DNA of 64,000 bases. It comes from Siphonodentalium dalli (lineage: Eukaryota > Mollusca > Scaphopoda > Gadilida > Siphonodentaliidae). The DNA lies in assembly GCA_032622095.1 (NCBI GenBank), contig CP136063.1, positions 38,662,106 through 38,726,105 of the forward strand, read 5' to 3'. Made by a program: the position numbers and the translations under genes. Shown piece after piece: positions 1 to 64,000 of this stretch; positions within the stretch are counted from its first letter, which is position 1, and the number at the start of each line of letters is the position of its first letter. The notes under the pieces were generated by a model. That model had not been told where the DNA came from. It ran no database searches and was given only the letters and a program-made list of their open reading frames with translations.

Positions 1-169
1 TGAAACAATCCAGTGAGGTATTCCCGGACCTGCTGATGGAATAATAAACAATCATGCCAAAATAATTTATCCAAATAGTCAGAAAACAAAATTGTTTTAT
101 GACTATTTGGATAAATTATTGTTTATTATTCCATCAGCAGGTCCGGGAACACCTCACTGGATTGTTTCA
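1..169. repeat. Near-perfect long hairpin (inverted repeat)
   Basis: Bases 1-49 pair with 121-169 with one mismatch, and 61-80 pair perfectly with 101-120. The left arm carries an 11-base bulge at 50-60, and the loop is about 20 bases. The left arm starts at the window edge, so the structure may extend upstream. It has the form of a fold-back element or palindromic MITE; no family is recognised. Confidence 0.85.
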
Positions 170-1086
170 CATCACTTTAATTTGTCTTTAAAAGCACATC
201 AGGTTATTGGTGGGGATAGTGTTTTGGTTCAGCACGTCAATTTCACCCTTTTGTTGGAATTGCCATGGGCATATTTTGCCATGTCCTAACAATGCTTTTA
301 ATATTCAATGAAATAAGTCTGCAATATATGTCTTTAAGTCTGACTTTTCCTAAACATAGTATTTTATGCATTTCTTTTCAGAGTATGTTCGTTCACTGGC
401 ATTGGAAACTTTAGTACCAGAATGTGCGCAGCATACAGAGGAGGCATGTGTGTTATATGTGCAGATACAATATGTTATTCGTCAACTTTTCATTCATAAA
501 TATTGCACCACAAGTGTGGTGCAGCCTGTGTGAAGTTAGTAACATGCTATGCTGTCAAGTGCTGCTATATTCATCAGATGCGAATATAAAGGAGTTTGCT
601 GATCTTTAAATTTCTACTGCATGACAGGTGTAAAAACAGATGAGCTGTCAGGAATATACAATGCTGTGGAAGAATGGCTAGGATGACAATTATTCCTGCT
701 GGCTATGTTTGAATTAAAGTTTAATTTTCAAAATCTCACTGTTTCTTCATTGATGTTTATCTTAAAACTTCATTCAACATTGATGCAACCAATTATGTCA
801 TTTGGACAATTTACTTCATCTTCGACTATTAATTTTGGTTGCTTATGATATGATTCATGAATGGGGTGGCCCTCACATGTGCAGGCAAATTACATGCCTC
901 AATTTAAGGTTACTGACAGCACTTAAATGGTAGAATAGTCCTCAGAGGTTTGTGATTTCAGGAAATTTTACATGTAATTTGCCACATCTTGCAGCATCTT
1001 GTGGAATTTAGTTCTATGCCAGCATGCACACTTGAAAAATTAATCACAAAATTATGTGAGAAACACTTGACTGTTTGCGTACCAAC

Positions 1087-1212
1087 TGTTTCTATCATAA
1101 TAATTTCAGGACTGTGTAAACAGTAAATAAGTGATAACCGTAAACAAAAAAATTACATGGTCACCGTTTATTTTCTGTTTACTTGGCAACCAACATTATT
1201 ATGGTAGAAACC
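1087..1212. repeat. Small palindromic element
   Basis: The outer arms are GTTTCTATCATAATAAT and its near reverse complement ending GGTAGAAAC. Inside them a second complementary stretch around GTAAACAGTAAATAA continues the pairing. The 126-bp size and full-length inverted symmetry fit a fold-back MITE. Confidence 0.5.
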
Positions 1213-1449
1213 ATCAAAAATAATGGGTTTTCGTACAATTTAAGATTTGACCAATTGGCAAAAAGAACCCATATACACGTACATGTATGTTTGTGGGAGG
1301 GTATGAAAGGCATAATATAGAAATTTGATAGCCTGTAGCATGCAAGTGATCAGCTGAATTTTTGTACTGAAAATGGAATCTGGTGGCATCTGTTTCAGAC
1401 TGTCTAAAGCCTTTTTATAATTAGCCCTTTAATATATCAATGGATTGGT

Positions 1450-1506
1450 AATTATAATAAAAATCAATTTATGACTTGGGTCATAAATTAATTTTCATTA
1501 TAATTT
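1450..1506. repeat. Short hairpin
   Basis: An imperfect palindrome of about 56 bases centred on ATGACTTGGGTCAT, with AT-rich arms. It may be a small fold-back element or chance in AT-rich DNA. Confidence 0.45.
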
Positions 1507-1664
1507 TACATGTCGAACTTGGAAAACCAAATTCATTCATGTGTTGCATATATTTTGTTGAGTATGGATATGGTACAATAAATGGGTGGATTTAGTGTAC
1601 AGTACCCTTAAAGGTTGCATAATTATGTTGTATGGCACATTTATCAATAAATTGTGCAAAAAAG

Positions 1665-2125
1665 GAACTTTTTGGTCAAAACCAAAATTGGGTTTTGATC
1701 AAAACCAGTTGGCGCTTGGTATTTGGTTTTGATCAAAACCTAATTTGGTTACATATATGGGACAAAAGTTCAATACCAATTTGGGTTTTGAATGAAACCA
1801 ATTGCTCAATACCATTTGGTTTTGATCAAAACCAAAATTGGTTTCATATATTGATCAAGTGCTCAATACCATTTGGTTTTGATCAAAACCAAAATTGGTT
1901 TCATATATTGATCAAGTGCTCAATACCATTTGGTTTTGATCAAAACCAAAATTGGTTTCATATATTGATCAAGTCCTCAATACCATTTGGTTTTGATCAA
2001 AACCAAAATTGGTTTCATATATTGATCAAGTGCTCAATATCATTTGGTTTTGATCAAAACCAAAATTGGTTTCATATATTGATCAAGTGCTCAATACCAT
2101 TTGGTTTTGATCAAAACCACATGGT
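1665..2125. repeat. 57-bp minisatellite around a 16-bp perfect palindrome
   Basis: Units start at 1812, 1869, 1926, 1983, 2040 and 2097, exactly 57 bp apart and nearly identical. Degenerate copies extend left to about 1665. Each unit carries GGTTTTGATCAAAACC, a perfect palindrome. Because 57 is a multiple of three, an open frame of 174 codons runs through the array with a 19-residue repeat (FGFDQNQNWFHILIKCSIP). I treat that frame as a by-product of the repeat, not as a gene. Confidence 0.9.
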
Positions 2126-2206
2126 ACTGTGGTATATGGTATTGATCAAAACCTAATTTATATGGGACAAAGTTCAAAACCAAATTTGGTTTTTTTAAAA
2201 ACCAAA

Positions 2207-2972
2207 ATGTTTAAGAGTGTAGTTGTAGCAGATGACACCGACATATTTGTAATGTTACTCCATTTCCTTTATCGCGGTGATTTATCCGGCCATGTACTGG
2301 TAGCATCGGCAAAGGGACGGAACACAATAAACATCAATGAAACGCTCAAAGCTCACATGAATATCGTTCGTGACCTTTAGCAATGCATGGACTCACAGGA
2401 TGTGACACTGTCGCGGCTCTACATGGTATAGGCAAATATACTGCCCGTAAGATTCTCCAACTTGGAAGTCGCAATCTAACATATATTTGTGTGCCATCCG
2501 TTTCAATTGACAGAGTTGTAGATGCGGCTAAATTTTTGGATTGATATGGACAACCAAATTGCCAATCAAGCACAGATGCTCGACGGAAGCGCCAAAACTG
2601 AAACCTCTACCTCCAACCGACGATGCTGTAATATGGATAGATATTAAACGCACCCACTTACAAGTATGTGTATGGATACATGCGCTTGATGACACACCTG
2701 CTTATCTAAATCCAACTGATTACGACTGGTCGAGAGAGAACGGACCACTCGTCCCAACCGTTGTCACAAATCGGAAACCACTAGCTCCTGAGACTATACT
2801 AAAACTCATTAGATGTTGTTGTGCTTAAAATGTCCCTTGTATGACCAAACATTGTGGCTGTAGGCATGCGGGTTTAACTTGCACGGCGTTCTGTTCGTGG
2901 GAGGGGAACAGTCAGTGTATAAACGAGCTGACGCATCGACATGACGAGGAAGATACTGGTGACATACACTGA
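2207..2972 (+). pseudogene. Broken C-terminal part of an LTGCDT-family TE-like protein
   Basis: Three stretches in different frames join into one known-looking C-terminus. VVVADDTDIFVMLLHF lies at 2220-2275. After a frameshift near 2378, MHGLTGCDTVAALHGIGK follows at about 2384-2440. After an in-frame stop near 2543 and a further shift, there comes LKPLPPTDDAV, IKRTHLQVCVW and a cysteine-rich tail with CCCA, CMTKHCGC and C-x3-C spacing. An in-frame TAA splits the tail at 2826. From memory, this order (DDTD motif, LTGCDT motif, LPPT block, Cys-rich end) is typical of an uncharacterised, highly repeated protein family in mollusc and cnidarian genomes that behaves like transposon cargo. Catalytic function is unknown to me. 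At least two frameshifts and two stops make this copy dead. Confidence 0.75.
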
Positions 2973-3361
2973 CTATTCTAGGTACATTCTTTATTCAATA
3001 CACCAATGCTGATGTAAATATGTCATTATAATTCTTTTGTTTCTGTCCCAATGACATGTTGTTACAAAATAAAGCGAAAATGATATATGTTGGAAGCACT
3101 CTCTTGATAGTCTTGCAACAGCTATGATTTGAGCTATGAGAGCGGCCATTTTGGCAGCCATCTTGAGTATTTAATTGTCGATTTTGTCCAGTTTATGTCA
3201 TTTGTCACAGCATGTCATAATGCTTACATCGTATCGTATTTCTGCTGCCATATATGATGTTATTGATACGGAATTGCCGCTGACATGGTCAAGGTATACA
3301 CACTAGTTAAGAATTTTTGGCACTCAGCGGCCATTTTGAATAAAAAAAAGTTCCCCAAAGG
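2973..3361. other. Non-coding stretch with GCCATTTTG/AAGATGGC motifs
   Basis: No gene is seen. Two blocks about 190 bp apart (near 3142-3165 and 3326-3340) carry GCGGCCATTTTG-type sequence, the complement of the AAGATGGC motif that is iterated in the large inverted arms at 26-35 kb. This may be a short relic of the same tandem family. Confidence 0.35.
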
Positions 3362-3766
3362 TTACAAATCCACATCAACCGGAATATCAATAAAGACACC
3401 CCGTGATACATTATCAACAGAGATAAAAACTTTAACAGAGAATGTTGGGTTAGACACCAGTTCTGCTGGACTGATGAGTCGTTTGGCTTCAAATTCTGAA
3501 CCGATGGATTGGGTTATTTGCTCCTCAGTTATATCAGGGTGGACCCCGCATATTACCACGAAAAGATTCTCATTGTATGGAGTTGTTTGTCCCTTAGTCG
3601 GCCGGAATCTTGTGTTTGAGAGTTTTGGTGCTTTGATTTCAAGATGGGCCTTTGTTAAGAGAAAGATGCGTGTTTCTTCATTTGATGGATATACTAATAG
3701 TATTGATCGTTTTGTTTTCTGTATTTTACTGGGTACCTTGATCCCAGTATACCGTGGAGTTTCCAT
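3362..3766 (-). pseudogene. Gag/ORF1-like retroelement fragment (134 codons)
   Basis: This is an open minus-strand frame without a recognisable partner frame. Its second half, about residues 68-134 (LFVVICGVHPDITEEQIT ... SVKVFISVDNVSRGVFIDI), reads like the RRM-like beta-alpha-beta segment found in ORF1/gag proteins of non-LTR retrotransposons: VVICGV as strand 1, EEQITQSIG as helix 1, and a later VKVFI strand. The front is basic (KIQKTKRS, RFRPTKGQ). No zinc knuckle, endonuclease or reverse transcriptase follows within the next kilobase. The frame ends at a stop next to AAGATGGC-type repeat. The opposite strand is also open for 174 codons but shows no known motif. The call rests on the general motif pattern and could be wrong. 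Confidence 0.4.
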
Positions 3767-3879
3767 GGGTTGTTTGTTTGTTAGGGTTGATCATCGTTCA
3801 AGCCGCTAGGCCACACACGACGTTGTCAATTTTGGAGGAAAGAGGCTTAATTTCACCAGGAAATCGTTCCACTGTGTGT

Positions 3880-4032
3880 AGAAATACCGAACCCCGGAAA
3901 GCAACTGACAAACTTGCCTAGATACACGATTCCGGTCACCTCCCTATGACAGGGGTTCGAACCAGCTTCGTCAGCGCTGGACAGTCTGTGACGGCGTAGT
4001 GCACCTGGCACTCTACCGACTGGACCACTGGG
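3880..4032 (-). repeat. tRNA-derived SINE (minus strand)
   Basis: Read on the minus strand there is a pol III A box (TGGTCCAGTCGG, around 4016-4027) and a B box (GGTTCGAACC, 3953-3963) at tRNA-like spacing. A non-tRNA body follows, running into CCGGGGTTCGGTATTTC. The acceptor stem does not close as in a true tRNA, so this is a SINE head. The 3' end and target-site duplication were not resolved. Confidence 0.65.
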
Positions 4033-4818
4033 GGGGTGCGTTCCCATGGGTTATTGGGCATGTTTTGTGCGGGGTTATCAACCAATAGGGTGGCTGGTCT
4101 TTTGTTGTTTTGCGTTTGTTGTTGTCCTTTGTGTCTCCAGTCGAGGTGTTGTGAGCTGTCAATCAACCAGGTGGTCAGAAAGTCGGATTTCGCTTTGTTA
4201 GCGAGAGCTGTGTGTGCTTATAGTGTTGGATTCATGTTCCCTGGGTTGCGCGGTAATGCCTGACGTCATGATACAAATTGGGACTTACAGTCTGACCATA
4301 CTCGCTGTTCTTCGACTGCTTCATTTAATAATTTGCTGTCGTTGCGGGACGATAACTTTATGGCATACGACGCCATTCGACTAATCACATCAGTGTATAT
4401 TGGAAATATATACCTAATTCGGCACGCACAGCGTTATTCGGCGCAATTCGCCCTGCATGTAGTATTTGTATACAAAAGAGGTAATCCACCTTTAATGGCG
4501 ACACTACATTTGTTTTGTTATGTGCTGGTCATTGTTGTTAGTATGGATGTTATTACAATAAAACATAGAATTTGAATATGAATTTATATCGTTTTGTAAA
4601 TGGTTCTACTGAACGAAACCACGTAACGGGACGCGATTCAACAACATAATTCGGTATTCCCATTGTCCTTTGTTCGACGTGAAAATCGATCGAATGATTC
4701 GTGACTCTTCATTGTAACATTGTGTCAATGGAATTCGATTCAAATTAGATCAGATTTATATCTATATAGACTGTCGCTTAATGAGATACACACATAATAA
4801 TCTAGGACAATCCACAGG
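4033..4818. other. Upstream region of the first zinc-finger gene
   Basis: No gene is seen. The stretch is of mixed composition with no strong TATA or initiator that I can defend. An in-frame TAA at 4798-4800 closes the zinc-finger frame just upstream of its ATG. Confidence 0.4.
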
Positions 4819-5649
4819 ATGGGAGATTCTAGCATGAATGTCCATGAGACCACTAACACGGGGAATAGAGGACATAATTGTGACGAAGGTGGGAAACTGT
4901 TCACTCAGTCCGGCAACTTGGCCAGACATAAGAGAATCCACACCGGTGATATGTCTTATCGTTGTGATATATGTGGGAAATCATTTACTCGATCGAGCAA
5001 CGTGGTGGCACATAGGAGAATCCACACCGGAGATCAGCCTTACCACTGTGATATATGCGGGAAATCATTTACTCGATCGAGAAGCTTAGTGATGCATAAG
5101 AGAATCCACACCGGAGATAAACCTTATCATTGTGATATATGCGAGAAATCATTTAATACATTGAACGACTTGTTGATGCATAAGATAATCCACACTGGAG
5201 ATAAGCCTTACAATTGTGATATATGCGGGAAATCATTTAATCGATCGAGCAACATGGTGGCACATAAGATAATCCACACCGGAGATCAGCCTTACCAATG
5301 TGATATATGCATGAAATCATTTAATCGATCGAGCCACTTGGCGATGCATAAGAGAATCCATACAGGATATAAGCCTCACCATTGTGATGTATGCAATGAA
5401 TCATTTACTCAATCTGGCCACTTGGTGATGCATAAGATAATCCACACCGGAGATCAGCCTTACCATTGTGATATATGCGGGAAATCATTTAATCGATCGA
5501 GCAACTTGGTGACACATAAGAGAATCCACACCGGAGATATGCCTTACAGCTGTGATATATGCGGGAAATCATTTATTCATTCGGGCAACTTGGCGAGACA
5601 TAAAAGAATCCACATCGGAGATAAACCTAACCCTAGGAACAAATGCTAA
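4819..5649 (+). CDS. C2H2 zinc-finger protein, 8 intact fingers (276 aa)
   Basis: Predicted nuclear DNA-binding protein made almost wholly of C2H2 fingers in an exact 28-residue register. First cysteines lie at residues 21, 49, 77, 105, 133, 161, 189, 217 and 245. Fingers 2-9 keep C-x2-C-x12-H-x3-H and the F and L core residues. The first finger is degenerate because its second cysteine is a glycine (CDEGGKLF). Linkers are TGD[KQM]PY, close to the classical TGEKPY, so the fingers should track the major groove. Helix contact positions differ between fingers (for example RSSNVVA, RSRSLVM, TLNDLLM), giving a specific long site. There is no KRAB, BTB or SCAN domain. ATG 4819 is preceded in frame by a stop at 4798-4800, so a single-exon start is plausible, although CCACAG just before it could be a splice acceptor. 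The frame ends in a short tail, GDKPNPRNKC. Confidence 0.85.
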   Translation: MGDSSMNVHETTNTGNRGHNCDEGGKLFTQSGNLARHKRIHTGDMSYRCDICGKSFTRSSNVVAHRRIHTGDQPYHCDICGKSFTRSRSLVMHKRIHTGDKPYHCDICEKSFNTLNDLLMHKIIHTGDKPYNCDICGKSFNRSSNMVAHKIIHTGDQPYQCDICMKSFNRSSHLAMHKRIHTGYKPHHCDVCNESFTQSGHLVMHKIIHTGDQPYHCDICGKSFNRSSNLVTHKRIHTGDMPYSCDICGKSFIHSGNLARHKRIHIGDKPNPRNKC

Positions 5650-6085
5650 TTTACATGATATTTATTTCATAATTGTTATCTCATTGTTTATTTGTATGAT
5701 CCACAGATACCCTCGTGATATGGACGTGTGGCTGTTCCCTTCGCTTCATCCGTCCCACATCCTGCAACCATTACATGTGGTACGGATCGATGCTTGTCCT
5801 ATTTGCTTCATAATATCGGGTTTTTATCAGTCTTTTTGCGATGTCTTGTGATATTATGACTCAATGGGCAAGAATTTGTATGTTCTATTCGAGAGCACTT
5901 AAGGGTACCAGTGAGAGGAATTTGGATGTTTTATCGTTTTTAGAAATTCTGACATAATTACTATTATTAAAAATGCCAGTCTAGATCCTACTTAGATCAT
6001 TATGTGATTCAATGCGGAAGCTTTATTTCAACTTGTCTTGTAGACAGATGCTACATACATGGAGATATACACTTTTATTATACTG
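5650..6085. other. 3' flank of the zinc-finger gene, nothing recognised
   Basis: No coding sequence and no canonical AATAAA close to the stop codon. A repeat element starts near 6090. Confidence 0.4.
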
Positions 6086-6089
6086 GATT

Positions 6090-7055
6090 GACTGCGGCTG
6101 TCACGCTTTATCCATCCGTGTGTCCGTCCGTCCGTCCGTCCGACCTCATAACTCGAACTACTATGAACCGATTTCAACAATTTTGGTATGAAACATCATT
6201 ACGACCACCTCTCCGCATGATGCTAATTGCGGTTCGGTCGGACTTTTTTTTAAAGTTACGCCTCATTTTCGACTTATTTTGACTTAGAACATTCTGTCCG
6301 ACTTTAAAGATGGATTATCTCTTTAAATAACAAATTTTAAATAGTTGCGTGGGTATAAAATAATAGACATGAACTGAAGACCTATGTCCGGAAAAGCTTC
6401 TATCAATTAATATTGATTTTATTTCGAATATTAAATCGGGCCCATTTATGTTACTATTTTTAGAACCGACCATTCGGATGAGACCGTATTGCGATATAGA
6501 GCACTGGGCTGTTCCTACGGCTACGCATCGAATGTCAAATGTCACATATTGGTTGTTTGTATTGTTTTGTTCCACAGATATAAGCGATAATGAGTATAAT
6601 TAACGTTTATTTGTGACAAAATTGCACAATATAATTTCTGGTCTCTATTAACAGTAACCACTACTGTTCGATAGCTGAACAAACACACCTTTTTAGACCA
6701 GAAAATATTCGAAATAAAATTAATATTAATCGATAGAAGCATTTCCGGACAGGAGTCTTCGATTCAAATCTAATATTTTATACCCCGGTAACTATATAAT
6801 ACATGTTTACAAAGAGATAATCCACCTTTAACATATATGAACGGATTTCAACAATGTTTGGTATACATGCTTCTCACAATAGAATCTCTACATGATGCGG
6901 ATAGGGATTGGCTCAGACTGTTTTTCTTAATATTATACTTCATTTTCGGCTTATTTTGACTTAGAACATTCTGTCAGACTTAATAACTTTAACAAATATG
7001 AACCAATTTGAGTAATTGTTCTGCATATACACTCATTCGTGTCAACATGTGCATG
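6090..7055. mobile_element. Pearl/HINE-like tandem element interrupted by a MITE
   Basis: A CCGT-type microsatellite (6114-6142) is followed by about 150-bp units. One runs 6151-6302, a second 6832-6982, and a third starts near 6990. Each contains ATGAACCGATTTCAACAAT-like sequence and GACTTAGAACATTCTGTC. A TTAA MITE (6304-6831) lies at the junction of units one and two. The tandem core plus tetranucleotide microsatellite matches the architecture of bivalve pearl elements; the assignment is by architecture only. Confidence 0.6.
6304..6831 (-). mobile_element. TTAA MITE (family 1), full-length copy A
   Basis: It is bounded by TTAA at 6304-6307 and 6828-6831. The ends are inverted: TTAAAGATGGATTATCTC on the left and the complement of TTAAAGGTGGATTATCTC on the right. 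The subterminal pairs also match (GGTATAAAATA...; TCCGGA...CTTC; ATTCGAAATAAAAT). There is no transposase. The TTAA target points to piggyBac-type mobilisation, although the first bases are AGGT, not CCC. It is inserted in a HINE-like repeat whose second unit resumes directly at the TTAA. Confidence 0.85.
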
Positions 7056-7059
7056 TAAC

Positions 7060-8575
7060 CTCATAACGTTGATCGTCCATATCAGTGCGATGTGTGTGAC
7101 AAATCATATACTAATTCATCCCAAACGACTGTTCATAGGACAACACATAACTTTGATCGTCCATATCAGTGCGATCCCTATCGGTGTGATGTGTGTGAGA
7201 AATAATATACTACTTCATCCCAAGCGACCGTTCATAAAACACACAACTTTGATCGTCCATATCAGTGCGATATGTGTGAGAAATCATATACTACATGTAC
7301 TTCATCTCAAGCGACCGTTCATAAAAAATATAACTTTGATCGTCCATATCAGTGTGATGTGTGTGAGAAATCATATACTACTTCTACTCAAGCGACCGTT
7401 CATATGACAACACATTACTTTGATCGTCCATATCAGTGTGAGAAATCCTATCCTACTTCATCACAAGCGACCGTTCATAAAACACATAACTTTGATCGTC
7501 CATACCAGTGTGATGTGTGTGAGAAATCATATACTACTTCATCCCAAGCGACCGTTCATAAGTCAACACATAACTTTGATCGTCCATACCAGTGCGATGT
7601 GTGTGAGAAATCATGAACTACTTCACCCCAAAGCGACCGTTCATAAGACAATACATTACTTTGATCGTCCATATCAGTGCGATGTGTGTGAGAAATCATA
7701 TACTACTTCTACTCAAGCGACCGTTCATATGACAACACATTACTTTGATCGTCCATATCAGTGTGAGAAATCCTATCCTACTTCATCACAAGCGACCGTT
7801 CATAAAACACATAACTTTGATCGTCCATACCAGTGTGATGTGTGTGAGAAATCATATACTACTTCATCCCAAGCGACCGTTCATAAGTCAACACATAACT
7901 TTGATCGTCCATATCAGTGCGATGTGTGTGAGAAATCATATCCTAATTCATCCCAAGCGACCGTTCATAAGACAACACATAACTTTGATCGTCCATAGCA
8001 GTGCGATGTGTGTGAGAAATCATATACTTCATCTCAAGCCACCGGTCATAAGACAACACATAACTTTGATCGTCCATATCAGTGCGATGTGTGTGAGAAA
8101 TCATATACTTCATCTCGAGCCACCGTTCATAAGACAACACATAACTTTGATCCTCCATACCAGTGCGATGTGTGTGAGAAATAATATACTTCATCTGAAG
8201 CCACCGTTCATAAGACAACACATAACTTTGATCGTCCATAGCAGAGTGATGTTTGTGATAAATCATATACTACTTCTACTCAAGCGACCGTTCATATGAC
8301 AACACAATACTTTGATCGTCCATATCAGTGCGATGTGTGTGAGAAATCATATACTACTTCCACTCAAGCGACCGTTCATAAAACACACACCTTAGATCGT
8401 CCATATCAGTGTGATGTGTGTGAGAAATCATATACTACATGTACTTCATCTCAAGCGACCGTTCATAAAACACATTACTTTCATCGTCCATATCAGTACA
8501 TTGTGTGTGAGAAATCATATACCGGTACTTCTTCATCACAAGCGACCGTTCATGAGACAACACTCGTTTAGTCAC
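7060..8575 (+). pseudogene. Zinc-finger array decayed into an 81/84-bp minisatellite
   Basis: About 18 near-identical units encode FDRPYQCDVCEKSY followed by TTSSQATVHKTTHN, a 27-28 residue C2H2-like repeat. C-x2-C-x12-H-x3-H is kept, but the core Leu is Ala and the linker glycine is lost (THNFDRPY in place of HTGDRPY). The array changes frame repeatedly and meets in-frame stops (near 7201-7203, 7614, 8183), so no long protein can be made; the best open piece is under 200 codons. A block of about 325 bp is itself duplicated: the signature at 7374 recurs at 7699 and that at 7436 recurs at 7761. Nucleotide uniformity across units, despite loss of frame, shows unequal exchange or conversion acting on DNA and no selection on protein. 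It sits between two intact finger genes on the same strand. Confidence 0.8.
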
Positions 8576-9095
8576 CCTGGGCCGGAAATTCCATGCGATG
8601 AGACTTGGGGGTCTATTCTGAGATGTTCACTCATGTATTTCGGTCACTACGATTCTACAATTATTATGTATAATTATTTGTATATAATTGAGAAATTGTA
8701 ATATATATATATAACGGAGAATAACTACAATAATTATCGCATCAGTAATAATATTTTCACCGTCGCAACCGAAATATGTTTTAGAAATCACTTATATACC
8801 TTTACATACATCTGGTAAATAGGTGCGCCTTTGTCATGCTAAGTATATACATATTCTGGTTGAGATATTATTATTGTTATAATTTAGTCTATATCTTGGC
8901 TTTGCTATGTATTAACTGAGCTTAATTGAGACACACGCATGTTGTATACATAATCATGACAGGACTGTAAGGTTGGAATACATGTATACACAATTAAGGC
9001 ATCTTTTTTTGTATAATAACCCCTGCATGGATTATACGGACAGCATATGTACAACTAAGACTTCTCTTTTCTTTATTTTTGGCCGACATTCGGTT
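8576..9095. other. AT-rich spacer, nothing recognised
   Basis: Contains a short (TA)n run near 8700-8713. I see no gene or element ends. Confidence 0.4.
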
Positions 9096-9096
9096 T

Positions 9097-9372
9097 GGCC
9101 TGTTTAGCTAAAAATTTAATATAAATTGAACGGTATACATGTACATGTTATACTTTTCCAATTCTCTTCCATTATTGTATTCTCATACTTTGAAATCTTG
9201 ATACTATTTACTTCAAACCAATTGACTGAAAATAATAGTACTTGTATTGAGATTTGTAATAATTTATAAACATGTGTACATTGGGGAGCTAGTAGTTACG
9301 CTCCCCAATATTTTTCGGCAAATAAATATATATAAATCTATCACGTTGAAAGAGTTCTCCATTGGGAAAATT
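9097..9372. repeat. Left copy of a 276-bp direct repeat
   Basis: Begins TGTTTAGCTAAAAATTTAAT and ends near CTCCATTGGGAA. It is repeated almost base for base at 9909-10185. Both copies contain a small hairpin (GGGGAGC...GCTCCCC) followed by an AATAAATATATATAAA stretch. Only a few substitutions separate them. Confidence 0.85.
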
Positions 9373-9908
9373 GGTTACTTTTATTATGTTTGTAAAACAT
9401 ATTAAAAGATTTAATTTTCTCGGAGTAACTATTACTCATCTATATTTGCCTCACTCTGAGAACATTTTGTTTCCTAATTATTCATTGGATCGCTCGATCA
9501 ATAGTCCGTGGACTATCAAGTGTCTAATAGCTACAATATTCGATTGCGTTAATTTGTTCTACAAATAAAGTAATTATGCTTGATTTTGGCAGTTTAACAT
9601 GCTTTCGCCTATATATATGTCTTCGTATCCCATTAAATAATCCATATGGCCTAATTTATTCTTCGTTCATGCGCCACTTCACGCATGCCGCACAATAGCC
9701 TGTCATTTAATAACACGCAATGAGTTGTTCTTTTCTTACCATGGGTTGACATGCAGACGCGGTTATTTCATACTGAATTTACTTTTACTGCCGACCGATC
9801 GAACATTGGAGTTCGGCGCATGGATAACTTTATTGTTACCCGTCCACCCCATATTTCCCATAAAATTTAGAATTATATTCCAATTATATCTCCTAATACA
9901 TACTACAG
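9373..9908. other. Interior between two direct repeats
   Basis: 536 bp with no coding evidence and no primer-binding site that I can identify. The direct-repeat, interior, direct-repeat arrangement resembles a TRIM-type LTR derivative, but no target-site duplication is seen. Confidence 0.35.
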
Positions 9909-10185
9909 GGGCATGTTTAGCCAAAAATTTAATATAAATTGAACGGTATACATGTACATGTTATACTTTTCCAATTCTCTTCCATTATTGTATTCTCATA
10001 CTTTGAAATCTTGATACTATTTACTGTAAACCAATTAACTGAAAATAATAGTACTTGTATTGAGATTTTGTAATAATTTATAAACATGGGTAATTGGGGA
10101 GTTAGTAGTTACGCTCCCCAATATATTTCGGCAAATAAATATATATAAATCTATCACGTTGAAAGAGTTCTCCATTGGGAACATT
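9909..10185. repeat. Right copy of the 276-bp direct repeat
   Basis: Matches 9097-9372 in the same orientation, including the GGGGAG/CTCCCC hairpin and the AT-rich 3' part. It lies about 250 bp upstream of the next zinc-finger gene and could form part of its 5' region. Confidence 0.85.
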
Positions 10186-10432
10186 TGCGGTAAATGCACC
10201 TTAACAGAAGAAGGGGAACATCGCCCAATACATACACCATTTCTAGGAGACCAACATTTGTGATTTCACTTCCAATGAACAAATGAAGTCAGTATTTTGC
10301 GACAATGTTTATCTTGTTCGAAAATGATTCATCTACCACCGGCCGACATATATCCACTTGATAGGATGGAGGTATGGATCAGTTAGGAGCAAAGTGGATT
10401 GACCAAAACGCCCCTGTTCTCTGAATCTCTCT

Positions 10433-11227
10433 ATGGCGAAGCGAACACCCACGAATAACTATCAGTGTCTGGACAAAAGTGATGCACATGAAGAGACCTT
10501 GAATACATCCACTTCTTCATCCGAACATGAGAGAATACTAACAGGAGGTCGTCCATACGAATGTAACATATGCGGGAAAGCATTTAATCTGGTGGGGAAT
10601 TTGACGCGACATAAGATAATCCACACAGGCGATCGTCCATACGAATGTGATATATGTGGGAAAGCATTCAATGATGCGGGACATTTAATTGGTCACATGA
10701 GAATTCACACAGGCGAGCGTCCGTATCAGTGTGAAGTGTGTGAGAAATCATTCGCTCGCTCAAGTACTCTGAGAAGACACAAGCAAACACACACAGGAGA
10801 TCGTCCGTATCAATGCGACATATGTGATAAATCTTACATCCTGAACAGTCAGTTGAGGACACACAAGATAATTCATTCAGAAAATCGACCATTTGAATGT
10901 GAGATATGCGGTAAATCATTTACTCAGTCGGGAACGCGTACCATACACATGAGAGTCCACACAGGAGATCGTCCATATAAGTGCGATATTTGTGATAAAT
11001 CTTACTCACATAACTGTCACCTGACGACACACAAGAGAATACATTCAGAATATCGACCATTTGAATGTGAGATGTGCGGTAAATCATTTACTCAGTCGGG
11101 ACATCTTAATACACATATGAAAATACACACAGAAGATCGTCCGTATAAGTGTGATATGTGTGATAAATCTTACACCCAAAAGAGGTACCTGATGGCACAC
11201 AAGAAATTACATACAAACATAAACTAG
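10433..11227 (+). CDS. C2H2 zinc-finger protein, 8 fingers (264 aa)
   Basis: Predicted nuclear DNA-binding protein. A 43-residue Ser/Thr-rich, acidic N-terminus (STSSSEHE) is followed by eight intact C2H2 fingers with first cysteines at residues 44, 72, 100, 128, 156, 184, 212 and 240. All fingers keep C-x2-C-x12-H-x3-H. Linkers are of two kinds: TGDRPY/TGERPY after fingers 1-3 and 5, and divergent SENRPF, SEYRPF or TEDRPY between fingers 4 and 8. Fingers 4, 6 and 8 carry Tyr in place of the core Phe (DKSY) and alternate with FEC[ED][IM]CGKSF fingers. That is a two-finger duplication unit. No effector domain is visible. ATG 10433 opens the frame, and a polyadenylation signal follows the stop by about 30 bases. 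It is the most complete gene model in the window. Confidence 0.87.
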   Translation: MAKRTPTNNYQCLDKSDAHEETLNTSTSSSEHERILTGGRPYECNICGKAFNLVGNLTRHKIIHTGDRPYECDICGKAFNDAGHLIGHMRIHTGERPYQCEVCEKSFARSSTLRRHKQTHTGDRPYQCDICDKSYILNSQLRTHKIIHSENRPFECEICGKSFTQSGTRTIHMRVHTGDRPYKCDICDKSYSHNCHLTTHKRIHSEYRPFECEMCGKSFTQSGHLNTHMKIHTEDRPYKCDMCDKSYTQKRYLMAHKKLHTNIN

Positions 11228-11254
11228 ATTATATGAATGTGACTTATTCCATTC

Positions 11255-11260
11255 AATAAA
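11255..11260 (+). terminator. Polyadenylation signal AATAAA
   Basis: Canonical AATAAA 28 bases after the TAG stop of the zinc-finger gene at 10433-11227, followed by T-rich sequence. It supports the 3' end of that transcript. Confidence 0.6.
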
Positions 11261-11281
11261 CACTTTCTATAAATTGTGATA

Positions 11282-11485
11282 TTAAAGGTGGTCTATCTCT
11301 TTGTAGACATCTGCTACATAGTTACCGGTACCGGGGTATAAAATATTAGATATGAATCGAAGGCCCACGTCGGAAATACCTCTACCAATTAATATGAATT
11401 ATATTTAAAATATTTTCTGGTTTATAAAAGTGTAGTTGTTTAGCTAACGAACAATGATGTTTACTGCTAAAGATATATTATCTCT
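11282..11485 (+). mobile_element. TTAA MITE family 1, copy B (left part only)
   Basis: Starts TTAAAGGTGGTCTATCTC and follows the family consensus to the TTTACTG region, then ends in a decayed AAGATATATTATCTC terminus against copy C. It is more diverged than the others, so it is an older copy. Confidence 0.7.
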
Positions 11486-11915
11486 TTAAAGATGGATTAT
11501 CTCTTTAAATAACAAATTTAATAGTTGCGTGGGTATAAAATAATAGATATGAACTGAAGACCCCTGTCCGGAAAAGCTTCTATCAATTAATATTGATTTT
11601 ATTTCGAATATTAAATCGGGACCGTTCATGTGTCTATTTTTAGAACAGACAATTCGAATGATGCCGTTATTGTGATAGAGACCACTGGGCTGTTCCTATG
11701 GCTACGCACCGAAAGTCAAATATCCCAGATTGATTGTTTGTATTGTTTTGTTCCATAGCTATACACGATAATGAGTATAATTAACGTTTATTTGTGACAA
11801 AATTGTGCAACAAAATTTCTGATCTCTGTTAACAGTAACCACTTTTGTTCGTTAGCTAAACAACTACACCTTTTTGGACTAGAAAAATGTTTACAAAGAG
11901 ATAATCCACCTTTAA
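11486..11915 (-). mobile_element. TTAA MITE family 1, copy C (internally deleted)
   Basis: Bounded by TTAA at 11486-11489 and 11912-11915, with the right end first. Compared with full copies it lacks about 100 bp before the left terminus: it passes from ...GGACTAGAAAA straight to TGTTTACAAAGAG. Confidence 0.8.
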
Positions 11916-12265
11916 TGTTTTAATAATCTGACTGTCTGGGGTTGTCAGAATTAGCTATAGCAATTTATTTTACTTACAAGAATAGCTGAAGGAGTTGGGA
12001 TGGCACACACGGATTTAACACTTGCTAGTGGATACAACGTTTAGGCACAAAAATGTTTAGTCTTTATTTATACATTGTATTGTCCATGTGAGATACGTAT
12101 GTGGAAGAGTTCAAAGATCACAATGTGTTATTAACGACATGATCTTTCTTTTTAAGACAATTATACACATCTGAATTAGATAAATCTAAGTTAACTGACA
12201 AACATGAGGTACCTTAATAGCTACCGCATTAGCCAGTATTTCTTTTTGAATGTCGTGATCACTAC
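11916..12265. other. Spacer, nothing recognised
   Basis: About 350 bp with no gene or element that I can identify. It runs into a LINE-like fragment. Confidence 0.35.
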
Positions 12266-12267
12266 CC

Positions 12268-12325
12268 TAAATTATTTAGAAATCAGTTCATGGAATGTAA
12301 ATGGTCTATATCAGAAGATTAACAA
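12268..12325 (+). pseudogene. LINE endonuclease N-terminal fragment
   Basis: Encodes LNYLEISSWNVNGLYQKINK. The I-x-SWNVNGL-x3-K signature is the start of the APE-type endonuclease domain of non-LTR retrotransposon ORF2, where the Asn is a metal-site residue. The reading stops being LINE-like at about 12326, where a HINE-like element begins. This is a stub of about 20 residues. Confidence 0.55.
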
Positions 12326-12329
12326 GCAG

Positions 12330-13378
12330 TCGCAGACGGGGTTATCCCCCGCCGAAATATGCAGTTGGGGAAGTGCATTTCCAATAATGTTTGCGGTCTC
12401 CGCCAAAATGTGTACAGGTAGTTGGGGGAAGTGCATTCTCAACAAGAAGTGGAATTTTGCTTGCAAACTCATTTTAGGACTAACAATTTGTGGACATTAG
12501 TCACGTGACATCATCCATTTGAACTAAACTTAATAAACAAAATCCAATAAGTCTGCTGAAAATATCCGGCCGGACCTGGTTTGCGAACTCATTCTCGATC
12601 CTGAACATGTGAACTCTTTGAAATCCGTTGACGTACATTTGTGGAAATGAAACCTGTGACGTCGTCCATTTCTGCACAAAAAAAACAAAGTCCAATAACT
12701 CTGCTGGGAATACCGACCGGACCTGGTTTGCGAAATCGTTCTAAATACTGGTCATGTGAACTCATATACCAAACATCTTTGAAATCCGTCGACATTTGTG
12801 GAAAGGAGCCCTGTGACGTCGTCCATTTGCACACAAAAAATGAACAAAGTCCAATAACTCCGTTTATTTGTGTGTGTGTAAATGGACGACGTCACAGGGC
12901 TCATTTCCACAAATCTCAAAGATTTTTGGTATATGAGTTCACGTGACCAGTATCTAGAACGAGTTCGCAAACCAGGTTTAGCGGGATATTTTCACCAAAG
13001 TCCAATAACTCTGCTGAAAATATCCGGCCGGACCTGGTTTGCGAATTCGTTCTAGATACCGGTCATGTGAACTCATATACCAAAAATCTTTGAAATCCGT
13101 TGACATTTGTGGAAATGAGCCCTGTGACGTCGTCTATTTGCTATTTGGTAAATTCAACAAAAATAATAAACAAAGTCCAATAACTCCGGTAAACATAACC
13201 GGTCGGACCTGGTTTGCGAACTCATTCTAGGTAATGGTCAGGTGAACTCATATCCCACAAATCTTTGAAATCCGTTGACATTTGTTCAAGTGATGACTCT
13301 TACAAAATTCGGGACAAACGGACGGACGGAAGCCATTCCTATACTCCCGCAATTTTCAATTGGGAGGGGGGGGGGGTA
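12330..13378. mobile_element. Pearl/HINE-like tandem element with one inverted unit
   Basis: It opens with a CCCCCGCCGAAAT block. Units of about 150-160 bp follow with the signatures AAGTCCAATAACTCTGCTG, CCGGCCGGACCTGGTTTGCG and TGTGACGTCGTCCATTTG. One unit at about 12876-12993 lies in the opposite orientation. The element closes with GGACGGACGG microsatellite and a terminal hairpin (CTCCCGCAATTTTCAATTGGGAG region, 13343-13365) followed by G11. A second copy of the family starts at 63698. Confidence 0.75.
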
Positions 13379-13539
13379 ATAATGAGAAGCACTCAAAACT
13401 TGAAATCGATGATTTCAAAATTCAACTAAGCTCTGATATTCATGTAGGTAATAATGAGAATGCCAGCTGACCTGGTTATGAATTTGCTATAACATGAGAA
13501 GATCCAGTGCCTCTGGAAAAACACAAATGTGTGATAGTT

Positions 13540-15127
13540 AGGCGGACTGACCTTAAGTCAACACACGAAGAAGCCGATGCGGTCATCGTTAACCAGGTAG
13601 TAAATATTTCAACATGTTCACCCATCGTATAATGGTTGCCGACTACGATCGACATACACAACACTTTCCAGACTTATAGCATAATTGTCCCAGATTTGAA
13701 AGAAATGCACGGATTGAACGGGTGCGACACTGTTGCATCATAAAATTATATTGGTATCGGGAAGTGTTCGGCACTGAAAACACTGCGCAGGGAAAAGCAC
13801 CCATTGAGTATGCTCGGAAATAGTCATATAAATGTAAATGATGTTGTTGACGCAGTCGTGCCTTTAAAGATGGATTATCTCGTTTTAAACATGTATTATA
13901 TAGTTACCGGGGTATAAAGGTGGATTATCTCTTTGTAAACATGTATTATATAGTTACCGGGGTATAAAGGTGGATTATCTCTTTTTAAACATGTATTATA
14001 TAGTTACCGTGGTATAAAGGTGGATAATCTCTTTGTAAACATGTATTATATAGTTACCGGGGTATAAAGGTGGATTATCTCTTTGTAAACATGTATTATA
14101 TAGTAACCGGGGTATAAAGGTGGATTATCTCTTTGTAAACATGTATTATATAGTTACCGGGGTATAAAGGTGGATTATCTCTTTGTAAACATGTATTATA
14201 TAGTTACCGATGTATAAAATATTAGAATCGAAGACTCCTGTCCGGAAATGCTTCTATCGATTAATATTAATTTTATTTCGAATATTTTCTGGTCTAAAAA
14301 GGTGTGGTTGTTCAGCTAAGGAACAATAGTGGTTACTGTTAACAGAGATCAGAAATTTTATGTAACAATTTTGTCACAAATAAACATTAATTAGACTCAT
14401 TATCGCTTATATTTATATATGTGGAACAAACAGTACAAACACTCAATCTGGGACATTGGACTTTCGGTCCGTAGCCATATGAACTGCCCAGTGCTCTATA
14501 TCGCAATATTGTATCATCCGATGGTCTGTTCTAAAAATAGTAACATAAACAGTCCCGATTTAATATTCGAAATAAAATCAATATTAATTGATAGAAGCTT
14601 TTCTGGACATGGGTCTTCATTTCATATCTATTATTTTATACCCAAGCTACTATTTAAAAAAAATTATTTAAAGAGATAATCCATTTTTAATTTTGACGTG
14701 ATGTGATCTCCCGCAATGTAAGAGCACAGCAGAAGCAAGAATAAAAATGTGGTCGTCAAAAGTTGTACGGTCAATGGCGTGTGCTCCAAAATTTAACTCG
14801 TTACCCCCAACCACCGAAGCTTTCGTTGAACATATAAAGCGTGCCCATCTTCCAGTTGCTAAATGGTGACATGCATCAGAAGAATATCCGCCGGATATGG
14901 AGGCAACAAATTTCGCGTGGTTAAATATGGCGACGAACTCGTCCTACCATGGTTGCCGACAACATACCATAGCCCCCGATGTCATACTGAAGCTGATACG
15001 GCGTTCGTGCACCAGCAATTCGCATTTTTCGTCAAAGAGATGTGGGTGTTTGCACGTCATTTTGTTCGTGCCAAGGGGCGCTTTTAGACAACATTGTGAT
15101 GTTCGCGAGAATAACGCGGATCATTAG
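13540..15127 (+). pseudogene. LTGCDT-family C-terminal relic split by a MITE
   Basis: Pieces in several frames: HEEADAVIVNQVVN at about 13563-13604; LNGCDTVAS then IGIGKCSALKTLRREKHP at about 13715-13805, with a stop between; then, beyond an inserted MITE (13864-14690), EARIKMWSSKVVRSMACAPK, LPPTTEAFVEHIKRAHLPV, a stop, EEYPPDMEATNFAW, and a basic Cys-containing tail ending near 15127. The order matches the relic at 2207-2972, but the two differ strongly, so they are separate old copies. The MITE sits between the DAVVPL and EARIK parts and is flanked by TTAA. Multiple frameshifts make the gene dead. Confidence 0.7.
13864..14690 (+). mobile_element. TTAA MITE family 1, copy D, with 7 tandem left ends
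   Basis: The left terminus (GGATTATCTC...GTTACCGGGGTATAAAG) is repeated head to tail. TGGATTATC starts at 13871, 13921, 13971, 14021, 14071, 14121 and 14171, exactly 50 bp apart. The seventh unit runs on into a complete element ending at TTAA 14687-14690. Each repeat junction joins GGTATAAA to GGTGGATT, that is, the subterminal GGTATAAA box fused to the terminal AAAGGTGG. It is inserted in an LTGCDT pseudogene. Confidence 0.9.
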
Positions 15128-15404
15128 GGACATATTTTTCAGTTAGATGATGCAGTGTGGTGTATGAGTTGTGTTCTGTTGGATATTGTCAAAATGTTAA
15201 TTAGTCTTTATTGGCAAGATAACACACACATTTACCATCATGCATACAACGTAATATGTCTCGAAGAACGAATATATACTTTTCGTATCATCTCATAACA
15301 GGCTTGTAATAAATATTCGCGGGCCTGCGGTGTCGTGGTGGTTTCTTTTAGATTCATAGTCGCTTGTTTGGATTGTATTTGTATTCATGATAAAACAAAT
15401 TATT
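15128..15404. other. Spacer between pseudogene and MITE
   Basis: No gene recognised. Confidence 0.35.
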
Positions 15405-15921
15405 TTAAAGGTGGATTATCTCTTTGTAAACATGTATTATATAGTTACCGGGGTATAAAATATTAGATTTGAATCGAAGACTCCTGTCCGGAAATGCTTC
15501 TATCGATTAATATTAATTTCGAATATTTTCAGGTCTAAAAAGGTGTGTTTGTTCAGCTAATAGTGGTTACTGTTAACAGAGTCCAGAAATTATATTGTGC
15601 AATTTTGTCACAAATAAACGTTAATTATACTCATTATCGCTTATATCTGTGGAACAAAACAATACAAACAACCAATCTGTGGCATTTGACATTCGTTTTG
15701 CGTAGCCGTAGGAACAGCCCAGTGCTCTATATCGCAATTCGGTCTCATCCGAATGGTCGGTTCTAAAAATAGTAACATAAACGGGCCCGATTTAATATTC
15801 GAAATAAAATCAATATTAATTGATAGAAGCTTTTCCGGACATAGGTCTTCAGTTCATTCTATTATTTTATACCCACGCAACTATTTAAAATTTGTTATTT
15901 AAAGAGATAATCCATCTTTAA
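15405..15921 (+). mobile_element. TTAA MITE family 1, copy E (full length)
   Basis: TTAA at 15405-15408 and 15918-15921, with both inverted ends present and an interior colinear with copies A, H and L. Only small indels separate it from the other copies. Confidence 0.88.
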
Positions 15922-15965
15922 TAATCATATACAATATTGCATAATTGTCATTTTTATAGCCATCT

Positions 15966-16194
15966 TTAAAGGTGGGTTATCTCTTTGTAAACATGTATTA
16001 TATAGTTACCGGGATATAACATATTAGATTTGAATCGACGTCTCCTGTTCGGAAATGCTTCTATCGATTAATGTTAACTTTATTCCGAATATTTTCTGGT
16101 CTAAAAAAGGTGTATTTTTTCAGCTAACGAACAACAGTGGTTATTGTTGACAGAGACCAGAAATTTTATTTAACAATTTTGTCACAAATAAACG
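15966..16194 (+). mobile_element. TTAA MITE family 1, copy F (left half)
   Basis: Starts with TTAAAGGTGGGTTATCTC and follows the consensus to ...CACAAATAAACG. At its own internal TTAA another family member (copy G) is inserted. The right half of F is missing beyond G. Confidence 0.8.
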
Positions 16195-16358
16195 TTAAAG
16201 ATGGATTATCTCTTTAAATAACAAATTTTAATATTCGAAAAAAAATCAATTTTAATTGATAGAAGTTTTTCCGGACAGGGGTCTTCAGTTCATATCTATT
16301 ATTTTATACCCACGCAACTATTTAAAATTTGTTATTTAAAGAGATAATCCATCTTTAA
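16195..16358. mobile_element. TTAA MITE family 1, copy G (164-bp palindromic derivative nested in F)
   Basis: Both ends are the right-end type (TTAAAGATGGATTATCTC and its complement), leaving a small, nearly palindromic element. The left TTAA (16195-16198) is the internal TTAA of copy F. Confidence 0.8.
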
Positions 16359-17629
16359 CATAATATTCCCAACAAAATAGGCGCAAATCAAATATATTTT
16401 CTTGTACTGCGTGGTGTGCCAAGTGTTGAACCTCAACCAGGTCTAAATACAGAGTGAGCCAGAACTGTGCAGTTTCACCGAACTTCCCGTGCCGAATGTA
16501 TTGTTTGATCAATTTGTATTTGCAAATCAAATCAGCATATTCGACTGATGTCGTGTCATATATGAAATCCCTGACTGAACTAATACTTCTGGTATCTGGG
16601 TATCATGCTTCAACAAGAATCTGCCAAAACAGTAGCTTTTCTAGTGCTTCCAACAATGCACTATGAACAGTCCAACACCGGTTATAATGCTTACAGAAAA
16701 ACACCATTCAACCTCCGTGAAGAGTAAATAACTGCTTGAAACAGAATGTCCTCAAAACCAGAATCTTTCACAGTACCCCCGATTAAACAAAAATTCTCCT
16801 TAATGAAACGGAAATCTCCCAAATGGATAACAACATTATTAAAGCGTTCTGGGAAATTCAAACCAACTTATATGCATTAATTGCTGCCCCGACACCCATG
16901 GTCCCACTAACATGTTAACTTATGTGGCGAGTTTCTGAAGATATACCATATAGTGCTTGATTATTCCTGAAATTGGTGACCTTAGAAGTTAGAACCGATG
17001 GGGGTATTTATGTTAAAACTGTTTTCTTACGATCTTCTCATGAAGCATGTTGTCGGTCTAAGGTATGCCAACATTTATATCTTATCACAGCCTCGTCTTT
17101 AGTATTTATTTGCCTAACAATGACACAGAGACATACACATTGGCATAGGTTTTATTGGGAAATGACTCGTTGATTAAATCAACTCCAACCATGGAAGGTA
17201 AACGTTTTTGAGCCACAATTATGTTAAATTGCTCCACTTGTTCCCTGTTGAACTTTCTTTTTTTCGTTCTGTCAAATATAAGGCAACATGGGGCTCCTCT
17301 TGGAAAGCTACAGTGTGGGTGGAATTAAGAGCCACATGTCTAGCGTGTTTGTGTCTCCAAATTCATGTCAAAATGGTCAACCCAAAAGTATGTCAGAACA
17401 GTTTGATATTTATCTGAAGTTTTAATGGCAATGTCCTACTTGCAAGTAACTGTGCATTTTCAGTCCGTGTGGTCTCGACATCGCATACTAAATTGTAATC
17501 AATGCAATGGCCTAAATGATGTGCCACCTGTATAGGTTTCTTTTGGCCAGTAATATTTTGCAAACCGAGAACCAAGAGAAAATGGTTTGTGGTAATGACT
17601 TTCCCGCGTATGATTAGGAAGGAAGGCAA
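16359..17629 (-). pseudogene. LTGCDT-family N-terminal and middle part, minus strand
   Basis: On the minus strand, successive frames give VITTNHFLLVLGLQNITGQK then HHLGHCIDYNLVCDVETTR (17400-17600), VLTYFWVDHFDMNLETQT (about 17345-17400), HLGDFRFIKENFCLIGGTV then DSGFEDILFQAV (16730-16840), HYNRCWTVHSALLEALEKLL (about 16640-16700) and KFGETAQFWLTLYLDLVE with ENIFDLRLFCWE (16370-16500). From memory, this block order belongs upstream of the DDTD/LTGCDT/LPPT C-terminus in the same repeated uncharacterised family. Stops and frameshifts separate nearly every block. The relic ends abruptly at MITE copy G, and the matching C-terminal blocks lie 1.3 kb away at 13540-15127 on the opposite strand. Confidence 0.65.
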
Positions 17630-18513
17630 AGTAAACGTTTAATTTAATTTTATTCAATATTTTTCTAATTAGTCATGTGGATTACTGATGCATTAGGGTA
17701 TACATGCTTTTGAGATTGGGACATTACAATGCATTATACAGCAATACGGTAGGTATTTGGTTTGACTGGTTGAAACCCCATAAATTTTTAGTTTTTATAC
17801 AAATAGTTAGGCATATATATTGTTAAAGTGTGTAAGATGTTGATTTTTTACACTGAAAACATCTATTTACGAATTAAATTCGTAAAAACATACCCAGTGG
17901 TTCAATGTCTCACAAAAAAAAATTGTATTTTTTTTGAAAAATCTCGAAAAACTCAGAAAGTTTGGGGTAGGGGAAATATTTCTCAATATCTCAACTAAAC
18001 GGATAAGAATTGCACATTAATTAGGTTTTAGTACATCTCATAGTATGTTCTTTGTGTCAGTTTTTGAAATCACATTCAGAGTCTTAGCCTATTCTGTTTA
18101 GCAGTTATCGCATCTTATGTGCGGGTAAAAGTTTGATAATTTCGATATTTTTCATGAAATAAATAAGTTGTTTTAGCAAAAAAAATATTTTGCCTGAAAT
18201 AAAACTATCCGTTCTTTATTGAACTCATATGTAAGACTTTGTGCAATATAAAAACGCTTGGAATATGTTTCTAAACCTAACTTGTGAATTTATATGTATT
18301 TTTTAGTGAATTAAAATATCTTCGGCAAATTTTGAGAGAAAAAAATGGTAAACATGCTGTAGTATCTCTATGCCCCAGCAGATCGCTGATCACCTCCAAT
18401 GTCATAATGCACCTGGAGAATACCTATCAGAAAATACCAGTTGCAATTCCGGTGGCACCTACTTCCACCACAGCCTGGTCTATTGGGGGCGATACCATAT
18501 ACGATAGACAGCA
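17630..18513. other. AT-rich spacer, nothing firmly recognised
   Basis: An open stretch of 77 codons on the plus strand at 18284-18517 has unusual protein-like composition (CPSRSLITSNVIMHLE; IPVAIPVAPTSTTAWS) but no motif I know. It ends at the MITE junction and could be a truncated exon or chance. Confidence 0.3.
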
Positions 18514-19040
18514 TTAAAGGTGGATTATCTCTTTGTAAACATGTATTATATAGTTACCGGGGTATAAAATATTAGATTTGAATCGAAGACTCCTGTCCGG
18601 AAATGCTTCTATCGATTAATATTAATTTTATTTCGAATATTTTCTGGTTTAAAAAGGTGTGTTTGTTCAGCTAACGAACAATGGTGGTTACTGTTAACAG
18701 AGACCAGAAATTATATTGTGCAATTTTGTCACAAATAGATGTTAATTATACTCGTTATCGCTTATATCGTTGGAACAAAACAATACAAACAACCAATCTG
18801 TGACATTTGACATTCGTTGCGTAGCCGTGGGAACAGCTCAGTGCTCTATATCGCAATAAGGTCTCATCCGAATGGTCGGTTCTAAAAATAGTAACACAAA
18901 TGGGCCCGATTTTATATTCGAAATAAATCAATATTAATTGATAGAAGCTTTTCCGGACATAGGTCTTCAGTTCATATCTATTATTTTATACCCACGCAAC
19001 TATTTAAAATTTGTTATTTAAAGAGATAATCCATCTTTAA
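18514..19040 (+). mobile_element. TTAA MITE family 1, copy H (full length)
   Basis: TTAA at 18514-18517 and 19037-19040, complete inverted ends, close to consensus throughout. It is almost identical in its left 400 bp to copy M at 35433, including shared variants such as CAAATAGATGTTAATTATAC and ATCGTTGGAAC, so H and M belong to one subfamily. Confidence 0.88.
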
Positions 19041-19054
19041 GCTAATATACAATC

Positions 19055-19084
19055 CATGTTTACAAAGAGATAATCCACCTTTAA
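19055..19084 (-). mobile_element. TTAA MITE family 1, solo left terminus
   Basis: About 30 bases (CATGTTTACAAAGAGATAAT...CCTTTAA) form an isolated inverted left end that shares its TTAA (19081-19084) with copy J. Confidence 0.7.
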
Positions 19085-19614
19085 AGATGGATTATCTCTT
19101 TAAATAACAAATTTTAAATAGTTACGTGGGTATAAAATAATAGATATGAACTGAAGACCCCTGTCCGGAAAAAACTTCTATCAATTAGTATTGATTTTAT
19201 TTCGAATATTAAATCGGGACCGTTTAGGTTACTATTTTTAGAACAGACCATTCTGGTGATACCATATTGCGATATAGAGCACTGACATGTTCCTACGGCT
19301 ACGCAACGAAAGTCAAATGTCCCAGATTGGTTGTTTGTATTGTTCCACAGATAAATGGCGCTAATAAGTATAATTAACGTTTGTCACGGTGACAAAATTG
19401 TTAAATAAAATTTCTGGTCTCTGTCAACAGTAACCACTATTGTTCGTTAGCTGAACAAATACAGTGTACACCTTTTTAGACCAGAAAATATTCGAAATAA
19501 AATTAATTTTGATCGATAGAAGCATTTCCGGACAGGAGTCTTCGATTCAAATCTAATATTTTATATCCCGGTAACTATATAATACATGTTTACAAAGAGA
19601 TAATTCACCTTTAA
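19081..19614 (-). mobile_element. TTAA MITE family 1, copy J, nested in K
   Basis: Full length in minus orientation, TTAA at 19081-19084 and 19611-19614. The sequence after the right TTAA (CGTTTATTGTGACAAG) is the interior of another copy (K) starting at that family's internal TTAA, so J inserted at that site. Confidence 0.82.
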
Positions 19615-19712
19615 CGTTTATTGTGACAAGATTGCGCAATCAAATTTCTCTGTTAACAGTAACTACTAACTACAACCACACTTTTTTAGACCAGAAACTA
19701 TTCGAAATAAAA
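19615..19712 (-). mobile_element. TTAA MITE family 1, copy K (interior fragment)
   Basis: About 100 bp of family interior (GTGACAAGATTGCGCAAT ... GACCAGAAACTATTCGAAAT) trapped between nested insertions J and L. L interrupts it at a second TTAA (AATAAAATTAA). Confidence 0.75.
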
Positions 19713-20241
19713 TTAAAGATGGATTATCTCTTTAAATAACAAATTTTAAATAGTTCTGCGGGTATAAAATAATAGATATGAACTGAAGACCTATGTCCGG
19801 AAAAGCTTCTATCAATTAATATTGATTTTATTTCGAATATTAAATCGGGCCCATTTATGTTACTATTTTTAGAACCGACCATTCGGATGAGACCGTATTG
19901 CGATATAGAGCACTGGGCTGTTCCTATACGGCTACGCAACGAATGCAAATGCCACAGATTGGTTGTTTGTATTGTTTTGTTCCACAGATATAAGCGATAA
20001 TGAGTATAATTAACGTTTATTTGTGACAAAATTGCACAATATAATTTCTGGTCTCTGTTAACAGTAACCACTATTGTTCGTTAGCTGAACAAACACACCT
20101 TTTTATACCAGAAAATATTCGAAATAAAATTAATATTAATCGATAGAAGCATTTCCGGACAGGAGTCTTCGATTCAAATCTAATAAGTTATACCCCGGTA
20201 GCTATATAATACATGTTTACAAAGAGATAATCCACCTTTAA
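19713..20241 (-). mobile_element. TTAA MITE family 1, copy L (full length)
   Basis: TTAA at 19713-19716 and 20238-20241, minus orientation, complete. It is inserted in fragment K. Any open frames inside are shared by all copies in both orientations and carry no protein motif. Confidence 0.85.
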
Positions 20242-20572
20242 ATGGTAGAATTCTTGGAGAATCCAGAGGGAAGTTAACTTTCCATGGATATAATCTATCT
20301 AATTTTGATGATGATGATGATATGACATGTGCAACTTTTCGAAGAGCCTCACTGTTAACTAAATATAAAGCATTTCTACACAACAGGGACTGCTCTGTAA
20401 TCTCCCATCCGGTTAACGTGTGGAATGGTCGACGTGTCCGGTCGGACATTATCGTTTCAAACTTCCAATCTTAACAGCTGGACAAATCATGGAGCACTTC
20501 GTGGATTTTGTTTTGTTTCATTGTTTTTCTTTAGTCAGTGAACGATTTCTGACATGTATCGCACCGATATTG
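20242..20572. other. Spacer downstream of the minus-strand zinc-finger gene
   Basis: Between MITE L and the 3' end of the zinc-finger frame. It contains a GATGATGATGAT run near 20306. No other gene is recognised. Confidence 0.35.
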
Positions 20573-21739
20573 TCATTCAACCGTGTTGATTATCTTATTT
20601 ACATTCAGATTTCCAGAGAGTGCAAATACTTTTCCGCACATTCCACACACGCGTGAGCTCTCGTCTGAATGGATTGTCTTTTGTTGGGTCAGAATACTTG
20701 AGTTAACGAACGATGTATTACACATATCGCACTCATATGGTCGATCAATTGTGTCAGTTATCTTATGGGTTGTCTGATATTCAGAGAGTACGAATAACTT
20801 CCCACATGGATCACACTTGTGTGAGACATCATCTGTGTGAGTTATCTTGTGTCGCGCCATCGCACTGGAATGAGTGAACGATTTCTCACATACATCGCAT
20901 TGATATGGACGAACACCTGTGTGGATTCTTTTGTGGGTATTCAGATTTCCCAATTGGGAAAACATTTTTCCACATATATCACACCCATGTGGTCGGTCTC
21001 CTGTGTGAATAAATTTGTGTTTCGTTAGAGTATTCATTTGAGCAAACGATTTCTGACAAACATCGCACTGAAAAGGTCGTTCACCCGTGTGAATTCTCTT
21101 ATGTTGAGTCAGATGTTCAGATCGTGTGAATACTTTCCCGCATATATCACACTCGTGGGAGCCACCACATGCAGGTCGGTGTATTTTCTTGTGTTCTGTC
21201 AGGTTACTTGAATGAGCGAACGACTTCCCACATATATCACACTGATATGGCCGATCACCTGTGTGGATTCTCTTATGTACAGTCAGATGGTCAGATCGTG
21301 CGAATACTTTCGAGCATATATCACACTTGTGTGAGCCATCACCTGTATGAATTTTCTTATGTTGAGTCAGGTTACTTGATTGGGCGAACGATTTCTCACA
21401 TATATCGCATTGATATGGGCGATCGCCTGTGTGGATTCTCTTGTGTGCATCCATATACCCAGAACGTGCGAATACTTTCCCGCATATATCACATGTATTT
21501 GAGCCATCGCCTGCATGAAATTTCTTATGCTTCGACAGGTTACTTGAATCAGTGAACGATTTCTCACATATATCGCATTGATACGGACGGTCACCTGTGT
21601 GGATTCGTTTATGTGCATTCAGATTTCCAGAATGTGTGAATACTTTTCCGCATATATCACACTCGTGTGAATAATCCCTTGTGTGGACTATCATGTTTGT
21701 CTTCACTGCACTTGGTCGAGCGAATGATTTTTCACACAT
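20573..21739 (-). CDS. C2H2 zinc-finger protein, 10 intact fingers, eroded at both ends
   Basis: The 388-residue frame carries 14 finger units with first cysteines near residues 27, 55, 83, 111, 139, 167, 197, 225, 253, 281, 309, 337 and 365 plus a broken first unit. Fingers 2-11 are intact C2H2. They alternate between a CDICGKVF type reached by a TGDGSH-like linker and a CDICEKSF type reached by TGDRPY, so the array grew by duplicating finger pairs. One linker is two residues longer (RPACGGSHE). The last three units have lost zinc ligands: H to D in unit 12, H to Q in unit 13, and both histidines to N in unit 14. The first ATG lies inside a finger (YDMCEKSF, first Cys replaced by Tyr, first His by Asn), and further broken fingers extend to about 22060. 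The true start is therefore unknown, either in an upstream exon or lost. Predicted nuclear DNA-binding protein or a recent pseudogene. Confidence 0.75.
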   Translation of the reverse strand: MCEKSFARPSAVKTNMIVHTRDYSHECDICGKVFTHSGNLNAHKRIHTGDRPYQCDICEKSFTDSSNLSKHKKFHAGDGSNTCDICGKVFARSGYMDAHKRIHTGDRPYQCDICEKSFAQSSNLTQHKKIHTGDGSHKCDICSKVFARSDHLTVHKRIHTGDRPYQCDICGKSFAHSSNLTEHKKIHRPACGGSHECDICGKVFTRSEHLTQHKRIHTGERPFQCDVCQKSFAQMNTLTKHKFIHTGDRPHGCDICGKMFSQLGNLNTHKRIHTGVRPYQCDVCEKSFTHSSAMARHKITHTDDVSHKCDPCGKLFVLSEYQTTHKITDTIDRPYECDMCNTSFVNSSILTQQKTIHSDESSRVCGMCGKVFALSGNLNVNKIINTVE

Positions 21740-22060
21740 ATCGTACCATTATTGAAAAATCGATTAGTACCAATGTTGATTGTCTTAAGAGCGGTCTGAT
21801 TTCCAGAATGTTCGAATCCGCACGTATATCACACTCATGTGAACTATCGCATACGTATGAAATATATGGATTGTATTATGCCTCTGTGTCATCTGGAGTA
21901 CTCGACTGAAACCGGTCGAACGACTTCGAACACACATCACACGGAAAAGGTTGATTACCAGTGTAGTTTATAATAGACCTACCGTACATATATGTGTAGT
22001 CATATTTCCAGTGTGTGCGATTGATTCCCACATATATCACTATACCAGTAAGTAGTCACC
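21740..22060 (-). pseudogene. Eroded zinc fingers upstream of the minus-strand gene
   Basis: On the minus strand, fragments such as NQPFPCDVCSKSFDR (about 21910-21955) and SSHECDI (about 21825-21845) are clear finger starts, but histidines and frame are lost. They continue the array of 20573-21739 in its 5' direction. Confidence 0.65.
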
Positions 22061-22346
22061 CATGTCTATTCTCTGATGAATTAAAAAAACGCGAGCCTGT
22101 GAATGCTTGAAATCCCACATAGACCTACATCACAACTGAATGAACGGTGAAATTTATTATCAAATAATGAGATATGCATGTCGCCAATGGATAAATACTT
22201 TGCCGCGTGTATCAGTATATCCGGATTTGTATGTAGTCGACGGTTTATCAATTATTCTCGATTCTCTGTAACGTGGCGCAGATGGAAACGCATTCGAAGA
22301 AGTTAAGCTGCAATGAACTAAGGTCTAGTTTGTTTAGTAACATTTC
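22061..22346. other. Spacer between divergent zinc-finger loci
   Basis: No gene recognised. With the MITE at 22347-22657 it forms the roughly 0.8-kb region between two head-to-head finger loci, where a shared regulatory region would be expected if both are expressed. Confidence 0.3.
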
Positions 22347-22657
22347 AAAATCTGGTTTCGTATAATGGTTATATGTATTGGGCGATAGAATCCAAAATAT
22401 GCAAGTATATGACTGTGCTTATTATGGTGAGCTTTGGCCAAGTATGGATATATGTATATTCAAATATTTGGTTATTTAATGTTGGATTATTACACATCAC
22501 GTACATATTAAACCCACATTGTGTTTTGCGCTCCAAAATACAGTTTCAAAGACTACGCACTGACGCTACAGGTCTGGATAAATCCTCAATTCAATACTTG
22601 ACTGTTTGGGCTTTTATCGCGCAATACAATAGATCCATTCTACGAAACCAGATTTGG
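22347..22657. mobile_element. Palindromic MITE between the divergent zinc-finger genes
   Basis: The left end AAATCTGGTTTCGTATAATGG pairs with the right end CCATTCTACGAAACCAGATTT (bases 22347-22368 and 22634-22656). Inner pairs (TGTATTGGGCGATAGAATCC with its near complement at 22610-22633, and CAAGTATATGACTG near 22400) extend the terminal inverted repeats to about 65 bp. The target duplication is unclear. Confidence 0.65.
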
Positions 22658-22875
22658 AACTTTTACCGCTAACTTCCAAGGAACAAAGGAAATAAGTGTT
22701 CGTTGTCCAGAGTGATCCTGTCGGCTGTACATAGCAATTGTTTTGCTTATATTGGCAGCTGAATGAATCCACACGTGAATTGTGATAGGCTATTGCGTGA
22801 GCGGCAATCTCACACGACTTCCCCTTCGAAGTTCGAGTAAATTTTGGACTGTTCAAAGTGGAGTTTTTTTTTAGA

Positions 22876-23943
22876 ATGCAGTTCACTGACACGTGCATGT
22901 ACAAGACAATGCACAGTTGCACACAGGTGATGACTCATGCGAGTATGACATATCAGGGAGAAGTATTAGCAAATTCTATAAACATGACTATACATAAGAA
23001 AACTGACACTGGTGATCGACCTTTTCAGTGCGATGTTTGTCAGAAATCGTTCACTGGCGCGAATAATCTTACTCAACATATGCAAATACATAATAGATCA
23101 CACGAGTGTGACATATGCGGTAAAGTATTTACACGATCTGGAAGTTTGACTGTACATAATAGAATCCACACGGGTGATCGTCCGTATCAGTGCGATATAT
23201 GTGAGAAATCGTTCACTCGTCCTGGAGATCTGACTCACCATAAGAGAATCCACACAGGTGATCGTCCGTATCAGTGTGATATATGTGAGAAGTCGTTCGC
23301 TCGTTCTGGAGATCTGACTCACCATATGAGAATCCACGCAGGTGATCGTCCGTATCAGTGCGATATATGTGGGAAATCGTTCGCTCATTCCGGTAATCTG
23401 ACAAGACACAAGATAAATCATGCAGGTGATCGCTCACACAAGTGTGATATATGTGGAAAATTATTTGCACAATCTGGTAATCTGAATCTACATAAGAGAA
23501 TCCACACAGATGATCGTCCGTATCAGTGCGATATATGTGAGAAATCGTTTACTCATTCCTGTAATCTGAAAAGACACAAGATAATTCATGCAGGTGATCG
23601 CTCACACAAGTGTGATATATGTGGAAAATTATTTGCACAATCTGGAAATCTGAATCTACATAAGAGAATCCACACAGGTGATCGTCCGTATCAGTGCGAT
23701 ATATGTGAAAAATCGTTCGCCCATTCAAGTAATCTGGCACAACATATGATAACGCATACAGGCGAAGACTCATGCGAGTGTGACATATGTGGGAAAGTAT
23801 TATCAAATTCTAGAAATCTGACTGTACACAAAAGAATCCACACGGGTGATCGACCATTTCAGTGCAATGTGTGTCAGAAATTGTTCGCTGGCTCGATTAA
23901 TTTGACTCAACATATGCAAAGACACAATAGCTCAAACAAGTGA
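22876..23943 (+). CDS. C2H2 zinc-finger protein, 11 fingers, truncated by a 2-bp deletion
   Basis: The first ATG is 22876. The frame stays open a little upstream but lacks ATG, and T9-AG at 22864-22874 looks like a splice acceptor, so an upstream exon is likely. After a degenerate N-terminal unit (MTYQGEVLANSIN, frame-slipped relative to its C-terminal twin CECDICGKVLSNSRN) come 11 C2H2 fingers, from FQCDVCQKSFTGANN to FQCNVCQKLFAGSIN. Linkers are TGDRPY, AGDRPY, AGDRSH and one short HNRSH. Two fingers (CDICGKLFAQSGNLNLHKR) are exact duplicates two units apart, showing recent pairwise duplication. The frame ends HNSSNK-stop at 23941-23943, where the next finger would read KCDICGK. Loss of TG from AAGTGTGAT creates the TGA. 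Predicted nuclear DNA-binding protein, shortened at its C-terminus. Confidence 0.8.
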   Translation: MQFTDTCMYKTMHSCTQVMTHASMTYQGEVLANSINMTIHKKTDTGDRPFQCDVCQKSFTGANNLTQHMQIHNRSHECDICGKVFTRSGSLTVHNRIHTGDRPYQCDICEKSFTRPGDLTHHKRIHTGDRPYQCDICEKSFARSGDLTHHMRIHAGDRPYQCDICGKSFAHSGNLTRHKINHAGDRSHKCDICGKLFAQSGNLNLHKRIHTDDRPYQCDICEKSFTHSCNLKRHKIIHAGDRSHKCDICGKLFAQSGNLNLHKRIHTGDRPYQCDICEKSFAHSSNLAQHMITHTGEDSCECDICGKVLSNSRNLTVHKRIHTGDRPFQCNVCQKLFAGSINLTQHMQRHNSSNK

Positions 23944-24445
23944 TATATGCGGGAAAGTATTTGCAACTTCTGGAAATCTGACTGCACATAAGAGAATTCA
24001 CACTGGCGATAAACCTTTTCAGTACAATATATGTCATAAATCGTTCGCACAGCAAAGTAATCTGACTCAACATACGAAAATACATTCAGGTCGTTATACA
24101 CTCGGGGAAATCTGACTACACACCATCACACTAGAACACAACATAGCCTAGGAAACTCAGACGATCGCTCACACATATGCAATATTTGTGCAAAATAGGT
24201 CGCTCGCCCATGTGCTCCGACACAACATAGGAAACTCCATGCAGGTGATCGCTGACATACGTGTAAGGGTGATATATGCTGAAAAGTATTCTCATGCTCT
24301 GGACATCTGACTGTACACAAGATAATTCACACTCGTGACCGTCAGATTCAGTGCGATATATGTGAGAAATTGTTCACTCATTCAAAGTAATCCGCGCAAG
24401 ATGGGAACATTCATACAGGCGATAGCTCACACGAAAGTTTACCAG
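23944..24445 (+). pseudogene. Zinc-finger remnants downstream of the premature stop
   Basis: In a shifted frame, finger sequence continues directly: ICGKVFATSGNLTAHKRIHT then PFQYNICHKSFAQQSNLTQH (first Cys changed to Tyr). Progressively weaker pieces follow, such as HACGKYSHALDI-like and FSAIYVRNCSLIQ in yet other frames, to about 24445. About five or six finger units can be counted. The full-length ancestor therefore had roughly 17 fingers. Confidence 0.7.
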
Positions 24446-24644
24446 TGGGCGTATCGAACTGGAACACACTTCCGTTGAGTCAATATTAGTTCCCGAGGTC
24501 TTTGTCGAACCACCTGTACCGGTATGCCCATTGCATGTCAAAGTTCTCAACATACGTTAATGCAGGAGGACTGCCACAAACTCTGACAAACTATTCCAAT
24601 CCAAACTTGTTGCAAGAATGAGAACTTTCTTACGTCCTTTGATT
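24446..24644. other. Short spacer, nothing recognised
   Basis: No coding signal and no repeat end identified. Confidence 0.3.
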
Positions 24645-25932
24645 TATGATACCCGAGTCATGTACAGATGGAGGAGGGTCCAATATCCATATAATATGCC
24701 CATAATCCTAAGATATAGACATTATACCCATTTTCTGTTATGGCCCCTTATAATGATTAACCCCAAATTTGAGCCTATGCCTTGTAAACCTTAGTCAACT
24801 ATACCCCGAGTCATGTCCAGATGGATGAGAGTCCAAATATGTCCTAACATCCATATTATATGCCCAGAATCCCAAGATATAGACACATACCCATTTTCTA
24901 TTATGGGCCCTTTGAGACTGTGCCGTGTAAACCTCTAAGACAACTACATGTATACCCCGAGTCATATCCAGATGTAGGAGGGTCATATGTCCCAATATCC
25001 ATATTATATGCCCAGAATCTAAAGATATAGGCACATACACATTTTATATTATGGACTCTTAAAATTGTGAACCCAAAATTCTGTGCCAGCAGTGTAAACC
25101 TAAGACAACTATGCCCGAGTCATGTCCAGAGATGCAGTAGGGTCCAGATATGTCCCAGCATCCATATTGTATGCCCTGAATCCAAATATATACACAATTT
25201 CTATGATGTGCCCTTAAATGTTTCAACCCCAAATTGGAATATGTGTAGTGAAAACCTATACTAAGTCTGCATCTGGACATGCCTCAGGTATAGTTAGATA
25301 ATAGTTGACTTAGGTTTTCACTGCACACTCAAATTTGGGGTTAACCATTTTAAGGGAACATCATAGAAAATGGGTATCATATGTGACCATATCTTTGTAA
25401 TGTATTCTGGGCATACCCTGCTGGACAAAACAAGTGTCCAGTGGCACCTCTGTGTATTGGCCGTTCAGCCGCAGTGTCAGAATTTGTAACTGCAGTTGAG
25501 CACCGCGACCGAATAGCAACTACAACGCGGCCGAATGGCATGCACGCCCGTGGCAGGGGTTTATGGTTTGTATCGTCTTTTCAGTTTAATGAACGTACAC
25601 AGCGGCAACTACACCATGGCTGAATGTAAAGTACACCACAGCCCAACTGTAGTTAGCCGGTGGAGCTGTGGTGTAGTTGCATATCGGCCGTGGTGGCAAC
25701 GCTAACCACACCGCGGTTAAGTGGACACTTGTTTTGTCCAGCAGGGTATATGGATGTTTGGACATACCGGGACCCTCCTGCATCTGGACATGACTCGGGC
25801 ATATTTGACTAAGGTTTACACAGCAGTCTCAAATTTGGGTTTCACAATTTCAAGGGCCCATCATAGAAAATGGGCATGTGCCTATATCTTTGGATTCTCT
25901 GAATATATTACTGGGGGGGGGGGGGGGGGGGG
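24645..25932. repeat. Tandem array of ~155-bp units, four direct then two inverted
   Basis: Direct units begin at ACCCCGAGTCATGTCCAGAT near 24650, 24803, 24955 and 25110. Each contains TATTATATGCCCAGAATCC, AGATATAGACACATACCC and ACCCCAAATTTG. From about 25268 the same unit runs in reverse (CATCTGGACATG...CTGGGCAT), interrupted by a TA-flanked palindromic element at 25416-25746, and a further inverted unit ends at a G20 run (25913-25932). Organisation resembles a HINE/pearl core folded into an inverted pair. Confidence 0.8.
25416..25746. mobile_element. TA-flanked palindromic MITE (CCCTGCTGGACAAAAC family)
   Basis: Ends are CCCTGCTGGACAAAACAAGT and its complement, flanked by TA at 25414-25415 and 25747-25748. 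It interrupts a tandem unit whose sequence resumes after the element (CTGGGCA-TA ... TA-TATGGATG), so the empty site is visible in neighbouring units. The interior is rich in CCGCGGT-like and GGCCG motifs. TA duplication fits Tc1/mariner-type mobilisation. A second copy lies at 44127-44720. Confidence 0.8.
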
Positions 25933-26095
25933 CTCAATTTGCCTACTGACATTCCCCAATTGGATGAAATATATACAAAAGATTGTTAAGATTAATCATT
26001 TTATTCAAATTTGAAAGTACATGTATAAGGCCTAGAAGACGGCCACACTACATATATGTATTATAATGTCTAATAATGGACAGACAACACAATTA
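25933..26095. other. Spacer before the large inverted arms
   Basis: Nothing recognised. Confidence 0.3.
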
Positions 26096-27737
26096 GTCCA
26101 GGAGATATTGGTCAACCTCTGCACCCCCCAGGACTCAACTTCACCCCACTAATTTTCTTTCTTAATGGCTCCTCTAATTTTTTTCACTTGTTAACAAGAA
26201 AAAAAGGTGGCCGCAGAGACTCCAGACAAGATGGCGTCCATCATGGCGGCCATTTTTTTTATATGCACCAGGTCTCTTTGCTCGCCGTTATATTAAAGAT
26301 GATATCACATGCGGTCTTGTTTTTCGCTCGATTCGTTATGCTAATATAAAACCTTTACAAATTAGCCAAAAATCCGACACCAGAATCCAATATGGCGGCC
26401 AAGATGGCCGCCGAAATGTGAAAATATGCTATTTTTCTGACATTTCACCACCTTTCGTTTGTCTCTGTGGCAAAATATTGGAATTTTGGCATGATGTTAT
26501 ACATTTATCGTATAGAAGAGTCATTGGCGAAGACATGGGGACCATAATATACATTCATTGTGGGATATATTTGTCCGTTATCACGTTTTCCCAAATGCCG
26601 GTATAATAGGTCAAAGCCGAATCAACGCTAATAACGTGATGTAATGTTTCGAATCAATGAATGTTATTGCTATCATACCAACACCCATGCATATATATGT
26701 ATAGGAGATAGTCGAACTAGGATTCCTCTTATACCTGAGTTGAGAAATATTCACCCTAATCCAAGATGGCGGCCAAAATGGCCACCAGAAATAAAAAATC
26801 GCCGAAAATCGCTGATTTTAACATCAGTGAGCATTATTGTCATGATAAATCCACACCTACTTACTATTGTGAGTTGGGAACACTTAGGCGAAGAACTTTC
26901 CTTGTACCACATCCAAATAAAAGTCCCCCAAATTCAAAATGGCGCCCACAATGGCGGACAGATTTTGAAAAATCACCGAAATTCCCTCATATTCACATCA
27001 TTGGGCATTATTGTAGAGACAACTCCACCCATGCTTACAGTTGAATTGTAAATACTGAGGTGAAGTAATTACCTTACATCTCATGCAAGAAATGGTTTTC
27101 CAAATCGAAGATGGCTGCCAAACTGGCGACCGAAATTTGAAAACACGCCTGCATTCCTTTACTTTCTTACGATGGGCATTATTGTTTCGCGATTTCTACC
27201 CACCATTGCATGTTGATGTGGAATATTGATATGAGGTATTCATTACGGTTTGGCAATTGATACTCACAGTCAAGATGGTGGCCAAACTGGCGGCCAGAAA
27301 TTGAAAAGAAGTCTATATTATCACATGCTAATTTCAACTTTTTGTCATAATATCGGTATGTATGGACGAAACTGTACATAAACCATCTATTAGTTCAACT
27401 TAAACGTATCAAAACGCATGACATAGCTCGTATCCTTCTGAAAAGATGAAAACCCACAATTAATATCGCGATGTGGCATTTCGAAATCCATTCTCCACTC
27501 AGCGCCGATAATGGCCGTAACCGTAGGTGCGCCGAATAGTCATATCAGAACAAGTACATGATAACAGATTCTGATTTGCCACGTCACGTCCATAACTATC
27601 TGGACCAGCTTCCATTTCTTTGTCTGATAAATCTAGGTCGCTCACACCGACAAAGTATTCACCACTTCCTGGGAGAAGGGTCCCTCTAATCATAACGTTT
27701 CAAACAGCTCATTTTCCGGTGTCTAGCTTACGATTTT
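26096..27737 (+). repeat. Left arm of a 9-kb inverted structure (~1.64 kb arm)
   Basis: Begins TTAGTCCAGGAGATATTGGT and is the reverse complement of 33436-35075 along its whole length with scattered differences and small indels. It is itself made of diverged sub-repeats of about 165-185 bp that centre on AAGATGGCGGCC-type motifs (near 26228, 26390, 26762, 26936, 27108 and 27272) and GCATTATTGTCATGA-like phrases. Open frames here (up to 135 codons) come from the repeat and lack known motifs. Confidence 0.88.
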
Positions 27738-29800
27738 AAATATTTGCTAAATATTGGATTTGTGCGTCATCTTGAATTAGGAAGGTATATGGTCGATGGG
27801 TATACAAGCTTACAGAAGGTCATCTCTATGTATGTGTCTCATACCCCATGGGGATAACGCCATGTACAACTGGCGAACCAGGTAGCTAGTCACTGCTCAA
27901 TAGATGGTTCGTCAACTCACAAACTCAGCGAACTCAAACTCAGTGGACATCTTTGACAGTGTTTCTAAGGTTGCTAGCTGTCGAATGTCTATCTGGTAAG
28001 GAGAAGATCATAATGTACCGACTACCCACACTTCTTGACCATGATCCGAAGCAAACTGTGTGACGTCCAGCAGTTGTCTCCCAGAAGACAAGAACAATAC
28101 TCGTGGTGCTAGTTTGTGGACATGCGCCATGATAGTGGGAATGAAATGGGCAACGGTATACACCACCCTATACCTGGTGCATGGTTAAGATATAGAATGT
28201 AATGCGTGCTTTTTTTTGGTGTGGTAAGATTGTATTTCCATATCCGTTTCGAAGCCGTTCTGATTCAACTTGACCAGACGAACAATTTTGTCTGGATAAT
28301 ACTATTTGCTAGCCTCCCCCAAAACAGTCGGATGGACTAAAGGATAATGTCTTTATGGCATGAAGGTATGCGTTTTTGTTATCATCTCGCAGGGTAAGTG
28401 TCAGTATGTGGGCTGTATTATTCAAGAAAATGTCAGGAACTGTGGTGCATTTATTTCATTATGTATTTAAAGCACAATTTATAGTCTCAATGGCAATGGC
28501 TGTGGACGTTGGGGAACGCGATCTTTATGATCATATAACTTTATATATATATATATATAACTTTAGAATATAGTAGTTAATGTCTCATGTAGAACAATGG
28601 TCGCAATGGTGATGTTACTAAGAAATCACTTGGTGTGCCCAACGTATGTTGAACTGAATGCCAGAGCTCATCAACGTAACATTCCTCTGGATGTTCTTCG
28701 CGTTGGACATTTAATCCTTGTGTTGATGGCATTTGTACTGTCTTGAAACATACCGACCACCACCCAGCGTGAGTATGACATATCAGCCAACTATCAAAGG
28801 CATCGCCTTTAAGACTACACCCCAGTCTGGGTGGGGCTTATACAGTAGTAGCCAATGGTACACGCCTGGTCCAGTTGATTAAGAACGGCTTCCAAACGGA
28901 TGGGAACATACAATCTTAGCATACAAGGAAAGCAAAGCCACACATGAGATCATGTCTGAATCTAAAACATATCAAAATAAGGGGCGGTGCAGTCATGGTC
29001 CAATTTCATATCCACTATCATGACACATTCCCGCAAACTAGCACCGTGTGTATTGTTATCATCTGCTTGGATCTGTTCGGTGAGACGATTGCTGGACGCC
29101 AACAAGATTGTTCTTATGATCATTTTCAAGAAGTGTGGGGCATAGTATGTACTATGGTCTCATGTGCCTTAGCAGAAAGGCATCCGTCAAATCTCAGGCT
29201 TTCAACATTCGAAGCCATAGTTGTTCGGGTACGTCATTGCACTAGATGAGTATGTGAATTGATGAACCATATATTGAGAAGTGGCTGTTTGAGAAGATCA
29301 CCAGGTGTACATGTTGTTATCGCCATTAGCTCACCAAAGCTGAAAATACGCAGATAGATAGGTCCTTCTGAAAGCTAGTGTACGCATCGACCGAAAACCT
29401 GTCTAGTTTATCGCACAATATGACGCCCATGGGCATTTTTCAAAAAAAGTGGCTTATTTCTGTCCATCACCTTTTTTTATTAGAAAAGTGTATTAATGAT
29501 CACATTTTTTAATTTGAGATATCAAATGGTATGGGGTCAACTTGTTACAGACCGTAGACCGTCCGCTCATTGGTATCTCTACATCCCAGAGGCTCGTAAT
29601 ATGGCAAAAATGGTCAATTATGCCAGTCCCATTTTCTGGAATCCCCCCAAAAACATACATTTTCGTATAAAATATGACCATTAAATACCACTTTATTTGA
29701 CAAATTGCATCATATGTAACATACCTGATCATAAAATCACAAAGTATGCGAAATGTTTACCAAGTCAAGTGACAAAATTTAGCTCACAACACTGTCCCAC
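27738..29800. other. Interior of the inverted structure, unrecognised
   Basis: No gene identified. A 101-codon open frame at 28944-29249 and several short ones look somewhat protein-like in composition, but I can match none to a family. A (TA)n run is at 28541-28558. It may hold the eroded cargo of the element. Confidence 0.35.
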
Positions 29801-30656
29801 GATTGGTGGTCCCTACTGTTACCAAGAGAGAAACACAGAATACAACAGTCTTGGCATTGGGGAATAAGGAAGTGCAAATTGGTTTTCAGTACTACTCATC
29901 AATACATATGGCTAAACAAATGTCGTCTGTTGGTCGGCGCAGTTAATTTGCCTGTAATTGACAGTTTTATTCACCAAAAAGGTGAGTACATTGGGAGTGT
30001 GTCACTACTGTTACCATAGATACAGGTCTGTGAGTTTGTTATTACACAAATGTTTCTCTTCTTAGTTTTGTCCAAGGTGATCCCTATGAGGCAACATATA
30101 CATTTTGTTTCATTCCAATGGACGACCAGGTGGAATCCCCATTATAAACCCGAAACGTCTCTACTGTTACCGTCCCTACTGTTACCCTTGAAATAGTAAC
30201 AGTAGGGAACATTTTGGTAAGAGCAGGGACAAAATTCAGCATAGGCATGAGTAAGTTTTAGTCTGCACGTAATAATTATTTTTACATCACCCGACTCTGG
30301 TTCTGTGCTTATTATATCAATATTTTCACAGATTTTACCCATCAGTCCTGTCTCATTCACATAATGCTGGACGTGGTAACAGGAGGGACATTGTGGTAAC
30401 AGCAGTGACAATCCATTACATAATTGTTATTGTTGGCAATGAATTGACATATATTTGTTTTTCCTTGCATAACGCCTTCCATTCTTGTCTTCCAAACACT
30501 CATTTTGGTATATAATCTTTTCTATTATACTTGATTGAGATCCAGTAAACGAAAGTATAGGTGCTCATTCGCAATGATCAAACAGTTTTCACATACATTC
30601 ACATAGGGCACATTCTCGTGCCCAACACTAACCCATGTAAACTGTCAAATATACAC

Positions 30657-31176
30657 ACACCACTGATCAAGTGGTCCTGCTAATATGCTATGATGCTGGT
30701 GGTCCTGCTGAATTGCTATGATGCGGGTAGGGCAAACTAATGCCGTTACGAACTAGTAGCGTTATTTTTTCTAAAGTTGTCATGTTCGCGATGTTTGACT
30801 AGTCCGAGCGATTTGAGAAAAAACCAGTGTATGTATGAAAGATTCAAGAACATATATATATTAGATAAATATAATAATGCCTGCGCTGGTGTTTTTAAAA
30901 TGACGTGAATAACCCATCTTTGATTATAGTCAATTTTCAACAACTAATACATTACATTAAAAATATTTCGCAATAAATATATTTTTGAATGTTTGATACG
31001 CATAATGGCTTTTCCTGCATATATTCAGATTATCGGAACACCGCGAAAAAGACAAATTAAAATTTTTAAAGGTACTTATTGTTAACAGCATCAGTTTGCC
31101 CTAACATCATCATAGCAATTCAGCAGGACCCAACCGCAATATAGCACATTAGCAGACCACTTGACCAGGGGTGATA
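30657..31176. mobile_element. MITE with ~100-bp terminal inverted repeats
   Basis: The left arm (CACCACTGATCAAGTGGTCC ... TAGGGCAAACTAATGCCGTTA, 30657-30752) matches the complement of 31082-31176 with few differences. The 320-bp centre is AT-rich and non-coding. No target-site duplication was resolved. Confidence 0.75.
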
Positions 31177-32113
31177 CGGGTATCTTTTTTGCGCAATTCT
31201 CACCGATATTTGATTCCTTTTTCTGTTCAGTTTATGGCCCTTTCAGCAGCAGTAAAACAACTTCATCGTTGATTTCTGAAAGAGTCCTATTTATCCTATT
31301 ACTATTTTGCATATTGGTGTACCATTAATGATAAATCTGTCGGCGCAACCTCGAAATATGAGCTGGTGATATATTTTGATTGACAACCTAATTTCAAGCA
31401 CCCACGAAATTGAATAATGATTGCGTTATGCCACGGTACATGTATGTGAAAAATCATTTACTTGTGAGGTACTAAATTATAAATCCGAACAATGTATCTT
31501 CATCATTCCATAGCGAGTCCATTAGTCGTCTATGAGGTATATGCACTATACAGGGTTTACTATAGTCAGCATTTAACGAGATCACCACCCTTGTGTAAAC
31601 AAATAACAAAGAGCAATCGGTGTTAAGTAGCTATCAACATACTAGTAGTAATTGGTAAATTACCACTGTACACCATCACCTGCCACACCGTGTGGACAAT
31701 TATATAGTCAGTTTGTGCTTGGAGTCAGAAGTTGTTCAATCTAATCCTGTCCAATAACCACATAAAAATCCCTTTTAAAGCCAATTACAGTGGAATTTCA
31801 AACAAAACGTGTTTTGTTCATGATACGACAGCTGTACAATGTGTCTGATGAAGTTCATTTCATCAAATTTCGAGCAGGGCATCGATGAACATCGTGCGAA
31901 AATGTATTATTGTATTATCATGTTCAATACTATATTTAAACGCAATGGTCATGTGTGTCTTGCTTATTGTCACTATATGTCGTATTATTATGCCATTACC
32001 AGTGTGTTGTCACTATTTATAGTTAAAATTGTCATGCAGTTCTGCAATAATACATCATACGAAGAAAACAAATCCACCATTATAGTCTGACAACACATAC
32101 GAATTGTCAATAT
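31177..32113. other. AT-rich interior, nothing recognised
   Basis: No coding or repeat feature can be supported. A plus-strand open frame of 83 codons at 31839-32090 has no motif. Confidence 0.3.
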
Positions 32114-32125
32114 GCTATAGTTACG

Positions 32126-32411
32126 AGGGGCCTCGGTGGCTCAATCGGTTAGGGGTACCACTCCAAGCTGTTTCGCCCTCCAGCGCTGGCGATAAGGGTT
32201 CAAATCCACATGTTTCCATCGTGGACTTTGTAACTTGCCAGTTACTCGCCGATGGTCGGTGGTTTGCCGCACATGGTTGACGAGTTTATCAGCCATTGAA
32301 ATCACTGTTAGATTAGTCGCAAGTGTGCGGATTTCCTCCACCACAAAAACTGCAATGTCGTGATATGGCCTTAGTGGCTAAAGCGACAATAAACCCCAAT
32401 CAATCAATCAA
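32126..32411 (+). repeat. tRNA-derived SINE with perfect 12-bp target-site duplication
   Basis: A box TGGCTCAATCGG (32137-32148) and B box GGTTCAAATCC (32198-32208) form the tRNA-like head. The body carries GGCCTTAGTGGCTAAAGCGA and ends in an (ATCA)n tail (32398-32411). Both sides carry GCTATAGTTACG (32114-32125 and 32412-32423), a perfect duplication, so the full insertion is 286 bp. The AAGCGACAATAAACCCCAAT end resembles the conserved 3' part of molluscan SINEs. Confidence 0.9.
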
Positions 32412-32423
32412 GCTATAGTTACG

Positions 32424-33435
32424 CTAATGTCCTTCCTGTTATCAATGACCAATTGCGGCGTGTATTTCATAAATTGCACCTATATTTTACTATCAGAACG
32501 TTAGCTTTTAGTTATCCTGTGCCTGGTCGAATACTATATTGTGTTCTTTGTCATATTTTGTATGTGTGAGTCCTTCCTGTTACTACCAGTCCCTCCTGTT
32601 ACCAAATGATGGCCTTAAATGCATCAGACTCTCAGTTAATTCATTTTGTTTCCAGTTGTGGTACGCATTTTGTCCAGTTGGATCTCGTTCACGTATAGAA
32701 AATTACATTTTGTTTTATTGTTAGAAATAATGTTTCCACAAGTATGTGCATAATAAAACTGTCCCTTCTGTTACTTCAAGTGTCTCTCCTGTTACTGGTT
32801 TGTCACACCTGTTACCGTGGATCTTTTCTGTCGTAGCGAGATTAATTTGAATTAGATTCCCTCATCCCGATAGAATTGTGGAGTGTTTACCTTACCCTTC
32901 GGAAAAATATATGGCCATAATAAAATAGAAATGCACATCTTTCCAGGTCGAGAACAATCGATCCCTGGATATCGGAAATTTATGCATATCACGTATACAT
33001 TATCATAACTCGTTATGCGCATCATGTTTTTGGTGTTTATTTATGCAACTTCTGATGACCACACAATGCACACGTTGCGCATTTATTATTTTCCACCTCT
33101 ATATCACACAAAATCATATTTATATTGAATAAATTAACGGTAACAGTAGGGACACTAGGTGTGTGTGCATCGTCATTGGACCTGATCCGGACAGGATATA
33201 GGGGTGATTAAGATTGCACTTTACTTTCATCAGTTCTACTGGATATCCCTCAACCAGGAAAACAGGTAAGATACGTTCTTTCGTAGAAATAATTTTTTGA
33301 TTCTTGAATACCCAAATCGGCCACATTTTTTGAAAAAAGCCCCCATACCCCATAGGTAGCATCTGAATTATACCATAAGCAATACCACGAATGAAGCTCG
33401 CCAAGAATAAGGATAAGAATTCAAAGCTTTCGAAA
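32424..33435. other. Right part of the interior, no gene recognised
   Basis: A minus-strand open frame of 119 codons (33120-33479) reaches into the right arm. It is hydrophobic (FLSLFLASFIRGIAYGIIQM) but matches no family known to me. Several copies of the GTCCCTnCTGTTACC motif lie here. Confidence 0.3.
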
Positions 33436-35075
33436 CAAACACGTGAGCTGGACACCGGCATATATATTGTTTGAAACATTCCGATTAGTGGGACCCTTTT
33501 ACAAAGAAGTGTAGAACACTGTGTTGTTGTGAGCGAGATAGATTAATCTGACGAAGAGATGGAAACTGGTCCAGATAATGCTGAATGTGGCAAATCAGAA
33601 TAAGCTTAGGTACTGTTGTTTTGATTCTTGGAAGTCATAATTTGACTATTCGGCGCACCTATATACGGTTACGACCAGTATGGGCCCGTTATAGTCAAGA
33701 ATGGATTTTGAAATGTCACATCGCGATTGTGGGTTTTCATCCTTCCAAAAGGCTACGACTTATATTGGAACTAATAGATGGCTTATATTATGTACCGTTT
33801 CGTCTATACAGATCGATATTATGACAAAAAGTTGAAATTAGTATGTGATAATATCGACTTCTTTTAAATTTCTGGCCGCCAGTTTGGCCGCCATATTGAC
33901 TGTGAGTATCAATTGCCAAACCCTAATGAATACTTATTATCAATATTCCATATCAACATGTAATGGTGGGTAGAAATCGCGAAACAATAACGCCCATCGT
34001 AAGAAAGTAAAGAAATGTAGACGTGTTTTCAAATTTCGGTCGCCATTTTGGCCGCCATCTTCGATTTGGAAGACCATTTCTTGCATGAGATGGAAGGTAA
34101 TTACTTCACTTCAATATTCCAATTCAATTGTAAGCATGGGTGGAGTTGTCTCGACAATAATGCCCAATAATGTGAATATGAGGGAATTTCGGTGATTTTT
34201 CAAAATCTGTCCGCCATTGTGGGCGCCATTTTGAATTTGGGGGACTTTTATTTGGATATGGTACAAGGAAGTTCTTCGCCTAACTGTTCCCAACTTATAA
34301 TAGTAAGCAGGTGTGGAGTTGTCATGACAATAATGCTCAATGATGTTAAAATCAGTGATTTTCGGCATTTTTCTATTTGTGGTGGCCATTTTGGATTTGG
34401 GTGAATATTCCTCAACTCAGGTATAAGGGGAATCCTAGCTCGAGTATCTCCTGCATATATATATGTATGGGTGTTGTTATGATAGCAGTAACATTCATTG
34501 ATTCGAAACATTACATCGCTTTATTAACGTCGATTCTGCTTTGACCTATTATACCGGCATTTGGGAAAACGTGATATCGGACAAAAATATCCCACAATGA
34601 ATGTATATTATGGTCCCCATGTGTTCGCCAATGACTCTTCTATACGATAAATGTATAACATCATGCCAAAATTCCAATATTTTGCCACAGAGACAAACGA
34701 AAGGTGGTGAAATGTCAGAAAAATAGCATATTTTCACATTTCGGCGGCCATCTTGGTCGCCATATTGGATTCTGGTGTCGGATTTTTGGCTAATTTGTAA
34801 GGGTTTTATATTAGCATAACGAATCGAGCGAAAAACAAGACCGCATGTGATATCATCTTTACTATAACGGCGAGCAAAGAGACCTGGTGCATATAAACAA
34901 AATGGCCGCCATTATGGACGCCATCTTGTCTGGAGTCTCTGCGGCCACTTTTTTTTCTTGTTAACAAGTGAAAAAAATTAAGAGGAGCCATTAAGAAAGA
35001 AAATTAGTGGGGTGAAGTTGAGTCCTGGGGGGGGGGGAGGTGCAGAGGTTGACCAATATCTCCTGGACTAAATAT
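33436..35075 (-). repeat. Right arm of the 9-kb inverted structure
   Basis: Reverse complement of 26096-27737, ending CCAATATCTCCTGGACTAA. The inner similarity fades after the CCGGTGTC-AGCT-ACG block in both arms. The outer flanks (CACAA on the left, ATATGAC on the right) show no target duplication that I can find. A G-rich run (about 35026-35037) matches CCCCCC in the left arm but has expanded. Confidence 0.88.
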
Positions 35076-35432
35076 GACTGTTTCCAACAAACAGGTGTTG
35101 GAAAAAAGTTTTGAAACTCACATTCAGAAGTTTCACAAATAGAAATGTGGAGCCCTGTTAATTAGAAAGGTACAATGTGTTGCAATGTGTTACAGTTCGT
35201 TACAGTGTACATATTTCACAGAAGTGCGAATGGCATATGCTTGTACACATATTGGACAAGAAAGGTCTAATTTATACTATACACATGTCTCTGAAATGTC
35301 ATCCAGTCTTCAATAACAATTGTAAACAAATTCATTTTGTTTAATAATTAATTTATTACATTAATAATTTTTTATTATACCGATACATTTAATGACATTC
35401 AAGGCCGATTTTGTCACTAGGGATTAAAATAC
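35076..35432. other. Spacer, nothing recognised
   Basis: AT-rich, no gene or element ends. Confidence 0.3.
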
Positions 35433-35853
35433 TTAAAGGTGGATTATCTCTTTGTAAACATGTATTATATAGTTACCGGGGTATAAAATATTAGATTTGA
35501 ATCGAAGACTCCTGTCCGGAAATGCTTCTATCGATTAATATTAATTTTATTTCGAATATTTTCTGGTCTAAAAAGGTGTGTTTGTTCAGCTAACGAACAA
35601 TGGTGGTTACTGTTAACAGAGACCAGAAATTATATTGTGCAATTTTGTCACAAATAGATGTTAATTATACTCGTTATCGCTTATATCGTTGGAACAAAAC
35701 AATACAAACAACCAATCTTTGACATTTGACATTCGTTGCGTAGCCGTGGGAACAGCCCAGTGCTCTATATCGCAATAAGGTCTCATCCGAATGGTCGGTT
35801 CTAAAAATAGTAACATAAATGGGCCCGATTTTATATTCGAAATAAAATCAATA
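35433..35853 (+). mobile_element. TTAA MITE family 1, copy M, left part (split element)
   Basis: Starts at TTAA 35433-35436 with the full left end and follows the consensus to GAAATAAAATCAATA at 35853. The consensus continues TTAATTGATAGAAGC, which is found only at 46791. Left and right parts share a TA (35852-35853 and 46789-46790). Confidence 0.88.
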
Positions 35854-35887
35854 ATATGACCATACGTAAACGTAATAAAGCCCACGT

Positions 35888-36470
35888 ATAGATTAATTCC
35901 TTATTGCAGTTTGCGGTCCAAAATACATTTATAATAATAACCGCTTTTGATTTATTCCGGTATCGAAATTAGTCGACGAAATTGCTTACACAGATACAGG
36001 GAAATAATGACATTTCTTCCCGCGTGTTCAAATAGAACTTTCGAAGAGGTGTTATTTTGTGCGACACTGTTCACATTTTCACAACACGATATCTACTCGA
36101 TGTGTATACTGGTAACACCGAAGATCTGGTCTGCTTGATAGTGTGGAGATATAATAAATTTACATTACAATATGCTCCATGTTGTGTGTTGAAATTCGGC
36201 AGCGTTGAAAAAATTCACACCGATAGTGTGACTTACAAGTTAATAAGAAAGTGATGTGACACACAACCGTACTACATGTGGAGTGATTACAGAGTATGCT
36301 GTATAGCTCATGATATGTTCTACACAGCTAAGTCATTTAGTCCCAAAATATCCAACGTCTAATCAAATCTGAGATGCAAATGCGTATTTGCATAAGTTGG
36401 AGGGAATTGAGTGAGCACATGGTGACGTCATATAGTATAGGTCAGTTCGCAATCTGAAGCAACAAGGCCT
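35888..36470. other. Spacer between insertion edge and satellite
   Basis: Nothing recognised except AT-rich sequence. Confidence 0.3.
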
Positions 36471-39400
36471 GTTACAGTCATGTCGCAAGCATATGGGTGC
36501 TCGTCCAATATCCCAACCCAAGAACACATTGTGGCATTAAGAACTAACCACGATTGAACATAGTGACATTAACGGATTGACAGACCCATGTCATAGTGTA
36601 TGTCGCAAGCATATGAACGCATTTGACACTATATCAATATTTGGGATATATACACAAAATCGCACGCGTGTGTTACTGGTGTCAGTATATCGAAATGATT
36701 GCAATGTGTAAGGACAGCACGTTCAGTCAATACCATAAGTGTTATCCTTACGCGACGCAGGCATGCACATAATCACCAAAATTCAGTCATACCAGAGTCG
36801 AGAATATTGTACCCAATTACAGGCTATGTCACAACGTTAAGGCTTTATTTGTTTGTGTGCAGTGCGTTCCTACATCAATACTGTGTACTCTGCGCTACTA
36901 CGTCAATAAAGCTATTTTCAGTCAACATATACCATGATGTGTTGATCAACGTTGCAACCATGTGGGCGCACCATCCGGAATATCGACTTATGGCAACTCT
37001 GGAACGCAATGCGAAATTAAGAACTAGCCGCGATTGAATATAGTATACATCTGCAGGTTGGACAGACTATGCCATAACTAGTTTATGTCGCAAGCATATG
37101 GATGCATTTATGACACGATGTCAATATCGCACGCTTTGTATGGAATATATACACAAAACCGAGTGTGTCAGTTACTGTTGTCAGTATATCGGACGAGTTC
37201 AATGGCGTAGGATAGCACAATCTGCCAAAAAAACATTATTGTTCTCCTAAGAGACGCAAGCAGGAGTGCCATACATGTACACTATCGGCCAGTAACACAA
37301 ATGTGGGTCTGTTTACCACACGCTCGACCGATATATTCTAACTGACTCTTCCCCACCAATGTATCTACATCCGTGCAATATGGATGTTGCCTAACACAAT
37401 TTCTTCAATGGAAATGCTCAACTTCAAGTAAAGAGGCATAGATTTAACCATAAAACCTGGAAATATTAAGCATTTTAGTGATTTCATTTGGATTTTTCTT
37501 GCTATAATTGCCATATCTGCTTAAATTTAATACAGGCACCAAACAACATCAGCACCAACATTCAGTCATACCAGTAGTCGATAATAATGTACCCAATTAC
37601 TGGTTATGTAACAATTTTAGGGCTTCTTTTTTTTTGTACAATACTTTGTGCACTGTGCTACCACGTCAATAAAGCAATGTTCAGTCTAGATGCCACGATA
37701 CATTGATCAATGTCGCAACCATGTGAGCGCCCCTTCCGGAATATCGACTTATCCCAACTCTTGAACGCAGTGAGAAATTAAACATTATCCACGATTAAAC
37801 ATAGTATACCACTAACGGATTGTCAAGCTATTGCCATATTGTATGTCGCACACATATGGACGCACTTGACACGATATCAATACCGCACGCTTGGTATGGA
37901 ATATATACACAAAATCGCATGCGCGAGTTACTTTTGTCCGCATATCGGACGAGTGCAATGGCGTAATGATCGAACAATCAGTCAAATACAAATTTTTATC
38001 CTTACGCGACGTATGCAAGAATGTCATAAACTAGCGGCCAGTAACACACATATGCGGGGCTGTTAACCACACGTTGGAACGGCATATTCTAACTGACCCT
38101 TCCCCACAAGTGTATCTACATCCCTGCAATATGGGTGTTGCTTAACACTGTTTCTTCAACAAAAGTGCAAAATATCAAGTTCTAAACTCATAGATTTAAC
38201 CACTCAACCTGGAAATTTTAAGCATATTGGTTAATATTTGTATTTTTCCTGCAATATCTGTGCTACTACGTCAATAAAGCAATGTTCAGTCCATATGCCA
38301 GGATACATCGATCAATGTCGCAACCATGTGAGTCCCCTTCCGGAATATCGACTTATCCCAACTCTTGAACGCAATGAGAAATTAAAAATTATCCACGATT
38401 AAACATAGTATACCACTAACGGATTGTCAAACTATTGCCATATTATATCTCGCACGCATATGGACGCACTTGACACGATATCAATATCGCACGCTTGGTA
38501 TGGAATATATACACAAAACCGCGCGTGTCAGTTACTGTTGTCAGTATATCGGACGAGTTTAATGGCGTAGGATAGCACAATCTGCCAAAAAACATTATTG
38601 TTCTCATAAGAGACGCATGCAGGAGTGCCATACATGTACACTATCGGCCAGTAACACAAATGTGGGTCTGTTTACCACACGCTCGACCGATATATTCAAA
38701 CTTACTCTTCCCCACCGATGTCTCTACATCCGTGCAATATGGATGTTGCCTAACACAATTTCTTCAATGGAAATGCTCAATTTCAAGTAAAAAGGCATAG
38801 ATTTAACCATAAAACCTGGAAATATTAAGCATTTTAGTGACTTCATTTGTATTTTTCTTGCTATAATTACCATATCTGCTTAAATTTAATACAGACACCA
38901 AACAACATCAGCACCAACATTCAGTCATACCAGTAGTCGATAATAATGTACCCAATTACTGGTTATGTAACCATTTTAGGGCTTTATTATTTTTTTTACA
39001 ATACTTTGTGCACTGTGCTACTACGTCAATAAAGCAATGTTCAGTCCATATGCCAGGGTACATTGATCAATGTCGCAATTATGTGAGCGCCCCTTCCGGA
39101 ATATCGACTTATCCCAACTCTTTGAACGCAATGAGAAATTAAAAATTAACCACGATTAAACATAGTATACCACTAACGGATTGTCAAACTATTGCCATAT
39201 TGTATGTCGCACGCATATGGACGCACTTGACACGATATCAATATCGCACGCTTGGTATGGAATATATACACAAAATCGCATGCGCGAGTTACTGTTGTCC
39301 GCATATCGGACGAGTGCAATGGCGTAATGATCGCACGATCAGTCAAATACAAATTGTTATCCTTACGCGACGTATGCAAGTATGTCATAAACTAGCGGCC

Positions 39401-40870
39401 AGTAACACACATATGCGGGGCTGTTAACCACACGTTGGAACGGCATATTCTAACTGACCCTTCCCCACAAGTGTCTCTACATCCCTGCAATATGGGTGTT
39501 GCTTAACACTGTTTCTTCAACAAAAGTGCAAAATATCAAGTCGTAAACTCATAGATTTAACCACAGAATCTGGAAATTTTAAGCATTTTCGTGAATATTT
39601 GTATTTTTTCTGCATATCTGTTTAACCTTTTAATGATGGGAGCTGCACTGTTGCAGTATTAAAGACCATGTGCCAGTGCCTTCTCTTATATAGGGACTAG
39701 GGAGCCTCGTACATGCAAGAGAATGCGTTGGCACAGGGTTTTCGCACTATTTCCGGAAACTCCAGTCATGAAAGTGTTACATTTAATAGACACCAAGCAC
39801 CATCAGCATCAAAACTCTGCATAGCAGGTAGCGTCGAGAACAATGTACACAATTACTGGTTATGTCACAATTCTAAGGCCGTATTATATATTTTTAATGC
39901 GTTCTTACATCACTTATTTTCACACTGCGTTGGTACATCGATAAAGGACTTTCAATCTATATTCTAGGACGCGTTGATCAATGTCGCAACCATATGGGCG
40001 TCCCTTCCGGAGTATTGACATACCGAACGCTGGAGCGCATTGTGAAAATAAGAAATAGCCACAATTGAATTTCGTACCACTAATGGATGGACAGACTATT
40101 TCCATATTGTATGTCGCAAGCATATGAACGCACTTGCCACTATATCAATATCACTCGCTTGGTATGAACTATGTTATACAAAACCGCATGTGTGTGTTCA
40201 TGTCGTCAGTTTATCTGACAAGTGCAATGGCGTAATGATAGCTTGGCCTGTCATATACACTTCCACGATCGCAGGAATTTCATAAACATTCCGCATGTCC
40301 ACCCCACATCTTAACATCTTTGCAATGTGTGTGCTCCTACAATGGAATCGCGAAATTACAAGTTAGAAACTGAAAATTTTAAGGATTTTAAAGCAATTGT
40401 TTGTAATTACCTACTTAAATACAACAGACACCACAACCCATCAATATCAAACAACAATCATACCAAGTAGAGCTGAGAACAATGCAACCAATTACTTATA
40501 TACCACAATGGTAAGGATGTAGTTTTATTTGGGTTATACTGAGTTAATACGTCAATCATTTTCCACTGCACTACTGCATCGATAAAGGATCTTTCAGTCC
40601 GTATGTCAGGGCGTGTTCATCAACGTCACAACCACATGGGCACACCTCCCAAAATATTGAAACATCACGAGTCTGGAACGCATTGTTAAGTAAAGAAATG
40701 ACCAAATTAGTAGACTCTTGTCATAGTGTATGTCGCAAGCATATGGATGCATGTGCCACTATAGTGACTATACCAATGTGAAACGTTGGTAAGAAATATA
40801 TACACACAACTGTTTGTGTGTGTTCCTTTCGTCAGTTTACCATACGAGAGCAAGGGCGCAGGTTAAGCAC
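36470..40870. repeat. Complex satellite with ~1,362-bp higher-order unit
   Basis: The signature ATGTCGCAAGCATATGGACG and the following GCACTTGACACGATATC recur at 36482, 36600, 37086, 37843, 38448, 39205, 40109 and 40730. The distances 757 + 605 occur twice (37086 to 38448 and 37843 to 39205 are both 1,362 bp), so two subunits form a duplicated dimer. Flanking copies are more diverged. Subunits also share CTACGTCAATAAAGC, TCCGGAATATCGACTTATCC and CTCTTCCCCAC blocks. Short open frames repeat with it and are not genes. Confidence 0.85.
39626..39776. mobile_element. piggyBac-like MITE inside a satellite unit
   Basis: It is flanked by TTAA (39622-39625) and TTAC (39777-39780). The ends are CCTTTTAATGATGGGAGCTG and the near complement of CACTTTCATGACTGGAG. 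The paralogous satellite subunit at about 37520-37545 has the uninterrupted TCTGCTTAAATTTAATACAG, so it shows the empty site. Confidence 0.75.
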
Positions 40871-42690
40871 AATTTTCTGCACGAAGAGTGAAATACCATA
40901 GATATGTTATTCTTATGGGATCGCATGAGTTTCATAAACTTGCGGCCAGTAACACTGGTGTATGTTCTTTCTTTGAGTGTCTAATTGAACATAACAATTG
41001 CTGTTTGCAGTCATGTTTCATGAACTTATATAGATATAGTAGTATATAGTAATATAGTAATATATGTATAACATTATCCACTCTAGACTCACAAATTTAC
41101 AATTAAAATATATAAATAATAAATACATCTACTAATTAATTTAATTTACTTTTTTCAACTAACGTTCCACGCCAAAGTGAGAGTCACTCGTATTTGCTGT
41201 ATAAGGAAGGCACTAAAAGGGATCATGCTTTATTGATACATATGTAACCTTCATATCACCTTATTGTTATGTCGGATTGAGTGTAGTTGGGGTTACAACT
41301 TATTGAAGGGACTTCATATTGAAGTTATTGAACGTATCATCATATTTTGAAGTTCTTATGACTTTACAAGTATTATATTTGATCTGCAAGTTTGCATAAC
41401 CTTCAATCAACACAGTCGTTTAACTGAGAAGTCAATCCATTTTTGGTGGGGGTAACATACATGTAGGTGCGGTAGGGAGGCTCAAACACAATCATATTGG
41501 CCTATTTGTATTTATTGCACACACTGTCCCCTGGACATAACAAACGTGGCTAGAATGAAAAAATACCAACCGGTATCTCATTCTAATAACAAAATACCCC
41601 ACTGTTGATTGTCAAACTGGTGAATTTGGATTTAGTTCAAAATAATATGATCATATTGTTGGCACCAATATTTTATTAATCAGAAAGCAATCATATGATA
41701 TCACCCAGGAGTCTTCATGTCTTTTTTATTACACTTTCTGTTAGACATACAGACACCCTCAAGTGTAAATTGTGGCACTTTCCAAACGTAGTAGAACGAG
41801 ATTTACATTCTTCAGAATTCAAGCAGTGTATATTTTCCTTAGAACAAGTGGATCAATACCCTGTACTTTCATATGATGTTTTGCACTGGAGAAATAAATA
41901 CACATCAGCTTCCTGGAGTGAATTCCTTTGTGACATCAGGTCAAGAATCACTATAGCGTGTACACAAACTACACATGGATGCCTCCATCCCAAAAGTATC
42001 CATTGCACAAATGACTACAGTACCTCAAATATAATTTAGAATAGATGATGTGTTTCCTGTTATCCCGTTTTCTCATCACTTCCTTCTAGTATAATAAGGA
42101 AGCTGAAATTGCAAATTATTAAAAATTTGGGTCCTTGGTGTTGATATTGTCTTTGGGTGTGCAGAACATTCCACCAAGAGAGCCCACAGAAAATACTGGA
42201 TTTGACCTTTGTGTCATCATAGTCATGATACAACAGTTCAATTTAATCTCTGATCGTGAATTTGAATTTTACACCTGTCCAAGTAAATTGTCTGATGCCT
42301 TCATATTTATTCAGAACCAGTAAATGACAGATCACAGAGTTGAACTTCTGATAGTTGATCTACGGTAGTTTGTGTGATAAGCAGGATGTAGATCCGAAAT
42401 ATCCCTGAAAATAGAACATAAAACACTTTCAGTATACAATAATACATATACAATACAGACATGATTTTAACAAGTCTGGTTGCACAACTAATCAATTGAT
42501 CAAGTGTACATGTATGCTGCATTGTAAGTATTATGGCTTCTTTTCAGGAAGTTTGAACTGTTGAATAAAAGGAACGACTGCAGTCCTTTCTTTTGATGCT
42601 GAGCGGTTTGAACTACTGAGTACAACCATGTAAATTTTTGCTCACATATTATCGTCTAAGCTGATACTGCTTCTAAGCTGATGCTATTTA
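40871..42690. other. AT-rich stretch, no gene recognised
   Basis: Contains a TATAGTA-type simple stretch near 41030-41065. One plus-strand open frame of 114 codons (41695-42039) has mixed composition with several Cys and Trp residues but no motif I can name; it could be an unrecognised exon. Confidence 0.3.
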
Positions 42691-42694
42691 TTAA

Positions 42695-43276
42695 CCTTTT
42701 CCTGGCTGGAGCTTCGTGAAATTTTGCGAAAACCCTGTGCCAATGCATTCTCTTATATATGCGAGTCGCCAATAGGGTGCCTTTCATACTAATACAAATT
42801 TACAAAAGAGAATGCATTGGCACAGTCCTTCCCAGGAGAAGGGAGCGATTGCTCTCGCACCTATAAATACTAGCAATTTTTAATTTGCAGGTGCCAAAAT
42901 TGCACTCGTCCGCTTGTCAAAACTGTAATAGTTGATTAAATATTGAATTTTTAGAAGGTACATTTATAACCTTTCCCATCTCAGTTAAATTATGGGCATG
43001 TGAAAGTTTAACTGGACAGATGTCTATCCCACAATGGCATTTTGTTTGAGAAAAACCCATGCAACTAACGATTATATTACACTTGTCTTCTGATCTACAT
43101 GTAATGTACGAGAGAAAATAAGTGCTCTCTCTGTGTTTTCCTTGTGGGAAGGACTGCAATGGCCTAATGATATTTACTTTGATCTTGTAAGCCAGGGAGC
43201 ATCGCATATATAAGAGAATGCTATGGCATAATATCTTTTATAATGCTGCACCGGCGCAGCTCCAATCATGATGGGG
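42695..43276. mobile_element. piggyBac-like MITE, 582 bp, same family as 39626
   Basis: TTAA at 42691-42694 and a mutated TCAA at 43277-43280. Ends CCTTTTCCTGGCTGGAGCTT and the complement of CCCCATCATGATTGGAGCTG. It shares the internal phrase TGCCAATGCATTCTCTTATA with the short copy. No protein-coding motif. Confidence 0.65.
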
Positions 43277-44126
43277 TCAATCATCTACTAGTATCTTTGT
43301 TAATATGCTTGTGGATTATCAGCGTTGGCCATGTGTTCTGTGATAGAACCATTATTAAAACAGTTGCTACTATGATGCTAATAAGACATTTATCTTTCAT
43401 GCGAAGTTTGCAGTGGTAACTTAAAATGGTTGAGTTTTAACATGCAGCCCTTTTAATTCAGATTGTTTGGCTTCGGCAATCTGCTACGGCAACCCTTTAC
43501 CGTGGCCCAGTTTGCTTCAGCAAATGGCTTCGGCATTGCCGTAGCCAATTATGAGGGCTGAACATGTATGTTTCCATGATGAATGCGATGAACCGTGCCT
43601 TGTGCCTGAGTCACTGACCATGCACATGAGAAGATAAATTTACTTTTAGAAAAGTTCTCCTCATGCAAAACAAAAGCAAAACAATGTAAGTATACTCGCT
43701 CTCAATGATCGGTTAGCTGACTAAACGATAAAAGAATCGAAAGACAGACAAATTGGGTTTTAACACAACCACAAATCATGTAGCGATTTCGCATTCAGTA
43801 AGTTAATCCATTTTATGTCTCAGCTTACACGTGGATAGGGATAGGCCTAGACGGGAAACCGAAAATATGCATGGTTAACTCATGACAGAAGGCTTGATGT
43901 GCATTTACATGATACTTGCTTAATGTGTAGTGTTTTCACGATGGACTTGTGTTTAAAATTGTGTTGTATTTATAACAGGAAGACGCAAAAGTGTGTAACA
44001 GTAAAGTTCGGCAAAAATTATCGCTGTCGAGGAAAAAAATTAGGTTCCATGTCCTGAATCAGTCGAAACATGGATATTTGTTATGGCTTTTTATATGTAC
44101 CGGTACATGCCGTACACTTACATGTA
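43277..44126. other. Spacer holding one small MITE
   Basis: Apart from the element at 43444-43563, nothing is recognised. Confidence 0.3.
43444..43563. mobile_element. Small palindromic element (CAGCCCTTTTAATT ends)
   Basis: The left end CAGCCCTTTTAATT pairs with the right end AATTATGAGGGCTG. Between them GGCTTCGGCAATCTGC and GGCTTCGGCATTGCC continue imperfect symmetry. About 120 bp. Confidence 0.5.
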
Positions 44127-44720
44127 CCCTGCTGGACAAAACAAGTGTCCACTTAACCGCGGTGCGGTTAGCATTGCCACGGCAGCCGAAATGCAACAAC
44201 ACCGCGGTTCCACAAGCTACCTTACTCTCAGGTGCCGAATGACAGTGTCAGCACGATTATTAATTTTGAAGAATATTTCCAATGATCAATATTATTTGGC
44301 ATTGAGACATGGAGTGAAATGGCCATCACTATTATTATTTTCAGCATAAATCACCATCCATCACTATTATTAGGCCATCACGATTATTAGGCACCTGAGA
44401 GTAACTACTGTTGGGATGCGGTGTACTTGCTGTTCGGCCATGGTGTAGTTGCCGCGGTGTGTATTCATTAAACTGAAAAAAGACGATACAAACCAGAAAT
44501 CTGACCACGGTGTTCATGCCCTTCGGTCGGGGTGTAGTTGTCTTTCGTCTGTGGTGTACTTGCCGACTGAATGTTGCCGTTTGGCCGCAGTGTACTTGCC
44601 GTTTGGCCATGGTGTACTTGCCGTTCGGCCGCGATGCTCAACTGCAGTTACAAACTCTGACACCACGGCCGAACGGCAAATATGCCACGGTGCCAATGGA
44701 CACCTATTTTGTCCAACGGG
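44127..44720. mobile_element. TA-flanked palindromic MITE, second copy, with nested insertion
   Basis: TA at 44125-44126 and 44721-44722. Ends CCCTGCTGGACAAAACAAGT and the complement of CCCGTTGGACAAAATAGGTG. The interior is rich in GGTGTACTTGCCGTTCGGCC-like repeats, which create open frames on both strands (up to 126 codons) without known motifs. A different palindromic element is nested at 44225-44401. Confidence 0.78.
44225..44401. mobile_element. TA-flanked palindromic element (CTCTCAGGTGCC ends), nested
   Basis: TA at 44223-44224 and 44402-44403. CTCTCAGGTGCC on the left, GGCACCTGAGAG on the right, with ATCACTATTATTAGG-type inner sequence. It is related to the element at 57003-57088 and to a single end at 63127. 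Confidence 0.75.
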
Positions 44721-44920
44721 TACAATACATGTATATGTTGTGCATGGCGGTTCTCAAATCTATCTTCAACATCAATTAAGAACTGTGTCTGTAGCTGCAA
44801 GCGTGAATTTAAAACTGAGTGAAAAATAATAATGTTCATATATTTAAATATGAGCAAGGGACCATTAGTCTATTATAATATTACTAAAAAGGTTGAAAAT
44901 ATATTATATTATAATAGCTG

Positions 44921-45657
44921 GATCCAAGATAGTCCAATAAATTAGACGATTCGGATTAAGACCTATTTTAATATTTGGACATTTTTGTGGTCTTAATCCC
45001 TCATCGTCCAACAAAGGACGTGAAAACTTTGAACGCTACGAAGCCGCAAGAGTTATGTGGCAAGGGCATGCCCCTTTAACTTACACTGTTCACGTCTAAT
45101 GACACAAATAAAACTACAAATAAAAAACACATACCTTTTGTTGGAATGTTAAATATCATGACTGAACTAACTAGCATAATTTGTGTCACTATTAATCCAT
45201 ATAATTTTATAACAACTCAACCGACAGAAATATTCAAACCCGTCTACGCTAGCGAACACATACGAAAACGAAAGCACGCGCATGCGTAATATATCAGAAA
45301 TCTGGGAAAACACGCGAAATTAACATAATTTATTTGTATTTGAAAATGGTGATATGTTTTCCAATCCGGGATTAAACTAACAAATCTGTAATTCTGACAA
45401 CTTTTATATCACAATCTGTGTGAATACAAAGAATACTATCTCCGCTACAGGTAAGACTAATGTATTTGTAGATAATTTAAGAGAAAATGGTATTTTGATG
45501 GGGTCATATCGGTGGTCACTGATGTTGACCTGCTTCAAAATGTGTGCTAACTTTGCTTTCAGCTCTTTTGTTAGACTAGAAGGATTAATACAATCGTAAA
45601 TGTCCAAATATTAAAATATGTATTAATCCGAATAGTCTAATTGTTGGACTAGATCCA
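44921..45657. mobile_element. MITE with ~60-bp terminal inverted repeats
   Basis: The left arm (TGGATCCAAGATAGTCCAAT ... TTTTAATATTTGGACAT, 44921-44985) matches the complement of 45598-45657 with few differences. The interior has two AT-rich non-coding parts and no transposase motif. Target duplication not resolved. Confidence 0.75.
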
Positions 45658-46746
45658 AGACAGAACAGTTTCCGCTGCGGCATTTCCTTGCCATCATGTT
45701 TAACTTGAAGATGAATTGTATCAACATGCCGTACTAGTAGTGGTGAAGATGAGGCCATTTGGTATTGCAATTTTGCAAATGATCACTTTAGTTTTAATTT
45801 TTACTCTGACAAGTTTCAAAGCAAACTGTTAATATTAATACACTGCACTCAGCACTCGCTGCACTGTAGTGTACGGCAGACTAGTGTATTATTTATTCCA
45901 TACTTTCTCATCAGGTTTATCACCGTGAAAGCCATTTTACCATCGCCGTGTGTCAGTGTTCTATCATTGACAACAATGGGATCAAGGTCGACTTCGAACA
46001 GCTTCCGTTTTGTATAAATAAATTCTGGTCGCATTTACTAGCACCCTTGACAAAACATTGTTCATAAATTAATTTTGTCGTTGTGTACATACTCACAGTC
46101 ACAGGAGGTAGATACTTGGTTCGTTCAAATTTTAATTAAATTAATTTCGAAATTTGTTGCAAGAGTGAATCGTGGAATTATGACTTTGAACCCGAGGAGA
46201 GACTCAGTCACTGAGTCAGCGAGACTTAGATGAGTTAGAACTTAGAAGTTAGAGTCAATCATCAATGGACGGTCAATAATCACTCTGCACAGGTCCCCTC
46301 GCCCGGAAAGTGGAATAGGTGAATTTGTTATATTCGCGGTCAAACAAGGCGTATATATCTATATGCTACATCCGATACTGATCATGTACATGTACTCACC
46401 TTGTATATCATAATGTAAGCAGGTTTTTCTCGTCCACCTCGTGTGTGGTAATTGGTAATTCGTGGAAATAATAATCCGAGGTGGCGATTTTCATTTGTTT
46501 GAATAGCATCACTTGCCTAACAACCGTCCGCGAGTAACCTTAATTCTGATTGGTTAAGATGAACGCGATCATCCAATCGCTGCATATGTGGCTCGGAAAG
46601 ACGATACAAAGAGTTCAATAGGGCATGTCCAAAGTTCAAAGAGCGTTTCAAAGGTCAATTTATTTTTGGAAACATATTTTTTCGTTTAACAGTATTGTAG
46701 ATCCTATGCTCTCCCAGCGTCGAGTGTATATACGCAGTACTCACTT
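45658..46746. other. Spacer, nothing recognised
   Basis: No gene, no repeat end. GC content rises slightly around 46280-46330. Confidence 0.3.
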
Positions 46747-46788
46747 AAGCCCACGGCTAGCCGCTTCGCGGCTACGCCTACGTGGGCT
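46745..46788. repeat. Compound hairpin at the right edge of the insertion
   Basis: The outer stem is AAGCCCACG / CGTGGGCTT. Inside it is TAGCCGC-TTC-GCGGCTA, a perfect inner hairpin. It ends at the TA that borders the MITE half. The strong terminal hairpin recalls the 3' end of rolling-circle elements, but the TC start and CTRR end of canonical Helitrons are absent. Confidence 0.7.
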
Positions 46789-46893
46789 TATTAATTGATA
46801 GAAGCTTTTCCGGACATAGGTCTTCAGTTCATATCTATTATTTTATACCCACGCAACTAAAATTTGTTATTTAAAGAGATAATCCATCTTTAA
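46789..46893 (+). mobile_element. TTAA MITE family 1, copy M, right part (split element)
   Basis: TATTAATTGATAGAAGC to the right end and TTAA at 46890-46893. It continues exactly where the half at 35433-35853 stops, in the same orientation. Confidence 0.88.
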
Positions 46894-47955
46894 ATGTATA
46901 TCCAAAAAGTCCAGACTCCATGAAAAGGATGAAAATTATTAATTGGTTTTTAATATATATCTTTATTTCCTTCAGCTAGGAGTGTATGTTTTACAAAATA
47001 CAATGGAAAGTAAATAGTAAATCCCGCCACCATGAAACACAATTAAGCACTCATCAAAACAATCACACACATGCACACAATAAATAAACAAATATATAAA
47101 TAGATAATTAAATAAATAAACAAGCACACACACAAAAACCAAAAAAACATGACAATAAATACAGATATATGTCAACCGACCGTATATGTAGCATAAAGCT
47201 ACACATTCACTACTGACCCCTTCCCCACAGCGACATGGCGAAACAGTGTTTTCATCAATTTTATTAACTGAAAGTTAATTGTGGAAACAGTACATGTATA
47301 TATTTGCAAATTTTAAAGATCAACATATTTAACAATTTTCATTGGAATTAGCACATAATTTCAGGGTACGGGAGGTCCAGAGTATGCATCCTGCTTACCG
47401 CGTCGCTGCGTTTTAACAACAGACCACTTGAATGTGCTTATAACTACTGAACGTTTAATAACCATTTAGTTGGCGTACATTATTAGACGTTCAGTTTTTT
47501 TCAAAAGAGAACATAATTTAGATTGCTGTTAATTAGCGAAAATATTACTTTCAATGAAAATGCAAGTTAATGCAAGTCAGACAAACTTTTGTCGGCGTTC
47601 TGGACGCTCAAGCTCCATTTAAACCACACATCATGTGTTGCCTTAAGAAAAAAATCTCATAAGCGAAAGCTCCTCGTCATAGTAATGCTCCGACAAAGAT
47701 TCTACAGGGATAACACCCAGAAATAAAAGGAATTTATCTTCTAATAACATAGGCGATAGAAATAAAGGTATTTACATGGAATTTGTCAATAGAGTCATAC
47801 CAGAAACAAAGTCTATCGGCCTCTAAGAAGGGGCAATAAAGTAATATGTGCGCTGTTCTGTCAGTATAGGACGTGACAATAATCTTCATAAGCAAATAAT
47901 TGTGAACGTAAAAGTTTTGCCGCTACGTAAAAGTTGCCCCACATCCGGTTGTACA
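46894..47955. other. Spacer with AT/CA-rich simple sequence
   Basis: 47080-47160 is an AAATAAATA and CACACACAC-rich stretch. No gene recognised. Confidence 0.35.
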
Positions 47956-47984
47956 GCTATGCTCTCATTAAGCGACCTGTTTAA

Positions 47985-48195
47985 CGAGGTTATGGGCCGG
48001 TACTTACCGCGGTGATACCACCAAAATACCGCGGTTATCATTTTGTACCACGGCAGAGGGCGGTACTGGTACGGTATTTTTACTGTTGGTTACCACAGGT
48101 CACTGCGTTATTGGTGTTCGTTACCGCCGTACACCGCGTTATTTTTTTCGTAACGTTCAAATTACCGCTAACGGCCCTCCACCGCGGAGAGAACA
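47985..48195. repeat. CCGCGGT-rich short repeat cluster
   Basis: TACCGCGGT or close variants recur at about 48007, 48028, 48048 and 48145-48185, on both strands, within 200 bp of otherwise ordinary DNA. It resembles the CCGCGG-rich interior of the TA-flanked palindromic MITEs but lacks their ends. Confidence 0.4.
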
Positions 48196-48223
48196 CGACT
48201 GAAATGAAAGTGTCAATGACACT

Positions 48224-49040
48224 GTAGCTCAACTTTGTAAAGAAGGTAATTTTTTTGTGATGAGCAATGAATAGAGAGATTAAAAGGAGTGTAAAAAATG
48301 AGCAGTAAAGGATTTAGATATACAAAGAGTAAAATCCAAGATGGCTGCTGGCGGCGGCCAGGTTTTTTGACCGAATGACCTCAAAATGACTCATTCCCAT
48401 CTACATATCATTGTTAACATCCATGACAAATGTTATGATCAGACTAAAGGTACAACCTGTAGCCTGTGCTAAAGGATTTAGTCATACAAAGAGTAAAATC
48501 CAAGATGGCTGCTGGCGGCATGTTTTTTGGCCGAATGATCCCAAAATTAGTCGTTCCCTTCTACATGTCAATATTAACATCCATGACAAATTTCATGATG
48601 ATCAGACAAACAGTACGACGTGTAGCCCGTGCTAATGGATTGAATTTTGAAATCAAAGATGGCTGCTGGCGGCCATGTTTTTCGTCCGAATGACCAAAAA
48701 GGACTCTTTCCCCATCTACATTCCAATTTCAACAGCCATGAAAAATTTCATGATGATCAGACTAAAGGTACGACCTGTGACCCTTGCTAAAGGATTTAGT
48801 CATACAAATAGTAAATTCCAAGATGGCTGCTGGTGGCCATGTTTTTTGGCCGAATGACCCCAAAATGACTCGTTCCCATCTACATGTCAATATTAACATC
48901 CATGACAAATTTTATGATGATCAGACTAAAGGTACGACATGTAGCCTGTGCTAAAGGAAATTGTTGACGAATCACACACACGCACGACGGATACCAAGCC
49001 ATGGGAATAGCTCAAACTTTACAAAGTAAAGTTGAGCTAA
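48224..49040. mobile_element. HINE-like element, four ~162-bp tandem units
   Basis: Units start at AAAGGATTTAG near 48308, 48473, 48632 (diverged) and 48790 and share AAGATGGCTGCTGGCGGCC, CCGAATGACCCCAAAATGAC and CATGATGATCAGACTAAAGG. Left border AGCTCAACTTTGTAAAG; right border a hairpin TAGCTCAAACTTTAC...GTAAAGTTGAGCTA (49009-49039). The tandem core with subterminal inverted repeats and a 3' hairpin fits HINE-type non-autonomous elements. Confidence 0.78.
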
Positions 49041-49800
49041 CAAGGCGTCACACGCGGCAGGTAAATGATTATGAATAACTTTTGTATTGAATGAATACCT
49101 GTAAGCTGCACGTAATTATGTATACATAATGAATATAACTGAATAATAATGCAATTGTACATGAACATGTCGTGTTTACAAATTTACAAGTACATCACGT
49201 TTAATCACGTCGGCGGTTTTTGAACTCAGCTAATACTTACGACTTACTGCAGACGCAGAGCCCTATGTATGTTCTGGTATCTAAAATATGAGGCTGTGTG
49301 AGATTTGGTAGATAAGATTTGACGCAAAAATCTGTGTTAGTTGACTGAGAACAAACAAGACAGTCAATGACTGTGGGTCGCTCACCAGACTGCAAAGACT
49401 TATAAGACTGGAACTCTGGAGACCACAACAGTCAGAACTTTTCATAATCACTTTAAAAGAAGTACATGTAGATCTAAAAAGGATATGTGGATAGAGAGGG
49501 TTCATTTATGTAGATCGGTGAATATCTACCTTGAAATTACCAACTGTACACTACTGATCACCCCCGCCCTCCTCCTTCAGTTCAACAAGTCCCCTCCCGA
49601 CCGGGCTCCAGACTCCCAAGTCTTAGGTTGGAATTTCACAACCGACATCTCAAACTTTCTCAATTGTTGGAAATTTCCAATCTCACAAGCGCCTTTTTAT
49701 AAAACCATTTAGACATGTTTGAAGCCCAATATATCCATGGTCCCAAAACACCATACATGTATGCTAGATTAATCTGTCAGCTAGTTCCAAGGTAGATGTT
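49041..49800. other. Spacer, nothing recognised
   Basis: Two weak open stretches at about 49480-49712 have no motif. Confidence 0.3.
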
Positions 49801-49829
49801 TTAATGAATTTTGTATTTGTAACACAAAA

Positions 49830-51463
49830 GTGTTAAGTCCCCATAGCCCCGTCATTTCTTAACAGGTTGACCCCATGTTAACAAATTTGAATCTCAGTCA
49901 CTAAAGGATCCTCCATACTATATGTAAGCTAAATAGTCAAACCTCTCTTGAGAAGACATTTTAAGTATTACTACAGAGACATACAGTTATTGTCCCTGGT
50001 CCACCCTATTTAACCTGGTGACCCCATCTGAATAAATTTGAATTGCAGACACCAACATGAAGGAAGCATATTAAAAGGAAAACTGTCCTTCGCTTGGCCC
50101 CTATTTGACCAGGTAACCTCATTTAAAACAAGACAACCAGACCAGTCCTGAGTTCACAAAATTCCTTTTGCAAATCCCTCTTAGAATGAAATCCAACCTG
50201 ACATGCCCCCATAAAGTTTAAATTTGTGGCCATTTCGGTCCTACAGTTTAATCCAAAGTAGGAAAATATGGACTGTGACTGGTTTAAAAATCAAATGTGA
50301 CACTATCAGGCATGAAATTTCTAACTGTCGAAAATTTTGATCAAAGTAGGGGGGTGTCAAAATCCCACCCCCTCTACACTTCCGCCACATTCCCCCTACC
50401 CAGGCAGCTTAGAAATCTATACATTATTACACCAGTATCAAAAAGCACAGGTAGGTTGACTGGTTGATAATTAATTCTCTTATCTCCACCCCTATTTGAA
50501 CAAACGTGAATCCCCCTCTATGAGATCCTTTCATTTGGTAATTTCAGACGGTAGATTTTAATAGTTGAACTGAACTGAATCTCCTCAAATTTCCTAAAAT
50601 GACCCCAAATCTGAACAAATCTAAACCCCAGTCACCGAAGGACCCTCCATACCAAACATAAAATAAGACAACCAAATTCACCCTCTGGGGACCTCATTCT
50701 GTTTAGTCCTCAACTGCTATGGGAGACATAGCATAAGGTTGAAGTTCTCCAATTAAAGTTGGTGATGTGCACCCATTGGGCACCTCAATTATTCATTTTA
50801 TCTTCTACAGATAAGGGGATATAGAAACTAAACAGAAGGGAAAAAGTAAATAAAAATGTCAATTGAAGACCCTATATATACTTCCAAGAAGATGAGGCCT
50901 AAGCAGAATGAGGACCCTGGCTAGTGTATGTGGTGATCCTAGCCTCGCGGATGTTACAACATTGTTAGTTTTCCTAATTTAAAAAAATGTTTTTTAAAAA
51001 ACCTAATAATTTTTTTCTTATATTCAATTGATCAAGGACTTTGATCTGAATTTTTTATTTTTTTATTACTTTTTTTTTTGGAGTTATGTCCCTGGGTCCA
51101 CCCCTATTTGACCCAGTGACCCCATTTGAACAAATCTGAACCCCAGTCATTCAAGAACCCTGCATACCAAATATAAGCTAAATCGGCCTAATGGTTCTAG
51201 ACAAGAAGTCGTTTTAAGAAATTCTATGGAGGGAAAGAGTTATGGCCCTGGCTTCGCAACTATTTGACCCAGTGACCTCATTTGAACAAATCTGAATGAG
51301 AGTCACCTAGGGAACATCCACACCAAATATGAACCCAATCGGTCTGTTGGTTTCAGAGGAGAAGATGTTTAAAGAATTGTTGATGTACGGTACGACAGAT
51401 GGATGGACGGACAAGGAGTGATGACTATAGCTCCACCGGAGACTTCGTCACAGGTGAGCTAAA
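49830..51463. mobile_element. Long HINE-like element with diverged tandem units
   Basis: The phrase pattern GACCCCATTTGAACAAATCT, CCCAGTCAC-AAGGAnCCT and CATACCAAATATAAGCTAAA recurs near 49870, 50030, 50610, 51118 and 51275. The right end has GATGGATGGACGGACAAGG microsatellite-like sequence and a terminal hairpin TAGCTCCACCGGAG...CAGGTGAGCTA (51428-51461). Unit-to-unit divergence is large, so this copy is old. Confidence 0.65.
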
Positions 51464-51644
51464 AAGTCATTATATAAGAGACTTTACCGGGGTCATATGC
51501 CAGTGGTGCAAGATACTTAGCAGAAACAACATAAGTTAATAAAGTGATACTACGCATTACTCTGTGAATCTTGTGTCATATAAAATGTTGGGACATGGAC
51601 TATGGATAATCATAATGATTATATGAGACATTTGAGCTACTATC

Positions 51645-52345
51645 ACTACTGCATGCATAATCCATTAAAAAAACATCAAAACAGCATCAAAATCTCATTA
51701 AATCATTAAAACACACCCTTAATCTTTGTTTTCAACATTTTAAGGGACAGCATTAAAATAGCATTAAAAAGGCAGAAACAAAAATTAATGTAAAAATCCA
51801 TTAAATTTTAAGGTGAAAGAAATCATTAAATAGTCTAAAAATATTTCATGCATTAAATTTGATCGCATTAAAAAGCATTAAATTTTGTTCTGACTGTAAT
51901 AATGCCATTAAAACCTCTAACTTTAATGAACTGAAAACAGCAGCAAACATTGGGTTGGCACTTTTTCTTTTAATTCAAAGCCCGTACTTATAAATTTGAT
52001 GCACTTAATTATAGTTAAGAGCCTTAAGTCCAAATTTGGCAATTTAGTAGGTAATTTTAATGATACATTAATGAGTCCTATACATACTTAAAATTTTAAC
52101 AAAGCAGGCTGTTCATTAAAACTACATCATTTTTGTACTCATTTTGTCTTTTTCAATTTCATGCAATTTTAATGGAATGAAAGAGGCATTAAACAACAAT
52201 TGATCAAGTTATACAAGTGTACAAACACATTTAATGTGATAACCTTAATTCAAATTAATGGCATCAAACTGCTGTTGCATTAATGTTGTAATTCGTTTAA
52301 TTCATTAACGTTGTAATTCATTTAATTAATTATAAGTTATATAAC
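51645..52345. repeat. Cryptically simple region rich in CATTAAA
   Basis: CATTAAA, its complement TTTAATG and one-base variants occur dozens of times over about 700 bp without a fixed period. It looks like a heavily mutated simple repeat, not coding DNA. Confidence 0.55.
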
Positions 52346-53690
52346 TAATTAACAAAAATAATTTCTCATCACCTATGAGACATTATTTTTTATATAATGT
52401 TTTATTTTTTTTCGGATGGAAGTATATCCGATGTGGGTTTCTCGACTCAGATCTATTAGTTTAGCCCCCTGCATCTGTCTAAATAATAATCTGGGTTTCC
52501 ATAAAAAAAAAAATTGACCTCCACGAACAACTTTACTATATTTCTTTAAAGGCCCACTTTTAACTCAAACAATTGTAATGTCATATTAGGCCGAAATTGT
52601 TCCTGTGGATTGTTAAGATTTCCACCCCAATTGGTTTCATCACCCAAAACTCCTAAAATTCAGCGATAATCATATAATATTTTGGTCTTACATCGATTAA
52701 TTCAAAAGGGATGTGGTTTACGCTCAATTTACTACTAATGGAAAGTAACTCTTTATTTCTGGCCGTTGTTGGACGGGAAAAGCAGACGTAATATCACTAT
52801 GTGGGTTTTTTGTTGTAAAGAACATAAATTTCCTTGATATAGTCGTTTATTCTACATCAATATATGAACAAATGTCGATGATGCTGGACTTATAAGTCGA
52901 TTTTATCCAAAGTTGTGAGTTAAAATTGTGCCTTTAAGTATACATGTACATGTCCTCTTAGTTCATTAACTGTTCACATTTTATGTATATATATGTAGGC
53001 CAGATGTCATCGATGGCAGACATCGAGTGATCATTTGAAGGTGCACCATATGAATAACTAATTGCGAACTTTTCTAGGTGGTAAAATGAGTCGGAGAATT
53101 GCAAATGCCAACAAATACATGTATAAATGTTACAAAGTAAATTTATGTTGATTTCAACAAAAAAACAGAAAACCTGATAACAACTTATCACCAAATTCAT
53201 GCTTAAAACATTTTAAGCATATCATCTTTGGCTTCTTTTATTTTATTTTATTGAAAATGAATATTAAATGGGGTGATAAATATATATAAAACGGCAAATA
53301 GAATCAAATTAGCCATTTTCCGTGAAACTTAGGACAGGCAAGCCAGGTACAAAAATTGGTTAAATATGAGTACGATCGTCGAAGTGTTCCCCTATCATAT
53401 TGCGATAATTGCCAACCAAAAACATCGCGCTGCTAAATATTTGCGTGATTGAAAATGGACATGTATTGATTCCATGGAGGATAATCAACATAGATACTTC
53501 CGACACAACACAAACCTATAAAGGGAGACACATTTTGGAATCATCTTGAATAGGCATCTCGTAGCGCACCTCCCAATATAAAATTTGTTGTAAAAAGTCA
53601 CATATAAAAACCTGCCTCCCGCAAAATTTTCCCCATAAAAATTAAGACATAAAAACCTGCCTCCTGGTAAATTTTGATCAAAATAATAAA
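52346..53690. other. AT-rich spacer, nothing recognised
   Basis: CCTGCCTCC phrases recur near 53610, 53657 and again at 54434, hinting at a small diverged repeat. No gene. Confidence 0.3.
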
Positions 53691-53699
53691 AACAAGAGG

Positions 53700-54432
53700 T
53701 ACGCTGTCGCGTGGCATTTGCCCCCGACCGTAGCAATTCGGATTAAGCATGGACGAAACTGCGGATATCCGAGGAGGTCTATATGACCATTCCAAAAGAA
53801 GTTTGTACAGAAATGTTGACTAAAAACCCCAAAACAAGCGATCCGGAAACCCAAAAACAAGCGAAAATTCAAATTTTCTAAGTTAAAAGAAGGGCCATAA
53901 CTCTGGCAAAAATTATCAGATCATACCCAAATTCGCGATTGACATGTATTTTCATATAACTGATCCACAAAAATAAGGGAATTCCAATCGTACCACCAAA
54001 GCTCACGCTATCATCTGGAAACCCAAAAACAAGCGAAAATTCAAATTTTCTAAGTTAAAAGAAGGGCCATAACTCTGGCAAAAATTATCAGATCATACCC
54101 AAATTCGCGATTGACATGTATTTTCATATAACTGATCCACAAAAATAAGGGAATTCCAATCGTACCACCAAAGCTCACGCTATCATCTGGAAACTCAAAA
54201 AAACAAGAGAAAAATTGAATTTTCTAAGTAAAAAAAGGGCCATAACTCTGGTGAAAATGGGTGGACGACACCCGCGCTATGCATGTAGCTGTTCCCCCAT
54301 GCTGCTCTATCACCATACCAAATATCAGCTAAATCTAAAATCAGCTAAAATGTTTGTACGGACGTACGTACGGACGGACGGACGGAGACGTCTACTATAT
54401 ACCCGCCGACTTCAAGTCGGGGGCATAATAAA
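53700..54432. mobile_element. HINE/pearl-like element, ~157-bp tandem core
   Basis: Left border GCATTTGCCCCCGAC; right border CCGACTTCAAGTCGGGGGCA, a perfect hairpin. In the core AAGGGCCATAACTCTGGCAA recurs near 53891 and 54063, and a third time diverged near 54236; the first two are identical over about 170 bp. GTACGGACGGACGGACGG microsatellite (54364-54387) precedes the terminal hairpin. Confidence 0.82.
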
Positions 54433-54434
54433 TA

Positions 54435-54956
54435 CCTGCCTCCCGCCTAGTTTTGAAAATAAAGGTGCCTGAGAAACATAATTAAGTTAATGTGGCCTTA
54501 TTTTCTAATAGTAGAGATGCTCTATATATGCACTCAATGCATATGGTGCTATCGAAACAGGTAGAAATGTTTACTTATAAGTTTTTAAACCTGTTGATAG
54601 TAAAACATCAGTGGATGTACATGTATATATACAAGTGTCAAGTGAGCATGTACAGTACTAGTGCCTAGCGGCAGCTGTACTATGTGTACTGAACTTTATT
54701 ACACACATATTGCTATAGTTTGGTCCATTCCGTTACTTTGACCCGTGTGGCAGTTTCACCTGATCGCACTAGTGCTAGCGACCGCGACATAATGGCGTCA
54801 TGCATGACAACCCAACTGGGACTACAACTTTACCTCAATGTGTAACATGTTAGTGAGATAACAGATAACTAAATGTAACTGGCCTTAAAACCAAACAAAC
54901 TTGTTCTTTTATCCAAAATAATATGAAGTTATATGGTGTGTAATAAATATGGCTGT
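54435..54956. other. Spacer, nothing recognised
   Basis: No gene or clear repeat. Confidence 0.3.
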
Positions 54957-55076
54957 CTGTATTCGATGGAATATCGCACTCAATCGGTTAGCGGATTGTC
55001 AATGCGTACCTCCACTCGAGGTGTCACTCCGCCAACCGATCTTGTGCGATAATTTTCTCGAATCAAGACACTCAGC
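54957..55076. repeat. Palindromic element (TCGATGGAATATCGCAC arms)
   Basis: ATTCGATGGAATATCGCACT with CAATCGGTTAGCGGA at 54962-54996 pairs with TCCGCCAACCGATCTTGTGC with GATAATTTTCTCGAAT at 55028-55064. Small fold-back MITE, about 110 bp. Confidence 0.6.
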
Positions 55077-55107
55077 GGTTCTATCTATATACAGAGTTTT
55101 GCAAACT

Positions 55108-55449
55108 TCAGTGACACCCTAAATAATTGACCTCTTAATTAACCATGGCCACTGAACAAGATTTTTCAAGATTTAGTCGGATATACGGCCTGTTTCCATT
55201 CATCGGTTTTTATCATCATTTTATAATAGTGATGTATATAGCAATCTTTAATATATAAAAGTGTTACCTTTTATAAGAAAACAGACATTTATTATGATTT
55301 ATAGCGACGTTTAGCCAACACGAGTCCAACCTGGTCATTGATTGGTATCTATATGTCATATTTTTACACACAAAACCACATCCTTATAAATAAAAAAAAT
55401 ATTCTTGGGCTTTATAATTAAGTGGTCAATTATTTAGGGCATCACTGTA
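55108..55449. mobile_element. CACTA-type MITE 1
   Basis: Terminal repeats CAGTGACACCCTAAATAATT then GACCTCTTA, and the complement ending AATTATTTAGGGCATCACTG. The outer CACTA bases are lost in this copy but kept in the sister copy at 57100-57293. Interior GATTTAGTCGGA...TTCATCGG is shared with the sister. Confidence 0.65.
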
Positions 55450-57002
55450 TACTTATCTCCTCGTATCGGATGAATATACACAGGTATTCACTTAATGTAA
55501 CAAAATACTACACACAAATGAATGGCGTCATCCATAAAGTATCTCACGTCTAGTAGTGACATCAGTAGCAATGTGGTTGAAAGACAACGAATATACACAG
55601 TTATCACAGTGGTGGCCAACTACTTTACTAACAGCCATACGCCGACTTTTTTGTAAGTTCGATCGGTTTGCTGCATTTCATTTTCAAATGACTCTCGGAT
55701 AAATCTTCATGTTTTTCCATTAGAATCCCTTGATCAGAATTGTTTTCTAGTTGTGGTATTCTACCACTAGCTTGCATAAACTGGCACCAGTCATAGATAA
55801 TGAACGTCTCAACTGCACACGCTTCAGGGTGCCTCATATTCAGAGATCTCTTGCATATCCATGAATTGAAACGTTCAAATATGTACATCCACGTTGTGTA
55901 TACTGGACCAAATCGTCGCATTCCTTCAACTACATGATGAAGAATATTAGTTATATTATGCAGAGATAACGGGAAATCTCTTTCCAACGCTGCGAGCGCT
56001 CTGCATATCTGTGCATCTAATTTATCCAGTTCTTCACCATCTTGACACATAAGGCTCCAATTTTGCTTCAGAATGATTATTACTAGGAATAATTCCTGCC
56101 AGTAATATGTTTCCAAAACATCGCGTAAGACAGACCAATGTTATGAAAAGGATTAACTCCATCCCATTCTAATGCCAGAGAAAATCCGGAATTGTTATAT
56201 TTGAAATATCCATCCTCAGAATAGATATCCCTCCAAACTGGGGAAACGTGCAAATCCCACATAATGTCTCCAGGTTGTTTATCCCGTGGATGATGTGCCT
56301 GTATAATCTGAGCCAAATTAGCCTCGCCATGAATCCTGGGTCCAATAGACAAATAAGTAAAGTGACGCTTTGAAATTGTTTTTTTCGTACGCGCACTGGT
56401 TTCGTAAAATCTTGGTTCTGCACAAACTTGGCAACTTTTAAGTTTGCAAATGGTTTATCTGCTGAATTTCTGAATACCACACAGTCATTATTGCAAACAC
56501 TGAACACTTTCTTTTTAAGCAGATATGGCTCTATTAATTTTCGTGCCTCTGTATAACATTTTGGTAAGGATGAATTGTTTTGTAGTTGCCGTTTTTGAGG
56601 TAATCACTGAACGCGCTTTTGCTAGTTGACGGGTGGCTTGTAAATAAATTGAAATTCAATGCTAACCACTGCAGAAGAGTTATTCCAGTTCCAGATACAT
56701 GTAGTTCTGTACAAGCTATTCCTTCAGAATATAAATTTCGGTCATAATCGCATGTCCAAATACTTGTCTGAATATCTTCATTACTGTATGAAGAAGAACA
56801 AGACGCTGGAAAGTCGTCCTCGTCCGAATTACTTGAAATTGATGACTCTTCTGTTATGCCATCACAGTTAGACCATTCCCCATTGTCTGATGAGTTTTGG
56901 GCGTCAACCCTGAAACATTGAATAGGAGAGCATGTATGAATTGATACTGTGTGACATTGTACCTATGTTGTGTTCTGAATTTTATATACTATAGCCTAGG
57001 TA

Positions 57003-57088
57003 CTCTTACCTGCCTAATAATAGTGACGTCACAATTATTAAATTTGGAGGCATAATTCCACCTATCACTATTATTAGGCAGGTAAGAG
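57003..57088. mobile_element. 86-bp TA-flanked palindromic element within the transposase intron
   Basis: CTCTTACCTGCCTAATAATA at the left and the perfect complement at the right (arms of about 25 bp), with TA at 57001-57002. Related to the CTCTCAGGTGCC element at 44225. Confidence 0.7.
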
Positions 57089-57099
57089 TTCTGCAGACT

Positions 57100-57293
57100 A
57101 CTACAGGGATGCTCTAAATAATTGACTTCTTAACCACTGAAACATTATTAAATATTGTTCAGGATTTAGTCGGAAATATTGCTTGTTGGCATTCATCGGA
57201 GAAGCAATATTTCCGACTAAATCATGAAAAGTACATGTATTTCATAGTTAATTTATGGCTAAGAGGTCAATTATTTAGGGCATCACTGTAGTG
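57100..57293. mobile_element. CACTA-type MITE 2 within the transposase intron
   Basis: The right end is the complement of CACTACAGTGATGCCC, with AATAATTGACCTCTTA inside it. The left end ACTACAGGGATGCTC is one base short of a perfect CACTA start. An inner hairpin (GATTTAGTCGGAAATATTGC and its complement, 57165-57228) is shared in part with MITE 1. CACTA ends fit mobilisation by an EnSpm-type transposase like the relic that surrounds it. Confidence 0.75.
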
Positions 57294-58084
57294 TACATAA
57301 TATTTATTCAAACCTAAATATCCAAATACATCACATGCATGTCTATATGGAGAGAGATACTGACTACTAAACTAATAGAGAGGTTGAAGAGGATTTGGCA
57401 GCAAGAGTTTACCCTTGTATTGAGCCATCTCCTCGGAAGAAAGGAATGTAAGACATACATGTAGCAGAAGGAGGGAGAAATACTACTCTACCACTGTAAG
57501 TAATTACATTAAATACAACTCTACCACTGTAAGTAATTTCATTTGCTTATCTGCTAATTATTATATGCATTGAAGTGACATTTATTATAAGTTAACAATA
57601 ACATGATTTTGGAGGGCGTTACCAAATTATTATTACTACCAGAAATTCTTAGCAGCCATGGCCGCTTATACATGTAGGCTCTTGTGCTGTTAAGAATTTC
57701 AGTTGGGCCATTTATAAATAAACCAGAATGCCCGACAAAGTTATGGTATTGGTCATTTTCTCATGAATGCTCACGGAAAGAGTACATATTTTTTAGTACT
57801 TTTATATAGCCCTAACTAGTGTTAATTTGAACGTTGTTGTTGGTTATGACGCACTTAACGTTTAGTGACGTCACGAGTAGGAAGAGCTTAAGTAAAACTA
57901 ATTTAGGGATTTATTTTTGGAAAACAACCCATTTTGAAGACATTCGTTTTAAATTTACCAACAATAGTTGGTATGAGATCGCCAGAGGCTCACGAAATAT
58001 CCAACTTCCAACTCATTGAGATATCTAACATCTCCAAACACACTATGCTAATATCATATATTTATACCATTTTTACTATGAAAT

Positions 58085-58294
58085 AAAGCCATCTGGATAA
58101 ATGTTTACTTTAATCTATAAGGCATGTGACAGTTGCGTTGCATAAAAAACTAATGTTACTGCAATGGTTGCGTCAATGCATCAGACGCAACGCTGTAGTG
58201 TGAACGTCGCTATGCAATTATCGATCACTAAGCTATAACTGTCGCATCAGACGTGACGCACGCATCACAGTACTTGGTGTGAATGGGGCTTTAT
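58085..58294. mobile_element. Possible MITE (ATAAAGCC ends)
   Basis: AATAAAGCCATCTGGATAAA on the left and GTGAATGGGGCTTTATG on the right give a short terminal inverted repeat (ATAAAGCC). The interior is rich in GCGTTGC and GACGCAACGC near-palindromes. Weak but consistent with a hAT-like or other MITE. Confidence 0.4.
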
Positions 58295-58513
58295 GCTGGT
58301 GACCCCAACAACGTCGTTTGCCTCATTCAGAAATCACTGTGAATAAATTCTATCAACGATGTTTTGTGTATTAAGATGCGGCCGAATTACAGCCAATGCA
58401 TAAACGTGCTGGAAGATATAGTTTGTAATCATTGTTTGTTTGGAATAAGCTCAGTTAACATCATGGTATAAACAAAATACACACAAAGTGTTTCTAAATA
58501 ACAAATTTACTCT

Positions 58514-58579
58514 ACTCGTGGGATTGATGATTTACCACACTCGCTAAAGCTTGTGTAGTAAATTGTCAATCCCACTCAT
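58514..58579. repeat. 66-bp palindrome
   Basis: ACTCGTGGGATTGATGATTT then ACCACAC pairs with GTGTAGTAAATTGTCAATCCCACTCATG (listed in part; two mismatches). Possible fold-back element. Confidence 0.6.
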
Positions 58580-58867
58580 GTATTTTATATATCTCCAACT
58601 GCTATCCGGCACTTTAAAGTGATGGAAATATTATGTAATTGAGAGCATACCGTGTATTCCGCAAGCTAGCTGAATTTGAACTGCAAATACTTGGGTCATC
58701 AATCTCATCATGATCATCAATGTCATCATTGCTGACATTAGAACTCTCCGTGCTGTTTGTAGAATCAATTTCTGAAAACAAACATTTTATTTAGAATAGA
58801 ACACACATACGCATTGTCACAGAATACTGTGAGTTAGTCTAATGTCTAGCCCTCCAAATGGTGGGAC

Positions 58868-58984
58868 TTACCATTTACAATTTCATTTAAAATCTCTTGT
58901 CTATAGGAATCGAGTTTGCAACATGACATTACAAAGTGTAATTCATCCTCAATTCCATTTTTTTCATAAGTTACAGTTTAGATT
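58868..58984 (-). pseudogene. LINE reverse-transcriptase C-terminal fragment
   Basis: The minus strand encodes GIEDELHFVMSCCKLDSYRQ then EILNEIVN. The ED-E-x-HF-x3-C-x4-Y-x2-R pattern is common at the C-terminal end of LINE-type reverse transcriptase proteins. About 38 residues only, no flanking RT motifs. It lies just upstream (in the minus sense) of exon 2 of the transposase relic and could alternatively belong to that gene. Confidence 0.4.
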
Positions 58985-59699
58985 TTAGCAAGGCTGTAAC
59001 CAGCTTTTTTAAAGACACAAAACCACCGTTATCTAAATTACATGATTTTACCATATTGGTCTCATACATGGAATTGGGAGTAATTTGTGCTAGGCTATAT
59101 AGCCTATATCGGGACAAACGCGGGACAGATCATCGGGCGATGTGGCCTCCCCAAAAGGGCACGACGAACCCTCCGGATCCCGGGGCAGTTTCATACAAAC
59201 TACTTCTCTTATAATATAAATGCAAATCCCTGTGGTCGTGGAACATCTCCACAGAAACATTGATCGCCGGAAGTGGAGAGTCTTGGTATCAAAGTGTTAA
59301 TTTGAAAACATGATTTGCAATTGCATTTGTTTGTAAATATGATCGAACCATCGCTGGTTAGCTTACTAGTACGGCCTTGGGTTTTAACTTTTAGTATATT
59401 CTTCTGGAAACCAATCTTCAGACTCGACTATAGATGTCTGGTCAACATCAGTGTGACTGCATGCTAGGCTCAAGTCCCACATCAGAATCCGACTCTTGAT
59501 AATCAATTTTTGTCCGTGTGCTGTCAGTGTCACAGTCGTCCATCGTCTCCATGCATTGCCATATTTTCTGATGTGCTTTCGAATGACACGACTGCTAATT
59601 GGTTGTAATCTCCATTTACAAACAGAACTACCACACGGTCTGTGGAGGGTAGATGCCATCGCTGTTTTTGTGACTATTGGGCGCTTAGTCTGACATCAA

Positions 59700-60300
59700 A
59701 ATTGAAAAAAAATAACGCATGTTTACAGAAAACCTGGCTATTGCGCATGCGCTTCAATGGTCATAATAAACATTGGGCGGCCAGTCTGATTATGTAGAGG
59801 AAATAAACGGATCATATCTTTCAACAAAACAAGCTTCTAATTACGTTTTTGTTTATTCGTTTAAAAAAAAAATTCATAGTACGACAACACAATGAAAACG
59901 TAACCATAACGATTTTTAAAGAAATACAAGTATATAAACCAATGAGTTTTACCATTCGGACTGTTTTAGCACTTTCCATCGGTAGACCGAATTTGTAATC
60001 CTCTATCAGGGTTGCTGATAAAAAATGCTCGAATCTTAGTGGATTGCAGCCACCCCAGTCCCTTGTTCATACATCCTTGGGATAAAATGTCGAATATTGG
60101 TGGTGAACTACTTTAGTAGAGTCGCATGTTTGGCTGCAGACGTTGACTATATGGTTGGTACATGCATTCACAAACCATGTAGTTTGTATGTCAAAATGCG
60201 CTTCCATAGTTTTTTTTTGACGAAAACACGTGCATTGTATTTTCACACGCCTGGCGATCGCAGACAACATCTATAATATCAGATTTGTTATAAATTGTAA
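59700..60300. other. Spacer, nothing recognised
   Basis: Upstream of exon 1 of the transposase relic. No CACTA terminus was found in it. Confidence 0.35.
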
Positions 60301-60307
60301 TAGGCCT

Positions 60308-60440
60308 ACACTGTGAAAATGATGCCGTGAAATTTGCTGGCAAAAATTGCTGGCAATTCGGGGACCCGCAGAAATTGCCGTGATTTTGTAACACGGGGTA
60401 ACCGTAAATTTCACGGCAAAAATTGCTGCGAGTTTCCACA
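60308..60440. repeat. Local repeat of AATTTCACGGC / GCAAAAATTGCTG
   Basis: GCAAAAATTGCTG occurs at about 60341 and 60416, and GTGAAATTTGC/GTAAATTTCACGGC sits on both sides of AACACGGGGTAACCGT. It looks like a small imperfect palindromic element. Confidence 0.4.
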
Positions 60441-60602
60441 AAAGAGCCGTGATATTAATGGCAAATTCAGGGAAGCCGGAGAAGGGGGGCATTCGGCGGC
60501 AATGTTGCACCCCTCCCCTTGCCATGACCCAGGGGAGTCTATGGAACGCAAGCAAATCAACATCCATTTCTTAAATATCTCATCTGGAATGACAGAAATA
60601 AA

Positions 60603-60775
60603 GAAACACAACGATATCGAAACAGATTTATATTGTAACAGATTTATATTGTAACAGATTTATATATGGATGAATATCGTAACAGAATGATATTGTAACA
60701 GAGTGATATCATGAAAGATTTATATACAGATTGATATCACAACAGAGTGATATCACATAAACAGATTTTTATTAT
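60603..60775. repeat. ~18-22 bp minisatellite
   Basis: ACAGATTTATATTGTA and variants (ACAGAGTGATATCAC, ACAGAATGATATTGTA) repeat about eight times with irregular spacing. Confidence 0.75.
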
Positions 60776-60940
60776 ATGCGCATGCATAGGTTATTGCAAA
60801 CTAATAGAAATCATTATCCCTGCAGTGAAAGGGGTACTGTACGCCATTTTAAATAAATTTCCGGTGATAACAATCTAATATCGATAATATATAGAAACAT
60901 AAGTAATTTGAGTTGTAGATGTATTCTGTAAAAGCTCAGG
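60776..60940. other. Short spacer
   Basis: Nothing recognised. Confidence 0.3.
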
Positions 60941-61413
60941 TTAAAGGTACTCAATCCGATCAGAGGGTCCTATATTACTATTTCTTTAGCTTTGGGGGTA
61001 AAAATAATTGATTCGAGTCGAGGAACCTACCAATCAACGCTCAGGGTGATCAGATATTGATATTTGAAGTTTCGTTATTTCTATTCTTTCTGTCCCAGAA
61101 CAGTCAAAATTGCGTTATTATTACCACATGCTTTTAGAGTTATCCATCCTTGTCTGTTTGAATAGTGTTTTGGTGTACACATCTCGAGCAGATTACGAAT
61201 TTAAGGGCAATTATTAGTACTCATCTCGAGAAAATAACAATTTCAAAAATCAATATCTAATAACTGAGCTTTTTTTTATGGGTTCCTCGACTCGAATCAA
61301 AATATTTTTTACCCCCAAAGCCAAAGAAATAGTAATATAGGACCCTCTGATCGGATTGTTGTTGTTGGAATCTGTTGAGATGGGGACCCTCTGATCGGAT
61401 TGAGTACCTTTAA
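60941..61413. mobile_element. TTAA MITE family 2
   Basis: TTAA at 60941-60944 and 61410-61413. The left terminal repeat TTAAAGGTACTCAATCCGAT runs about 90 bp through GGGTCCTATATTACTATTTC to GATTCGAGTCGAGGAACC, and its complement lies at 61274-61350. The right end then carries an extra partial copy (GGACCCTCTGATCGGATTG twice, 61341 and 61384). The first eight bases TTAAAGGT are shared with MITE family 1, but the rest is unrelated. Confidence 0.85.
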
Positions 61414-61985
61414 TAGACTTAATCTTAAAATCAAAATAAATAATTTTATATAAATTTAATTTATGACTGGAGCCATAAAATGGCGTAAATTAAATTACAA
61501 ATTTCCGTGTACAAGACGTAATCAAATTAATGGAGGGATAGTGGATTGGTAAACCCATGGCACACGCGATCATTTAAAAAAAAGTGATACAGGGAGAAAA
61601 CTCAAGCCACTCACTGTCTAGTGACGATACAATAACTTAAATTGAGTATATGGGACTAGTATGCATATAATATAACGTTTATTTGATACATTGGGTTGAA
61701 AACTGTACAAAAATTACTCTACAACGACAATTTGTATTTTTGCATTCCGGTAAATTTGCCATCCGTAACACTACTTCGTACTCAACAGACTTTCAAATAA
61801 TGGAAACATTGTTACCTTATTCTCAGTCTCAGAGACTATAGAAAATAGAAATTAATGTTTTTCTCCTAACTCACAAAATTCAAGTCATAAAGCATATAAT
61901 AACTAGAGATGTGACTGCCCCCCCCCTGTTTTTAAAAATACTAAGATGTTCCACATGTCAGTAAACATGTAGTTAAAATAATAAA
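61414..61985. other. Spacer, nothing recognised
   Basis: AT-rich; a C9 run at about 61918-61928. No gene. Confidence 0.3.
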
Positions 61986-61989
61986 ATAA

Positions 61990-62740
61990 CATTTCCCATT
62001 GCAATTGCACAACCCTAACCCTAATCTTAAACCTATTGACCGAAAAATCTCGGACAAAATTATGCTGTTGCGAAAATGTTCTAAGTCGAAAAAGGGGAAT
62101 AACTCCACACAAAAAAGTCAGATAGACGTCATAATCGCATGTGCACAGGTTCCCATGGTACTAAATATCAGTGCCAAGATTAAAACACATTGACCTGAAA
62201 ATGTTGGAATAAAAGCTCAGACAAAATTATGCATGTTGCAATAAAATTTCTAAGTCGAATAAGGGGGATAACTGCACCAAAAAATGTCGGACATACGTCA
62301 TAATATTAGGTGCACATGTTCCCATGGTATTAAATATCTGTGTCCAGTTTTTAAAAAATTGACCTAAAAATGTAGGAATAAAAGCTCGGACAAAATTATA
62401 CATGTTGTGAACATTTTCTAAGTCGAAAGGGGGGAATAACTCAACCAAAAAAAAGTTTGACAGATGTCACAATCGCAGGTGCACAGGTGGTTGATGTCTG
62501 TGCCAAGTTTCATAGAAAATTATAAAAAAACGACTGAGAAAACTCCGGAGCAAAAATTATCTCATTGTAACTTTATGCACAGGTTCCTATTGAACTAAAT
62601 ATCAGTGCCAAGATTAAAACACATTGACCTAAAAATGTAGGAATAAAAGCTCAGACAAAATTATGCATGTTGCAAAAAACTTTCTAAGTCGAAAAAGGGG
62701 GATAACTGCACCAAAAATGTCGGACAGATGTCATAATAAT
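61990..62740. mobile_element. HINE-like element, ~166-bp tandem units
   Basis: The signatures GGACAAAATTATGCATGTTG, TTCTAAGTCGAAAAAGGGG, ATAACTGCACCAAAAAATGTC and GTGCACAGGTTCCCATGGTA recur near 62055-62160, 62220-62330, 62390-62480 and 62650-62730. Spacing is about 166 bp. No terminal microsatellite is clear. Confidence 0.72.
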
Positions 62741-62876
62741 AGTGTCCTTTGCCCCCTACCATCAACTCCAATTTTAAATATAGTTGAACTGCATTGTCTC
62801 CCGTCCGTTTCACCTTGCTATTATTATTATGATAATAGCTGAATAAAAAATCCCCCCCCTTAACTAAATCACATAT

Positions 62877-62964
62877 CAAATAGAACACAGCCAGTCTATT
62901 TGGATTTTTTGTCAACCCCTGAGGGATGAAATTAGGACCAAATAGACTGGCTGCGTTCTATTTT
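62877..62964. repeat. 26-bp inverted repeat
   Basis: AAATAGAACACAGCCAGTCT then ATTTGG at 62877-62902 pairs with CCAAATAGACTGGCTGCGTT then CTATTT at 62939-62964, one mismatch. The near-identical phrase GTCCTTTGCCCCC at 62743 and 63010 lies outside on both sides, suggesting a small composite insertion. Confidence 0.65.
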
Positions 62965-62999
62965 CTCAACAAGAGTGGAGATTTTAGCAGACACCTTTG

Positions 63000-63697
63000 A
63001 GCCGCAACGTCCTTTGCCCCCTCTTGATGGATTAATATTCATTATCATCCTGGAATAGAAATTTTTTTAATTAAATGACTGAAGATGTTTTGAACAAGTT
63101 CAGCATACAATTGGCACAAAATAGTACTCTCAGGTGCCTAATAATCGTGATTGCCTGATAATAGAGATGTGTGGGTATTTAGGCTGAAAAACGGGCTGGG
63201 CGATATTTCAATATAGTAACTATAGTCGGTTTGGAAAAGAAAAACCGTATTGAAACCGTGTGTAAAATAAAAATTCAATATATCGCAACCAAAATTTTAT
63301 CACCTTCAAATTACAATCCAATACTGGGTTGACTACTGATTGAAAGCAGCCTTTATCGGTCGCTCCCAAGTCTCCATTGTCTTTTATTATTGTAACCAAT
63401 GACGCGACGGTTGTATTTTGGGTTGAAGTAGAGCGATGGAGTATCTTCTTCCGAATCCAACCTGGTAGCGGTGTAACCTCACGAGCGATACTTCGTCCAA
63501 ACTTTCCAACTCACAACTCGGCGGTATTTGTCGTTCAATGATATCTTAAAACCTGACTGAGGTTGACCGGCAAATCCATGATATTCATTCAACTAGCCTG
63601 CCATTGAGTATTTGCAGACGCAGAATATGACCCACAGGTTTTGACGAAGTATATCGCTTGGGACGTTACCCCGCTACCAACTCCAATTTTAACAAGC
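63000..63697. other. Spacer with one solo palindromic-element end
   Basis: TA followed by CTCTCAGGTGCCTAATAATC at 63125-63146 is a single end of the family at 44225 and 57003. Nothing else is recognised. Confidence 0.4.
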
Positions 63698-64000
63698 AAG
63701 ACGGTATCCCCCGCCGAAATGTGCAGTTGGGGAAGTGCTTTGTCAATAATGTTTGCGTTCTCTGCCGAAATGTGCAGCTGGGGAAGTGTATTCTCAACAA
63801 GAGGTGGGATTTTGTCAAAAAGCCTGGCTTGCAAACTCATTTTAGGACTGACATTTGTGGAAAGTAGCCATATGACGTCCTCCATTTGCACTAAAAATAA
63901 TAAATAAAGTCCAATAACTCTGCTGAAAATATCTGACCAGACCTGGTTTGCGAACTTGTTCTAGATACTGGTCAAATAAACTCATATACCAAATATCTTT
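63698..64000. mobile_element. Pearl/HINE-like element, second copy, cut by window end
   Basis: Starts TATCCCCCGCCGAAATGTGC and reproduces the beginning of the element at 12330: AGTTGGGGAAGTGC twice, then CTTGCAAACTCATTTTAGGA, then the AAGTCCAATAACTCTGCTGA unit. It continues past the window. Confidence 0.8.

Follow-up and report, generated by a model that had tools for sequence, protein, structure and literature searches.

A dispersed 10.9-kb transposon family with an internal tandem array and Helentron-like ends in the scaphopod Siphonodentalium dalli

Background

In one stretch of the Siphonodentalium dalli genome (assembly GCA_032622095.1, contig CP136063.1, forward-strand positions 38,662,106 to 38,726,105), a MITE breaks off and resumes 10.9 kb later. 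We refer to the whole 64,000-nucleotide stretch as the window and number positions from its first letter. What is the DNA between the two halves, and how did it come to lie there? A sequence-only reading of the window proposed either a large, unclassified element carrying satellite DNA or a small insertion that later accumulated others.

Results and discussion

A MITE split at a TA

The features at the two junctions are as follows.

35433–35853, plus strand: left part of the MITE, with TIR AGGTGGATTATCTCTT and a TTAA flank; its final two bases are the junction TA
35852–35853, no strand: TA of the left junction, the shared dinucleotide
35854–46788, minus strand (putative functional strand, by comparison with HINE architecture; PMC4067079, PMC7492417): large non-autonomous transposon, 10,935 bp
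46789–46893, plus strand: right part of the MITE, beginning with the second TA
46789–46790, no strand: TA of the right junction, followed by T, N and A in nearly all copies

The host MITE is 527 bp long and has inverted repeats of ~128 bp, with TTAA flanks at every copy checked. Alignment to intact copies confirms what had been read from the window, namely a break at 35853, a restart at 46789 in register and in the same orientation, and an overlap of TA. The left half (35433–35853) corresponds to positions 1–421 of intact window copies (e.g., 18514–18933, 98.8%), and the right half (46789–46893) aligns to the remainder of that copy (18932–19040, 96.3%). In uninterrupted window copies, the junction region reads AAATCAATATTAATTGATAG. 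The split copy reads AAATCAATA|ATATGACC...GTGGGCT|TATTAATTGATAG, and exactly one TA is in common. Elsewhere in the window (13865–14218), one MITE copy begins with about seven tandem repeats of the 50 bp that open the left TIR.

The insert is a single dispersed family

As the earlier reading had proposed, we used both junctions as queries against the genome to which the window belongs (2.23 Gb in nine contigs), and found both ends at unrelated flanks across it. Junction queries that contain MITE sequence favor MITE-borne copies; the counts of 321, 46 and 727 given here and below are free of that bias. The left end has at least 321 genome matches with two or fewer mismatches, the right end has 46, and neither has any control match. 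Because both ends recur at many unrelated sites, chance is excluded. A misassembly at the split MITE is very unlikely, since many other copies carry identical ends.

Pairs of ends in the same orientation and 7.4–22 kb apart define 17 coordinate-paired copies. The longest of these, at 21–22 kb, lie on two contigs (C2:8401270-8422753 and C9:208155806-208177949). The six of these that we read align collinearly with the whole of the window segment, with 89–97% identity over aligned bases. Given that the end pairs recur and that the copies read are collinear, the 10.9 kb is one transposon that was inserted whole. Thus, positions 35854–46788 represent a single transposon family with fixed ends, and the first of the two proposed alternatives was correct.

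The second alternative, in which a satellite and assorted insertions grew stepwise inside the MITE, now deserves almost no weight. It accounts for two small nested elements (see below), but is contradicted for the rest of the body, which is collinear at unrelated sites, satellite included, and has identical ends there.

Several other copies contain ~350 bp that are missing from the window copy, between 42647 and 42648. On contigs C1, C2 and C3, the listed left ends cluster toward the chromosome ends, with 23 of 30 on C2 located in the first 20 Mb.

The tandem array is internal to the element

Three features lie within the body of the window copy.

36480–40955, no strand: internal tandem array ("satellite"), also inside other copies
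43445–43560, no strand: nested small element CAGCCC...GGGCTG, with a 6-bp TSD (AACATG), absent from other copies
44930–45651, no strand: nested MITE TAGTCC...GGACTA, with a TIR of ~95 bp and a 9-bp TSD (GATCCAAGA), absent from other copies

Units of ~605 and ~755 bp alternate in the array, and form a higher-order unit of ~1,365 bp with 92.5% identity. We considered whether the array could be an independent satellite, and rejected this idea: the best genome matches to the higher-order unit mostly lie within known copies or next to them, with few units per locus, and no long free-standing array is among them. The array belongs to the interior of the element. Here, satellite-like arrays move through the genome inside a large non-autonomous element, a situation also reported for oyster HINEs. 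The elements at 43445–43560 and 44930–45651 are later insertions into the window copy.

One base of the MITE is used repeatedly

Scanning from the MITE to the left end, we found 22 copies with related left ends at the identical TA within the right TIR of the MITE, always in a single orientation. The sequence-only reading had noted that halves truncated at one point in other copies would speak against an insertion. Other MITEs are indeed broken at that base, but the cause is insertion of related elements. Four end variants occur at this site (GACC, GACT/GGCT, GATG and GATC). Genome-wide, the GATC and GATG variants have 727 copies, and the end pattern as a whole is shared by 1,048.

The 22 copies could in principle descend from one event, if a composite formed by a single insertion into a MITE had been spread by the MITE's TTAA-type transposase or by segmental duplication. 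The identical break point in all 22 copies fits this explanation, as do two pairs of copies on C3 (L033/L034 and L036/L037) that have flanks in common and are duplications. The divergence of the inserts tells otherwise. Over seven copies, insert divergence and host-MITE divergence are uncorrelated (r = 0.02). One MITE-borne insert, L001, differs by 1.9–2.9% from several non-MITE inserts and by 6.9–10.9% from other MITE-borne inserts. The window insert differs by 1.9% from an insert at an unrelated site, and by 9.7% from an insert whose host MITE diverges by only 1.7%. The presence of four different end variants at the site also argues against one event. We rejected spread with the MITE, which we regard as highly improbable, on the basis of the discordance between inserts and hosts and the lack of correlation. 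Since these divergences are uncorrelated, the same-site copies are mostly independent insertions, and a few neighboring copies on C3 are duplications.

The mirror site in the MITE's left TIR has no insertion, in a scan whose pattern tolerated its one-base difference. This site differs from the used site by one base adjoining the target and a second one nearby (TTAATA versus TCAATA, and TAATCG versus TAATTG). Empty sites give ~16,800 matches at three or fewer mismatches; about half belong to the right TIR, as judged from the two-base difference between the two arms. The rate at the MITE site is 35–80 times that expected for any TATHA site, a rough figure that assumes that the base composition of the window is typical of the genome. 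The MITE, in which about ten or more insertions at this base appear to be independent and share one orientation, provides unusually clean natural data on target choice, and the mirror site in its left arm is a built-in control.

Structure of the ends

The ends of the element carry the following features.

46779–46788, minus strand: 5′ subterminal repeat AGCCCACGTA, at the extreme 5′ end (minus strand)
46747–46755, minus strand: short repeat AAGCCCACG, complementary to the 5′ subterminal repeat (subTIR), in a strong terminal hairpin at 46746–46790
35878–35888, minus strand: 3′ subterminal repeat, an inverted copy that reads AAGCCCACGTA on the plus strand (from end comparison and a shuffle test)
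35863–35874, minus strand: 3′ palindrome TACGTTTACGTA, ~9 nt before the 3′ end, within the pattern common to the 1,048 copies

A short similarity between the edges (AAGCCCACGTA) and a compound hairpin on the right had been pointed out previously, and both proved to be real. The similarity is a subterminal inverted repeat, AAGCCCACGTAG, which is present at both ends and is 12 bp long in most copies and 10–11 bp in the window copy (shuffle p ~0.001). The hairpin, formed by AAGCCCACG and the subTIR, has a predicted energy of −19.4 kcal/mol (z −5.5). Its spacer is ~25 nt and has a GC-rich stem of its own. In the GATC family, the terminal hairpin is weak (z −0.7). Copies conserve the palindrome TACGTTTACGTA, although it folds only weakly as a single strand (z ~−0.4). 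Read along the minus strand, the order is the 5′ subTIR, the complementary repeat, the body with the array, the inverted 3′ subTIR, the palindrome and the end. The minus strand is probably the functional strand, because this layout matches the architecture of HINEs.

The end pattern of the element is TAATATGA.CATACGTAAACG..., and the variants across copies are TAATATGA(CC|TC|TG)ATACGTAAACG. A short relative of 678 bp (L082, C3:89928900-89930400) occurs in tandem; its 25-bp end is identical, and its subterminal repeat is different.

Target site and head-to-tail joints

All 30 right flanks start with TAT, and 29 of these have A at position 5 (TATNA). On the left, a TA adjoins ATATGACC in nearly every copy read, and any base can precede that TA. 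The preference is thus one-sided, with TNA on one side and random sequence on the other. The target is TNA|TA, and a TA stands at both edges after insertion.

The TA duplication had suggested a Tc1/mariner-like integration, and TA does flank every insertion on both sides, as expected of a DDE transposon that moves by cut-and-paste and duplicates a 2-bp TA target. Head-to-tail joints could also arise if such an element re-inserted at that TA. Tc1/mariner elements combine the TA duplication with TIRs, however, and a comparison of the element's ends (ATATGACC... versus AGCCCACG...) revealed none. The one-sided flank preference and the exact head-to-tail joints also do not fit, and a 10-kb non-coding body is unlike derivatives of Tc1. 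A DDE mechanism is therefore very unlikely.

To find such joints, we scanned the genome for left ends that lie no more than 20 nt beyond a right end. Joints of the form ACGTGGGCT-TA-ATATGACC occur in seven instances at five loci, each with a single TA, and no other spacing was found within 0–20 nt. In a stretch of 1.5 kb, read completely, a second family with related ends likewise has tandem copies with a single TA between them. These joints would be the expected trace of a circular or rolling-circle intermediate, but re-insertion at an adjoining TA would look alike.

A further explanation is an element that integrates as a circle by means of a site-specific recombinase, either a tyrosine recombinase as in Cryptons or a serine recombinase. 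An excised circle, whose joint contains a single TA, would integrate by recombination at a chromosomal TA with favored surroundings. A Crypton-like circle joint with a short common sequence would leave edges such as those observed, with TA on both sides. The identical single-TA joint in seven of seven head-to-tail cases, the asymmetric ends without TIRs, and the strong tendency to reuse a single target base, always in the same orientation, are likewise consistent with this idea. On the other hand, the direct repeats of Cryptons are 4–6 bp where they have been described, and animal Cryptons are without terminal repeats (PMC3212892). Moreover, the combination of subTIR, hairpin and palindrome is the plan of a Helentron and not of a Crypton, and the copies that we read yielded no recombinase gene. 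Overall, we consider a recombinase unlikely.

Coding content and candidate enzymes

The element contains only short ORFs, and comparison with six other copies shows no codon-position signal. Two proteins encoded inside individual copies were candidates for its enzyme and were rejected. A CXC-domain protein in a 15-kb copy (L078/L079) is encoded by a nested insertion that has separate TIRs (TATAGTCCAGCGG...), and a reverse transcriptase in L081 belongs to a nested LINE-like element; other copies lack both insertions. The former nested element (L078:5664-7901 and L079:1-824, minus strand) encodes a large protein without a clear match in Pfam, whose Cys-rich C-terminus weakly resembles a CXC domain (Tesmin/TSO1).

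The genome has many RepHel genes. An autonomous Helentron partner would share the element's ends and encode RepHel, with or without an endonuclease. A gene of this kind close to the ends would have pointed to a partner, and there is none at a distance of 30 kb or less from the ~280 ends listed, based on 150 scored candidates of 457, with part of the comparison made by eye.

Comparison with known elements

Non-autonomous Helentrons (HINEs) of the DINE-1/HINE type have a subTIR, a complementary inverted repeat (IR) and a 3′ palindrome, in this order (PMC4067079). Helentrons and HINEs have subterminal inverted repeats of 11–15 bp, to which AAGCCCACGTAG corresponds, and an IR complementary to the 5′ subTIR, as in DINE-1 and Cg_HINE, is also present (z −5.5). 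By contrast, we did not observe T|T or T-rich insertion, given the 30 of 30 TAT and 29 of 30 TATNA right flanks.

The closest resemblances in detail are to Cg_HINE of Crassostrea gigas, which carries satellite-like tandem arrays (PMC7492417). Both elements have subTIRs of 11–12 bp, a 5′ complementary IR, a 3′ palindrome and a central tandem array; both lack coding capacity and are dispersed, with some copies inside other repeats. However, Cg_HINE has a T-rich or TT target and a hairpin spacer of 1–12 nt (PMC7492417), while the present element uses TNA|TA and has a spacer of ~25 nt with a GC-rich stem. The present element also differs in its size (~10 kb), its long repeat units (~605/755 bp) and its recurrent insertion at one MITE base. 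DINE-1 and HINE-Mo share the order of subTIR, IR and 3′ palindrome, and show no evident target modification beyond shared bases, but they have a TT target, are much smaller and have 38–60 bp between the 3′ subTIR and the end (PMC4067079), compared with ~25 bp here.

As with canonical Helitrons and proto-Helentrons, insertion can be written as A-T (TNA|TA), copies occur in tandem and TIRs are absent. The ends, AT.../...CTTA (on the minus strand, AG.../...TATTA), fit canonical Helitrons only in being compatible with A|T insertion; they have neither the 5′ TC nor the 3′ CTRR of those elements, and the layout of palindrome and subTIR differs.

Mechanism of movement

Helentron-like rolling-circle movement is the best-supported mechanism, and we estimate its probability at roughly 60%, which makes the family a candidate member of the Helentrons. 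In its favor are the mobility of the whole unit, the HINE-like architecture, the exact joints, the lack of coding signal and the abundance of RepHel genes. Against it are the TNA|TA target in place of T|T, the lack of RepHel genes, among the 150 candidates scored, within 30 kb of the ~280 listed ends, the ~25-nt spacer and the weak hairpin of the GATC family. The landing rule in particular departs from the T|T rule of Helentrons, and we found no report of these end sequences or of TA-targeting Helentrons in the published literature. Another possibility, which we hold only tentatively, is that the family belongs to a distinct group of large, satellite-carrying elements with a single-TA circle joint, a strict and asymmetric TA target, repeated homing to one base of a MITE terminal repeat and an enzyme of a kind not previously linked to such ends.

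Under the Helentron-like reading, a RepHel protein encoded elsewhere would recognize the hairpin of the 5′ subTIR and IR, as well as the 3′ subTIR and palindrome, and would copy the element via a circular or single-stranded intermediate. Insertion at TNA|TA would then leave TA at both edges. The satellite, as the element's central tandem array, spreads along with it. In the window, the non-coding, non-autonomous transposon entered the TTAA-type MITE whole, and the two small insertions followed.

Apart from the element, the window contains arrays of 81–84-bp repeats that resemble C2H2 zinc-finger repeats, on both strands (4913–5632, 7175–8563, 20540–21669 and 22919–24074).
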